From assembly GCA_002104985.1 (NCBI GenBank), contig MCGO01000004.1:682001-746000 (forward strand): DNA of 64,000 bases, written 5' to 3'. How positions within the stretch are numbered: the first letter of the stretch is position 1; every line of letters starts with the position of its first letter. The stretch is from Rhizoclosmatium globosum. Its lineage: Eukaryota; Chytridiomycota; Chytridiomycetes; Chytridiales; Chytriomycetaceae. Position numbers and translations under genes: made by a program. The notes below the pieces were generated by a model. It worked only from the letters and a program-made list of their open reading frames with translations, was not told the DNA's origin and did not search any database. Positions 1-64,000 of this stretch are shown piece by piece.

Positions 1-267
1 GAGCGTTCCATACACGGCAGGCAGTGAGACAGTTGGTCGCACATTCATGAGAACAATCTGGTCTGTCTCGGGACGGACAAGGTTCTGGATGGCCCAGTCA
101 AAGGCGTATTCAGAGAACTTGCTCGCATCCACGGCAATCGCAACGACTCGCGTGGGAGCAACGGTGTGGTCTTCGTGGGGGTGGACAACGTCTTCATGGA
201 CCAAGTTGGGCGTCTTGTTCTGGTCGGCTGAGACAGGAGCAATAGCAGTATCGGCGGCGGCAGACAT
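1..267 (-). CDS. Universal stress protein A, duplicate copy, 3' part off the window
   Basis: The ATG is at 267 on the minus strand and the first exon runs off the left edge. The visible part matches the first exon of the USP at 30555 (N-terminus MSAAADTAI, then the nucleotide-binding beta strand VVAIAVDASKFSEYAFDWA). USP domains bind ATP or act as small stress-response alpha/beta proteins; in fungi most are uncharacterised. It is transcribed away from the USP copy at 546-1112 across a shared promoter of about 280 bases. It lies in the left arm of the inverted duplication. No lesion is seen in the visible part; whether the rest is intact cannot be seen. Confidence 0.75.
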   Translation of the reverse strand, partial: MSAAADTAIAPVSADQNKTPNLVHEDVVHPHEDHTVAPTRVVAIAVDASKFSEYAFDWAIQNLVRPETDQIVLMNVRPTVSLPAVYGTL

Positions 268-362
268 TGTTAGGATTATTTGGGGGTTGGATAGGATTCT
301 TTTTCGAATGATGGTTTGGGAGAGGGAAAAACAAGGCGCGATTTATGGTGGCCAAATCACTC

Positions 363-380
363 TGACTCAAGTGTGACTCA
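363..380. promoter_or_regulatory. Paired AP-1/Gcn4-type sites (left arm)
   Basis: Two TGACTCA heptamers begin at 363 and 374, exactly 11 bases (about one helical turn) apart, in the promoter between the divergent USP genes. TGACTCA is the consensus of AP-1/Gcn4-class bZIP factors; Yap/Pap1-type members respond to stress. The pair is preserved in the other arm (30442-30459). Binding is inferred. Confidence 0.5.
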
Positions 381-509
381 CTTTTATCACAACACCCACC
401 CTCGTGCTTCGTCTGCCACGCGGTACTTCTCGAATTAACTCGAATTTTGATATTCGCGTAATCGATGGAGGTTTTGTTTTATTTCATTCTGTTGACAAGC
501 TTTGGTTGA

Positions 510-1112
510 ATGAGTAGCAGAAAAAAAGGTTCTGGAAAACAACCAATGGCAACGTATGAAGAAGTAACCGACAGCTATAACCCGGACGACTGGAAGAAGG
601 ATATTATCTCTGGACGGATCATTTGTGTCGCAATAGGTGAAACCGTCCAAATCGTAACGGTACCAACAATGGTCCTCATGAGACAGTGCAGATGGCTCAG
701 ACGATGGAAACAAGGCGTTCTATTGGGCCCTCGATCATTTAGTTAAACCGTCCACGGGAATCATAAATAAGCTGGCGCTCCTGAGTAAGGACTGTTGCTT
801 TCTCGACATCGCTTATGGTCCCCAACAGCATGTACACCGTTGAATTCCTCAGAATCTGTGAAACAAGAATGCCAGACGCTCTTAAAGAATTATATGGCCC
901 TTGTTCGCGTTGCCAATCTCAATATTCCTTTACGAGCAATTTTACTTCGTGGAGACGTTAGAACCCAATTGTGCGATATTGCAGATGAGCTGAAGGCAGA
1001 TGTTTTCGTGATTGGAACGAGGGGATTGGGTGCATTGAAACGTGCAGTGTTAGGTTCAGTATCGGACTATGTCTCAAAACATTGTGAATGCACAGTGATT
1101 ATCGCAAAATAG
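510..1112 (+). pseudogene. Universal stress protein B, left-arm copy, frameshifted
   Basis: Copy of the USP at 29703-30271. Exon 1 (start ATG 510, or the conserved in-frame ATG at 546, MATYEEVTD) ends at a GT donor near 640. Exon 2 begins in the DGSDDGNKA region near 692 and should continue into SSESVKQEC and the GTRGLGALKRAVLGS nucleotide-binding loop. Around 820-825 this copy reads GGTCCCCAACAG where the other arm reads GGTCCTTCAACAG. The missing base shifts the frame and gives a TGA soon after, so the C-terminal ATP-binding half is lost. A sequencing error is possible, but other substitutions separate the two arms. Confidence 0.7.
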
Positions 1113-1224
1113 GAAATAAAATACATCAATAATCACGTGGAGATGTGTCAGAAGTTGTACTTATGACTCACCGACGTCTGTTTCATAAAAAGCCAAATCC
1201 CCCTTCCCAACAACAACTGCCAAA

Positions 1225-1715
1225 ATGAATTCTTCAGCTATTCCTGCTACTTCCACTACTGCAACCACTGCCATATCTCCCGAGAGAATTGGCACAGACA
1301 GTATTCCACCAGTCAAAGACCAAAAATCATCAACTACTCCAAAACGTATAATCGCTATAGCAGTAGACGACGGCCCAGATTCCGAATACGCTCTAAAATG
1401 GGCCCTGGATCATTTGATCAATAAGGAAGACCAAGTTTGCCTGATTAACGTCCGCCAACAGGCCGTACAAGGAAACCACTTCGGATACGAGCAATCTTTG
1501 AACGAGGATATAATCGAATGTCTTGAAAACTATAATCGTGAGGCTTCTCACAACATTCTCAAGCATTTTGGTTCTCTCGTTGAAGCGAAAGGCGCAACAG
1601 TGCGGGCAATGTCATTGCGAGGAAATCCAAAGCAAGAAATCCTGAGCAAAATCGATGATATTCGTGCAGAAATGCTGGTGGTTGGGTGCCGTGGGTTAAG
1701 TCCACTTAATGAAGG
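1225..1715 (+). pseudogene. Third USP, truncated at the G-loop
   Basis: The ATG at 1225 opens a USP reading frame: a Ser/Thr-rich leader, then RIIAIAVDDGPDSEYALKWA and finally MLVVGCRGLSPLNE. The family would continue with the (G)FLGSVSDY ribose-phosphate loop and the last beta strand. Here the sequence reads GFQGSQS and then unrelated residues ending near 1797. The break falls where a PP2C coding fragment begins in another frame, so the gene looks like a fusion breakpoint. The first ~160 residues look intact. Confidence 0.65.
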
Positions 1716-1909
1716 ATTTCAAGGGAGTCAATCTTGCCACCAGTTTAGTTCGAGCTGCGATGGTTGGCGGTGGTGGCCGTGTTGCTGGAAGACGTGATGC
1801 GGCTGGAATGATGAATTTGGCTGAGGAAGCTGAATTGCGTGCAGGACTCGAGCCAGGAGAGGCTCGTAACGTCAGAGATGATATTACATGCATTGTTGTT
1901 GTTTTTTGA
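1712..1909 (+). pseudogene. C-terminal fragment of a PP2C (PPM) phosphatase
   Basis: This frame reads DFKGVNLATSLVRAAMVGG and ends in RNVRDDITCIVVVF then TGA. That matches the end of PP2C phosphatases of the pyruvate dehydrogenase phosphatase/Ptc5-6 type: an N-A-x-x-L-x-R-x-A helix, then Y/V-RDDITV beta strand and stop. Nothing of the ~300 upstream residues with the metal-binding DGH/DG motifs is present. The fragment starts within the broken USP gene in a different frame, so it cannot make a phosphatase. The part with GGGG and Ala/Glu-rich sequence is more GC-rich than the USP portion. Confidence 0.65.
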
Positions 1910-1944
1910 AGAAAACATTAAAAGAAACTTTTACCAAAATCAGA

Positions 1945-2553
1945 ATGGAGGATTCACCCAAATTCGCAAGAATAGATTCATTCCTCGATCTAGCCATAGA
2001 AGATGATGAAATAGGAGTCGCACATCCATTTGATGGTATGACGGACTGGGATCAAGATGATGTGTGGCATGATGGGCTGCATGAAACATCAAACATGGAC
2101 GCACCAATCGACGTTGATTTGCTAGAGAGCGTAAATTTCAACATTAGTCGCATTGCCATCTCGGAAACTCGGCCTGATAAAGGGAAGGGTAAAGCCGTGG
2201 CTGTTGCAGAAGCCGATACCCCAACCACCCTCTGCCGCCATTTGTTGGCAGGCGGATGTTATCGCTCAGATTGCTGGTTCTCACATGATCTATCTACTAC
2301 AGTGTGCAAATTCTATTTGTCGGGCTTCTGCAGAAAAGGGGATGAGTGCCCCTTTTTACACGAGCGGGAAGAGATTGAAGCCGTTTGGGAACAGCAACAA
2401 GAGCTACATTACGAAGATGACATAAATTTAAAAAACTTTTGTTCAATAAACTTTTGTTCGAAAGTGATAAATAACCCTCAAAATTTTGAAGCAAGTGAGT
2501 TGATCCCCTTCATCCCTTCATCCCTTCCTTCCCAATCTGTGAGGTGTGTATAG
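1945..2553 (+). CDS. CCCH zinc-finger protein, 3' end cut by the giant element
   Basis: From ATG 1945 (MEDSPKFARIDSF) an acidic N-terminus leads to two adjacent CCCH fingers: CRHLLAGGCYRSDCWFSH and CKFYLSGFCRKGDECPFLH. The paired arrangement resembles the N-terminal module of fungal CCCH proteins that often carry a C-terminal SMR domain (nucleic-acid binding); that part is not present. After ~170 residues the frame becomes AT-rich with a repeated AACTTTTGTTC. At about 2470 it enters the left end of element A, where it runs to a TAG at 2551-2553. The last ~28 codons are therefore element sequence. No remainder of the gene was recognised on the other side of the element. Confidence 0.6.
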   Translation: MEDSPKFARIDSFLDLAIEDDEIGVAHPFDGMTDWDQDDVWHDGLHETSNMDAPIDVDLLESVNFNISRIAISETRPDKGKGKAVAVAEADTPTTLCRHLLAGGCYRSDCWFSHDLSTTVCKFYLSGFCRKGDECPFLHEREEIEAVWEQQQELHYEDDINLKNFCSINFCSKVINNPQNFEASELIPFIPSSLPSQSVRCV

Positions 2554-2785
2554 TGGTCCAATTTCATTATGAGTGCTCTATCAACTTTGTACTATCTGCG
2601 ATCATTCCGCAGACACTTCCTCTTTGATTTGGTCCTTCCGGGCCCAGACCACTTACCCCACTCAACAACCCGATAACCTTTCCTCCTTCCCCGCTTCCTT
2701 TTATTTCCTTTTCCATTCCATCAACTACACTGTTTCTTCTTCTCGTGGCTGTCTTTTTGACTCTCGTGTTTGATTGTCTGTGAGG
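2470..2785 (+). promoter_or_regulatory. 5' leader/promoter region of element A
   Basis: About 315 bases before the first plausible start codon, conserved in copy B. It holds a 12-base palindrome at 2479-2490, a pyrimidine-rich run of CCCTTCAT-type repeats (about 2505-2532) and an inverted repeat CTGCG/CGCAG around 2597-2614. No convincing protein-coding exon was seen. It probably contains the promoter and 5' UTR of the giant gene. Confidence 0.4.
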
Positions 2786-5700
2786 ATGGAAATCTCCACA
2801 GAGGTTACCTATTTTTCTCTCCTACTCCTTCATCATCATGATATCATTGACGCTAATCATGTTAAATAGATGTTCAACGTGTCCACTTTCTCTGCCATCG
2901 CAGCTCTGTCCTTATTCAACGTTGTCGTCGTCGGAGGTATGTTCCCTTTCTGCAACACGCAACCACTGACAATACTATTCACAAAGCATTCCATGTTTTA
3001 CACGATATTTCCGACTTTATTTGTCACTGCTTGATGTCTGTAGTTCAAGTCGACTTAATCACGAATTCTCACCACTGGTGTCCCACTACCGTCGGAGGTT
3101 TCCTCCTTTCACTCTGTCTTCCGATTGTTGACACTCAGGTATGTACCCTAGCCATTCAATGGCGACTTGTAATTCTAACATTTGTCCCTTCCACCACAAT
3201 AGGTTACCCTGAAACTGTCAATCTGGTCTCTGGTTACCTTGACCATCTCCTGCCCTCTTCCCTTCTTTCTATTCGTTTGGGAGAAAGAACAACATCAACG
3301 TTCTTTGCGTCGCCAGTTCAAGTTCCACTCAAAATGGCTGAGGAATCATCCTCTCTTTGGGTCTACCGAGTACGAACAGACTAGGAACAAGCACCGCCAA
3401 CACAAGTCGTATGCCAAGAAATCTCTCAAAGCCGTGGAGAAGGAACTGAAGCTCGCTCAACTGGTGGAGCTGCTCTCTGGTTACGAACGACTTGTCCACG
3501 AGATCAAGGTTGCCGAGCTGCTTGCTCGCTATGAGGACCTTGTTTCCCCGCTCTACTCACTACTGGTCTGCTGTGGCTTTATGATTAGTGGATTGTTGGA
3601 CCTCGTCAAGTATGTCTACTCCTCTTGGTTGCGAGTGCCGTCTACATCGCTGTCTGTCAATCACAAGTTCCATCTCTCTGTTATCGTGCCAAATGGCTCA
3701 ATCACGATGGTTCTTGTCTCCAATGATTCAACTGTTCTTGAAGCAAAGCAGGCTGCGTCCTTAACTGTTGGTCTCTCTCTTGTGGGTCTTCAACTGTATC
3801 GACCTGGCCGGCACTGGAAGCGATTGTCCTCATCTCGAACACTCTATGGTAAGTTTTTATTGCGTTCATTGAAATTCGTTGTTGCTTATTCAAGCTCATA
3901 GATCTTGGTCTGAATCCCAGTACTCTTGTGCAGCTTGGACCGCGTTCACAGAGTCAATCAAGGAGTCAATCAAGGAATACCAAGTCATCCACTCTACCAA
4001 CTACTTTCAGCCATCTTGATTCCGTCTTGACCAATCCAGTTATGGATGAAACAACTGTTTTTCGAAATCCTCGTCTGTCACAGACGCGGACCAAGTCTGA
4101 CCCCACCAAGACGACAGCCAAGAATGTTGTTTGCCACCACACTGGGATTTGGTTCGCGGATATAAATCCTCAAGTTTCTCCATCTTGGTCTATCCCTGTT
4201 GACACTTCTCACACTGGTGGTATTGACTCATTCAGTAATTCTCTTCCAGTTGGAAAGCGCACCCATATTCATCTCGAGCATCAACCCAGTTTACCCACTC
4301 TCCCTAAAACCTCCAAACCAACTATACACCACCCACCATTCCCCCCAATTACTCTGCTTGACTTCATTCCACCTCATGTAGTCGCTCGGCTTGGTGAGTA
4401 CTTTGACTCAATCCCTTAACATTTTCCCTAACCTATATCTTATTTAACAGGTCTATCAAAAGCAGCTCAGCTTGTTGACTCAACTTTGACTCAAGGGATT
4501 ACTGTCCCTCAAGGAGACGGTCCACCACCAGAACCACCACCACTTCTTGAACCAGAGACTGTATTGAACACTCAAGCAGCCGGTTATTCACTGGATTCCA
4601 TGTCGCATCAAGATTGGATTCCAACTCCTGAGCTCGCATTGGCCGTATTTGGTTTCTTGGATAACGTCAGTTGTGTTTCCCGGAAAAGGGCCATTATGTC
4701 TGCTTTATTCAAGTCATGGTCACAGCTTGACAAGTGTCCACCATCTATCAATCAAATTGAATTGTTGGATCTGTCTACTACTACTGTTGGAACTGAACAG
4801 CCTTCACTCTCGAGCTTCTTTGTCGAACTGGTGGATGGCCACAATCTGTTTGTCGAAATGCCTTCTATGTTGACTATTCGTGACCTTCGAGAGTTTCTAT
4901 ACCAAGAACGGAACGTGATCTATGCTCTGTCTTGTACTCTTGTGTTTGGCATGATCAAGTTGGAAAACTCGAGCCTTTTGTCTTGTAAGTATTAAACTTG
5001 AAAATTTATTCTATTTTAACCTTCAAAATAGCGTACAACATTCCAACTGACTCGACTCTCAAGTTTGTGGTTCAAGTACGTGGAGGAGCAGATCGTGCCT
5101 CTCGAACTCAAGACAGTGATACGAAGGAGTTCTTGACTAGCTCGGGGTCCAATTCAAATAGTCCGCCATCCCAAAATAATGTGACACCAACAACCGAGCC
5201 AGTTCCATTGTCCACTACTTCATCTGTCGAACCATCAACTCGCAGATCCGATCCACCACCTCCAATTCCGCTTCGTGATGAATCCCATGAAACTCCATCC
5301 TTGGGTGGTTCTTCTGTTGATGGTTCGTCCAACCCTGGTGTTAGTCCATATTCGCTCCAAAACCGTCGTCTGTTCCGTTTCTCTCGCGAATCATCAACAA
5401 ATGTATGGCTGCTGCTTTCTGCGTTTAATATTCCTAAATATTTCTAATGCTTAGGTTTCTGACTTTGGTGTTGGCGAGTTTTCCGCAGCAAGTTCAAACG
5501 TTGACGACTTGGAGTCCACTGGAACTACACCAACAAATCTTGAAGTACAAGAACAAGATCCGATATCAAAAACAAGAAGATTCGCGTTTTCTCCTTTCTT
5601 GGAACCCAAGGCTTCTGTCATTGCTGCCTCCTCTGCTGTATCTCCCACTCTTCCTTTCGTCAGATCTGATTCAAATTTTTCTGATGCTTTGACCGCACCG

Positions 5701-8700
5701 GAACCATCTTTGTTTGTTCCGTACACAGTGTCTGACTCCGAAGCTGATAGTGTGTCTTCACAGTCAGTTCAGTCTGACTTTGATTCTGTGGCTGACGGAG
5801 AGGTAATATTCTTGGTGTTCAAAGGCTAAGTTTAATTATGTACAAAAAGGATGGTGATATCGATTATGAACTACTCAATCAGTTTCAACGTCTTGGTTTC
5901 GATGACTCGGCTTCGGACCTGGACTCTGTCAGTGGACTAGAGGATTTATTGAATGAAACCTCAAGTTTGAATCTGGACAGCTTTGATGCAGTCAATCTGT
6001 TTGAACTGGAGCAAAATCTGGCGGATCTGGATCTTGGGTATGGCACGGCTGCATTCATATCTGCCGCGGGGAAGGCAAAAGGAGCAAAGAAAGCAAAACA
6101 ATCAAAACCAGCCACAAAACCTATCAAAGCAAAAGCAGCCAAACCAAGGAAAGGAAAGGGAAAGCGACTGATTGAGGAGGACGAGGAAGATGATGTACCA
6201 GACGAGATTGACAAAGATCCTCCTTCTGATCCAGTACCAGGGGTGAGTTTTCTACTCTTGTGCTCAAACTAGAATCTAATGCACTGTTTTGTAATAGATG
6301 CCAACACCACTTCCCCGTGTCAAGGTTCCTCAAGGGTCAATCTTTATCAATGCCACTACATCATTGATTCCTCATGAGTTAAAACCCCGTTACCGGTCCT
6401 TTGCTCGAATTTACGACAAGTTCTTGAGTACGTCGCAGTCGATTCTTGAGTGTGAAAGGTTTCTGAATACCATGACTGGGATGCCGCTCCGTCAAGCTCT
6501 TGTTGCCTTTGAAACTCAATTTGGGTTTATTCATCCTGCTGGCGCCGCCATGATTGCTATTCAGGAACGTGTCAAGTCTGTGTCCAAACATAATACCGAC
6601 AATAATATGGAAGGCGAAACAGTGTTTAGTATTGTCCCTCAGTTGTACAAGTGTCCTCAGGGTATGGTTGATGGACTGGATCACTGCAGCTGTTTTACTG
6701 GAGATTGGAGTTATAGTGTGAATCAAGCGACATTTGATGTGCTACAAGAAAGTCATGATGCTTCTGTTTTCTCTCTCGGAGCTGACTTGAATCAGTTGAA
6801 GCAGGAGTTGGTGTTGCGCGGACGTACTATTGTTCCGAGTGTTGTGTTTGTTTTGTCACTGAATAGGTAAGCCTGTTGTTGTTTTGAACTCTTGGTGTTT
6901 TGACTTTGTTTTGGTGTATAGATACCTATTTTGTCCAAAGCTACTTTTTGATCTTGGTGTTTGTGCCGAACCTGTTTTTGGAATCAAAATTGTCAACGTT
7001 GATGCTATCCATGAAGCCATGTACAAAATCTCATTGGCGCTTTTAGTCAAAACGGGTACACCCACTTTTGTCGAAGAAGAAGGAGATGGTGATGGTGATG
7101 GAGGTTTAGTTGGAATTCCAGTCCCAGTTCCAGTCCAAGGTCCAATCCAGGTTCCAGTCCAAGATAGTCCAGTCCAAGATAGTCCAGTCCAAGATAGTCC
7201 AGTCCGAGGTCCAGTCCAAGGTCCAGTCCAAGGTGGAGTTAAGCCTGTCCCTAAAAAAAACTCTGTACTTGGTGGCAGCAGTCGTGATGAGTCAGCTGAC
7301 TCGAACATTGAAAAATGGCCTGAACGACCTCAGTTAGGACTCTGGAAGAAGGAGTATTACGTTCTTCTGGACAAGTTGCAAAATGTGGATAATCGACTTG
7401 CTGAGGTGTTTACTGATCAACACTTTTTGGTATGCATATTATTACTTCTTTGTCTTTTCTAACGAGGTCAATCAGGACGGATTCTGTCCACTATGTTTTA
7501 CAGAACACAAAGGGTCAAGTGATACTGCAACGTTGTTTGCCTTTGAAAACCATATCATGACTCGTCATTTCCATCGACCTGATTCATCTCGACCTCCCTT
7601 TCCATCTCGAGGTTCTTATTCGGATATAAATCTCTTTAACAAAAATCTGGCTGTGCTCATCCCAGATTCACCAGGACCTGGATCATTGGTATGTCTTGAA
7701 TCTCGTCAAAATCATTTTTTATGCTAATAGTTCTATTCATTATAAAAGGAACCGTGTCCCATCTGTCAACTCCATGGACACCCACAAGACTTGCTTCGAC
7801 ATATGATTGATGCGCACTCGACCTATGTTCCTCCTGTTGCCACTGGAGTTCCAACTGTCCCAACTCCTCCCGCTGTTCCGACTTTTCCAGTCATCCTTGT
7901 TGCTCCAGTTGCTCCAGTTGCTCCAGCCGCTCCAACTGCCCCAGCCACTCTTGATCCCAATCCTGCTGATGCAGATGCTCCAATTACAGATTCAAGTACT
8001 ATCACAGTTGTGAACCGACAGCTGGTTGCTGGATCTGATGCTTCTTGCTGTGTCACCAATCTGAGGATTATGGACGCTCGTCTTGTCAACCAGGCTTTTG
8101 AAATGGGATCAAGTTACGTGTATTCCATGAATCACCCCGCCACTGCTGCTCACTCCATGCGTCCAGGAAGTTATCCGATTTGGATCCAAGGTCCTGATGG
8201 GAAAACTTTGAAGCCTCCAAGAACAGCCATGACTGATCGGGAACTCAAACTACATGACTTTATTGTTCTTCGCCAACTACTGGCTACTTGGCAGGCATTC
8301 ACAAATGGAGACCCAAGCGACGCTGACATGACTCGAGTTTATCGTACATTGAAGAATCAAGACAGTACTCAAAGTTATGGTCCGTACTTGGCTCATCGAG
8401 GTGATTTTGCTGCAGCCAATAGGTCCAAATTGAGTGACAGTGAGGCTATGGAGTTGTTTGGTACCATTCAACAGTACAACAAGAAGGGCGGCATCAAGAA
8501 TGTGACTGGTGTTATTGTTGAAACATTTCACTGGACGAATAGTGCAAGGTTGTTGAACACACCAATACATCAACACCGAGTTCAAGTCGCGCAGGACAAC
8601 CAACACCAACTCAATGTTCAAGTTGATGATGTTGGAAATGTTGATGTTGGAGATGTGGATGTTTTGGACCAAAATGAAGATGTTGAGATGAAAGATGTGT

Positions 8701-11700
8701 TTGGTGAGTTGTTTGTTTTCTTTGAGTAAGAATCAAGACTCAATCTTTCAACTAGGACATCCTGTACCCTGTCAGCTGTTCTTTGATAAAGCTCCAATCA
8801 GTCCTACCTCTTTTCGACTTTCCTCAGAACTCTATACAGAGTTGATGGACTTGAGCAAAATATTGTTGATTGGCCTGTCCATGGTGAACAAGAAAGTCAT
8901 TGGTAGGAGCTTCAAGATCCAGAAGAATGGGATGCACCATGTGTTTCAGTCAGCATTGACTACGTTGAATGAATTTCTTCAGACCTTGCCCACCTTTACT
9001 GGTGGGGAATGGTGTTCAGGGTCAATCTTGTTCAAGTCGTACTCAAAAGCACCGGATTTTGGCAAGGAACCCATGAGCTTCTCTGGAGCAACAGAGCTTG
9101 GAGTGGTGTTTTTCAAGAATAGTGATTCCAAGATATCTCATGTGAGCTTTATCCCCTCAGTATCTAATATATTAGATATTAATAGTAATTCAACACATAG
9201 ATTCTACCACTGTTCCAAGTGTTGGCAACTACCACATTCAACCCCACCAGGAACCAACCTGTGACAGCCAAGGTCAAAGTGTTGGGCCTCCATTCTATTC
9301 TGTTTGGAGACAAGGTGGTTCTTCGGGATTTCCGAAACCAGACAACTCATCTGCTCCAAGTTGGCAAACATTCTCATCAGAAACTTCAATTTATTTCTCG
9401 TTCATTCATAAGACCAGGTGGTGACCATGATCCTGTGCTTTGGAGCGAACTGATTTCTCCAGCTTGGAATGATACTCGGAGACGTGTTTGGGGCTACTCT
9501 CTTGCTATGGGGATTCAAGACTTTGTTTCTGGTGCAAGTCTTGAGGCGCCTGAATCTCTTGTATCTGTGTCAGTAACTGGAAGCAAAGCCTCAATCTACC
9601 GCAACAATTTCAACTCTACCGTAAAGAAGCTGTTGTTGTGCCACCCAAAGTTGAAGGATTCTGATGATGTTGTATTGAATGCTGCCATTTCAACTCATTT
9701 TGGTCATGGTCGTGTTGTTCAACCAATGACGTCTCCTCAGTCAATTTCAAAACTGGGATATATCTACATGAGAGCAGCTGTGCAACAATGGTTGCAATTA
9801 AAAGAATCTGTTCCAAATATCAAACAAAAAGTTGATATTGGTGCAACATTAACTCTCAACTTTCAACTGAGTCAAAGAGTTCAGGAACGTTCTGCTGATG
9901 ACGTGTGGGACTTTGTATTTCCACAGCACACCTTTCAAAATCTCACTCTTCAAACCAACGATCAGCCATTGAACTCAAAAGTCCTGAATGTTCGTCCACT
10001 TGTAGTTGCCTTGGATGGGACTAGCTTCAATTTCAAACACACTCATGGATATAAGGGGGCCCACATGTCTGGGGTTATGCCGTCTCAACAAGTTCCTCAA
10101 CTTGATGCCATTCCTTCCAAATGGTCCAATAACAATCAATATGAGGCTTTGTTTCTGCCTCTGTTCAAACATGATGTTGCTGGGAGTGTTGAGACTCAGA
10201 GTGATGATGAAAAGGATGAAAATGTTGAGACAAGGAGTAGTGAAGCTGAGAGTGAAAACGGAGGCATGAATAGTGACAGAGCCAAAGTTGAGGTGAGATG
10301 ATTCAAAGGTGTTTGTTTACTCTAATTCAATTTCTTAGAAACAACCCCGACGCGTGATAAAGACTTCAACGTTTCAACTGACAAAGGACAGATTGAGCAG
10401 GATGCCTTCCAAGAGGATCAAGGAGGAACAAGAAGTGTTGCTGAAACTGGCGTTTGAGAATCGCCGCACTCTTGCTGATGATGTGCCAAAAGAGCAGATT
10501 GATATTGCGTATGTGTTTTCCTTTGGCTTCAAATGACTGGCAGCTAACTCTGAGTAAGATGATGACATCAAACGGAAAAGACCACCAACAATACTTCTTG
10601 AACACATATGTTGCCCATGGTATGTGTATTTGACTGTTTCTGTTTTTGATTCAACCTTTTGATGTTAAAAACTGTGAGCAGGAACTGTCCAGGATGAACA
10701 AGAAAGAAGATTGCTCAAAGCCTACGTAGATCTTGCTACTTTGGCATTTGATACTGTTCGGGTTCTTGTTCCTGGCACCATCAATCTCTTCAACAAGTTG
10801 CATGCTGCCGCATTGAACATCCAACTTGAGGATCTACCTCCCAATGAACAGAATCAGCAACCAGTCCACCAGAGGATCTTGGCTTTTCTGGATTCTCCCT
10901 CTTTCAAACGAAATCAGAGCCCTGAGATTGAGTACAATCGTCTAAGTGCCAACCAACAACCTGGCCAACTACTTGCCATTATTCGTGATCTCTTTGCAGC
11001 TTCAAATTCAAATCCATTGAGAATACTGTTTGATATTGTAAAGGAGCTTGATGGTCTTAAAGTGTCCAAATCTAGTTGCTGGGATCGTATGATTGTTTTG
11101 GCCATATTGCTTGGAGCTGTCAATAAGAATGATTCACATGAAGTCTGGACTGCAGCCATGAGTGATGGTGCTGTTGGATTTGTTACAGAAGATGGAGAGT
11201 TCTGGTATTATCCCACTGAGCATTCCAAGGACCAGCTTGCTCTGTTACGTTTCAGCATCATTACTCTTCTATTGGATCCCAAATCTGGCTTAAATATCTC
11301 TGATAGGGGACATTATCTGGATACATTCTTGAATAAGGATTTATCAGCACTGAAAGTGAGTCTGTACAACCAACTGGAACATGACTTGAGTCAGGAAAAA
11401 GAGGATGCAGACGTTGATGATGATGACAACAGCAATCAAGGAAGTGACAAGGAGGATTATGTTCCGTTCAAATCAGATGAAAAGAAGAAATTGGTTGGGG
11501 AGGTTGTCTATCGGGTCCGACCTGTTCAAAATGATGTCACTCTTGATGATGCTGCCCAAAGGCTTTCACAAAACTTGTTTCCTCGGTTCTATGATTCCAA
11601 TATTCTGTTATCTGCTGGCGAAAGTACCACCACAGATGCCATGGATGTGATTATAGAGACGGGTCCTTTCAACATGGTGAATGGATTTCTGGTTGGAACA

Positions 11701-14700
11701 GACCATCAAGTAACTTTGAATTCTCTGAGCCTGCATGAGCGCTCCATCTACGAGTATATGATGCATTTGCCTGGACATGTGTGGACACTTGAGGACGAAA
11801 ACAAGAGAGTATTGCGGAATGATCGTGAGAAACAGTCACAGAATATGTATCGGCCTTATTTGCATTCAGCCATCATCACTGGAGTCAAGCCTGTTGTTGG
11901 CGGTGACTTTTATTCCAAAGCCCTTTTGCAGTTTTTGGATGCACTTGTTGTGTCTTTTGTTATCAATCCGGTCAAGGAAGTAGATGAAGATGTTCAAGTC
12001 AGAGGTGTTGGTCATGCTCAAGGTGCTCAAGGTGCTCAAGGTGCTCAAGGTGTTCAAAACCAAGCTGTGGAGGGAGTGGAGGAAGACGATGAAGTCCCAG
12101 AGGATACTTCCCAGCTCACTCTTGCTCAACTGCGGACCTCCTTTAAGACTTTGATTCTTCAGTATATCCAGCCAGTGCAGTGGGGCTTGTCGATAAAGAA
12201 AGAAATGCGGCTGGTGCCTTCAACTCCCTACATCAACATCAATCTCCTTTGCCGTGATGATCTCACAAATTTGTTTGAGGATGTTATCAAGTTGAGCAAC
12301 AATGAATACCTGTTGTTTGGGAGAGATGGCTGTTTGGAAAATGAAATTGGTCAACAGCTCAATAACACTGGTGTTGTGCAGCAAGCAGTCCGAAGCGCTA
12401 TTGCTCGTTACAAGACTTGGACCAAAGTTGGACTGAAATTGAGTAAGCTTCTTTAGTTTTCTTCTCAACAACTTTTCTCTAAATTCAATACAAACAACCA
12501 GGAAAACCATTCCATCAGCAGTTCAGTCATTCAAATCGTCGTTATCTCTCTATTGATGGCCACACTATTTTCCCAAAGCTCTCTAGTTCTGAAGTGCGGG
12601 GGTTGCAATCTGCCATCTTTGATCAGCAAAATGAGAAGTTGTCATCACGAAAAATTGAAGCATACTTTCTTGACTCCTGTGATGCACCCACTGGAGACAC
12701 TCCATGGCCACCAACATTCCCGTCCATCAATTTGTGTCACTTGAACTTGATGCGTATGGCGTTAGAAAAGGGCTCTGACAAAAACAAAAGGCTTGTTGTT
12801 CATCCACTTGGTTACAAAATCAAAGCCAGTGCCAAGAATGTTATTGAGCTGCAGTTGATACGGAACTCAACCATCAACTTCCCAACTTCCAAGAATAGAT
12901 TTCTGACCTACCGTCCCGGTGCCATCAGTATTACATATGACAGAGAAACTGGTGTCTTCAAAACAATGCTCCCTCTGCGAAGTCACCACATGACCGAAGC
13001 TGACTTGAAACAAATAACAGCTGACTTCTCTCATTGTGGTTCTCCTCGACGCTATCCAACAACAACAACTCCTGGAGTTAATCGCCATCCTTCTGACATC
13101 AACTTCAATGCAGTCCAAGAGTTACTGGCTGATTCCTTCAAAGCTATGGCAGACACTCGAAAGTTATATGCTGCAAATCCTGGCAACCCCGAAGCCAGAG
13201 AAGAGTATCGACATGCATCGCATTTGGTTGGATACCTTCGGCATCGAATTCAAAATGAGTGTTCTGCCAAGCACCGACGCAAACTGGAAGATGCCATGAC
13301 TGTTTATGCTCGTCAACACAACTTTGGATCATTTCGATATGACTCTAACAAATTGGGTGGAGTTCATGCTGAAGATACTGCTTTATTTGAATCTCATATG
13401 GGTTCTTTTCAAAGTCCTGATGTTTGGATCACAAATCCTTCCGAAGCTGTGCAGTCTGTCTTTCGAAAAGTTTTTGGAACAACTCGTTTATTGTTGAGCA
13501 GTGATCCAGGTGGAAGGACAGTGGAAACTCAGATGGCAAGTACAGGCCATGTTGTTCAGATTGGAGTAGGCTTTGAAGCAGTGATTTGTCGTCTTCAGAA
13601 ACGCATCAGCACTCTTCAATCATTTCGAGACAGAGCCATTGATCAACTGGAGTCAGTGGTGGAGTTACGGAGTCTTGTTGCTGCTGCTGAATTGGATCTT
13701 GTTGAATACGCCGCAGGTGATGCAGTTGTATTGGCGGAGACTTTGCGTCTGGAAAAACTTGTGCTTGAAGCGGAACAGGCACTGGAGTTCAGGTTGAAGG
13801 ATCTGCGTGCATCAGCGAGAATGGTTCCAAAGCCAGCACCCAATGTGCAAGATATGGATGTGCTTGTAGATGACGAGGATCTGGTGGATGGAGTAGGGAG
13901 AGTTGACAAGGAGTTGAAAAAGATGCGTGATAAGTTTGAGGTTGTTCTTGATGGAAATGGTGATGGAGATGACCCCAACCTGTTCTCACGGCTGCTCAAG
14001 AATGCACAAGATAAACTGAACAAGTATGCTCAACGAGTTCGTCGATCTGCTGCAGAATGGAATTCAAGTGCTGATTCTTATGCCACATCCGACTTCAACT
14101 CCAAAACCACCAACAAGAAAACCACTTCTGGAAAAGATGGGATTCCAAGTAAGTTTATTGATTTGTCTTGTTTCTTGTTTCTAAATAACTATTTTCCTCT
14201 TTAACTTAGAATGGGTCAAGACAGTCCTTTCGTATGCGGCCCATGCCTCCATTAGAAAACAGACCACGGTCATGGCCTTCAAAAAGTCGCAGAATGGTGG
14301 CGCATTCTTTACTCCTGGCAGTCTTCTACCAACTGCGGCAAACATCAAGTCTATTATGGGTGAAGGCTTTGATTCAAGGTTTCCACTCAGTGGCAGAATT
14401 GGGAGGATCAAGGCTGTGGTAATTGTAACTGAGGTAAACACTCTTCTACATGTTACTTTATTTAACTCATACACTGTTATTTTCGAAATAGATTGGATCA
14501 ACAATCATGTGCTTTTGCGGCCGCATCTCACGCATCGGGAAGGCCAAAACGTTCAAATGCTCCAACCCACGTTGCAGTGGCCGTGAATTATGTTCACGTG
14601 ATAGTCTCACCTTCCGACTCCCACGTGATATCAAGAGTGGCCTGTTCATTGAGAATCTAACGTGGGCAATAGCATTGATGCGAGTCCATCACCACATTCG

Positions 14701-15061
14701 AGGTGGTGGGACGGGAGGTGCGGAAAACAATGATGGCAACGGCGATCCAGGAGGTGGAGGACCGGGTGGAGGAAGGAGAGGAGGAGGGAGTGGTGGAGTC
14801 AGACGGGAAGGCGGAGGACCAAGTGGTGGCAACAACAACAAACCTCCTCCGGCAAAGAAACAGCGTATTGTTAAAGGTCGTTTAGAGTATGTTGTGGTGG
14901 AGGAGGTGGAAGGGAGATTGGACGAAGGTGGGATTGATCCCACTTCGAGGCAGACTGAGGAGGACTATCCAGTATCTCAGCAAGTGGACAACAAATCTAC
15001 ACACTTTCCTATCTTGCACTTGGCCTCCCTTGGAGCTGCTGGACACGTTAGCGACGTATAG
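2786..15061 (+). CDS. Giant Fanzor/TnpB-like RuvC nuclease, copy A (damaged)
   Basis: About 20 exons join in frame to ~3,700 residues. Start: ATG 2786 spliced to 2871, or ATG 2871. Approximate exons begin at 3044, 3203, 3901, 4451, 5032, 5456, 5851, 6298, 6921, 7474, 7749, 8756, 9201, 10339, 10682, 12502, 14210, 14492. N-terminus: hydrophobic stretches (exons 2871-3300 and near 3560). Then a Ser/Pro-rich region, a Lys-rich patch (6070-6170), two C2H2-like fingers (CPLC...H-x4-H, ~7485; CPIC...H-x4-H, ~7756) and a long unrecognised middle. The nuclease is in the last 15%: RuvC-I SSDPGGRTVETQMAS (Asp codon 13502), RuvC-II VVIVTEIGS (14431), zinc ribbon CFCG...CSNPRC, RuvC-III LPRDIKSGLFIENL (14627), then a Gly-rich tail. 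A 49-base deletion at ~10557 removes a splice acceptor. It could instead be two genes; no internal stop/start pair was found. Confidence 0.65.
7113..7238 (+). repeat. Coding minisatellite, copy A
   Basis: Tandem 12-base units related to GGTCCAGTCCAA encode PVQG/PVQD tetrapeptide repeats after an acidic EEEGDGDGDGG segment. About ten units are present here against about seventeen in copy B, with unit variants (DSPVQDSPV) in both. All length changes are multiples of three, so the frame is kept. Confidence 0.8.
15002..15056 (+). repeat. 55-bp terminal sequence of the giant element
   Basis: The last 55 bases of the giant gene, ending three bases before its TAG (15059-15061), are identical base for base to the reverse complement of 41537-41591. 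The unit contains a small hairpin CTCC-CTT-GGAG (15025-15035) and ends with ACGT-TAGCG-ACGT (15045-15057). In TnpB/Fanzor systems the guide-RNA scaffold overlaps the 3' end of the gene and the element's right end, with the guide just beyond. The position fits that pattern; the RNA itself is inference. Confidence 0.6.
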
Positions 15062-15194
15062 CTGATGTGAGTTTTTTTTTGTATGTCAACAAAGAATCCA
15101 TCCGCTAATTCATTTTTTCGAAGCGCTGTGAAAAGTAATGAGATTGTCAATAAAAACCATGATTTTGTTTCAAATAGAATAGGAAAACTGATTT

Positions 15195-17178
15195 TTATTG
15201 AAACGCGAGAACAAGTTGCTTCGACGCATTTTCGTTGCCTATGAGTGCGTTTTTGTTCTTTGCATATGACTCCAAGGCTTTTCGATATGCAGATTGAAAC
15301 TGAAAATCCCAAACAACGTTCCGGCCTTCCAATAACTTTTCGAGTATAACAAGGAGTTGTTCAACAAATTCGTGCCGAGGAGTTGCTGCCAAGACAGTTT
15401 GGCGATTGAAGCCCGTTTCGTCAGGCCCACCCACAATGAGACGTATGCCTTGGTTTTCACTCCATTGAACAACTGGAACATGGCATTCTGCCTCGTTGTC
15501 CAGCACAATATACCCTCCAAACTGATATAACAGTAGTAACCTCCCAAACACAGCCTTCCCCTTCTCCCCTTTGATCTTTTGATAAGCTTTCCAAAATTTC
15601 CGCTCAAACGATCCACGTACAAACCGTTCCACATCTTGTAAAGGAAAAACAATCTTCAAGATATCTGGATTCAGGGTTTCCCATGATGAATGCATTTCCA
15701 AGACTCGAGCTGTTTCCTTTTGTTCTTGTAGTTGGCGCTGTGAAGGTCCAAACAGACTTCTTCGGCCCTCCTTACGGCCACGACGATCTAATACCTCACG
15801 TGGAAGTTCTGTGTGTATAAAGTGAAGGGGTATGCCATGGTTCGCCTTGACGTTTTCCAAACTTCCTTCTCCAACACGGTCTAACGCCAAATCCCCGCCG
15901 ACAGACGCATTTCGCGCGAGAGCTTCTCGTTTCTGATTCTTCCATCCAGTCTTTGTCTCGCCATCACCAAAGTGTCGCACGTAAATTCCTGGGTATCGGA
16001 AATACACTTGTCCAAGAACCAGTACGTCGTCAACAACACGTTTTCCACGATCAAGGCCTCGGAGGTCGTCAAAGTTGTAATAAGGGTATCGTTCCGTCAT
16101 TACTTCCCAAAAGACTTTGCTCCAGAAGGCGGGTCCTGTGAGGCCTACGACGGCTTCGATGGTGTTGAGGACGTGGTCGGGGGATGTGAGGATTGTTTCG
16201 GTGAGGCGGTGGATAAAGGTTTGCAGAAAGGGATGTCCAGGTGCAGAAGCCGTAGTCCATTGAGTTAGTTGATCTCTGCCTCCAATAACGCTAAACTCCT
16301 TGAAAGAAGCATGTTAATAATGGTTGCAGATGGCTGAATTGAAAAGCATGGTGTGGTGTAGAGAGAACTTGAGAAGGGAAAGAGAGGGGGAGAGAGGGAG
16401 GGAGGAGAAAAAGAGGCACAGCATTTGAGAAACTTTCATATTAAGAACGGCAGGGAATCTTGATATCATCATATATATTCTCGGTAAATAGAGTAAAGTT
16501 AGGCAGATAGGAATGGCTTACCTCAACGCCCATTATTAATGAAACTTCTCTCTGTGGTACATGATTTCGATGTAGAGCATGCAAGACTTTGGAGACTTTA
16601 CCGACAGCAACACCTTCCATCCATTCTTGGATGGGAAAAAGCGCTTGGGTGTCCATGTCCGTATAAACACCTCCAAACTCGTACAGCATGAGATATCGCA
16701 CAAAGTCTGCACGTTGAACTATGTATGGCAGTTTGAAGTATGCAGCAATAACTCTTGGCGTGAAATGTGACTTGACAAACGCGTCGCATTGGGCGTCATT
16801 GAGAATGATTTGTAGGTGGGCCGGGTTTAGATTATCCCAGGAGCGGAACCAGTCAATGCGTGCTTTGACGGGATCAGAGCCGTTTCTAGAAGCACGGACA
16901 ATGTCTGCATGGTTGTTTGTGGAGAATGTGCGCCAAATCAAGTTTGGGATTTTGCCAGAGGTAAGCAGAGAGTCATGGAGATAGGAAGAAGGCTCTGGAG
17001 GGGAAAAGACGCGAGGACTTTGTGAGGAGAGGGAGCGGAAGAAGCGAAGTAGTTGAAGGTCGAGTTTTGTGTGTGGAGGGAATACAACAAGGAGAAAGAT
17101 GATAGTGAGGAAGAGAAGACGAAAGCCAGCGCGAGCAAGTCTTCTTCGGCGTGATGAAAGCAGCTGTTTCTGATTCAT
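15195..17178 (-). CDS. GT32 (Och1-like) glycosyltransferase with two modules
   Basis: Start ATG 17178 (MNQKQLLSS); exon 16522-17178, then exon 15195-16298. The protein is type II: basic residues, then a membrane anchor FRLLFLTIIFLLVVF, then a luminal domain. The first module has PNLIWRTF, QRADFVRYLMLYEFGG and the nucleotide-sugar/Mn-binding DXD in VYTDMD, typical of GT32 mannosyltransferases acting in the Golgi. A second C-terminal module repeats the plan (SSWETLNPD, GRLLLLYQFGG) but the DXD is replaced by VLDNEAE, so it is probably non-catalytic. The intron (~223 bases) is long for this region and purine-rich. It is a paralogue of the gene at 20535. Acceptor sugar is unknown. Confidence 0.8.
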
Positions 17179-17502
17179 TCCTGTCAATTTGATGTGAGTT
17201 GGCGGGATGCCTTGTTTGAATCTGCCAAAAATGGAATCCAAAACAAGTGTGGCAGGTGGCAAAGGAAGCGTCCGGATGACCCGATCGTCAGGATCGATCG
17301 GGTCAGGAAGCGGAGTCAGTGTGACGCGCAAGAGTGCTTTCCAGTACGGCAATCCAAACAGCGAAGCCTTGGCGGCGGCGGCGGCGGCGGGAAAGGGCGG
17401 CGGCAGTGGCAGTGACGAGCGCGGGTGAGGCTTCTCTGCGTCGCTTCTAGCTTCACCAACTGTGACTAATTGGTTGATTGGCTTGGCAGTGCGTCAATCG
17501 AC

Positions 17503-18986
17503 ATGGTGCCGCTGCTCAATGGCGCCGGCTCAACTGGCTCAACGGGCTCGAAGGAGGCGCCACCATCTCGATCCAGACGATTCCTCAAGTACATTCGACT
17601 CTTTGCGCGACAGTCAATTGGTGCTAAATTAGCGTGGATTGGAGTGCTCGTTGCTGGTGTGATGCAGCTGCTGGTGAGACTGACTGTGATTGGGGGTGAT
17701 ATTGGGTGGTGAGAGTTAACGTGTCGAACCAAAAGGGACTCGCCGTGTTCGCCTCCGCAAAACGTACAGCGGCAAAGACCGATGCGCTGACGCCGGTGCT
17801 CGTTGTCTTCCACTTTGTCGTGGCCATGGCGTTCTTTGTTGCCGCTCCAATGCTCCTTAAGCGCCACGTCGACTGGCCCCGCAAACATCCACACGCTCAC
17901 CAATCAGCAGCTTTGCTTTCGCTCGATGTGCTTTGGGCTGCAATTGCTGCCTGGGCAGTTTCCGCTGTTGCTCCCACGTTTACCTCCATTCTTGCTGTCG
18001 CTGCAGACCCCTCCCTTGCACGCATTATCGCCACTCTTGCGGCAGCATCGGGAATTGCGTTTGTTGCATATGTGCGTTTTGTCGGAAAGCGTCTTGTGTT
18101 GGCGTCCATTGCCGATTCTACCCCATACACTTCTCCAGCAAAGAAAGCCGTCCGTAGACGAAGCAGTGGCCTTTCTTCAAACGCCCCTATTTCAATCGCA
18201 GCTGCAAACCCTACAGAAATCTGGATGAAGCGAATAGCAACCAGTTTTGAATCACATCTGGGCGTCGTTGGATTTATTGGATCTGGTTGGGCGCTTACGT
18301 TCCTTGAATCTTTCATTACTCCTTCGAAAAAGTCAACTTCTCCCTCATCTGCGTCCCTTGCTGCTTCTCTTGCCGCTCTTCTGCCTGGCGATTCAGCACC
18401 AGTTACCCCCTCGAATCAATTCTCATCACAATACGCAATTCTCTCCCTACTCTTTGTCATTCTTCAAGCAGCTCTATTTTCTACGTTTATTTACTGGGGC
18501 GCTGTGGGACACGGTATTCGACATTTGCCACCAACAACCCAACACATTCGACCGCTTTCACGATCCAACAGCGCTTCTACCCTCGATGCGTCTACATCTT
18601 CCTCAGTCCAAATTACAGCCGTTGCGAATCAAACCGCACTCAATTCAACAACCCAGGACGAGCTGGATGAAACTGGAAGCATAGCATCCACGAGCGGATA
18701 CAATACACCAACTTCAGTGGCTGCAACTACAGAAGGAGAGTTTACGTCATCACTCTTAAACTCACTTCTTGTTGTGAAAAAACGTTCCGGAAGTAATTCG
18801 CTACGCAGTCAGTATTCGAATGCAAGTCTTCGAAAGCAAGCCAATATGAATCAAATGGAAATTATAGAGGCTGAACAGCGATCACAGAAACTGATTTTGG
18901 CTGTTATTTGGGTCATTGGTTGTATTGGTGTTGGGTTATTGTTTGCATGGTGTTTCGTTTGCACAACCGCTTGTGGCCGATCGTAA
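17503..18986 (+). CDS. Multi-spanning membrane protein of unknown function
   Basis: Start ATG 17503 (MVPLLNGAGS); exon 1 to 17673, exon 2 from 17736 to 18986. About 470 residues. Hydrophobic segments occur near WIGVLVAGVMQLL, LVVFHFVVAMAFFVAAPML, LDVLWAAIAAWAVSAVAP, IIATLAAASGIAFVAYV, GVVGFIGSGWALTFLESF, YAILSLLFVILQAALFSTF and, at the C-terminus, LILAVIWVIGCIGVGLLFAW. A Ser/Thr-rich hydrophilic loop of ~120 residues precedes the last segment. I do not recognise the family. The start is divergent from the GT32 gene (ATG 17178), so the two share a ~320-base promoter that contains a short GGC repeat around 17371-17405. Confidence 0.65.
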
Positions 18987-19173
18987 TCTTTCAAATCATG
19001 GCCAATAAATGTGAAATATTGTTCTCAATGATGTGCCATCAAATCGAATCACAACATTTGATTTGATTTGTGGTGGACCAAAGACGTCATCCGATTTCTC
19101 ACGAAAGCTGCATAAAACAGGAGTGCAACTTCATCGTTAGCGCCAAAGCAAACATACAAACTACAGTTATAAG

Positions 19174-20487
19174 ATGCTTAAGGATCATGAAGCCTCACCA
19201 GCTGGTGAAACAATCTCTGAAACAATAAGTTCGGATCAAGCAAAACTGAAACTTGACATACACAAGCCTGTCGCCATCATCGATGATTCAGTTGATGACG
19301 ATGAATTCAAAGAGGGGGGAACAGACGGTGTTGCCATCATCATTGCAAGTTTCATCCACCACTTTTTCTGTATTGGGCTCTCCTACACATTCGGAGTATA
19401 TTCCTTACATTACAAGGAGATGAATTTGGACAATACTGCCAACATTCAATTCATTGGGGCCGTTGGAACTGCATCTGTGGTTGCAACTGGGTTTCTCTCT
19501 GGAAAACTGGCAGAACGTTTCGGCGTCAAGATTATGCTTTGTGTTTCTACTATTCTCATGTCGTCAGCTCTTGTGTTGGCGTCATTCTGTACACAAACCT
19601 GGCAGTATGCTTTGACACAAGGTTTTTTGTTTGGTGTTGGAGGAAGCATTGGATACTTTCCCAGTTTGAGTGCAATTGGACAATGGTGGAATAAGAAGCG
19701 AAGCGTGGCAACGGGAATAGCTGCTTCTGGGGCGGGAATTGGCGGTCTTATGATGTCACTTGTCACTCAAAAATTACTCTCAACCATTGGCCTTCAATGG
19801 ACGCTAAGGACAAATGCAATCATTCTCGCAACATGTATGATTGCTACTCTCCCACTCGTGAAACAACGAATTCCGACACGTGGTGTACCAACGGATTGGA
19901 CGATTCTCAGGAATCGACGATTCCTCTTGCTTTTGGGAACAGTATTTTTTGCAATGTTCCCAAACTTCATTCCAAGTTATTTTCTGCCATCATTTGCTCG
20001 TGATGTTGCAAACTTGTCTGCATCAGAAGGTGCACTGCTTGTGGCTCTATACAATGGATCATCGGCATTTGGCAGGATTCTGGTCGGGTTTCTGGCCGAT
20101 TTCTTGGTTGGTCGCATCAACTCCTTCATTTTGTGCACATTTCTGAGTGCCATGAGCATGCTGGTTCTTTGGCCGTTTGCCACCACGTTCCCATTACTGA
20201 TATTCTTTGCAATGTTTAATGGAATGGTCTCTGGTGGTTATTTCGTGTTGATTCCTGTAATTGTTGGCCAGTTGTTTGGAGTCGCGCAAATGGCTTCTCT
20301 TGTGGGGATGTCCATGAACTTATCCTTTATTGGATATCTTGCAGGTCCACCAATTGCTGGTGCTCTGCGGGAGTCTGTTGGATTCACAGGTGTATGCTTG
20401 TTTGCGGGAGGGTTAACTTTGATTTCCGTCTTCTTCTGCATCGCTGTGAGAGTAGTCGTTGAGCCAAAATTGCTCAGAATAGTTTAA
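19174..20487 (+). CDS. MFS transporter, monocarboxylate (MCT/SLC16)-like
   Basis: Single exon, 437 residues, about the size expected for fungal MCT-like MFS proteins. A short acidic cytosolic N-terminus is followed by the hallmark first helix (GVAIIIASFIHHFFCIGLSY; the family signature is D-G-x-x-G/A...W/S). LSGKLAERFGVK follows in loop 2-3 and KKRSVATGIAASGAGIGG in helix 5. A central cytosolic loop (KQRIPTRGVPTDW) divides two six-helix halves. Substrate is unknown; fungal relatives carry monocarboxylates or other small organic acids. The gene sits between two GT32 genes. A truncated paralogue lies at 54535. Confidence 0.85.
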   Translation: MLKDHEASPAGETISETISSDQAKLKLDIHKPVAIIDDSVDDDEFKEGGTDGVAIIIASFIHHFFCIGLSYTFGVYSLHYKEMNLDNTANIQFIGAVGTASVVATGFLSGKLAERFGVKIMLCVSTILMSSALVLASFCTQTWQYALTQGFLFGVGGSIGYFPSLSAIGQWWNKKRSVATGIAASGAGIGGLMMSLVTQKLLSTIGLQWTLRTNAIILATCMIATLPLVKQRIPTRGVPTDWTILRNRRFLLLLGTVFFAMFPNFIPSYFLPSFARDVANLSASEGALLVALYNGSSAFGRILVGFLADFLVGRINSFILCTFLSAMSMLVLWPFATTFPLLIFFAMFNGMVSGGYFVLIPVIVGQLFGVAQMASLVGMSMNLSFIGYLAGPPIAGALRESVGFTGVCLFAGGLTLISVFFCIAVRVVVEPKLLRIV

Positions 20488-20534
20488 TAGTATTTATTTA
20501 TTTTCCTTTTCTTTTCCTTATTTTATATTATTAA

Positions 20535-22156
20535 ATGATTGTTCGAAAAGGAAAGCGCACTCTCCTCTTTCTCCTCCTCCTCCCATGTTTCCTCCTAGCT
20601 CACATCAGATGGCACTGGGACTTTGATTTGAAGCTCGGAAACCTATTTCATATTCTCACGAATCGTCAGGGTCATCGAGGGAGTCATGAAATCAAATATC
20701 CACGAACGCACTTTGACGGAACCCTGGCAAACTCTATTCCAAACTATATCTTAAGGACTTTCAAGACTGCCAACCGAGAAGAGATTAAGGAGTCTGCGAG
20801 AAACGGATCAGACGCTGCGAGATCGAGATTTAATTGGTTTCAAACTTGGAGTGGGCACAACCCGAACCACGTACAGATACTTCTCGACGATAATGACTTG
20901 GAACGATTCGTTAAAGGAACTTTCTCACCTTACATCGTGGATGCGGTAAATCCATTGAATGCTAGAGAACCTCAAACTTAAACACAAAACCAAAGTACTT
21001 TAGACTCCCACGAATCGTGCAACGTGCAGACTTTGCGCGATACCTTATGCTATATGAGTTTGGTGGAGTCTATACTGACATGGATACGGAGTGTTTTACA
21101 CCAATTGACAAGTGGACGTTTCAGTTCAATGCATCCAGTGTTTCAGCAATCATTGGAATAGAAATATTTGGTGTCTCTGATGATGGGTTGGACCAATTCA
21201 CACAATGGACGATGGCTTTTGCCCCCAAACACCCGTTCCTTGAACAATTCCTCGTAAACCTATCTACGAAGATTTACGAAACCTCTGATGACAGTCTGAA
21301 AAGCGTGGACGCCGTTGTTGGCCTGACTGGACCAATGTTTTGGTCTGTTGAGTGGTGGAAATTCATGAAATCCCGAAAAATCGATGTCTCGAACCTACAG
21401 TCCCTACACAGAAGCTATAAACTCGTTGGAGACGTTTTGGTTCTTGGACGCATCTATTTCCGCGATCCAGCTGTGTTTTCTGTTCATCATTATGCTGGCG
21501 ATTTGAAGAATGGATGGAAGAAACAGAAGGAACCGGATGCACCTGTTCAAGCAAGTATTTCAAAGTCAAGTATGGTTCAAGGTGTGAAAGAAGTCGCTTC
21601 ACAAAATGTGACGATTCCATTTCGAATTATGCGGCCAGTTGGTACAAACAGCCGAAAGGAGCTTGCGTCTCAATTTCCAGAGCATATTTCGGCATTCCGA
21701 TCATGGGATATTTTGAATCCCATGCATCTTCAGCTGTTGTTCAGCGACGACGATTTAAATCGGTTCGTGAAAGGTGGATTCTCGAGGGAAATCCAAGAAA
21801 CATATTTCAGTCTTTCTGCTATTCAAAGACGTGATTTTGGAAGATACCTGATGGCGTACAAGTTTGGGGGTGTCGTTGTGAAAAACGTTTCCTTAACTTG
21901 CTCTAGTCCAATCGAGGTATCTCCTGGTATGGACCTGATACTTTTCCAAGATGGAGATAAATTTCTCGATACCGTATTTGCTGTATCACCAAAACACCCG
22001 TTTAGTTTGGCACTCATTCGTGCATTTGTTGGGAACGAGGGGAAAGGGGGCATAGAAGCCGACTTCAATCAAATTGCTGCTTTGGAGGTTGGAAAGGACA
22101 ATGTCGTTGTGATAAGAAAAGAGTTTACTGTATTTAACATTTTAGAAGAACATTAA
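20535..22156 (+). CDS. GT32 (Och1-like) glycosyltransferase, second copy
   Basis: Start ATG 20535, a signal-anchor (TLLFLLLLPCFLLAHI), exon 1 to 20945, exon 2 from 20996. The acceptor was chosen because it restores YFRLPRIVQRADFARY, which matches the paralogue at 15195-17178. Catalytic features: PNYILRTF, RYLMLYEFGGVYTDMD (DXD), DQFTQWTMAFAPKHPF and a C-terminal duplicated module with IQRRDFGRYLMAYKFGG, in which the DXD is lost (VVKNVSLTC). Predicted Golgi type II mannosyltransferase. The gene is complete and is transcribed convergently with the Fanzor at 22277-25342, leaving ~120 bases between stop codons. Confidence 0.8.
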
Positions 22157-22276
22157 AAAAAACAAAAGGTAAAAGAAAAAAACATACCTGTAAAAAATAA
22201 TTAGAATTATGCCATAAGGAAAGCAAGGCCATACCAAATTTCTTTGTATTGTTAATCAGGAATGTATCCAGGGCTG

Positions 22277-25200
22277 TTAAATGAAAGCTGCAGGTCGACC
22301 ACCAGTATGATTGTAATGAAACAGCAAGTGGCGAATGTTGCATGCAGCTTGAATATCTTTGTCCACAATCTTAGCAACAAATGTTAGTGCTGGTACCAGT
22401 CACAAGCATACATACAGTAGGGGGTCCTGGAATGAGTGGGCACTCAACAAGACCATAAACTGAACTCTGGATGTTAGTAAGATCAGGGCATTGAACAAAG
22501 GGATGCATTGGTTGTTTGTCATCATCAATGCAGTATTTTCTCCAGTGAAGATCCTGAAACTTGCGTTTCTTGTGGGGGCATCTAAGAATAGGACGTCGAA
22601 CCTAGTCCAACATTAATGTAAGACTTACTTTGTTGATTACTTACTGTCACAACTGGTGGATATTGGAACACACCTCCTGCCTCATAGCCAGCACTGAGAC
22701 GATGGGACCGCTGTGAAGTCAAATGCTCATCAATAACAAACACAAAGTGCTCATGAGCAGCCTTTTCTCTGATTCTCTGTGTGAAAAACACATATTTAGT
22801 ATTGCCAACCATTGCGTTAAACTGACATTGTTGGGAACAGGTGCCCATGGTCTCTGGTGATTCCAAGATCCATCGCCATAAGCAAAATAGACTGGTGCAA
22901 CAGGAAAAGCTGGAATATTATTCAAGCGGCGTGTTCGACGGCGGAGTTTTCTTGCTCCAGGAACAATCCTGCCTTGCATACTGTTCCAATCAGTGTCTGT
23001 CATGCGCCCAGCCATACGATTGATGAGAGCTTGTTCAGCCCGCTGGTGTTTCATACGACTGCTCTGCTTCCACTTTAGATGCTGGGGACGAGAATACTCT
23101 TGCAACAAGAATTCTGACTGGAAATGCTTGACCATCCAGGTCCATTGACACCAATGACCCAGTGTACGTTGACCAATAACACGTGGAGAATTTTGAGCAA
23201 GGACATCATATGCAAAGTTGATGCGGTGATCATTGTCTCGGAACACCTCTTCCCTCTTTTCAGAGAGCTTAGAACCATTGATTTGACGCATATGACCATG
23301 GGAAACCTGAACAACGTGGTCATGAATAATCTGTCGTGATGGAGGATGTGCAGGCGGAGGTACTGGAACTGGAGCAACAGCAGCATTGTTGATTTGGAGC
23401 TGGATATCACTATTGACACAAGTTACAACATTCCTGATACCTAAATAGGTAAAATAAATATTAGAAGCTGATTTAGTAAGCCAAACACAGAAATCAAACC
23501 TGGGTCAACACTAATAACATTGTGAGGATCCAAGATTCCAGCTTGAATTTGATTCACAATTCCCATATTGTTTATGTGATGATCCACACGCACCATTCCA
23601 CGACCATTTATCATGAATTGGTTATAGTTATAATTTTGTGGGAGTGAATTTGCATCATTAGTCCAACTTTTGTGAGGAACTCTGTTGGCATTTGCTGCAA
23701 GATTGTTCTGAACAAAGGCTTGTCTGGTATTCAGAGTCCATGAAAAGCTTCTGCCATCAGTTTGAAGATAATATGAAGCTAGGGCCCTTTAGAATTATTC
23801 AATGCAATAAAGTTTTACATACAATCAACATCATTCCTCAAGTGGCGACTCCAGCGAACAGATTCAACTCGAAAAAACAGTCCAATTATGCCACGATGTT
23901 CAGCTCGAGTCCCTCCATGACCATTGTATCTTCCAACCCCATTTGGTGGACTAATTATTCCCAATGCAGGTACAATGATGTGCTGGAAATGTGCAGCAGC
24001 AGCTACAAGTGAAGGTGGAAAGTTAACTCCACCTGGTGGTTGAGGAAGTGGAACAGCAAGAGGCCCCAAAAGGTCCCTCAGTCGTGGCATAAAATATTGA
24101 CATAGAACACGATAGTCTATCCCACAAAAGACTGCTTGAGCCGTGGTAGCATTGGTTGGAAGTGGTGCAAGAGGAAAATAAGCTTCACTTCCAAGGAGTG
24201 CCATATCTGGGCGAATAAAACTGTTTCAATGGTAGTATGTTTGAAATTAGCAAATGAAGGCTTGACAGATAAAAACTTACTCTCTGGTATAAGCCAAAAT
24301 ATTATTGCCCATTCTTGACATTGCCCTAATAAGATTCATTTCAAAGTGTGGGCCACGCTGAATGTTATTGAAGGGCATGGCAACAAGAAACTGTCTGTGA
24401 TGGAGAAGAAATGCAACAATATTGTTGGTCACTGCCTGTGGAACTGCTACAGGAAGTGCAAGTGGGGCACCAAATGGTGGGGTCAGGTAATTGTATATTG
24501 CTGTCTTTGCAGTTGCCTTGATAACAGCGGTAGGTTGGTATCCATGCAGGAAGCAATGAAAGTTGAAAACCTGAATTATGTTGTAAGATTTTAAGTAAAT
24601 TTCAGACAAGATCAACAAACCTCCTCAGCCAGCTTGCCTAAATTGGCAATGAATCTGCGAGCAAGTGCATTTTCAAAGTCTGTACGCAATCGTTTGGCTT
24701 CAATGGCAATAACTTGCTCCCATTCATAGCTGGGACAGTTAAAGAGGGGAACCATTCGAAGACCAGGTTGGATGGGTTGTCCATTCTGAAAACCATTGTT
24801 GTCACAACTAAATGGATGATGAAAGTTTTGGAAAGTTTCCAACAAGTAATGTCTTGTGACAGAACGGCGGGTGTTTTGGTGTGCCTGAAGGGCTGCACCA
24901 ACTGGAAGGATGTAGGGTGTGCCAACAGGATTGCCAGGAAGTACAAAACCAATTGGAAGTGGGGCATGATAATTATTGGCGAGCAGATTTCCAGAAGCAT
25001 ACTTGAGTGCAAATTGGAAGAAGGATTCTGAAAACTCAATGTCAAGATGATCGTGACCTAATTTTAAGTCCCAATGAATTTAAACGATATTAATTTGAGC
25101 TGTTAAATACCAGTTGGGTTGCGCTCTAGGTGAAGGTTGATTGCAAGCATGGCATCGGAGCGTAGGAGGGACACATTTCTTGCAAACTCTTGTAAGAGTG

Positions 25201-25342
25201 GCCCCATTACACAACGTAGTTCTGGTCGAGTAGCTTGTCTTGCTCCAACATGGCGAGTGCGATGGAAGTTGTTTTGAGCCATATGAATGACAGAAGTGGC
25301 GACCAAAAGAATGAGAAGAATAGATAGGAGGCAAGGCCTCAT
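22277..25342 (-). CDS. Fanzor RNA-guided nuclease (compact family)
   Basis: Nine exons on the minus strand (about 25342-25111, 25057-24621, 24570-24281, 24220-23819, 23745-23500, 23440-22827, 22776-22645, 22601-22416, 22369-22277) join to ~875 residues. RuvC-I is VISVDPGIRNVVTCVNSD (~532), formed across a splice. A YFAYGDGSWNHQRPWAPVP block follows, typical of TnpB/Fanzor. RuvC-II is FVFVIDEHLTSQRSHRL (~757). RuvC-III is VDKDIQAACNIRHLL (~850), matching the RDxNAAxNI consensus. All three acidic residues are kept. The zinc ribbon is degenerate: the E-x-x-TS-x-x-C-x-x-C pattern has R and H in place of the cysteines, and CPH replaces the second pair. The first residues (MRPCLLSILLILLVATSVI) look like a signal peptide. 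No terminal repeats were found around the gene. Confidence 0.8.
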
Positions 25343-25467
25343 CAGTTGGCTCGTGTTTTTTTCTCGAATGCAATTTTCACACTGTTATCTTTTTTATCCG
25401 ATCTCATTTTCCGTTGGGGTTTACCCGGAGTTTTTCCGGCTTTCTTCCTCTCAGCAACAGGATCTGT

Positions 25468-25538
25468 ACCAGGGGTAGAACCTAGAACCTCTTGATTCAT
25501 AGTCGAGCGCGGTAACCATTTGGCCATTCGCCCATGAC
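25468..25538 (-). repeat. tRNA-derived (SINE-like) sequence
   Basis: The minus strand carries a pol III A-box-like TGGCCAAATGGTTACC and, about 40 bases on, a B-box-like GGTTCTACCCC. An anticodon-arm-like hairpin (loop CTATGAA, one stem mismatch) and a good T-arm (CTAGG/CCTGG) lie between and around them. The acceptor stem does not pair, so this is not a functional tRNA; it resembles a SINE head or tRNA remnant. It lies about 130 bases upstream of the Fanzor start. The rest of 25343-25623 holds nothing else recognisable. Confidence 0.4.
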
Positions 25539-25623
25539 ATGTGGTCAAGATCGGCAAAGAAAAACCGAAGATGAATGTTCTTCGTCTCTGAAAATAATAG
25601 TAGGTTTTTCGACTTCAACAGAA

Positions 25624-26660
25624 ATGACAACCTCGACAGTCACAAGCTGGAACATCTCAACTTACTTACTCCCTCCAAACCCCGGTACCGAAACAGACGA
25701 TGCGCCTGCTAAAGTTGCCTTAATTATGCTCAATCAACCTCTCTGTGCCCCCCGTCATCTTCAAAACCTTTGGTCTCACGCCTCCATCCGACTGTGTGCA
25801 GACGGAGGGGCAAACCGTCTCTATGACTTATTCACAACCGATCAAGAAAGACTCAAGTGAGTTCCGATGTTGGAGAACCTGAGATCGGGTCATCTTTTAA
25901 CACACTTGAAAGGTTCTTGCCGGATGTGATTCGTGGAGACTTGGACTCAGTCCGCCCAGAAGTAAAGGATTGGTACGCTTCTCAGGTATAGTGAACCAGA
26001 AGGGATCGAGGATTGGAGTAATTACTAATTCTGCGGTCTTTTTTAGGGCGTGCCAGTGGTCAAAGTGGCTTGCGAGTACTCCACAGATTTCGGTAAATGC
26101 GTTGCGCATATTGAAGAAGTGGAGGAAGCGAATGGAGGCGTGAGACATGAGATTGTTGCATTAGGGGCGTTGGGAGGACGACTTGATCAGACGCTCAGCA
26201 GTGTATTTATGCTATACCAACTTCAAAAGAAGGACACAGAGCAAGGAAAGGAAAGGCGGAAGGTGTATTTAATGTCGAATGAGAGTATTGCAGTGTTGTT
26301 GAACCCGGTAAGGTGTGAACAGCATACTTGGCATTTATTAACACAAGATGGAAGGAAAACAAACACCAAATTACATGCGACATGTCGTTCGAAGGGCCTA
26401 CATGTGGACTTATCCCAGTAAGTGGGACGGCATTAGTGGAAAGTAGTGGATTGAAGTGGAATCTTGGTAAGTTCCTTCCTTGTCACCTCTTTCTCAACTC
26501 CGCTAAATCAACAATTGAAGATCATTCAATGCCAATGTCGTTCCATTCAATGATCAGTACATCCAATTGGTTTGCGGATGGAGATGAGAAGATCAAAGTC
26601 GTTGAACTTGCGACAGACGCACCGATAGTGTGGACAGTTGAAGTTACCCTTGCAAAATAA
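25624..26660 (+). CDS. THI80: Thiamine pyrophosphokinase
   Basis: Transfers pyrophosphate from ATP to thiamine to make the cofactor TPP, in the cytosol. Start ATG 25624 (MTTSTVTSW). Five exons by splice signals and frame: breaks near 25858/25912, 25986/26047, 26309/26370 and 26465/26521. Family blocks in order: [31 protein letters not shown] (the Asp-rich catalytic site), [24 protein letters not shown] (GGRxDH-type; His replaced by Gln), [32 protein letters not shown] and a final IVWTVEV. The exon 4 acceptor at ~26370 was chosen because it restores the conserved KHxI...[11 protein letters not shown] frame. Confidence 0.88.
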
Positions 26661-26711
26661 AGTTACTGAAAGGAGAAAGGAAAGGAGTGGTCCCACTTCG
26701 AGGAAAGAAAC

Positions 26712-27671
26712 ATGTCTCAATATTTTGTGTTGGGCGTGCTAGGTCTGACGCTCCCATCGCTAATCTCCCAAAACTACCATGAGCTGGGGCTTGCGTCACC
26801 GCCGCTGTCGCCTGGATTCATAAGCAAGAGCATGCTGCTGCGGTTAGTATTGCCGTGTGTTTTTAGAAGTTGGATGGTGAGTGATGACTGTTGACTGGCT
26901 GCGAACAGGATCGCCGTGACGCCGTCGCTGGCAGATGTGCGAGTCGTGTCGCCACTGTACACGCTCGTGACGCACGCGTTCCACCACCGCGACGTGCGAC
27001 ACTGGGCCTCGAACGCGTACGCGCTTGCCGTTGTTGGCACGAGCGACACGACGCCCGGCTTCGTGTCCACCTTCGCAACCTTCTTTGGCGGCGTCCTCGG
27101 CGGCGTCGTGGGCCAGGCCGCGTGGGCGACGCTGCTTCTGCGGCCCCGCGATCAACTGCAACCGTCGAAACTCGGAACCTTCGCAGACATCGCAGACTCC
27201 CTCGCTTCGGCCGTACGCGCAACGATCGCGTCCGTGTCCGATGCCCTGCCGTTCCTGCGTGAACAACACTTTGTTCTGTGCGGGATGTCGGCTGGAGTGT
27301 ATGCGTTGATGGGTGCCGAGTGCGTGGCCCTTGCCGTGCGCCTGACTGCGAACCTGCGTGCATTGGCTCGTCTACAGAACCGACCCTACCGCGATGCCGC
27401 TGCGAATGCAGAGATCCGTCGTTTGAAAGACGCGATTGTCGGAATTCTGTCCACCGCAATTGGTCATGCCGTTGCCCTGGGTTCTCAGGTTATTGCCGTC
27501 GCGAGTCTGTGGCCACAACCACAGCAACCTCAGCCATTTGCCTTAATTCAGCAACAGCAACAGCAATCACAGTCTCCATTTGTCTTTGACGAGAGTGTTG
27601 GATACGCGGCCCATTTAGGTGGATTTGCTGTGGGTCTATGCATGCAGCTTGTGCGCGAGATGTTCCTCTGA
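26712..27671 (+). CDS. Rhomboid-family intramembrane protease
   Basis: Start ATG 26712; exon 1 ends near 26840 (donor GTTAGT), exon 2 starts near 26909. About 300 residues with several membrane segments. Rhomboid signatures: THAFHHRDVRHWASNAYAL (the H-x3-N region of helix 2), CGMSAGVYALMGAE (GxSxG, catalytic Ser of helix 4) and YAAHLGGFAVG (catalytic His of helix 6). A Gln-rich segment (QPQQPQPFALIQQQQQQ) lies in the last loop. Exon 2 begins markedly GC-rich compared with its neighbours. Target membrane and substrates are unknown. Confidence 0.8.
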
Positions 27672-27759
27672 TAACTAAATAAGTAAATAAAGAAGAAGGG
27701 AGGGGACTGGGGAGGGAATCACTTTCCTCACAAACGCCACCTGCAGAATCTGTCTCCAA

Positions 27760-29560
27760 ATGAAAACCACCACCAATAACGACCAAGCTAGAGAGCGAAT
27801 CCAGGCCATTTCAGGTCATCTTTCGGCTCTGCCTGTGAGCAATCAATCCTCTACTGCCAGGCCAAGTCCTCTTCTCCCGTACCGTACCGAACTCTCGCCA
27901 CTTTCCCTACTTCAACGATCAGTGGGGCTTTATCCAACTCGCACGGCATTTGTTCATGCAACGAATGAGGATGCCTCGTGTTCCTATCATCAATTCGGCC
28001 AACGAGTGAAGCAGTTTGCTGTATCCCTTATGCACAAGTGTGGCGTCGCAAGAGGCGAGAAAGTGGCTGTACTCGTTCCCAACTCTCCTGTTATCCTCGA
28101 AGCGAATTTTGCTGTTCCTCTCGCTGGTGCTGTGCTGGTTTCTATCAACACTCGCTTGCTGCAAGATGAAGTCGAATATATTTTGAGAAAGAGCCAAACG
28201 CGAGTTCTGTTTGTTGATAAAAGCCTGGAGCATTTGACAACTAATTGGAAATCGTTGGGTGTCAGAAGCAGGATTGTGTGCACCGATTCGTTTGGGTTAC
28301 CAGATGGTTTGTGCTTTAGTGTAGAAATTCTCAAAACGAGCTTAAATCTTTTCAGCAATCAAGAAAGATCCTTATGAACAATTCCTTGCTGGTGCAGCGT
28401 CTATGGCTCATCAGAAATCTTGGTCGGACTTCCCCCCTCTCCTCGATGAATACGACACGATTGCAATCAATTTCACATCAGGAACTACTGGTCGTCCTAA
28501 AGGAGTCATGTATCATTATCGTGGAGCGTACTTGAACGCACTCTGCATGGTTGTGGAACTACAAATGTCCTCTGAAACAAACTACCTCTGGACGTTGCCC
28601 ATGTTCCACGCCAGCGGCTGGTGCTTTCCATGGGCCATATCAGCTGTCGGGGGCTGTCACACCGTACTTCGAAAAGTCGACCCACCTCAAATCTGGAAAT
28701 ATTTTACCACGCATGGAATCACGCATTATTGCGCTGCCCCCACTGTGCAACTCTCCATCGTGAATGACCCAAACGCTGTGAAACCAAAGCAGCAAATCAA
28801 AACAATGGTTGCTGCTGCACCCCCATCTCCAACACTACTCGAAGCCATGTTGAAACTCGGTATTGTTCCGGTTCATGTGTATGGACTCACGGAGACGTAT
28901 GGACCAAGTACAATCTGTGCATGGCAACCGGAATGGCACGCGTTGCCGACTCACGAGCTTGCCGAAAAGATTTCTCGACAAGGGCACGCGTTTTTGGCGT
29001 GTGACGAGGTTCAAGTGTGGGACTCCGAAGGAAACGTTGTCCCTTCTGATGGCCAAACTGTTGGAGAAGTAGTGTTTAGGGGAAATTTGGTGATGAAGGG
29101 GTACTTGGATGACGAGAAGGCAACAGCAGAGGCATTTAAGGGTGGCGTGTTTCATTCAGGGGATGTTGCGGTTAAGCATCCAGATGGATATTTGGAATTA
29201 CGTGATCGTCAAAAGGATATCATCATTTCTGGTGGGGAAAACATTTCTACCATCGAAATCGAGAATGCTGTCATGTCTCATCCCTCTGTGTTGGAAGCTT
29301 GTGTAGTTTCATCCCCTGATGAAAAATGGGGGGAAAGACCTGTTGTGTTTGTTACCTTGAAAGTCCAAACTGATTCCCAAGAATTCACAAAACACCTGAT
29401 GGGATTCTTAAGACAAAAATTGGCGGGCTTTAAAATGCCTGCTCGCATTAATGTACTCTCAGAGTTGCCAAAAACGAGTACCGGGAAGATCCAAAAATTT
29501 GTGTTGAGGGATCAAGAGTGGAAGGCAGTGGGAGGAAAGAACGGGAAGAGAATTAATTAA
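27760..29560 (+). CDS. AMP-forming acyl-CoA synthetase
   Basis: Adenylates a carboxylic acid with ATP, then forms the CoA thioester. Start ATG 27760; one intron at about 28307-28355. Motifs in order: the P-loop FTSGTTGRPKG, YGLTETYGP (A5), the ATP-binding HSGDVAVKHPDGYLELRDRQ with D and R (A7-A8), SGGENIS and the C-terminal catalytic lysine in PKTSTGKIQKF. Length ~580 residues fits medium-chain or plant AAE-type acyl-CoA synthetases; the chain-length preference cannot be read. The C-terminus (KRIN) is not a clear peroxisomal PTS1. No lesion seen. Confidence 0.87.
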
Positions 29561-29702
29561 GTCTAGGAAATATGGAATTAATCCACCATTTTAATCACTT
29601 TATTGGCTGAATTATACGCTCATCATTGTTCTTATTCATCAAATGACCTTGAGTCCATTAAAAAGTATAATCTCCACGTGATTAATTGCTGTTCTTTATT
29701 TC

Positions 29703-30271
29703 CTATTTTGCGATAATCACTGCACATTCACAATGTTTTGAGACATAGTCCGATACTGAACCTAACACTGCACGTTTCAATGCACCCAATCCCCTCGTTC
29801 CAATCACGAAAACATCTGCTTTCAGCTCATCTGCAATATCGCACAATTGGGTTCTAACGTCTCCACGAAGTAAAATTGCTCGTAAAGGAACATCGAGATT
29901 GGCAACGCGAACAAGGGCCATATAATTCTTTAAGAGCGTCTGGCATTCTTGTTTCACAGATTCTGAGGAATTCAACGGTGTACATGCTGTTGAAGGACCA
30001 TAAGCGATGTCGAGAAAGCAACAGTCCTTACTCAGGAGCGCCAGCTTATTTATGATTCCCGTGGACGGTTTAACTAAATGATCGAGGGCCCAATAAAACG
30101 CCTTGTTTCCATCGTCTGAGCCATCTGCACTGTCTCGTGAGGACCATTGTTGAGTGCCTCTACGATATGGACGGTTTCACCTATTGCGACACAAATGATC
30201 CGTCCAGAGATAATATCCTTCTTCCAGTCGTCTGGGTTATAGCTGTCGGTTACTTCTTCATACGTTGCCAT
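29703..30271 (-). CDS. Universal stress protein B, intact copy
   Basis: Exon 1 begins at the ATG at 30271 (MATYEEVTDSYNPDDWKKD); the upstream in-frame start seen in the left-arm copy (ATG 510) is GTG here, which argues that 30271 is the real start. The exon ends after RIICVAI, and a ~57-base intron joins to DGSDDGNKAFYWALDH. The frame then runs to VIGTRGLGALKRAVLGSVSD, the G-x2-G-x9-G-S/T loop of ATP-binding USPs, and ends CECAVIIAK. It is divergent from the USP at 30555. This copy lacks the one-base deletion of the left arm, so it is probably the functional one. Confidence 0.8.
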
Positions 30272-30441
30272 TGGTTGTTTTCCAGAACCTTTTTTTCTGC
30301 TACTCACTCAACCAAAGCTTGTCAACAGAATGAAGTAAAAACAATACTCCATCGATAACGCGAATATAAATAAAAATTCGAGTTATTTCGAGAAGTACCG
30401 CGTGGCAGACGAAGCACGAGGGTGAGTGTTGTGCATAAAAG

Positions 30442-30459
30442 TGAGTCACACTTGAGTCA
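30442..30459. promoter_or_regulatory. Paired AP-1/Gcn4-type sites (right arm)
   Basis: TGAGTCA occurs at 30442-30448 and 30453-30459, start points 11 bases apart, about 100 bases before the USP at 30555 and within the bidirectional promoter. Identical in spacing and sequence to the left arm. bZIP control of both USP genes is inferred. Confidence 0.5.
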
Positions 30460-30554
30460 GAGTGATTTGGCCACCATAAATCGCGCCTTGTTTTTCCCTC
30501 TCCCAAACCATCATTCGAAAAAGAATCCTATCCAACCCCCAAATAATCCTAACA

Positions 30555-31197
30555 ATGTCTGCCGCCGCCGATACTGCTATTGCTCCTGTCTCAGCCGACC
30601 AGAACAAGACGCCCAACTTGGTCCATGAAGACGTTGTCCACCCCCACGAAGACCACACCGTTGCTCCCACGCGAGTCGTTGCGATTGCCGTGGATGCGAG
30701 CAAGTTCTCTGAATACGCCTTTGACTGGGCCATCCAGAACCTTGTCCGTCCCGAGACAGACCAGATTGTTCTCATGAATGTGCGACCAACTGTCTCACTG
30801 CCTGCCGTGTATGGAACGCTCTATGTCGACTTTTCGAAGGAATTTGAGGCGATTGAGCAGGCCAACAAGAAGGAGAGTCACGACTTGTTGAGGTAACGTG
30901 GTTTCTTGGTGGTTGAATGAAGGGAATATCAAAGCTTACGTCATTACTTACAGAGCCTATGCCAACAAGCTTCCAGCACACAAGTACAACATCCGTGGTG
31001 TTGCTCTGCGTGGAGACGCACGTGATGAGATTAGCTACAAAGTGGAAGATATTCATGCTGATATGCTCGTGATTGGAAGCCGTGGACTGTCTGGCTTCAA
31101 GCGCGCGTTCCTTGGATCTGTGTCAGAGTATTTGATCCACCACCTGAAGGTTCCAGTGATTGTTCCTCGCCCAACAGAAGCCGAGCAGGCGCTTTAA
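30555..31197 (+). CDS. Universal stress protein A, intact copy
   Basis: Start ATG 30555 (MSAAADTAIAPVSADQ). Exon 1 ends near 30893 (DLLR); intron to about 30952; exon 2 to 31197. A ~40-residue flexible leader is followed by RVVAIAVDASKFSEYAFDWA, QIVLMNVRPTV, YNIRGVALRGDARDEI, MLVIGSRGLSGFKRAFLGSVS (ATP-binding loop GxxG-x9-GS) and KVPVIVPRP. Complete USP domain of normal length. It is divergent from USP B with paired bZIP sites between. Its first exon is duplicated in inverse at 1-267. Confidence 0.85.
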
Positions 31198-31470
31198 GTT
31201 TGTTTTTTCTGCATTGCACTCTGTATTCTTCCCCCTTCCTCTGAAATAAATGCTTGTATATGATGGAATGTTTGTTTTTTTTATAACTTTTTTGAGCCTC
31301 ATGTTTGGGAATATAGGCAGCAGAAAGAAAATAATGCCTCTCATCACTGCAGTAGGAAATTACTTATGCGGCATAATAGCAACAATCAGTTGGACATGGT
31401 TGCCTCGAAATTATAATGTTACTTTTATTAAGCACGACATACACAGAGAATATTCCCAAAGGGCGACGTA

Positions 31471-32069
31471 TCAGCAAACACCACGAACAATCAAACAAGG
31501 GCAGTGCGAGTGCTTACTCAAGTAATCACTAACGCTACCCATCATGGCCCTTCTGACACCAGTCAGGCCCCTCGTACCAATCACAAGCACATCAGCGTTC
31601 AACTTCTCAACCATGTTACAAATTCCATCTCTTGGGTCTCCGTAGACAATGATTGCACGCAATGGAACATTTGGACCAATCAAGTTGCGTGCCTTTTCAA
31701 AGTTGGTTTGGAGGAAGTTGCGGAACCTCACTTTGTTTCCCTCAGAACAGTTCTCAGGAATGCATGCTGTTGGTTGCGTTGTTTGAAAGAGTGTGAGGGT
31801 GGAAAAGTGCACTTACTCAATAACACAAGTTTGTTTTTGATGGAATCGTTTGAAGTTTTAATGAAGTTGTTGACAGCCCAGAAGAATGCGGCTTGAGATT
31901 CAGCAGATGAGTCGAGGCCAACGGCGATGATGCGGCCATTGATCACATCTTTTTTCCAATCATCAGCTTTGAAATAACCGGTTAGCTCTTCGAATTCCTG
32001 TTCAGAACTTGGAGTTGAGCCTGGAACTTTGACTTCATCGGCGTCTGGCGGTTGCATAGCAAACGTCAT
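31471..32069 (-). CDS. Universal stress protein C
   Basis: Start ATG 32069 (MTFAMQPPDADEV). Exon 1 ends near 31818 after NKLVLL; intron with donor GTAAGT and acceptor AACAG near 31770; exon 2 TCIPENCSEGNK to 31471. Family blocks: DWKKDVINGRIIAVGLDSS, VPLRAIIVYGDPRDGI, VLVIGTRGLTGVRRAMMGSVSDYL (nucleotide loop) and CPCLIVRGVC. It is most like USP B in the ADDWKKD leader, so it belongs to the same local expansion. No damage seen. Confidence 0.8.
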
Positions 32070-32262
32070 TTTTTTGATTTGTTTTGGCTCTCCTTTGAAT
32101 CCGATTCAGTCAGTTTTGTGCTTCCTCGGGATGACTCAGCCAATGTCACTCACCCAAAACGAGGGTTGGCACAGCCACATGATTATGATTTATTCAAAAA
32201 AGAAATAAAGAGATTAAGGAATCATTTTGCTATCTGTAGTTCTATTAGTTTTCTCAATTACA

Positions 32263-32853
32263 TCATTTTGTTAGTACCACTATCGTGCACGCACAATGCT
32301 TTGAAACATAATCGCTGGTTGAACCGAGAAGGGCCCTTTTTATATTCGTTAAGCCACGACTCCCAAGGACCAAGACATCGACATGATTCGTATCTACAAA
32401 GTCGCTGATTTCGCGTTTAACTTCACCCTTGAGCAAAACGATGCGGGTTGGAACATTGATTCCAGCCGTTTTCGTCAAGCTGGCGTACGACCTCAAGAGA
32501 GCCAGAGCTTCAACACGAGCAACCTCGTCTGAATGCTGTGACCTGCATGCTGTATTTGCGTTTAGCACATCAGAAAAACTACCCAACCGGACTCAACTAA
32601 GAAAGATGAGTTTTGGTTTCAGCACAGAGGCATCTGTGGATTTGATGAGATTTTGCAGACACCAGTAGTATGCTCTATCGCCGTGGTCTGAGCCGTCTAT
32701 GTTTGTGGAATGAGTTCAGAGTTTCGGAAAAACAGGAACACGAACGCGTCACACATTTGCGTGATACCCACCAACGGCAACAGCGATGATGCGGCTATTC
32801 AAATCCTTGACCCATTCAGCTGGGTTGATTGTCTCCGTCAATTCCTCGTGCAT
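32263..32853 (-). CDS. Universal stress protein D
   Basis: Start ATG 32853 (MHEELTETINPAEWVKDLN). Three exons: about 32853-32774 (RIIAVAV), 32702 to about 32605 (DGSDHGDRAYYWCLQN), then about 32555-32263 with TRIVLLKGEVKREI, VLVLGSRGLTNIKRALLGSTSD and a final CACTIVVLTK. The nucleotide-binding loop is intact. The start codon lies 34 bases from that of the divergent NADH pyrophosphatase gene (ATG 32888). The two transcripts must therefore share a promoter with overlapping 5' ends, or one must have its promoter inside the other gene. The last exon junction is less certain. Confidence 0.7.
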
Positions 32854-32887
32854 TGGCGCTGTTTGCGAAAGAAAACTCAGTACAAAA

Positions 32888-34411
32888 ATGGCCAGTGCAT
32901 TTGAGCTTGGAGTCGCAGCGATCCAGGGAAACCGAAGCGCGGCACTCGAGGCGCTTCTTCAGACACAGCCACACGTTGCGCGAGAGACGAACGCGCGCAA
33001 GTGGACGTTGCTTCACTTTGCGGGGCGGTTTGGCGTTGCGGAGGCCGTTTCGCTTCTGACGCCGCTGTCGGACATTGGCGCGTTGACGGACGACGGAAAG
33101 ACGGCGGCGGCACTGGCGAGCGACTGGGGCCACGCGGCGTTGTTTGCGGACTTGGCCGAGTCGTCGTCGAAGGCGGAGGCGGCGGCGGCAAGCACGGCCC
33201 CGCTTCTCGCCGCTTCCCACCTGTCAAACACTGAGCTGCTCATGCACTTTGGCGCAACTGCTGCAGACCGTGCGGGCGAGCTCAGATCAAATCCAGCTGC
33301 CCTTGCCACAATGCTCTTTGACAAGGCAACTCGTATCTGCTTCCTGGCTGGACGCGACATTGTCCTGACTACCAAGAAGTCCTTGCTCTGGCTGCACGCA
33401 TCGGAAGTCGATCGCCTTGTTAACGATCCAAACTTGTCTGCTACCCTGCTTAACAAGCACGAACTCTTGCTTCTCGCCACAAACAGATTCGCTCTCAACA
33501 TTGAGTTTATGCCACTCCTCAAATCTGCCCTCATTCAGTTCCATCAAGTCTCCTTTGAAAACTCGAGACCTGCTGCTGTGAGGAAACTTTGTTCCCCCCT
33601 CTCTCTCCCCTATTTCAAATCAATTTGATTCCAATTCGAATCAATACCCTCTTTCTTACCCACATCTCACACCACACACTTTTTTTTTTAGTATACTCTT
33701 CCCTCGAAAGAAGATGCAGCATACCTTGCCCAAGCTGCTTCCATTCTTGACTGGCAATCTCGCATCAAGTTCTGTGCACTGTGTGGCGCGAAAATGAGAA
33801 CAATCGAAGCGGGATACAAAAAACTATGTAACGACGAGTCATGCCACTCCCACAAATCAGTCCAAAATACTTGCTTCCCTCGCACGGACCCCGTGGCTAT
33901 TGTATGCATTGTATCTGTTGACGGCGAAAAGGTATTGCTTGGCCGGCAAAAGATCTGGCCCGCTGGAATGTATTCTTGTATTGCTGGGTTTATGGAACCG
34001 GGTGAAACTATGGAGGCGGCGGCGAGACGTGAGGCAAAAGAAGAGGCGGGTGTTGTTGTCGGTCGTGTGCAGTACTATGCCTCACAGCCATGGCCCTTCC
34101 CAGCCAACCTTATGCTTGGAATGTACGGACAAGCGGTGGTGGGTGGAGAAACGGTGTCGTTGGTTGATAAGGAGTTGGAAGATGCGCGCTGGTTTACGAG
34201 GCGGGAGATTTTGGATTCAATGTGGGGAAAGCCAGCTCCTGTTCCTGGTGGCGCCCCTCTCAAGATGGCTCAGCCGTATGCTATTGCGTACCATTTGCTC
34301 AAGAACTGGGCTGAACAACCAACTTTCCAATGGACTGTTGAGTCTTCGGGAAATTCTACGCCAAAACAATTCACGTACGAAGACTATGTTGCCCTCTCTT
34401 CAAAGTACTGA
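32888..34411 (+). CDS. NADH/NAD-capped RNA pyrophosphatase, NUDT12-like
   Basis: Start ATG 32888 (MASAFELGVAAI); exon 1 to about 33580, intron of ~111 bases with a T-run acceptor, exon 2 from 33692. Order: ankyrin-like repeats (WTLLHFAGRFGVAEAV), an N-terminal NUDIX-like region, a four-cysteine zinc ribbon (CALCG...CNDESC), then the Nudix box GFMEPGETMEAAARREAKEE-AG (G-x5-E-x7-REUxEE) and the NADH-specific SQPWPFP motif. Hydrolyses NADH to NMNH and AMP; mammalian NUDT12 is peroxisomal/cytosolic and also removes NAD caps from RNA. The first exon is GC-rich. The C-terminus is SSKY, not a standard PTS1. Confidence 0.87.
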
Positions 34412-34468
34412 CATTTAACTCAACAATAAACAACTCTCTTTTATTCCGTATTTTTCATAAACACACTT

Positions 34469-37327
34469 TTATTTCTTTTTCAACATATCCAACCGTTGCT
34501 TCAACGAATCCAAATTCAATTTATCAGCAGCCGAAGTCGTGGAGTCGCGATCATTCGACATTCGTCGCGTTGCAACCACAGGTTGTGCATTTGGTGTTGT
34601 CACCGACCCTCCCACCCGAGCACCACCTAAATCACCTACACCTCCAAACACAGGCCCAGGAACATGACTACTACTGCTTTGCACCCCCGTTTGTTTTTCC
34701 GCTACATCTCTAGTAGCAACAGCCTGCTGTTGCACTTCCGCCACAAACAAGTCGATGTACACATGATCATTTGGATTCCGTTGCGTTGCAAGCAGGCTCA
34801 AATCAATCATCCCGCCTCCTCCACTACCGTTACCACTTCCGCCTGACGGATTATACAGCGACGATGAGCTGCTTGACACTGAGCTGCTCGTGTAAGATGC
34901 TGTAGAGGCTGTTTGGTCCGTGCTTGTTGTCTGAGAATGCGAGGGAGATGTATTGGTAGGACCGCCGGTGGTTGTGCTTGTGGTTGTGCTAGGTGCTGGT
35001 TTTGGGGTCTTGTTGGAGGGGAACTTTTGTTTCAGGGAGGCGAGAAAGTTTAGAGAGGAGGAAGACTTTTTGAGAGAGTGTGAGTAGATTGAGGATGTGT
35101 TGTCTGCAATGGACGGTGTTGGTGTTGTTTGTTGGTGGGGTTGTGGGGAATATGATGTGGGAGGAGGTGGCGGAACAAGAACGATTTGTTGTTGTGGGTC
35201 AGATGCAGCTGTGGATGCGTCAAGAATCTTGAAGGAGAGGTCCCACAGGGTTTCTTCAGCTACCCACATTCGGCTCAAGATCCAATGGAGAACATGAACA
35301 TCCCGCTCTTGCTTTTCAAAGCCATATGCTGTTGTTGTCGGGGTGATTGTCGAGGTGTTGGAAATTGTCGTATACGAAGTTGAAATGGAAGCTGTGTCTG
35401 AAATTGAAGTCGTGTGTATGCTTCCCGTTCCACCAGTACTGGAGTTACTGCTTCCTCCAACTCGCCATTGTTCGAAAGTCCCCTGAAGTGTTGCAAATGC
35501 CACCATTCGGTTCTCAATAGTTGTAGATTCTGTCGAGATTCGTTTCAAAGCGTCCAAAAAGACTCCCGTTATAGGAACCAGTGGAGGATTAACACCTCTT
35601 GAGTTAATAAAGTTATTATATGCAAGGAAATTGTTGGCAGGATTCAATAGACTGAGAGTTGAATGCAATGCAGTGAGTTGATGAGGAGGTAGTTTCAACA
35701 GTGGCAACAAACGAGAAACAGATGGATGAGTGAGTCCCAAAGAAACAGCTTGAAGACCCTGGAAGTTTTTCAAAGACTGCAAATGGGGTAACGTTTGAAT
35801 CCAATGCGACATATTCAAGGATATCAAGGCAAGTGATGCGGCTGATTTGGTTTGTGTTGTTGTGGGTGTTGATTGTTCTGCCGACGAAGCCGAATTCAAG
35901 ATTGTGTTTGATACCAAACGAGACAGAAAGATACTAAAGTCCATACACGATTTAAAACTTCGAGGAGGGTGTAATGGCGGATTGTCGGATGCATATTGTA
36001 ATAAATCCTGGACTGATATCAAAGAGCTAAACATTTCCCAGTCACATAGGGTAATATTGACAGCCAGCTGTCGTGGAGTAAAATCGACGAGAGATTTTGC
36101 ATTTGTCTGTGTGATTTCGACAGATACTGTTGTTAACTTGTTTTTGAGGAGAGTGGACGTTTCCATCAATCTTCGTACAACAGAAAGCGTCTGAAGGGCA
36201 GTTGAATTCGACGTTGTTGTTCCAGTGTTGAGACGTTCTAGTTCTTGAGAACAACGATTGAATGACTGAACCATATGCATATGTTGCTGTTGAAGGGGAG
36301 AGGATGGAATGAGTGGAACGTAGGATGCTGGCAACAAAAGAAGAGGTTTCGGAGGTTCAGGATCCGCAGGTTTTGATTCTTCATGGAGCTTTTTTGTTTC
36401 AGGGACAGAAGGAGGGGGCTGAGGTAAGGGTGTAGCAACTGGGGATGAATCGCGCGTCGGGGGTTGTGAACCAGGCGGGGGTAGCCCAACGGGGGCTGTT
36501 GGGCCCGTCGTTGAGGTAACTGAGGGCAGTGGAGCGATTGAATCTGTGTCAACTGAGGCTAGGGACGGGTTCATGTTTCTAGAAGCATTGAGGGCCATAA
36601 CAGACAGACGCATAGACGAGCGTATTGACGAGCACAGCGAACGAGGGCGAGTCAGACGCTGCTGACGGAAGTCCGAGGGGTCTGCTGATGTGAAGAGCGA
36701 TGCAGGCGAGCCTGGGGGAGTGTCGTCGGCTGAGCCCGGGTGTTGCTGTTGCTGTTGCTGTTGCTGCTGCGACGGCGGTGGCTGAATCACAACAATTGGT
36801 GGTGCCGTGTTTCTGCGGCTCACTGACGCCGAGGCAGACGCAGACGCCGACGCAGACGCAGACGCAGACGCCGTGGTTGACTCGCCCGTTTCACTTCCGC
36901 GGCCGCCAACGACTACCGCATTGGCATCACTTATTGCCGACGCTGCGTCCGTGTCCGAATCATCCGATTCATCGTCACTTTCGAGATCGTCAAAGTTGAC
37001 TTCGCCGTTCACAATGTCCTCAGCCTCTGTGAAACTGACGACCAGAGTGTTAACCACACGGCCTCCTGAGCCTACCACTCTACACACTCACCACAAATGT
37101 GCAAGACCAAATAGTCGATCCCAGTCCTCCGGTCGCTGTCGAACTTGATTGCGGATTCGGCTCCGGGGTCCTCCAGTCTCGTCTCTCTTCACTGATTCAA
37201 AATGGGTATTCTGCTGCATATAGTCCGCTATCAGCCGAATAGCAGAAAAGTAATGGTTGTAGGCACGCCGCAGGTTGCCCTGTGCGAGGTAGGAGTCGGC
37301 GCGTTGGATTGCCTCGTCAATACTCAT
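34469..37327 (-). CDS. RasGEF (CDC25-type) guanine nucleotide exchange factor
   Basis: Exon 1 from ATG 37327 (MSIDEAIQRADSYLAQGNL, a MIT/TPR-like helical segment); a ~60-base intron joins LAHL to CFTEAEDIVNG; exon 2 is long and ends at 34469. Middle: an acidic stretch, an Ala-Ser repeat, polyQ and Pro-rich linkers. The RasGEF core runs from LVDFTPRQLAVNITLCDWEM through SFKSCMDFSIFLSRLVS, SHWIQTLPHLQSLKNFQGLQ and LPPHQLTALH to PLVPITGVFLDAL, the usual order for Cdc25 domains that load Ras with GTP. The C-terminal third is Ser/Thr-rich and low in complexity. About 940 residues. Confidence 0.82.
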
Positions 37328-37403
37328 TTTGGGTGTCAAAATCAATGCAATCAAAGAGACGACTTAAAAAAAAATATTGAGAAATTATCCCTATTATTAA
37401 TGT

Positions 37404-38121
37404 TTAACGTGCAAATACGCGACCAGTTTCCATTTTGAGAAGTCGTCTCTTAACATCCAGACCGCCGGGAAAGGAGAATCCCCGCATTTTCCCATCTTTA
37501 CCGCAGACACGATGGCACGGAACAATTAACTGATTTAATTCGTTAGTAGAGTGTATAGTACAGTGTAAAACACACCGGCACAAAGTTAGAGCCAATGACT
37601 GTTGCAACATTACGAATTGCTTTTGCACAACCAGCCTCCTTCGCAACACGCGAGTAGTCCCAGATATCACCCCGCGGAATAGAAGCAATTACTTTCCAGA
37701 CAGCAGCCTTTGTGGCTGACGTGTGGTCCTCGAGGAAGGTCCAGTCGACGGGCGTCCCGCAAAGCGCATCGTCAGTTGGAACACGCAATCCAGCACTTTG
37801 GTCCAGCGAGTCCAAGTATTCGGTCAGGCGGGAAGCTGCAACGTCCAAAGAAGGAAACGGTTCAATGTCAGTTGTTGACGCATCGGCGGGAACGTGCACC
37901 AGTTTGAGGGACTCTGGCTGGATCTTCCACGCTGCGATTGCTCGCGAGAGTTCGTTTGGCACGACCGCTTCGGCCGAACCGGGCCCTCCCTCGGAGAAGT
38001 ACTTGGACGTCCGAACTTCAACTGCATTCAAAAACACAATCCCCTTCGCCGTCGCGGCAAGACAAATCGAACCAAGTGGTGTTGATTCCAGCACCCGCCA
38101 TTGAATTGATAGCAGCGTCAT
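37404..38121 (-). CDS. MGMT: Methylated-DNA-protein-cysteine methyltransferase
   Basis: Suicide repair protein that moves the O6-alkyl group of guanine onto its own cysteine. Start ATG 38121 (MTLLSIQWRVLE). Exon 1 has the Ada-like N-terminal domain, then TKAAVWKVIASIPRGDIWDY, VAKEAGCAKAIRNVATVIGSNFVP. A ~45-base intron joins to LIVPCHRVCGKDGKMRGFSFPGGLDVKRRLL, with the active-site PCHRV. The recognition helix usually reads A-x-R-AVG; here AIRNVATVIGSN has the key Arg. Upstream in-frame ATG exists at 38190, but 38121 gives the usual length (~210 aa). Confidence 0.88.
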
Positions 38122-38182
38122 TGGGTTTTTTGAAGATTCGAAATCAAAATATGACTTCGCCACTCTTCCTTTTATTCTCTCT

Positions 38183-39022
38183 TTATTCATGACAGCTCCC
38201 GCGTTTTACAGCTGCTCTTTGATTTTGAAACCATATCCTCACTTTCAGCTTCTCCAATCCCAACTCCTGCGCAATTTCAGCCATCCGTGCTGGTTTTGGG
38301 TACGGATCTTGAGCAAAGAGTTCCTTCAGTCGGAGCTTCTGGTCGCGTGGAATGGGTGTGCGCTGGTATCTTTTGAGTTGTGACGAGAATGAAGGGTGTG
38401 TCAGTGATTGTGGATGAGAAATCGAACGGTTGGGAGTTGCAGGTCGGGAGGCGGATGAAATTGCGAAGGGTGTTTCTTGGGGTTCCATAAAGATTCTATG
38501 CCGCGGTGGGTGCTGATATTTTGTTGATTGTGTTGAGGTTGTGGCAGTGCATGATTGGATAGTGTTTGATGGAATGGCAGGTTTCAGAATTGGGGTTTGA
38601 GAGACTGGAGTTTCTGGGGCAGATAACGTGATGTTCAAGTCGTCGTCGTACAGACTTGGGAAGTATGGGTAATATTGGTTGGAGATATATGGTTGCAGAT
38701 TAAGATTGGTCAAAAACATGTCAGGAGACACTATTCCCAGGGTCGATATGTTTGAAGTTGGGAAAGGGGTTGGAATCATGGGAGTTCCCATTGGAGTGCT
38801 GTTGGTTGATGAGAACAGGAAATTCAAGTATTGTGGAGCTGGCATATAAGGATCGGGAGGTGACTGCAATAAGAGCATATCAGTGAAGTCCAAAGGTGGG
38901 GTGACGTTTTGTGTTGGTGGCGCTTCATTTGATTGCTTGAACACATTCACTTGTGTATGTAAAGTTGGCATAGATTGCTGCGAATCTGCCTTTGTCTCTG
39001 TGTTGACGTTTGAAAGCATCAT
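38183..39022 (-). CDS. Homeodomain transcription factor 1 of 3
   Basis: Single exon from ATG 39022, 279 residues. A long Pro/Thr/Ser/Asn-rich N-terminal region contains YDDDLNITLSAPETPVSQ and KYQHPPRHRIFME, both shared with the next gene. The C-terminal homeodomain includes QRTPIPRDQKLRLKELFAQD, PYPKPARMAEIAQELGLEK and the recognition helix LKVRIWFQNQRAAVKR. Invariant W48, F49 and N51 are kept. Position 52, usually Arg, is Gln (WFQNQR). The protein ends five residues after the homeodomain. First of three tandem, same-strand paralogues. Confidence 0.85.
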   Translation of the reverse strand: MMLSNVNTETKADSQQSMPTLHTQVNVFKQSNEAPPTQNVTPPLDFTDMLLLQSPPDPYMPAPQYLNFLFSSTNSTPMGTPMIPTPFPTSNISTLGIVSPDMFLTNLNLQPYISNQYYPYFPSLYDDDLNITLSAPETPVSQTPILKPAIPSNTIQSCTATTSTQSTKYQHPPRHRIFMEPQETPFAISSASRPATPNRSISHPQSLTHPSFSSQLKRYQRTPIPRDQKLRLKELFAQDPYPKPARMAEIAQELGLEKLKVRIWFQNQRAAVKRGSCHE

Positions 39023-39211
39023 TTGTTCATGAGTTGCACTTGCGCTTCATTCAAAATGTCACTGATTAGCACTTAAATTCGAACTCTTTATTTATGACCA
39101 ATTTAAAATTGGTAAGTGTTAAGTGCCTTTTGAACGGCGGCAATAAACTTAAATTTTTTGGCCACGATGCAATAATGTAAGTACGATCATCTTATCTTTA
39201 TTATGCATTCT

Positions 39212-40054
39212 TTATTCCGTCAAACTACTCCTCTTTCCACAAGCACGCTGATTTTGAAACCATATCCTCACTTTCAGCTTCTCCAATCCCAACTCCTGTG
39301 CAATTTCAGCCATCTGTGCTGGTTTTGGGTACGGATCTTGGACAAAGAGTTCCTTCAGTCGGAGTTTCTGCTCGCGCGGAATGGGTGTTCGCTGGTACCG
39401 TTTGATTTGGGATGTGAAGGGGTTCGGTTGTGGATGGGAAATGGAACGGTTGGGAGTTGCAGGTCGGGAGGCAGTTGAGATTCTGAAGGGTGTTTCTTGG
39501 GGTTCCATAAAGATTCTATGTCGTGGTGGGTGCTGATATTTTGTTGATTGTGTTGAGGTTGTGGCAGTGCATGATTGGATAGTGTTTGATGGAGGGGCGG
39601 GTTTCAGAATTGGAGTTTGAGAGACTGGAGTTTCTGGGGCGGAGAATGTAATGTTCAAGTCGTCGTCATAGTGAGAGGGGTTAAAGGGATTCGTTAGTTG
39701 CTGAATGCCAGTGAAAGGTTGTTGGTCGAGGTTTGCGAGGAATAAGTCCGCCCCTGAGATTCCTGAAACAGGGAAGGGGGTGGGGACCATTGGAGTTCCC
39801 ACTGGAGTATCAGTGAAAGGAAACAGGAAGTCTAAGTTTTGACTTGGTGGGAAGAGGATGTCGCCAAAGTCAAACAGCGGACTTGAAAAGCTAGAATTCA
39901 TAAACGGCAAACTATTGAAGGCTGTTGAGGATGCAGAGGGAGTAACCAAGCTAGTGTCAAGGTCTGGAGTGGCCATCAAATAATGTTCCATGATGTTTGC
40001 GGGTTGCGGTTTTCTCGTGGTTGTTGCTGAATGGCAGGCAGAATCAGACTGCAT
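39212..40054 (-). CDS. Homeodomain transcription factor 2 of 3
   Basis: Single exon from ATG 40054, 280 residues. Very close to gene 1, including long shared stretches in the Ser/Pro-rich half (ETPVSQTPILKPA, SNTIQSCTATTSTQS) and at DNA level through the C-terminal half, so the duplication is recent. Homeodomain IPREQKLRLKELFVQDPYPK, then KVRIWFQNQRACGKR. The N-terminal ~130 residues differ more. Gene spacing to copy 1 is ~190 bases of AT-rich DNA, in which no other feature was seen. Confidence 0.85.
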   Translation of the reverse strand: MQSDSACHSATTTRKPQPANIMEHYLMATPDLDTSLVTPSASSTAFNSLPFMNSSFSSPLFDFGDILFPPSQNLDFLFPFTDTPVGTPMVPTPFPVSGISGADLFLANLDQQPFTGIQQLTNPFNPSHYDDDLNITFSAPETPVSQTPILKPAPPSNTIQSCTATTSTQSTKYQHPPRHRIFMEPQETPFRISTASRPATPNRSISHPQPNPFTSQIKRYQRTPIPREQKLRLKELFVQDPYPKPAQMAEIAQELGLEKLKVRIWFQNQRACGKRSSLTE

Positions 40055-40421
40055 TGGAGTTTGGAAAGACTAAGGACGTCTGTTGGGACACACCGTTTGA
40101 GTCTTTTTTCAGCGGGGAAAGCGTGAGATGGGGGCTGATTCCATACTGTCTTTCGAACTCTATTTTAATTTCATAAGACGCATTTCACTGGCCAATCACT
40201 ATTCAAAAAAGAGAGGGAGTCAGGAATTTACGGCAATAGTAAAGAAACGGTTTTGTGAATTCAGGTTGTGACTCCAACATTGAAGCCAAATGATGGGGGC
40301 TTGGGTCGTTCGAACTTGGTGGAGATCGAGGGTTTGTGATGAAGAACCTTGGCACCTCCGACCAATTATGTTTTTCCAAGCAAAAGACGGTTTCATACAT
40401 TCTATTTCTTCTTCAACTTTA
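40055..40421. other. Intergenic gap between homeobox genes 2 and 3
   Basis: About 370 bases. It holds the 5' flank of gene 2 and the 3' flank of gene 3. Two overlapping minus-strand reading frames of ~65-70 codons lack any recognisable motif. Nothing else can be supported. Confidence 0.5.
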
Positions 40422-41399
40422 TTATTCTGTACCACTATTCCTTTTGAGCGATGACCGCTGATTCTGATACCAAATCCTCACTTTCAACTTCTCCAATCCC
40501 AACTCCTGTGCAATTTCAGCCATACGCGCTGGCTTTGGGTACGGATCTTGCGCGAATAGCTGCTTCAGCCGTAATTTTTGTTCGCGTGGAATCGGAATAC
40601 GTTGATAACTCTTATTAGATGATTGCTGCGTAGGTGACGTTGTAAGATGGGGTGTTGTAGTTACAGTTCGAACAAGAGATGGTAACTGCTCTGACACGTC
40701 CGCCATATATTGCCGGTGTCGCGGAGGATGTTGATATTTGGATACACTCGATATTGGCGCATTTGATGTGGACGAAGATCTTGAAGCGCTTGTAGAAGGT
40801 TTCGTGTTGAAGTCTGTGAGCGATTGGCTGCGAAGCGGGACTAAAGGGGGTTTGGATTCAGTTGGCAGAAACGTAATATTCAAATCATCGTCATTTTGTA
40901 ACGCCGGTGGAAAGGTGGCGTTGAAGGACGGCATTATGGTTGGGAACTGGTTCTGAAGTAAAAACAATTGCGGTGATATCATTCCCATTGACATTGACAT
41001 TTGTGTAAATGGTGTAGGAACGATAGGTGTTGCAGCAGGTGTTGAAGTTGTTGAAGCTCCCATTCCTCCTAACCGTGAGTCAAAAAATGCGTCCAAATAT
41101 TCTTGCTGCTGTTGCTGAGCTAGGGTTGACGTAAACGCCAACAACGGCGAGTGATCATAGAGGCTTGCAATGGGAGGCTGGGTTAAAGAGGCAGAACTAC
41201 TGCTTTCAAGTTCAAATGGAAACATATAACTAAACGCAGTGGAACTGAAAGAAGGAGTAAGAAAACTGCTTCCAGGCGGCTCTGGGTTTGGCACAGGGTG
41301 CCCTGGAATTTCTGAAGGTGATGAATAGCGAATTGACTGTGTCAAAACACTAGTCTTCGTTGGAGAACGGGAATAACCTGAAGGCGGCGGACTCGACAT
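40422..41399 (-). CDS. Homeodomain transcription factor 3 of 3
   Basis: Single exon from ATG 41399 (MSSPPPSGYSRSP), 325 residues. The most diverged of the three: same plan with DDDLNITFLPTESKP, KYQHPPRHRQYM and homeodomain IPREQKLRLKQLFAQDPYPK, but the recognition helix is KVRIWYQNQRSSLKR. W48 and N51 are kept, F49 is Tyr and R52 is Gln. It is the oldest branch of the local triplication by eye. Its upstream region (41400-41640) carries the solo 55-bp sequence of the giant Fanzor element, in the same orientation as this gene. Confidence 0.83.
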   Translation of the reverse strand: MSSPPPSGYSRSPTKTSVLTQSIRYSSPSEIPGHPVPNPEPPGSSFLTPSFSSTAFSYMFPFELESSSSASLTQPPIASLYDHSPLLAFTSTLAQQQQQEYLDAFFDSRLGGMGASTTSTPAATPIVPTPFTQMSMSMGMISPQLFLLQNQFPTIMPSFNATFPPALQNDDDLNITFLPTESKPPLVPLRSQSLTDFNTKPSTSASRSSSTSNAPISSVSKYQHPPRHRQYMADVSEQLPSLVRTVTTTPHLTTSPTQQSSNKSYQRIPIPREQKLRLKQLFAQDPYPKPARMAEIAQELGLEKLKVRIWYQNQRSSLKRNSGTE

Positions 41400-41536
41400 T
41401 ACAATAAGAAGGATCAGATGTTTCAGAAATGGTCCAATGAGGAGGACAATGGTTCACGGGCCAAAGCTTGGCAGAAGAAATCGTGGGTGACAAAATCAGT
41501 CGAACTTGGAACTTATTGCAGACACAATCAGCTTTT

Positions 41537-41591
41537 CGTCGCTAACGTGTCCAGCAGCTCCAAGGGAGGCCAAGTGCAAGATAGGAAAGTG
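41537..41591 (-). repeat. Solo copy of the giant element's 55-bp terminal sequence
   Basis: Read on the minus strand, these 55 bases are identical to 15002-15056. Similarity stops sharply at the 5' side (CACTTTCC), so no further giant-gene coding sequence is attached. On the 3' side it fades after GCGACG, although AGCTGAT follows within a few bases in both. The short reading frame HFPILHLASLGAAGHVSD stays open but has no gene context. It lies ~140 bases upstream of the homeobox gene 3 start codon. The rest of 41400-41760 shows no gene. Confidence 0.8.
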
Positions 41592-41760
41592 CGAGGAAGT
41601 ACATGTGGCTATAATGAGGGAGTTGTGAGATGAAATGTTGATCACTGACCTAATTTTTGGGCTTTGACAATCTTGGCACTTTTTCGAACTCCGCCAATAA
41701 AAACGTTGAAAAAGAATGATATGTATACATTGCACAATGCGAATAAAAGGTAAAAATGAA

Positions 41761-42603
41761 CTACAATGAGACCAATACTGCAAACATGAAACCAACCTCC
41801 AGGAGAAACTGGAATGCAATGAGAGAGTGCTCACCGCTCGTTTTACTCTCTTTTAGGGTGGCGAAAGTTGTAAGGGGTTCAGAATCACGTCGTGCGTGAC
41901 TGGCACGAATAGCATCCTCCAATGTAGAAGGCGATGCACAGGCATGAGCAATTGTTGAATCAGGGCACTTTGACACACAATCTGCAAACGGTGATCCAGA
42001 TTGATAATTCGCGCCTTTGCTGCAAATAACTTTGACAAAGTCATTTGGATTCTGAGCTTTCAAGCGATTATAGAAGTCTGCGACGCAGGAGTTGATACAA
42101 GAAGGAGGAGGGGGGGAAGATGCAGCTTGAAACGTTGAGTTTGCAGCTACAAATACAGTGGCAGATGTGGCATTTTGGGAATACGACAGAGAAGCCGTCG
42201 TCGTGACAGGTACAGGCGAACCCATAAGCGCTCCGACAACTCCTTTGACGAATGAGTTAAGATCTCTGTTTTTGATTGGTGCGTCTGGGCCAATTTTGTA
42301 AGGAGCAAAGTGATCACGACAAGTCTCCTGGGACAAAGCAATTTGCTGAGAGACCGCCGATTGTTGCCACAAAACAGGACAAAATGTCGTGTAACAGTCA
42401 GCCAAGTTCCTCATGGTCACACATGCGCATCCATCTAATTCAGACTGAGACATATGTGGCTTCGAATCCAGACACTTTCTGTTGGTGGCATCGGCTTGGA
42501 TTTGGCATTCTTGGAACTTTCCTCCCTGACACTGAAGTGGAGCTCCCAGTGAAACTTGGGCAACCATTGCGACGGCGGATACAATCTTTACCAAAGCAGG
42601 CAT
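41761..42603 (-). CDS. Secreted cysteine-rich protein, probably membrane/GPI anchored
   Basis: Start ATG 42603 (MPALVKIVSAVAMVAQVSLG, a signal peptide with likely cleavage near GAPL). About 280 residues. The ectodomain has two Cys-rich blocks: CQGGKFQECQIQADATNRKC with CACVTMRNLADCYTTFC, then CINSCVADF, VKVICSKGANYQ, ADCVSKCPD and AHAC. A Ser/Thr/Pro-rich linker lies between. The C-terminus is hydrophobic (SLIAFQFLLEVGFMFAVLVSL), suitable for a GPI signal or a membrane anchor. I do not recognise the family; the spacing is not a clear CFEM domain. Likely cell-surface. Confidence 0.65.
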   Translation of the reverse strand: MPALVKIVSAVAMVAQVSLGAPLQCQGGKFQECQIQADATNRKCLDSKPHMSQSELDGCACVTMRNLADCYTTFCPVLWQQSAVSQQIALSQETCRDHFAPYKIGPDAPIKNRDLNSFVKGVVGALMGSPVPVTTTASLSYSQNATSATVFVAANSTFQAASSPPPPSCINSCVADFYNRLKAQNPNDFVKVICSKGANYQSGSPFADCVSKCPDSTIAHACASPSTLEDAIRASHARRDSEPLTTFATLKESKTSGEHSLIAFQFLLEVGFMFAVLVSL

Positions 42604-42788
42604 TTTGAATGTAGAAATTCGAGGTTTGGTTGCGTGAATCAAACCAGCGGTTTTGAGTGTGTGGCAATTGGCGGGAAACGTTACAACCGTTTGACCTAAC
42701 CGTTGACCACCTTATCGACAAGGGGGTGCACACTTTTCTTCTTTCTTCTTTCTCTCTTTCCTTTCAATAAATTAAAAATTATTCAAAA

Positions 42789-44032
42789 ATGGACAAGAGT
42801 TTGGACGAGTTGATAACGCAGAACCGGCGGCGTGGTGCGCGTGGCAGCGGCGGTGACGACGGGACAGGGTACTCGTTCAGTGGGCGGCGACGCGAGGGAC
42901 GGCGCAGTGGAGGCGGCAGAGGCGGCAACAACCGAGACGGCGACCTTCGAGCGACGCTTTCTTCTTCGGCAACGGCGGCGACGTCTTCTTCGGCGCCAGA
43001 AAAGAGTCATCGAAGAAAGCGGCGCAGTGGCGATGGCTACGCGGTCATTGTGAAGAACTTGCACTTTTCGGTTTGTGTTTTGTGGTTGAATTGTGGTTGT
43101 ATGCATGGCTGGTCTAACCCGAATCTACTCAATACAACTACTCTGAATTCAGATCATGCCCGCTGACCTCGAAGCTTTTGTTTCCGGCCAGCTGCCAAAC
43201 TGTACCCTTCTCAGAGCGGAACTTGACTACGACTCGAGCGGTCGCTCAGATGGCTCTGCTGCCGTCTACTTTGCTTCGCTTGCTGATGCCGTCCAGGTTT
43301 GTATCCTCTGTAACGCGTTAAAAAAAGGCATGGTGGCTAATCAACTCCTTATGTTAAAAGGCACGTAACTCGCTTCATGGTTTGTCGCTTGCAAATGAAA
43401 TCATTGATGTTACTTTGGACGAATCTGCCGACGATATTAGAGATTCAGGCGGTGTCACTGACGACTCTGGCCAGTACATGTACAAATCAATCCTTGGTTA
43501 GTCTTTTGTGTCCTATATGCTCGACGCATCATCTGGCTTTTTAATACCATCCGGTTTCATTGAAGATAGACTTGGTTCAAACCGTCCTGCTCCTGTCTCG
43601 GGTGTGAATAAGTCATCAAATGTCCTGGACCGTCTTGGCTCTCGTGTCTTGGATCGCCTTGGTCCAACTGCAATCTACTCAAATGATCGTGCTGGTGGTC
43701 GCGACCGTGGTGGAAGACGTTCGGATGATAGACGTCGTCAACGTGATGATCGTGGTGGCTCAGACAGACGAAGACGTCCGGTTCGTCCAGAAGATTTGGA
43801 CAAGGAAATGGATTCTTACATGAATGGAGATGGGAATCCTGTGGATATTACAGATGAGAAAATGGACTTGGGGGGTGATGACGTTGCGGATGCTGTTGAA
43901 GAGGAACGCTATTCTCGTCCAAGCAACCGAAGCGAGTTTGTTGACTTCGATGCCCCATCGAATGATCCTTACACTGGCGCTGGAGGTGGTGGGGATTCCC
44001 GCAGACAAGTTTTGGACTACGGTGATATTTGA
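42789..44032 (+). CDS. ALYREF: Aly/REF (Yra1-type) mRNA export adaptor
   Basis: Part of TREX; binds mRNA and hands it to the export receptor in the nucleus. Start ATG 42789; N-terminal REF motif MDKSLDELITQNRRRG, then an RG-rich segment. The RRM spans exons 1-3: YAVIVKNLHFS (RNP2-like), SDGSAAVYFASLADAVQ (RNP1-like), ARNSLHGLSL. Introns lie at about 43069-43153, 43297-43361 and 43500-43568. After the RRM come three DRLG repeats (ILDRLG, VLDRLG, VLDRLG), an Arg-rich region and the C-terminal FoP motif RPEDLDKEMDSYM. Ends SRRQVLDYGDI. The DRLG repeats are not typical of the family. Confidence 0.85.
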
Positions 44033-44058
44033 ATCAAAAACTCAAAATAAACAATTGT

Positions 44059-47000
44059 TTATAAGTCATTTTCCAAGTATTTTTGCCATCCCAATCGTAA
44101 ATGGGCGTTCAGTGCCTTTGTCTTTGCAACCAGCGCCTTCTCCGCTTCACTGACGGCAAACACCTCTTTTTTAGCGCCTTCTTCGTCGTTCCCCAACACG
44201 CACCAAGGCTGTTGTTGTGCATCAATATTTCCTGGTAATGACGTGGCTGGAGTAATGTAAAACTCTAGAGAAGCAAACCAATCGTCCAAAGCGTGATTGT
44301 ACCATGAACTACGAGAATTGACGTGCAACAATTTCCCAGTCTCATCCATATGTGCGAGTGGACCACACACAGCGTTCGGATTCTCCTTACCAGCCGCAGA
44401 CTTCTGCAACACACCGGCAGTACCAGCATGGTATGGAGCAAACTTGTAGGGAATACGCAGCAACTCATGAGCAAACCAATATGTCTCCTTGTCTCCCATA
44501 ATTTGCTTGTCCATACCACCTTCACGCACCTCACGCAGATTAAAGTGAGTCGCAGCCAACAACGCGTGCACAATTTCCGGACGAGACTTGTCAAACAGCA
44601 TCAAAGAAGCGTCCATTTCATCCTTGCTCACATCGTTAAAGAACCGACCCGTTGTGTTTGCACGAATTGTCGGACTTGTAAGCAGCCAACGCACCCATTT
44701 ACTGTTTCCAGCAATGTAGGCGGGGGACTTGAAAAAGAGTGTTCCGTATTCGGAGAAGATTTTGGATTTTTGGAACAGGTCTTCGGGTTTCTGGAACAGA
44801 ATCACGTCATCGTCAAGGTAAAGTACCTGTTTGAATGAGGATGCAAGAATTGCGAAGGGTTTACTGCGGTTTAGGGAAATATATAAGGTTTAGACACGCG
44901 TGATCAAAGGGAGAAAAAAATCGAAGAGAGGTAGTTCCTCACCTGTGGTAGTTCCTGTCTTCCGCAATACGAGTAAACACGGCTTGTAAGTCAATCACTT
45001 TGACATTGTCAATCAATTCAAGGCCTTGAACCATGGTTGAATGTAAATCTGTGGCGCCATTGTAGAAAACTTCGATTGGAAGCTCGCACTTCAAGTTCTT
45101 TCGAATATGGAGAATCGTCAATAGACCACGTTCAAAGCCGGATGAACCGAATGTCAAGACAATACCGCGGTCGGATTTGAAGGAGGAAATCAGTTGAGCT
45201 GCAGATGAGATTTTTCCAGTGAATGCCCATGGGAAAATAACCTTGTGTAAGCTCTTGACTTTGGACTTCATAAAGTTGGTTTGTTCGGAGGACAATGTTT
45301 TCAAAAGTGAGGCGGCGGGAGTGTTTGACTTGGGGTCCGCGGAGAACAAGTGACTCATGAGGTAGAAAGCACGTTGGAGCTTTGCGTTTCCAAGATAGTT
45401 CGAAGGATTCAAGAGTGCAGTGTTGGGAATAGAGGTGAGGAGTTTGACGACACCCTTCATCCAGATTTCGACATTCAGTTCATCAAGCTTCAACAAGGAA
45501 CCACCAAAGACTTGCTCCTCAGTCTTTCCTTCTTCTCCGTTAATATAATCCAGCAAATAAATCAAAGGAAGATCCAAATTGTCGTAGACTTTGTCAATCT
45601 TGAAGAACTTTTTGGCGTTGGGGTTTTTGAGTTCAAGGGATGTTGCCAGAGCTTCAGATTCTCTCTCAGTCATTGATGCAACGGTTATCTTGGCTCGTTC
45701 CTGTCGCTCGATGCGTTTCATATGTTTCCATTGGTCGAGTTGTTTCCACGCTTGGCGCCATTCTGCTTCACTTTTGGGCTCAGCGACTGATTTATCATAT
45801 ACAGGAACTCGGAATGGCTTTGGACCACTTCCTCGTACATGTGGGGCTCCATGAACGTCAACGCTGTACCCCATATCGTTGAATAAATCAGCCCATCCAT
45901 GGTAAATATTGTCAACGAGCTTTTTGTAGACTTTCGGGGCTTCTACTCGCACATTCTTGGTATCGAGGACATCTGCGGTGAGAAGTTCTTTCAAGTGTTC
46001 GAATGAATCAAAGTAGTAGACGTATGGAGAAATATCTGGGTGGTAGTAGTCCATATAAAGATACCAATCCTTTCCAGCACGGGCAATCTTGTCCCATGGT
46101 CCGAAAGAATGAAGTTCTTTCTATATAAATTGAATTTATGTTAAAGACCCGCCAGAAGAGTGATATGAAAGTACAAACCTCAATAAGCTCTTGGAAAAAG
46201 TCTTTGGAAGGGAACAACATAACGACACCAGCCGCCAAATTTTCGTACAACTTCATTGTTGATACTTGGTAAGGAACTTCAATGAAGGCTTTATACTTTG
46301 CAAGAGTTTTCGGGCCTCCATAGCCTCCCTTCATGTGCTTGAATGGAATTGAAAGCTGCTTCATAATTTGGAACACGGCAGAGTCCTCTTCTTCACGACA
46401 CAGAGCCAACTTCGCGTCAGATTCGGGGATTTCCTGAAAAGATATTGTTGAGGAATGAGTGGTACTTAATTAAAAATCTAATACCTTAGCATCGAGCTGA
46501 GTGTGACCAGTTGGACGTAACATTCTGAAAAGAGGAGCTCCAAGAGTTTCATACATGATATCCAAAGGCTCAAATGCATTGTTGGTAACCCAATACAAGT
46601 TCTTTGGCTTCATGTGTGAAAGCTTCCAGATGAGTTTATAGTATTCTTCTTGATCGGGAACACCCCAATCGAAACGAGTGGTAAGCTCCAATACAATATT
46701 CGTTTTGCAGCGTTCATTGAGGGATTCACGAGCTAGAGATTGGAAGAGAGGTCGAGCATCTAGAAGTTTAAAACGTCAGCAACGCTGTGTTCAAGTAACG
46801 ATTCCATTTGGAACTAAGCAATCAATCAAGCAGATAGATACGATTCAAAAGGTGCAATCTGCAAAAGAGTAGCAGGTGGGTGATAACTTGCCTGGCATTG
46901 TGTCTGCGACAATAATCACGTCAGCAGTCTCGCAGACAGTTCTAACGAAACCGTCATTGATGATGCTATCAGCACGATCTCCTTTCATGCCCAAACCGCC

Positions 47001-47437
47001 CAAGAAACCTGGGTTCAGGGTCTTGAAAGTGAGACCCAGTTTTGATGTTACTTGGACCATGTTGGCATGGCAGGCAGAGTGCCTGTTATAGTACAATACA
47101 CGAGGAGGAGTTGTTGAAAGGCCCTGCGAGATCGGTGAGTCTGGGGTAATCTTAGATGAGGATCACATACATCCTCTGTTTTGCCGCCCTTCAGTGGTTT
47201 CTGTCCCTTCGCAACAGCTGGCACATCGCGATCAACTTCGATTACTTTCGCAGCGTCATTTTCTTTGTTCTTTTCCGCCGTATCTTGTTTTGCTGGCACT
47301 GCAGGGGCATTGGGAGACACGGGAGAAGACTCGTTCAGATCGCCCTGGCTGTTCCCACCAGAGAATACTGATGAAAGTCCCAGTAATAATGCGACAATTA
47401 CAACGGCGAAGAGAATCTTGAGCCGTGAGCGTGCCAT
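44059..47437 (-). CDS. GT71 (Mnn1/Mnn2-type) alpha-mannosyltransferase
   Basis: Start ATG 47437 (MARSRLKILF), type II anchor ILFAVVIVALLLGL, then a Ser/Pro/Lys stem. Exon breaks by splice signals: near 47169, 46890/46760, 46486/46434, 46179/46121 and 44943/44863. Luminal part: VLYYNRHSACHANMVQV, VLTFGSSGFERGLLTIL, and the sugar-nucleotide site SKPFAILASSFKQVLYLDDD with the DXD motif, then FQKPEDLF. These fit the GT71 family (Golgi alpha-1,2 and alpha-1,3-mannosyltransferases that extend N- and O-glycans). About 1,000 residues, longer than yeast Mnn2 owing to an N-terminal domain that I do not recognise. Confidence 0.75.
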
Positions 47438-47640
47438 TCTCTCGAAATTCCTCACACTTTTTTGCCAGTCCCCCCCTCTACTGTATTTCTCAGAAAATAA
47501 GACACTTAAAGAGAAAAAGACTCCCTCTTCCCTCCAGCCCATAACCTCCTCTCCTTCTTTGAAAACAGTAATAGGACCCACGTGGTTTTCTAACGACCCA
47601 CGCAGCTCCGGTTGCATAATTCACATAATTCTTTCATCAT

Positions 47641-50600
47641 TCATTCATCTTTCTTCCTTCTGGTGACTTGAAACGGAAACGGACGTTTCATTTTGTTGAA
47701 ACGCAGATACCAAAACAGAGTCCAGATATTTCTAGCAGCATTCCTTCAAATACAATTAGGTAAGCCGCACGAATAATATCAAGAGGTGAACTCACTTGTC
47801 ACGCTCCCAAATATTACCACACTTATGACAATACTTTACAGCTCGAAGTGGTTTCCCAACTGGAACACCATTCTGGTATGCCTTCCTCACTCTCTCGCTC
47901 AGCGGAAACTCCTCCAACCAACCCACCCTAAAAGCTTTGTTTTTCAGTTTGAGGATGTTCTTGGATGTTGTTGTTACATATGACTGAATAAGAGACTCCC
48001 TCTTTCGCCCTTCAGCACCGACGTCACCGACCCCTTCCCGCAGAAAATAGTGTGCTGGATTTGTTTTGTACACTTTGTCAATTGGATTAGGTTCACTGCC
48101 ATCGCCCATCAAACCGCAATCGCCTCCACCAAACGATGAATCAACTTCCATTCGATCCTCCTCTAAGTCACTCAAGTCATGGATCAAGTCATCAAGCTTG
48201 TCTTCAACCCCAAAATCTCCGTACCACAACTCAGGCTCAATATTCATGCCATCCAATCCCAAGAGAAAGTCGTCAATCTCTTGGTTAACAGCTACATCTT
48301 CGTCGCTTGACTCCAGATTCCCCTCCATTTCGATTTCCTTCTCTTGTTCTCTTTCTTCGCAATCCTCTGGCTCCATGATTTCCACATCTTCTTCTTCGTC
48401 GTCATTTGTGTCAACTTGTTTCAGATAACGATCAATGTCCTCGTCCTCCAAATCAGCGAACTCCTCATCAGTGACTCCAAGTAGTCGGAGCACTTTCTCA
48501 ATTCGAGCCCAGTGCTTCACTGTTTTTCCATCCGCTCCAGTTTCAAACAATGTGCCAATATCATGGTCTCTAATCAAGTTCCGAATATGATCCAATTCCT
48601 CTTTTGAAACGACATCAGGTGAAGGACCCAAATCAAGAATATCAGTGCACTTTCCAGTTCCTTGACAACCTGAACAACAAAATGTCGTCTTTCCTTCATT
48701 GACAGTGACCGTTGTGAACGTCTTTTGGGCTTCCCGAACGAGCTTCCGACTTGGGCCAGAGACTGTTCCTTTCATATTTCCGCCATAGCCTGCGTGCCCA
48801 ATAGCAAGAACAATTTGGTCCCTCCGATAGTTTCCACGAAGGTACGACATGAAGATCTTGAGAGTTCGCTGTTCTCCTTGATATGTCAAGAATCGTAGGT
48901 GGGCTTGACGGCAATAGAGCTCATAGAGTATCGGGTACACTTCAAAAGAAACCTTTGAGGACTTGTTGAAGTCGGCAACAGACGTAGTCTTGCTGGAAGC
49001 AACAGCCAACTTTGCAAACTCTGCGTCGATCTTGACCTTGGCCTCCTTTTCATACACTTCCCTGATCTTCACACGTTGCATTTCAGCATATTTCTGCTGA
49101 GTCTTCTCCTTCCATTCAGCAAGTCCAAACTTGAACGATAGCCCACTAAGCTGCTCCTCCCAGGAGAGCTTTTCAAACGCGTAAGCACCAATCTGTTCTC
49201 CAAGTTTTTTTTGTTCAGCTGCCGTACGATTTCGCCGGTTATTCAAGTATCTTTTCTTTTTGGCCCTTTTCTTGGCTGCAATGACTGCAACTCTGGCATT
49301 AGCTTCAGGTACTGAAAGAAGTTTTGGCGCATGATAGCTGTTATAGAGTATGAGTGACTTTGTTGACAAATGAAATGCACACGTACATATATGATCCTTC
49401 CGCAACTTCAACTTCTTTTTTACGCCTATTCTCATTTGCTTGGTGATAGGAACCGGATTTACTTGAAATATTTGGCACTTGGGTTGGTGTAAGCCCAGGA
49501 GCACTTCCCGGGTTCAATGCCATGTACCACATGACTGGAGTAACGACTCCAGGATCACCACTGATTACTATAGAATCGGCAGGTAGAACGAGATTCTCAG
49601 GGGTCAGCATGGGCTGATTTGGATCCAAGGCTTTCTTCTTCGGGCGGAGACAGTGAAGACTTACTGAGATGGAGTTTACCATCATGGACCCACCTATTTC
49701 AGAGGGTAAGCAAATGTTTTACAAGTTTAAAAAGAAACTCACCAAATCGACGTGGTTGTGATTTATCCTCTTGTGAACCGATTTCTTCCTTCTTGAAAAC
49801 GTTTCGAATAGCTGGCAACACAGTTCCCCACAAAATACTCTGCTTCCGAATGCCAGCAACCTTGAAGTCAGATTGCAAACAATCTGTAGGCAGGTTTAAA
49901 CTCAGACACAAAGTATCCCATCCTGCGCCACGGGGAAAATACTTGTACGTCATCATCGCCAGATCACTTTATACAAGCAGTTAGTTTACACAAAAAACCC
50001 TATACATATACGTACGTGCTATCTAATTGGAAAGACTTCTCCTTGAATGTGGTCTGAGGGTGGGCGTTCCAGCCCTTAGTTGCTCCTTGAGGCAGACTTC
50101 CATATGTCTCAATCCGAAAGTCTCCACGCTGGATTCTATCAATATCTGAATTGATAGAAGCCTGTAGCTTGGACCGAACCAGTGAATCAGTTTCTTTAAC
50201 TATCCCACGATGTCTGAAGAATCTTAATCCATACAGCGGATCAGTTTGGTCTGGGTGGGCAAGACCAGCATCAACACTTCTATAATATTCAGGAACCATT
50301 ACTGACATCTGCAAAAAAGAAATTGGTTTGGACACAGCATCACGCACTGCAGCTGTGTTATAGTGTTCAGTGACAATAGGAGCTGACAATAATACACACC
50401 TTTCATGTGGAATGGTTTTGGCGCTTTCAAAGAAGGAGCTTCCTTGGTGGAGGGAATATTTTGTGGTTCAAGACTGCGGTTTCTCTCCAAGAGGTAGTAG
50501 TGTCCGGAGGAGTACCTTGATAGCCAAACTTAGTATTAAATAAAGACTTGCAAATAGAAAATCACTCACGACAGCTTATGGAATTTGAACATCCTTTTGC

Positions 50601-53504
50601 ACAGGGGTAGCAGTTTGGGAAACCAAGCCTCCAGATCTTTGATGAACTCCAATGTCTTGCCTGCCAATTCTTCTGCAATGTCCAATGTGAACAACTTGGC
50701 CAGATGATCAGGAGACACTCTGTCCACAGACACCCATGGCAATGGTAACTTGGGCAAGGCCGCCCTAGTGCCAGCAGTTTTCCTAAGCTCAACAAAGAGT
50801 TTCTTGTCGTTCACAAACAGATCATTCCGAAGTGCTGTCAAATCGCAGGAAATATGGTTGTCACAGATGTACTTTCGATATAGCTGGAACAAGGTGTTGA
50901 TCATGTGATTGTGCAAGTCCTTCTGTAACCAAAAGTTAGGACAGGCTTTCAAACAAGATACCAATATATACCGTGATATGGCGCTGATAGTCTGTTGCCA
51001 TCCTTTCAGCTGCATATACAATCATATTACTAAACAACACATGATCCAATGGTGGAAGCAGTGGAACACCAGTTTCAGATTTGAAGTCAATCCACCATTG
51101 GCACAGTTTCGAGTGCTGGCCAGAAGTTTTGCTCTTTCCATTAGTAGCAACTGTTTTGATGACAGATATAAAGAACGATTGATTTATCGGCAACATTGGC
51201 TCCCCAGCTTTTGATTCATGATACATTCGTAACCCAACGTTGGTTCCAAACTTGGTCGCAATAGTACTAATCAAGTTTATCCTGCACAATATCTTCAGAC
51301 ATCACAAGAATACTGATAGGTGGACACTCACGTAGGCAGAAGCATCTCAATTTGAGGCTGGAGCCAGGTTGCATCACGAAGTACTGTTGTTAATGGCATT
51401 TTGATGACGTACAACTCTGTAGCAGCTTTTCCTTCAACATCTGTTGGTTTTCCTGCAACATTCCATTCAACGAGTAAGGACAAGCTCCAAGTACTGCTTA
51501 TATTCAGAGGAGGATATGGCTGTAAGAAACTGTTTCTCCTTTCTATTTACATCACGACAGAGAAATGGAGAAAGGACATGGTTGGGGTTTGCAACCTTCC
51601 ATTCTGTCACAAAGTTAAGGGAAGGTTGAGGAAAGGAAGAAATTTACCTTCAAGCCACAGATGTAGAGGATGAATCCACTGGTTGGAATAGTTGTCAAAA
51701 TGAAGCAAACAACTGCGGCTTGTAGTCTTGACATGATCCCGAACACCACAGAAACAGTTTCCATTCTGAACAGCTGTGACTGTTGCGACATAAACAGGTG
51801 GAGGGGTGTACTTGAACTTGGATTCAACAGGGACTGATAATGGTGGGTTCACATTAACAACCTGAGAGAGACATCTTGACATGGCCAATGCATCTTTCTC
51901 CATTGATTTCATGGTTCTTGAACCAGCAACAAACCAACGACCCACAGCGTTGTCTTTGAATACAGCAAATACTTTTTCAGCATCCAACTCAATTAACCGA
52001 CACAGTGCAGAATACAATGGTCCTTTCAGATGAGAGACTGTAAATTGCTTCAAGTACTTGGGCAGATTTCCATCGTTTAGGGACGGTGGGTGAAGTTGTG
52101 GCGAGAATGCTGAGTTTGGAGGGAAGAAACCAGCAAGAGTATGTGTCAAACTGGCAGGATGAAGACGGCTGTAAACAGCTGCATTGGGAAACAACGGACT
52201 CTTTTGAACTCCAGCAGAAGACAGAAACGGCATCACATTTGCATGCTCGGCAGCGATTGATCCAACAATTTGAACATCAGAATATTCCAAGAAACTTGTC
52301 AGAGCCAGTGTTTGGGCTCTGTTGATTTGGTGATCCAACTTAAACCTTGTTCCAGAAGCAGCAGATGCGGGTTTGATATAATATGGAATGGGAGGATGGA
52401 GAGGCGGTGGTTGTAGAAAGGGTGTCTGTTCTGAAGGAGGTGCAGGTGGAAAGGCAGGAGGGTAGGGAAATGGGCCAGTTTCTAAACCTGGAGGAAAGAC
52501 AGTGCCAGAAACAAATCCATCAGTATCCCATGACACGCCTCCGCCAGAAGCAATCCACCAATGTCCATGTTCTGGAGAATACACAGTGTAACAATCTGGA
52601 GGCTCCCAACTGGACAAGTGACTATTGTGACAATAGAAGGCAGGATGCCCATCCTGATTTGGGACAAAACGAACATAGGAAGGTATTTTAGGCTGCGTAT
52701 TACGTGCAGTATTATGGCTCAGAGTAGGGGTAAACTCTTTGTCAGCTGAGCAGATGTTTTGGCACGCATTACTTTGCACAGCATGGAGAGACTTGTTACA
52801 ACCTCCAACAACCTCTGATGAGGTGACGACAATCATATACAACTTGTCTCTCTTTGCTAGATCAAACTAAACCAAGAAACAGTCAGTAATCAATGAAAAA
52901 TCTATCAGGAACAAGCTAGACACAAAAAATTACCTTTGCTGCATATTCTGGGTCAGGCTGACCATTAGGTAATGACAACTCCAACACGCATATCCCAGAG
53001 GCATCACAAACAGCTTGCATTGATGAGTGAATGAAAGAACCTGTGAACGAGTCCTGATGGAAACCAAAGAGAGTACCCAGAGAGCACTGAGCCATAGTAT
53101 GAACTCCAGAAACTTGGAGTCCGGAGGATTTCGCCAGAGTTACGGCATCAAAGACTTTCTTGATGTGTGACGCTGATGGAACTTTGTACCCAATACACGT
53201 GGAAACAGCCTCGAGGTACTCGTTGGGACTATTTGGATTCTGTGACTCCAAGTGGCTGAGTTCAGCAGACAGGTGGTTGATTTTGTCTGTAGCAAGTGGA
53301 TCCCCACCCATTGAAAAGTACGACAAACAGTTGAGTTGTTGATCCTCCACTGTGTAATGGTCTGCGAATAGTATCATGATTTTTGACTACAGAATCATTT
53401 AGCTCAGCTATACAGATTGCAGCTAGAAAATACTGACCATGTCGACTGGAGGAGGAGGTTCGGGCGGAGGCGGTGGATGCTGCAGTCTTGTCATTTCTGT
53501 TCAT
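47641..53504 (-). CDS. Fanzor RNA-guided nuclease with a split zinc ribbon
   Basis: About twelve exons from ATG 53504 (MNRNDKTAASTASARTSS) to TGA at 47641 join to ~1,735 residues. Approximate exons: 53504-53438, 53361-52934, 52851-51648, 51542-51332, 51281-50972, 50932-50570, 50516-50403, 50354-50016, 49968-49742, 49698-49389, 49338-47797, 47755-47641. RuvC-I is VISGDPGVVTPVMWY (~1,133). A Lys/Arg-rich helix follows (KKRAKKKRYLNNRRN). RuvC-II is FTTVTVNEGKTTFCCSGC (~1,404). RuvC-III is NIWERDK|NAARNIW (~1,704), completed across the last intron and an exact match to RDxNAAxNI. The two CxxC halves of the zinc ribbon (CSGC and CHKC) are separated by 270 residues, mostly acidic. The ~1,100-residue N-terminal part is unrecognised. 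Confidence 0.8.
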
Positions 53505-54534
53505 TGTATTTTGTTAATCGTTGATACATGAAGGAGGAAAGGATGAGAGCTCATATATGAAGCAGGGAATGCAATCAGTACGTATTGATCCCTCATTCAC
53601 TTCCAAACTGTATTCAGCCTAAGGAATACGCTTCTGAAAGCATTCGAACTCCATTCACATGTTGCACTCATAGCAACGGAAAGACGGAAGAGGACTGAAG
53701 GGGAGAGAAAGGCGAGGATCCAAGAATGCGACGACTCACCAGAGTTGTTGATAGGAAAATGGGAGTCAGAATCACCCCTTTCGGCAGAAAGAGTCTTTAT
53801 CGCTCTCCTCCCTTCTTTCCGATAGCTTAAACAAGCTGCAGCGTAATGATCTTCAAATCTAAGCAATTTAATAGCATAGATTAAAGAAAGGTTGCTTATG
53901 ACAAAGAGTGTACCTACTCCTGAGGACGAGGAATTTATGGATTGCAAATGCTACAAAAGAACTGAGAACTTGCCACGTTTTCTCTCGCCAACTACCTTGG
54001 GATGCTGCATTTCTCAGTCGCAATGTGACTCCATTGGGCCAGCTGCAACACACACACACAAGTTTCGCCTGAGGCGCATTTGGTTACTGTGCATCGCAGA
54101 AGCCACTCTCCGCCTGAGGCGCATCAGGCATCACATCGAACAAGATATACAGCATCAAGGTAATGGCGATAGAAATTTACTGTGTGTCCGAACTTTTTCT
54201 CCTCTTCTTCAAACAAGCAACTCTTCTCAATTTGTGTATTCTGTTTTAAATGCGTTCTTTAAATGCGAGAGTGTACTGTTTGGCAATGAGCGAATGAGCC
54301 ATCGCATATTGTGGTTAAGTTTGGCAAAGAAAAAACCATGTTTAATTGTCTTAATTTGGGAAAAGAATAGTAAGGAACGCTATTCGCGAGTCTGCCAATC
54401 GACAAGAGAAGGGAAAGGTAAAATACAAACCACGAATCGATGACGATTCAGACTGTCGTTGATTTCGAATCGCCAACAACAAAGAAAAGCTCGACGCATC
54501 CAAATCACATCAAAACACTTTTCAAACTTGAGCC
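53505..54534. other. Gene-free kilobase with two palindromes
   Basis: No convincing coding exon. Two identical 14-mers CGCCTGAGGCGCAT lie at 54066-54079 and 54111-54124, 45 bases apart. Each contains the 11-base palindrome CGCCTGAGGCG, and a short CA run sits just before the first. They are ~410-470 bases upstream of the truncated transporter. An open frame of 183 codons spans the region but shows no motif. Confidence 0.5.
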
Positions 54535-55107
54535 ATGAGTGTTGAAACTATCAACACCATCGATACAACTGCGGCTTTGTCTGATTCAGCGGCTGTTTTG
54601 AAACCGAATTCGTCGTCTGTAGTGCTTATTGAAGAAGCGACCGAGCCTCCTCCAGCACCAGATGGAGGTTTCGAGGCATGGGGCACAGTGATAGCGTCGT
54701 TTCTCGTCCATTTCTTTGGTATAGGGACACTGTATACATTTGGCCTCTTTTCTGCTCTCTATTCAGAACGAGGTTACGGGAGTCTCGCCATCATTCAGTT
54801 TGTGGGCGCTATTGGTTCAACAATGCTTGTTGGTGCTGGTTTCATTTCCGGTCGGCTGGGCGAAACGTTTGGATTCCGAACTATGGTTGGTGTGGGCACG
54901 ACACTAATGGCAGCCGCCCTTGTCTTGGCCTCATTCTGTACTCAAATTTGGCAATTGATGATCACTCAAGGATTTCTCTTCGGTTTTGGTGCATGTCTGT
55001 GCTATTTTCCGTCCATTTCATCAGTTTCTCAATGGTTCGACAAGAAACGCAGCGTTGCGACAGGTATTGCGGCTTCCTCAACAGCTGATGCTTCTCAAAA
55101 CAATTAA
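54535..55107 (+). pseudogene. MCT-like MFS transporter, truncated after helix 5
   Basis: Start ATG 54535. Close paralogue of the transporter at 19174: GGFEAWGTVIASFLVHFFGIGTLY, ALVLASFCTQIWQ, GFLFGFGACLCYFPSISSVS and KKRSVATGIAAS. In the complete paralogue GIAAS is followed by GAGIGGLM; here it changes to STADASQNN and stops at 55107. Only about 180 of ~430 residues remain, so transport activity is not expected. The stop codon lies in the 8-bp target duplication of the MITE. Because the same stop would be read without the MITE, the truncation is probably older than the insertion. Confidence 0.75.
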
Positions 55108-55686
55108 AGGAGGGGTGACAATCCTAATAAATGGTGCGTACAGTGGTCCGGTCTGCCTGGCAATGTCGTTTTGGTACGTGCACCTGATTTTCTTATCCGC
55201 CCCTCAGGTGTGTCTGAAAACATCGCAGGTACGTGCAGGGTTTTTCCGGGCTGCCTGCTTCGAAATGAGGTTTGCTTGCACCATATATCCGTTCTGTCTG
55301 CCAAGACAGAAGGATTGAGTGTACCCCAAAATAAATATGCCTGCCTGCCTCTGATGCAAGTTAATTGGAGTGCACGTTGTTTGATGATTGGTTTTCTTCC
55401 AACTACTCACTTCAAAGGTGTGTGACACCATATTATTGTTAATTTCTTTACTCTTCCTTTAAGAAGTAGTTACCTACCGCCAAATTTACTATTTACATAT
55501 GTAACAGAGGTGCAAACCTGGCCACCTATATATTAAATGGCCTTATTTTTGGTGCAGGTCTTGGCCGCCTGCCTGAACAAAAAGGGAAGAAAAGGTGCAC
55601 CATAACTATGGATGCCTGGCTGCCTGTGAAAAATGAGTCAAAGGGTGCACGGTCGTCAAGGTTTTATTGGGGTTGTCACCCCTCCT
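55108..55686. mobile_element. hAT-like non-autonomous element (MITE), 579 bp
   Basis: The ends are inverted repeats: AGGAGGGGTGACAA is exact at both, and the match extends to 24 bases with two mismatches (through AATAAA). The element is flanked by an exact 8-bp direct repeat ACAATTAA at 55100-55107 and 55687-55694. An 8-bp duplication with short inverted repeats fits the hAT superfamily; other 8-bp-duplicating families are possible. There is no transposase frame. Repeated GCCTGCC/GGCTGCC motifs (near 55152, 55251, 55340, 55567, 55614) resemble subterminal transposase-binding repeats. Confidence 0.8.
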
Positions 55687-56047
55687 ACAATTAAATAGTT
55701 AAGACATAAATAAATAAATTTTTTGTTCATTAATAACCCTCAAAATTTTGAAGCAAGTGAGTTGATCCCCTTATCCCCTTCATCCCTTCCTTCCCAATCT
55801 GTGAGGTGTGTATAGTGGTCCAATTTCATTATGAGTGCTCTATCAACTTTGTACTATCTGCGATCATTCCGCAGACACTTTCTCTATGATCTGGTCCTTC
55901 CGGGCCCAGACCACTTACCCCACTCAACAACCCGATAACCTTTCCTCCTTCCCCGCTTCCTTTTATTTCCTTTTCCATTCCATCAACTACACTGTTTCTT
56001 CTTCTCGTGGCTGTCTTTTTGACTCTCGTGTTTGATTGTCTGTGAGG

Positions 56048-59000
56048 ATGGAAATCTCCACAGAGGTTACCTTTTCTCTCCTACTCCTTCATCATTATGA
56101 TATCATTGACGCTAATCATGTTAAATAGATGTTCAACGTGTCCACTTTCTCTGCCATCGCAGCTCTGTCCTTCCTATTCAACGTTGTCGTCGTCGGAGGT
56201 ATGTTCCCTTTCTGCAACACGCAACCACTGACAATACCATTCACAAAGCATCCCATGTTTTACACGATATTTCCGACTTTATTTGTCACTGCTTGATGTC
56301 TGTAGTTCAAGTAGACGTAATCACGAATTCTCACCACTGGTGTCCCACTACCGTCGGAGGTTTCCTCCTTTCACTCTGTCTTCCGATTGTTGACACTCAG
56401 GTATGTACCCTAGCCATTCAATGGCGACTTGTAATTCTAACATTTGTCCCTTCCACCACAATAGGTTACCCTGAAACTGTCAATCTGGTCTCTGGTTACC
56501 TTGACCATCTCCTGCCCTCTTCCCTTCTTTCTATTCGTTTGGGAGAAAGAACAACATCAACGTTCTTTGCGTCGCCAGTTCAAGTTTCACACAAAATGGC
56601 TGAGGAATCATCCTCTCTTTGGGTCTACCGAGTACGAACAGACTAGGAACAAGCACCGCCAACACAAGTCGTATGCCAAGAAATCTCTCAAAGCCGTGGA
56701 GAAGGAACTGAAGCTCGCTCAACTGGTGGAGCTGCTCTCTGGTTACGAACGACTTGTTCGCGAGATGAAGGTTGCCGAGCTGCTTGCTCGCTATGAGGAC
56801 CTTGTTTCCCCATTCTACTCACTACTGGTCTGCTGTGGCTTTATGATTGGTGGATTGTTGGACCTCGTCAAGTATGTCTACTCCTCTTGGTTGCGAGTGC
56901 CGTCTACATCGCTGTCTGTCAATCACAAGTTCCATCTCTCTGTTATCGTGCCAAATGGCTCAATCACGATGGTTCTTGTCTCCAATGATTCAACTGTTCT
57001 TGAAGCAAAGCAGGCTGCGTCCTTAACTGTTGGTCTCCTAATTGAAGGCCTCCAACTGTATCGACCTGGCCGGCACTGGAAGCGATTGTCCTCATCTCGA
57101 ACACTCTATGGTAAGTTTTTATTGCGTTCATTGAAATTCGTTGTTGCTTATTCAAGCTCATAGATCTTGGTCTGAATCCCAGTACTCTTGTGCAGCTTGG
57201 ACCGCGTTCACTGAGTCAATCAAGGAGTCAATCAAGGAATACCAAGTCATCCACTCTACCAACTACTTTCAGCCATCTTGATTCCGTCTTGACCAATCCA
57301 GTTATGGATGAAACAACTGTTTTTCGAAATCCTCGTCTGTCACAGACGCGGACCAAGTCTGACCCCACCAAGACGACAGCCAAGAATGTTGTTTGCCACC
57401 ACACTGGGATTTGGTTCGCGGATATAAATCCTCAAGTCTCGCCATCTTGGTTTATCCCTGTTGACACTTCTCACACTGGTGGTGTTGACTCATTCAGTAA
57501 TTCTCTTCCAGTTGGAAAGCGCACCCATATTCATCTCGAGCATCAACCCAGTTTACCCACTCTATCAAAATCCCCCAAACCAACTATACACCACCCACCA
57601 TTCCCCCCAATTACTCTGCTTGACTTCATTCCACCTCATGTAGTCGCTCGGCTTGGTGAGTACTTTGACTCAATCCCTTAACATTTTCCCTAACCTATAT
57701 CTTATTTAACAGGTCTATCAAAAGCAGCTCAGCTTGTTGACTCAACTTTGACTCAAGGGATTACTGTCCCTCAAGGAGACGGTCCACCACCAGAACCACC
57801 ACCACTTCTTGAACCAGCGACTGTATTGAACACTCAAGCAGCCGGTTATTCACTGGATTCCATGTTGCATAAAGATTGGATTCCAACTCCTGAGCTCGCA
57901 TTGGCCGTATTTGGTTTCTTGGATAATGTCAGCTGTGTTTCCCAGAAACGGGCCATTATGTCTGCTTTATTCAAGTCATGGTCACAGCTTGACGAGTGTC
58001 CACCATCTATTGGTCAAATTGAATTGTTGGATCTGTCTACTACTACTGTTGGAACTGAACAGCCTTCACTCTCGAGCTTCTTTGTCGAACTGGTGGATGG
58101 CCACAATCTGTTTGTCGAAATGCCTTCTATGTTGACTATTCGTGACCTTCGAGAGTTTCTATACCAAGAACGGAACGTGGTCTATGCTCTGTCTTGTACT
58201 CTTGCGTTTGGTTTCGTCAAGTTGGAAAACTCGAGCCTTTTGTCTTGTAAGTATTAAACTTGAAAATTTATTCTATTTTAACCTTCAAAATAGCGTACAA
58301 CATTCCAACTGACTCGACTCTCAAGTTTGTGGTTCCAGTACGTGGAGGAGCAGATCGTGCCTCTCGAACTCAAGACAGTGATACGAAGGAGTTCTTGACT
58401 AGCTCGGGGTCCAATTCAAATAGTCCGCCATCCCAAAATAATGTGACACCAACAACCGAGCCAGTTCCATTGTCCACTACTTCATCTGTTGAACCATCAA
58501 CTCGCAGATCCGATCCACCACCTCCGATTCCGCTTCGTGATGAATCCCATGAAACTCCATCCTTGGGTGGTTCTTCTGTTGATGGTTCGTCCAACCCTGG
58601 TGTTAGTCCATATTCGCTCCAAAACCGTCGTCTGTTCCGTTTCTCTCGCGAATCATCAACAAATGTATGGCTGCTGCTTTCTGCGTTTAATATTCCTAAA
58701 TATTTCTAATGCTTAGGTTTCTGACTTTGGTGTTGGCGAGTTTTCTGCAACGACTTCGAATATCGAAGAGTCTACTGGAACTACACCAACAAATCTTGAA
58801 GTACAAGAACAAGATCCGATATCAGAAACAAGAGAAATCGCGTTTTCTCCTTTCTTGGGTTCCAAGACTCCTGTTGTTGGTGCCTCCTCTGCCGCTCTCA
58901 CTGCCTCCTCTGCTGTATCTCCCACTCTTCCTTTCGTCAGATCTGATTCAAATTTGTCTGATGCTTTGACTGCACCGGAACCATCCTTGTTTGTTCCGTA

Positions 59001-62000
59001 CACAGTGTCTGACTCCGAAGCTGATAGTGTGTCTTCACAGTCCGTTCAGTCTGACTTTGAATCTGTGGCTGACGGAGAGGTAATATTCTTGGTGTTCAAA
59101 GGCTAAGTTTAATTGTCTACAAAAAGGATGGTGATATCGATTATGAACTACTCAATCAGTTTCAACGTCTTGGTTTCGATGACTCAGCTTCGGACCTGGA
59201 CTCTGTCAGTGGACTAGAGGATTTATTGAATGAAACCTCAAGTTTGAATCTGAACAGCTTTGATGCAGTCGATCTGTTTGAACTGGAGCAAAATCTGGCG
59301 GATCTGGATCTTGGGTATGGCACGGCTGCATTCATATCTGCCGCGGGTAAGGCAAAAGAAGCAAAGAAAGCAAAACAATCAAAACCAGCCACAAAACCTA
59401 TCAAGGCGAAAGCAGCCAAACCAAGGAAAGGAAAGGGAAAGCGACTGATTGAGGAGGACGAGGAAGATGATGTACCAGACGAGATTGACAAAGAGCCTCC
59501 TTCTGATCCAGTACCAGGGGTGAGTTTTCTACTCTTGTGCTCAAACTAGAATCTAATGCACTGTTTTGTAATAGACGCCAACACCACTTCCCCGTGTCAA
59601 GGTTCCTCAAGGGTCAATCTTTATCAATGCCACTACATCATTGATTCCTCCTGAGATAAAACTCCGTTACCGGTCCTTTGCTCGAATTTACGACAAGTTC
59701 TTGAGTACGTCGCAGTCGATTCTTGAGTGTGAAAGGTTTCTGAATACCATGACTGGGATGCCGCTCCGTCAAACTCTTGTTGCCTTTGAAACTCAATTTG
59801 GGTTTATTCATCCTGCTGGTGCCGCCATGATTGCTATTCAGGAACGTGTCAAGTCTGTGTCCAAACATAATGCCGACAATAATATGGAAGGCGAAACAGT
59901 GTTTAGTATTGTCCCTCAGTTGTACAAGTGTCCTCAGGGTATGGTTGATGGACTGGATCACTGCAGCTGTTTTACTGGAGATTGGAGTTATAGTGTGAAT
60001 CAAGCGACATTTGATGTGCTACAAGAAAGTCATGATGCTTCTGTTTTCTCTCTCGGAGCTGACTTGAATCAGTTGAAGCAGGAGTTGGTGTTGCGCGGAC
60101 GTACTATTGTTCCGAGTGTTGTGTTTGTTTTGTCACTGAATAGGTAAGCCTGTTGTTGTTTTGAACTCTTGGTGTTTTGACTTTGTTTTGGTGTATAGAT
60201 ACCTATTTTGTCCAAAGCTACTTTTTGATCTTGGTGTTTGTGCCGAACCTGTTTTTGGAATCAAGATTGTCAACGTTGATGCTATCCATGAAGCCATGTA
60301 CAAAATCTCATTGGCGCTTTTGGTCAAAGCGGGTACACCCACTTTTGTCGAAACGACAGAAGAAGAAGGAGATGGTGATGGTGATGGAGGTTTAGTTGGA
60401 ATTCCAGTCCCAGTTCCAGCCCAAAGTCCAGCCCAAGGTCCAGTCCAAGGTCCAGTCCAAGCTCCAGTCCAAGGTCCAAATCAGGTTCCAGTCCAAGGTA
60501 GTTCAGTCCAAGGTCCAATCCAGGTTCCAGTCCAAGATAGTCCAGTCCAAGATAGTCCAGTCCGAGGTCCAGTCCAAGGTCCAGTCCAAGGTCCAGTCCA
60601 AGGTGGAGTTAAGCCTGTCCCTAAAAAAAACTCTGTACTTGGTGGCAGCAGTCGTGATGAGTCAGCTGACTCGAACATTGAAAAATGGCCTGAACGACCT
60701 CAGTTAGGACTCTGGAAGAAGGAGTATTACGTTCTGCTGGACAAGTTGCAAAATGTGGATAATCGACTTGCTGAGGTGTTTACTGATCAACACTTTTTGG
60801 TATGCATATTATTACTTCTTTGTCTTTTCTAACGAGGTCAATCAGGACGGATTCTGTCCACTATGTTTTACAGAACACAAAGGGTCAAGTGATACTGCAA
60901 CGTTGTTTGCCTTTGAAAACCATATCATGACTCGTCATTTCCATCGACCTGATTCATCTCGACCTCCCTTTCCATCTCGAGGTTCTTATTCGGATATAAA
61001 TCTCTTTAACAAAAATCTGGCTGTGCTCATCCCAGATTCACCAGGACCTGGATCATTGGTATGTCTTGAATCTCGTCAAAATCATTTTTTATGCTAATAG
61101 TTCTATTCATTATAAAAGGAACCGTGTCCCATCTGTCAACTCCATGGACACCCACAAGACTTGCTTCGACATATGATTGATGCGCACTCGACCTATGTTC
61201 CTCCTGTTGCCACTGGAGTTCCAACTGTCCCAACTCCTCCCGCTGTTCCGACTTTTCCAGTCATCCTTGTTGCTCCAGTTGCTCCAGTTGCTCCAGTTGC
61301 TCCAGCCGCTCCAACTGCCCCAGCCACTCTTGATCCCAATCCTGCTGATGCAGATGCTCCAATTACAGATTCAAGTACTATCACAGTTGTGAACCGACAG
61401 CTGGTTGCTGGATCTGATGCTTCTCGCTGTGTCACCAATCTGAGGATTATGGACGCTCGTCTTGTCAACCAGGCTTTTGAAATGGGATCAAGTTACGTGT
61501 ATTCCATGAATCATCCCGCCACTGCTGCTCGCTCCATGCGTCCGGGAAGTTATCCGATTTGGATCCAAGGTCCTGATGGGAAAACTTTGAAGCCTCCAAG
61601 AACAGCCATGACTGATCGGGAACTCAAACTACATGACTTTATTGTTCTTCGCCAACTACTGGCTACTTGGCAGGCATTCACAAATGGAGACCCAAGCGAC
61701 GCTGACATGACTCGAGTTTATCGTACATTGAAGAATCAAGACAGTACTCAAAGTTATGGTCCGTACTTGGCTCATCGAGGTGATTTTGCTGCAGCCAATA
61801 GGTCCAAATTGAGTGACAGTGAGGCTATGGAGTTGTTTGGTACCATTCAACAGTACAACAAGAAGGGCGGCATCAAGAATGTGACTGGTGTTATTGTTGA
61901 AACATTTCACTGGACGAATAGTGCAAGGTTGTTGAACACACCAATACATCAACACCGAGTTCAAGTCGCGCAGGACAACCAACACCAACTCAATGTTCAA

Positions 62001-64000
62001 GTTGATGATGTTGGAAATGTTGATGTTGGAGATATGGATGTTTTGGACCAAAATGAAGATGTTGAGATGAAAGATGTGTTTGGTGAGTTGTTTGTTTTTT
62101 TGAGGAAGAATCAAGACTCAATGTTTCAACTAGGACATCCTGTACCCTGTCAGCTGTTCTTTGATAAAGCTCCAATTAGTCCTACCTCTTTTCGACTTTC
62201 CTCAGAACTCTATACAGAGTTGATGGACTTGAGCAAAATATTGTTGATTGGCCTGTCCATGGTGAACAAGAAAGTCATTGGTAGGAGCTTCAAGATCCAG
62301 AAGAATGGGATGCACCATGTGTTTCAGTCAGCATTGACTACGTTGAATGAATTTCTTCAGACCTTGCCCACCTTTACTGGTGGGGAATGGTGCTCAGGGT
62401 CAATCTTGTTCAAGTCGTACTCAAAAGCACCGGATTTTGGCAAGGAACCCATGAGCTTCTCTGGAGCAACAGAGCTTGGAGTGGTGTTTTTCAAGAATAG
62501 TGATTCCAAGATATCTCATGTGAGCTTTATCCCCTCAGTATCTAATATATTAGATATTAATAGTAATTCAACACATAGATTCTACCACTGTTCCAAGTGT
62601 TGGCAACTACCACGTTCAACCCCAGCAGGAACCAACCTGTGACAGCCAAGGTCAAAGTGTTGGGCCTCCATTCTATTCTGTTTGGAGACAAGGTGGTTCT
62701 TCGGGATTTCCGAAACCAGACAACTCATCTGCTCCAAGTTGGCAAACATTCTCATCAGAAACTTCAATTTATTTCTCGTTCATTCATAAGACCAGGTGGT
62801 GACCATGATCCTGTGCTTTGGAGCGAACTGATTTCTCCAGCTTGGAATGATACTCGGAGACGTGTTTGGGGCTACTCTCTTGCTATGGGGATTCAAGACT
62901 TTGTTTCTGGTGCAAGTCTTGAGGCGCCTGAATCTCTTGTATCTGTGTCAGTAACTGGAAGCAAAGCCTCAATCTACCGCAACAATTTCAACTCTACCGT
63001 AAAGAAACTGTTGTTGTGCCACCCAAAGTTGAAGGATTCTGATGATGTTGTATTGAATGCTGCCATTTCAACTCATTTTGGTCATGGTCGTGTTGTTCAA
63101 CCAATGACGTCTCCTCAGTCAATTTCAAAACTGGGATATATCTACATGAGAGCAGCTGTGCAACAATGGTTGCAACTAAAAGAATCTGTTCCAAATATCA
63201 AACGAAAAGTTGATATTGGTGCAACATTAACTCTCAACTTTCAACTGAGTCAAAGAGTTCAGGAACGTTCTGCTGATGACGTGTGGGACTTTGTATTTCC
63301 ACAGCACACCTTTCAAAATCTCACTCTTCAAACCAACGATCAGCCATTGAACTCAAAAGTCTTGAATGTTCGTCCACTTGTAGTTGCCTTGGATGGGACT
63401 AGCTTCAATTTCAAACACACTCATGGATATAAGGGGGCCCACATGTCTGGGGTTATGCCGTCTCAACGAGTTCCTCAACTTGATGCCATTCCTTCCAAAT
63501 GGTCCAATAACAATCAATATGAGGCTTTGTTTCTGCCTCTGTTCAAATATGATGTTGCTGGGAGTGTTGAGACTCAGAGTGATGATGAAAAGGATGAAAG
63601 TGTTGAGACAAGGAGTAGTGAAGCTGAGAGTGAAAACGGAGGCATGAATAGTGACAGAGCCAAAGTTGAGGTGAGATGATTCAAAGGTGTTTGTTTACTC
63701 TAATTCAATTTCTTAGAAACAACCCCGACGCGTGATAAAGACTTCAACGTTTCAACTGACAAAGGACAGATTGAGCAGGATGCCTTCCAAGAGGATCAAG
63801 GAGGAACAAGAAGTGTTGCTGAAACTGGCGTTTGAGAATCGCCGCACTCTTGCTGATGATGTGCCAAAAGAGCAGATTGATATTGCGTATGTGTTTTCCT
63901 TTGGCTTCAAATGACTGGCAGCTAACTCTGAGTAACTTTTAGGGATATGACTGCAGCTCAAGCTGATATGATTCTTGAGCGCAAGATGATGACATTAAAC
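56048..64000 (+). CDS. Giant Fanzor-type protein, copy B, N-terminal ~2,300 residues
   Basis: Same exon plan as copy A: ATG 56048 or 56129, with every splice signal of the corresponding copy A exons preserved. Where copy A is deleted, this copy has an intact junction: donor GCGTATGT near 63887, acceptor CTTTTAG at about 63942. The exon continues DMTAAQADMILERKMM. That makes B the better guide to the true protein. The N-terminal hydrophobic segments, both C2H2-like fingers and the PVQG repeats are present. The reading frame of the ~61161-62642 exon pair also stays open through the intron. Whether the RuvC domain is intact cannot be seen. Confidence 0.65.
60396..60612 (+). repeat. Coding minisatellite, copy B (expanded)
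   Basis: About seventeen 12-base units related to GGTCCAGTCCAA, encoding PVQG/PAQG/PVQD tetrapeptides. Longer than in copy A by whole units. The units are contiguous without spacers, which distinguishes the array from a CRISPR. Confidence 0.8.

What the first reader, a model, noticed from the sequence alone, without database searches (positions are those of the whole stretch)
2470..15063. Fanzor-type nuclease buried at the end of a ~3,700-residue protein in a 12.6-kb element
Sequence: about 20 exons can be joined without a stop, and the last three contain RuvC-I (DPGGRT), RuvC-II (VTEIGS), a zinc ribbon and RuvC-III (RDIKSG) in TnpB order. Knowledge: known Fanzors, including the RNA-guided one from the chytrid Spizellomyces punctatus, are roughly 600-1,500 residues. 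Inference: this is a giant Fanzor lineage with unknown accessory domains ahead of the nuclease, not described to my knowledge.
Basis: partly seen in the sequence, partly recalled or inferred. Interest (0 to 1): 0.92.

Follow-up and report, generated by a model that had tools for sequence, protein, structure and literature searches.

The report
Giant Fanzor-like mobile element in chytrid
A chytrid fungus carries many copies of a 12.6-kb mobile element whose single, heavily spliced gene encodes a protein of about 3,700 residues that ends in what looks like a Fanzor (eukaryotic CRISPR-cousin) nuclease, with a conserved RNA-like segment at the element's edge; if confirmed it would be a Fanzor-type protein several times larger than the usual kind.

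Summary
Window 2473-15071 is one copy of a repeated element of a chytrid, almost certainly Rhizoclosmatium globosum. Seven aligned copies (one 5'-truncated) share one gene of about 21 exons and 3,700 codons; most splice sites are conserved between copies about 68% identical, exon indels are nearly all multiples of three, dN/dS is 0.23. Two copies (c190a, c13) show no lesion; the window copy lacks a splice acceptor (49-nt deletion). The C-terminus has the published Fanzor fingerprint, DPG plus a glutamate six residues before the first zinc-site Cys, then RD; all three persist in a 22-25%-identical relative. Beyond the finding: a ubiquitin-like domain; 27 sites with the 19-nt right terminus, many 5'-truncated; and a 3'-terminal 236-nt segment 89-92% identical where other coding sequence is about 69%, overlapping the ORF end with local dS near zero and a tolerated frameshift: an omegaRNA candidate or cis-acting end.

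The parts
2473..15071 (+). mobile element copy; right end exact (...GATGTGAG|T), left end uncertain (2425-2473)
   Evidence: junctions of window, c334b, c190a-c and other copies compared
2870..15061 (+). single gene, about 21 exons: 2870-2936, 3044-3138, 3203-3848, 3902-4393, 4451-4984, 5032-5402, 5455-5802, 5850-6242, 6298-6427, 6497-6866, 6922-7429, 7476-7688, 7749-8703, 8756-9141, 9201-10292, 10339-10508, 10555-10619 (damaged start), 10682-12442, 12502-14148, 14210-14433, 14492-15061
   Evidence: acceptors of exons 2, 13, 14 and 17 are not at the aligned place in all copies. The exon 18-19 junction is in database protein P0006; P0002 of R. globosum has the 19-20 and 20-21 junctions and then skips 18 residues of the Gly-rich tail
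3665..3942 (+). possible first ubiquitin-like fold (by eye only; no Pfam match), interrupted by intron 3849-3901
   Evidence: read from sequence (for place); Pfam 0 families (protein 2)
4816..5090 (+). ubiquitin-like domain ending ...VRGG|A (intron 4985-5031 inside)
   Evidence: PF00240: 5.8e-10 in copy c13, 4.2e-9 in c413a, 2.9e-5 (24.2 bits, cut-off 25.4) in c334b
7485..7817 (+). two zinc-finger-like motifs (CPLC...H...H; CPIC...H...H), intron 7689-7748 between
   Evidence: sequence; zf-Di19 0.0059, below cut-off
10504..10560 (+). place of the 49-nt deletion in the window copy, which removes the conserved acceptor and start of exon 17
   Evidence: alignment with six other copies
13503..13520 (+). 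RuvC-I-like DPGGRT (candidate catalytic D = 13503-13505)
   Evidence: invariant in the 4 sequences of A1
14425..14503 (+). RuvC-II-like VTE|IGST across intron 14434-14491 (candidate E = 14431-14433), six residues before first Cys
14510..14575 (+). zinc-binding-like C-x-C ... C-x4-C
   Evidence: two of four Cys absent in distant relative L078
14624..14641 (+). RuvC-III-like RDIKSG (candidate D = 14627-14629); this RD, not the earlier SRD at 14597, is shared with L078 and P0007
14836..15071 (+). 3'-terminal DNA/RNA-constrained segment, omegaRNA candidate; hairpins 14923-14947, 14955-14980, 14984-15000, 15044-15069
   Evidence: 89-92% identity vs 68-70% for other coding sequence and 55-57% for introns in 4 diverged copies; local dS 0.055 vs 1.06 gene-wide and tolerated frameshift; hairpins
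55729..64000 (+). second copy of the same element, runs out of the window
   Evidence: 98% over its first 334 nt; 98% over the nuclease region beyond the window
41527..41591 (-). short fragment of the right-end region (terminal bases altered)
   Evidence: 97% over 65 nt

Best explanation
This is a family of 12.6-kb DNA elements of Rhizoclosmatium that encode one giant spliced protein with a Fanzor-type (DPG + relocated glutamate) RuvC nuclease at its C-terminus. Shown: multi-copy, one gene under purifying selection, motif and its conservation, sharp right end, frequent 5' truncation, constrained 3' segment. Inferred: the 3' segment is transcribed as an omegaRNA scaffold, whatever flanks the right end serves as guide, and the giant protein uses it to cut matching DNA, helping the element persist or spread as proposed for TnpB/Fanzor. 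The ubiquitin-like domain ending in Gly-Gly may be a processing or recruitment module (inference). The mobilising enzyme is unknown: either the uncharacterised middle of the protein or a factor in trans.
For: About 21 exons conserved in 7 aligned copies, one of them 5'-truncated; dN/dS 0.228 over 3,590 codons, dN 0.000 over the 30 codons around E and the zinc site (c334b vs c13). D, E and RD kept in relative L078, whose exon-18, -19 and -20/21 counterparts match c13 at 22-25% identity, E 5e-15, 1e-13, 4e-19 in one-against-one BLASTP; E and RD kept in Podochytrium P0007. DPG + E six residues before the zinc motif is called the molecular fingerprint of Fanzors (PMC10711439 section 23). 0 of 20,000 shuffles have the (post hoc) motif. 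3'-terminal 236 nt 89-92% identical in 4 of 4 diverged copies measured. SpuFz1 has a ~75-nt conserved ncRNA with a 14-15-nt variable 3' extension and 'ghost' loci with RNA but no protein (PMC10432273 passages); here too short right-end-only copies exist.
Against: No TnpB/Fanzor match in Pfam or in the PDB by sequence or profile. Profile comparison with another E-x6-C family of the same genome gave 4.8% probability, over the coil only (both alignments very shallow). Zinc spacing is CxC/Cx4C; about 291-295 residues lie between D and [ST][ST] against a published 125-275. L078 lacks two of four Cys. Hairpin covariation is weak: 2 pairs with double-sided changes, equalled in 14 of 500 shuffles and by the +2 slide, and one of the two comes from L059, whose end is not intact; RNAalifold found none. 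No expression data. No transposase domain recognised by Pfam.
Confidence: 0.6

Rival explanations
1. The C-terminal motif is convergent: the giant protein is a novel transposase-like or structural protein whose zinc/RD region is not a RuvC nuclease.
For: No profile match to any TnpB/Fanzor family; odd zinc spacing; two Cys lost in L078.
Against: D, E and RD conserved together in diverged lineages, correct order, exact E-x6-C spacing, 0 of 20,000 shuffles with a post hoc pattern.
Confidence: 0.22
2. The conserved 3' segment is a DNA end recognised by a mobilising enzyme (Helitron/IS91-like one-ended replication starting at the right end), not a guide RNA; the element resembles the one-ended Fanzor1 elements CRe-1/2/3 of Chlamydomonas.
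For: Right end constant and left end variable; a 9-pair hairpin in the window copy 2 nt inside the end; CRe-1 shows 5' truncation and 3' overabundance (PMC3627910 section 8); the genome has Helitrons, 18 matches over cut-off.
Against: The end is ...GTAAG|T, not CTRR (CTRR recalled). The 20 listed Helitron matches lie on none of the ten contigs that hold the 27 sites of the 19-nt terminus, and all 27 are among this family's 34 right-end-region matches. The outer hairpin pair is broken in 15 of 18 rows. The constrained stretch is about 150-236 nt, long for a terminus. This and an omegaRNA may both be true.
Confidence: 0.35
3. Copies spread by target-primed reverse transcription using LINE machinery in trans, the RNA being unspliced.
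For: 5' truncation; target-site duplications in two short copies (17 nt with 1 mismatch; 25 nt with 2) beginning 7 and 24 nt after the right end; right flanks shared for 12-28 nt then diverging between copies.
Against: 16 of 18 insertions tested show no convincing duplication at the junctions; introns are kept in the truncated copy c179; no poly(A) tail seen.
Confidence: 0.2
4. Two or more adjacent genes joined by the gene model.
For: No RNA data; database proteins found from these loci are fragments of at most 723 aa.
Against: Open frame through every junction in the two copies without seen lesions, introns at most 170 nt in the modelled copies; the relative L078 has co-linear counterparts of exons 14/15 and 18-21.
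Confidence: 0.1

Closest known systems
Fanzor1 (e.g. SpuFz1 of Spizellomyces punctatus; GtFz1, PpFz1)
   Same: DPG at RuvC-I, E six residues before the zinc site, RD at RuvC-III, inside a mobile element of a chytrid, conserved segment at the right end, short end-only copies.
   Different: About 3,700 residues and 21 exons against mostly 600-700 residues (PMC11423790 section 4) and, for SpuFz1, a 2.1-kb single-ORF locus with inverted repeats (PMC10432273 passages). No detectable sequence-profile similarity; ubiquitin-like domain; unusual zinc spacing; no terminal inverted repeats of note found.
CRe-1/2/3 Fanzor1 elements of Chlamydomonas (Helitron2-associated)
   Same: Multi-exon gene; constant 3' end with 5'-truncated copies; duplications on truncated copies (PMC3627910 section 8).
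   Different: Duplications in 2 of 18 here against about 70% of CRe-1; no Helitron-type end; far larger gene.
TnpB of IS200/IS605 (ISDra2)
   Same: Proposed use of right-end RNA overlapping the gene's 3' end (overlap recalled).
   Different: TnpB typically has a hydrophobic residue, not Pro, at RuvC-I and the glutamate ~50 residues before the zinc site (PMC10711439 section 23); no sequence match.
Relative L078, same genome (C334:101800-107200)
   Same: Co-linear homology to exons 18-21 and, further upstream, exons 14/15; D, E, RD kept.
   Different: 22-25% identity; two of four zinc Cys missing.

Membership tests
Fanzor/TnpB | RuvC-I DPG (Fanzor fingerprint, PMC10711439) | tested here: met
   DPGG in 7 of 7 modelled copies; NDPG at the aligned place in L078
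Fanzor/TnpB | glutamate six residues before the zinc motif (Ealt) | tested here: met
   E-IGSTIM-C in 5 of 7 models; in win and c190a the automatic model skipped this exon start, but the DNA encodes it. TE kept in L078 and P0007
Fanzor/TnpB | C4 zinc ribbon, CxxC...CxxC | tested here: inconclusive
   four Cys present but C-x-C and C-x4-C; L078 has D and T at two of them
Fanzor/TnpB | RuvC-III RD | tested here: met
   second RD shared by the family, L078 and P0007; P0005 lacks the stretch in its database model
Fanzor/TnpB | D-X(125,275)-[TS][TS]-X-X-C4 spacing (PMC3627910) | tested here: not met
   D to E 289-293 residues in the 5 models where both were found, so X is about 291-295; a coil-like insertion lies between
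Fanzor/TnpB | detectable profile similarity to known members | tested here: not met
   Pfam and PDB searches negative; NCBIfam not scanned (errored)
Fanzor/TnpB | RNase H fold bringing D, E, D together | not testable with these tools
   job failed, predictor switched off
Fanzor/TnpB | omegaRNA from the right end | tested here: inconclusive
   constraint and hairpins seen; no RNA data; in Rfam only 4 sub-gathering matches
Helitron | Rep/helicase protein and CTRR end | tested here: not met
   no such Pfam domain in the pieces scanned; end is GTAAG|T
LINE (non-LTR retrotransposon) | reverse transcriptase, target-site duplications | tested here: not met
   no RT in the pieces scanned; duplications in 2 of 18

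The most novel reading that the evidence does not exclude
A self-contained RNA-guided mobile element: one ubiquitin-bearing giant protein is both the mobilising enzyme and an omegaRNA-guided nuclease, the mobile intermediate carries the right end plus 7-28 nt of flank (the guide), and the short right-end-only copies are guide-RNA 'ghosts' scattered by the same process, so that the guide repertoire itself spreads.
Probability: 0.13. Interest if true: 0.92.

Novelty: new variant of a known kind. Interest (0 to 1): 0.72.

Why it matters
Most Fanzor1 proteins are 600-700 residues (PMC11423790 section 4). A 3,700-residue relative would show that RNA-guided nucleases were built into far larger eukaryotic proteins, possibly with ubiquitin-pathway links, and would escape current detection: no Pfam profile sees its nuclease and the database proteins found are fragments. 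With 20 copies that match the nuclease region over 1.9 kb or more and diverged relatives, it could help address an open question: what Fanzors do for eukaryotic elements.

Tried and rejected
Pfam on single exons and joined pieces: no nuclease match. PDB sequence and profile searches: coil-like or chance matches, or none. Protein search with the long query (lengths about 2,050-6,500): none at E 1 or below. hhalign to the L069/L077 family: no support (both alignments are very shallow, so a weak test). Conservation-weighted gene finder over-split poorly aligned linkers and was set aside. Terminal inverted repeats: none of note. Target-site duplications as a general rule: rejected, 2 of 18 (2 of 17); a third weak match (c413a) lies 65 and 95 nt from the junctions, and c21's gapped match was not counted. 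Shared left-flank repeat as a target family: only short matches elsewhere. Empty sites were not searched. The one cross-pair flank score of 57 is most likely the c190c flank overlapping the neighbouring fragment's flank (by coordinates). One search scored only 6 of 63 candidates and was not used for counts. In one search five of seven copies were used (window and c190a left out because their automatic last-exon model skipped the exon start). A1 has 4 rows, A2 12, A4 18, A5 4, A7 6; A3 had a mis-set range and was replaced by A4. Five of the 33 rows (L059, L061, L062, L063, w41) have no intact end and were left out of the count of next bases.
Full report
What is there. The window lies in contig C334 of a 56.9-Mb genome of 420 contigs. 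The host is almost certainly Rhizoclosmatium globosum: the database protein P0002, named R. globosum, comes from a contig of 88,952 bases, the length of contig C63 here; this is an inference from one length plus the match. The finding is one member of a repeated family: the stretch 11600-14000 has 24 matches, 20 of them 1.9 kb or longer. The last 62 bases plus 14 of flank have 34 matches in the genome, not all reaching the end; 27 sites match the terminal 19 nt with at most 2 mismatches (reversed control pattern: 0), and all 27 lie among the 34.

Boundaries. The right end is sharp: copies and fragments agree up to ...GCTGATGTAAG (or GTGAG) and then diverge; of the 28 entries with an intact end the next base is T in 27, c190a being the exception (my count; five rows without an intact end left out). 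The left end is less sharp: window and c334b share from 2445, others begin at about 2473, and the stretch back to about 2425 resembles the flank of L035. No terminal inverted repeat of note.

One gene. A codon-usage and splice-site search joined 21 exons. Projection to six other copies shows GT at all donors but those of the truncated part of c21, and AG at most acceptors. The departures are the acceptors of exons 2, 13, 14 and 17 in some or all other copies, where models find neighbouring AGs, and one acceptor (exon 10) that is AA in c334b. For exon 17 it is the window copy that has lost 49 nt. Modelled copies are 3,662-3,768 codons with the stop; six of seven have no internal stop, c63 has four. 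These models can step round lesions: c413a has a 5-nt deletion in exon 15 and c21 lacks the 5' part. c190a, with its last exon read in full (3,731 aa), and c13 (3,767 aa) show no such lesion. dN/dS is 0.228 (c334b vs c13, 3,590 codons) and 0.23-0.38 in four other pairs. Of database proteins, P0006 contains the exon 18-19 junction, and P0002 follows the c63 model through the 19-20 and 20-21 junctions and then skips 18 residues of the Gly-rich tail; they are annotations, not transcripts.

Domains. A ubiquitin-like domain (PF00240, 5.8e-10 in c13 and 4.2e-9 in c413a, just under cut-off in c334b) ends in Gly-Gly-Ala. An earlier region looks ubiquitin-like to me but has no Pfam match. Two CxxC..H motifs are zinc-finger-like (sub-threshold). 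Hydrophobic stretches near the N-terminus look like membrane segments by eye; no predictor was run. A 918-residue middle piece has no Pfam match.

The nuclease-like end. In copy c334b: D3249 (DPGG), E3538, Cys 3545 and 3547, C-x4-C, RD with D3584. Fanzors are described as having DPG and a glutamate six residues before the zinc motif, a combination in under 1% of TnpB-family proteins (PMC10711439 section 23); both are met. A relative in the same genome, L078, found by its 36% match to exons 20-21 (E 9e-10), matches exon 18, 19 and 20-21 counterparts of c13 at 22-25% identity (one-against-one BLASTP E 5e-15, 1e-13, 4e-19) and keeps DPG, TE and the second RD, but not the first RD nor two of the Cys. 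A weak match to the exon 14/15 region lies upstream of it (E 2.4e-4). Podochytrium P0007 (41% identical over 60%) keeps E, four Cys and the second RD; it does not reach RuvC-I. Against this, no sequence or profile search reached TnpB or Fanzor, the D to [ST][ST] spacing exceeds the published 125-275 (PMC3627910 passages), and the fold could not be tested. I therefore call it Fanzor-like and do not file it as a formal member.

The 3' segment. Window 14836-15071 is 89-92% identical in four diverged copies (c413a, c13, c63, c21) against 68-70% for the other coding sequence and 55-57% for introns. Over 28 codons ending about 25 before the stop dS is 0.055 (gene-wide 1.06; c334b vs c13), and c13 ends in another reading frame than c334b, in line with a 1-nt gap in the alignment that c21 shares. 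So DNA or RNA, not only protein, is conserved there; exchange between lineages could add to it (mosaic ends). Four hairpins pair in 92.5% of 452 cells against 32-39% in slid controls, but the structure was drawn from one sequence; two pairs change on both sides, equalled in 14 of 500 shuffles and by one slide, and one of the two rests on L059, whose end is not intact. RNAalifold predicted a partly different structure without covariation. Rfam gives only 4 matches, all below gathering score. Single-strand folding is mildly better than shuffles (z -1.71 and -2.06). SpuFz1's omegaRNA is likewise near the right end with a variable 14-15-nt 3' extension (PMC10432273 passages).

Mobility. Copies c21, c413b and c179 and several fragments are 5'-truncated with the same 3' end. 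Target-site duplications stand out in 2 of 18 insertions: L058 and a fragment beside c190c, beginning 7 and 24 nt after the right end. Several copies share 12-28 nt of right flank and then diverge; c413b and L054 share 40 with one mismatch, c21 and L045 at least 60 and are probably one duplication. Whether these stretches were carried along or chosen as targets is open. One-ended spread with 5' truncation was reported for Fanzor1 elements CRe-1 to 3 (PMC3627910 section 8). The genome holds Helitrons, 18 of 20 listed matches over cut-off.

Literature. Searches of the open-licence PMC library: Fanzor+chytrid 1 paper, Fanzor 82 of which 40 listed, Fanzor+Rhizoclosmatium 0, BCR33DRAFT_727891 0, TnpB+Chytridiomycota+transposon 0, Fanzor+ubiquitin 18, ten seen in listing only, none on this by title. 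Most subscription papers are missing from it. Read: PMC3627910 section 8 and passages; PMC10711439 sections 23-24 and passages; PMC11423790 section 4 and passages; PMC10432273 passages.

Verdict. Real, unusual and, within these searches, undescribed; nuclease identity likely but motif-based; RNA guidance a well-motivated inference.

Noticed in passing
L078 (G000:C334:101800-107200): Highly diverged relative (22-25% identity) of exons 18-21, with a weak exon 14/15-like match upstream at C334:100508; keeps D, E, RD but lacks two zinc Cys.
   Followed up: partly
L064-L068 (e.g. C63:48880, C413:86914): A separate TnpB-like family: five sub-threshold PF07282 matches ending CHHCG...DRDRNAARNIW in open frames of 737-741 aa.
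   Followed up: partly
L069, L077 (C89:41717, C201:187420) and six more places: Another family (two members read) with E-x6-C and GRD but DIG instead of DPG at the possible RuvC-I.
   Followed up: partly
P0001 (Rhizoclosmatium hyalinum): Database protein that fuses the element's last exons to a glycosyl-hydrolase-like domain (PF00150); annotation artefact or captured exon.
   Followed up: no
window 55729-64000: Second, 98%-identical copy of the element; no right end was found for it.
   Followed up: partly
window 1882-2553: CCCH zinc-finger gene whose open frame runs into the element's left end; the insertion may have altered its 3' end.
   Followed up: no
3' ends of c63 against c413a: In the window 14750-15000 bin c63 is 93% and c413a 80% identical to the window copy: mosaic 3' ends, suggesting exchange between lineages.
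   Followed up: no
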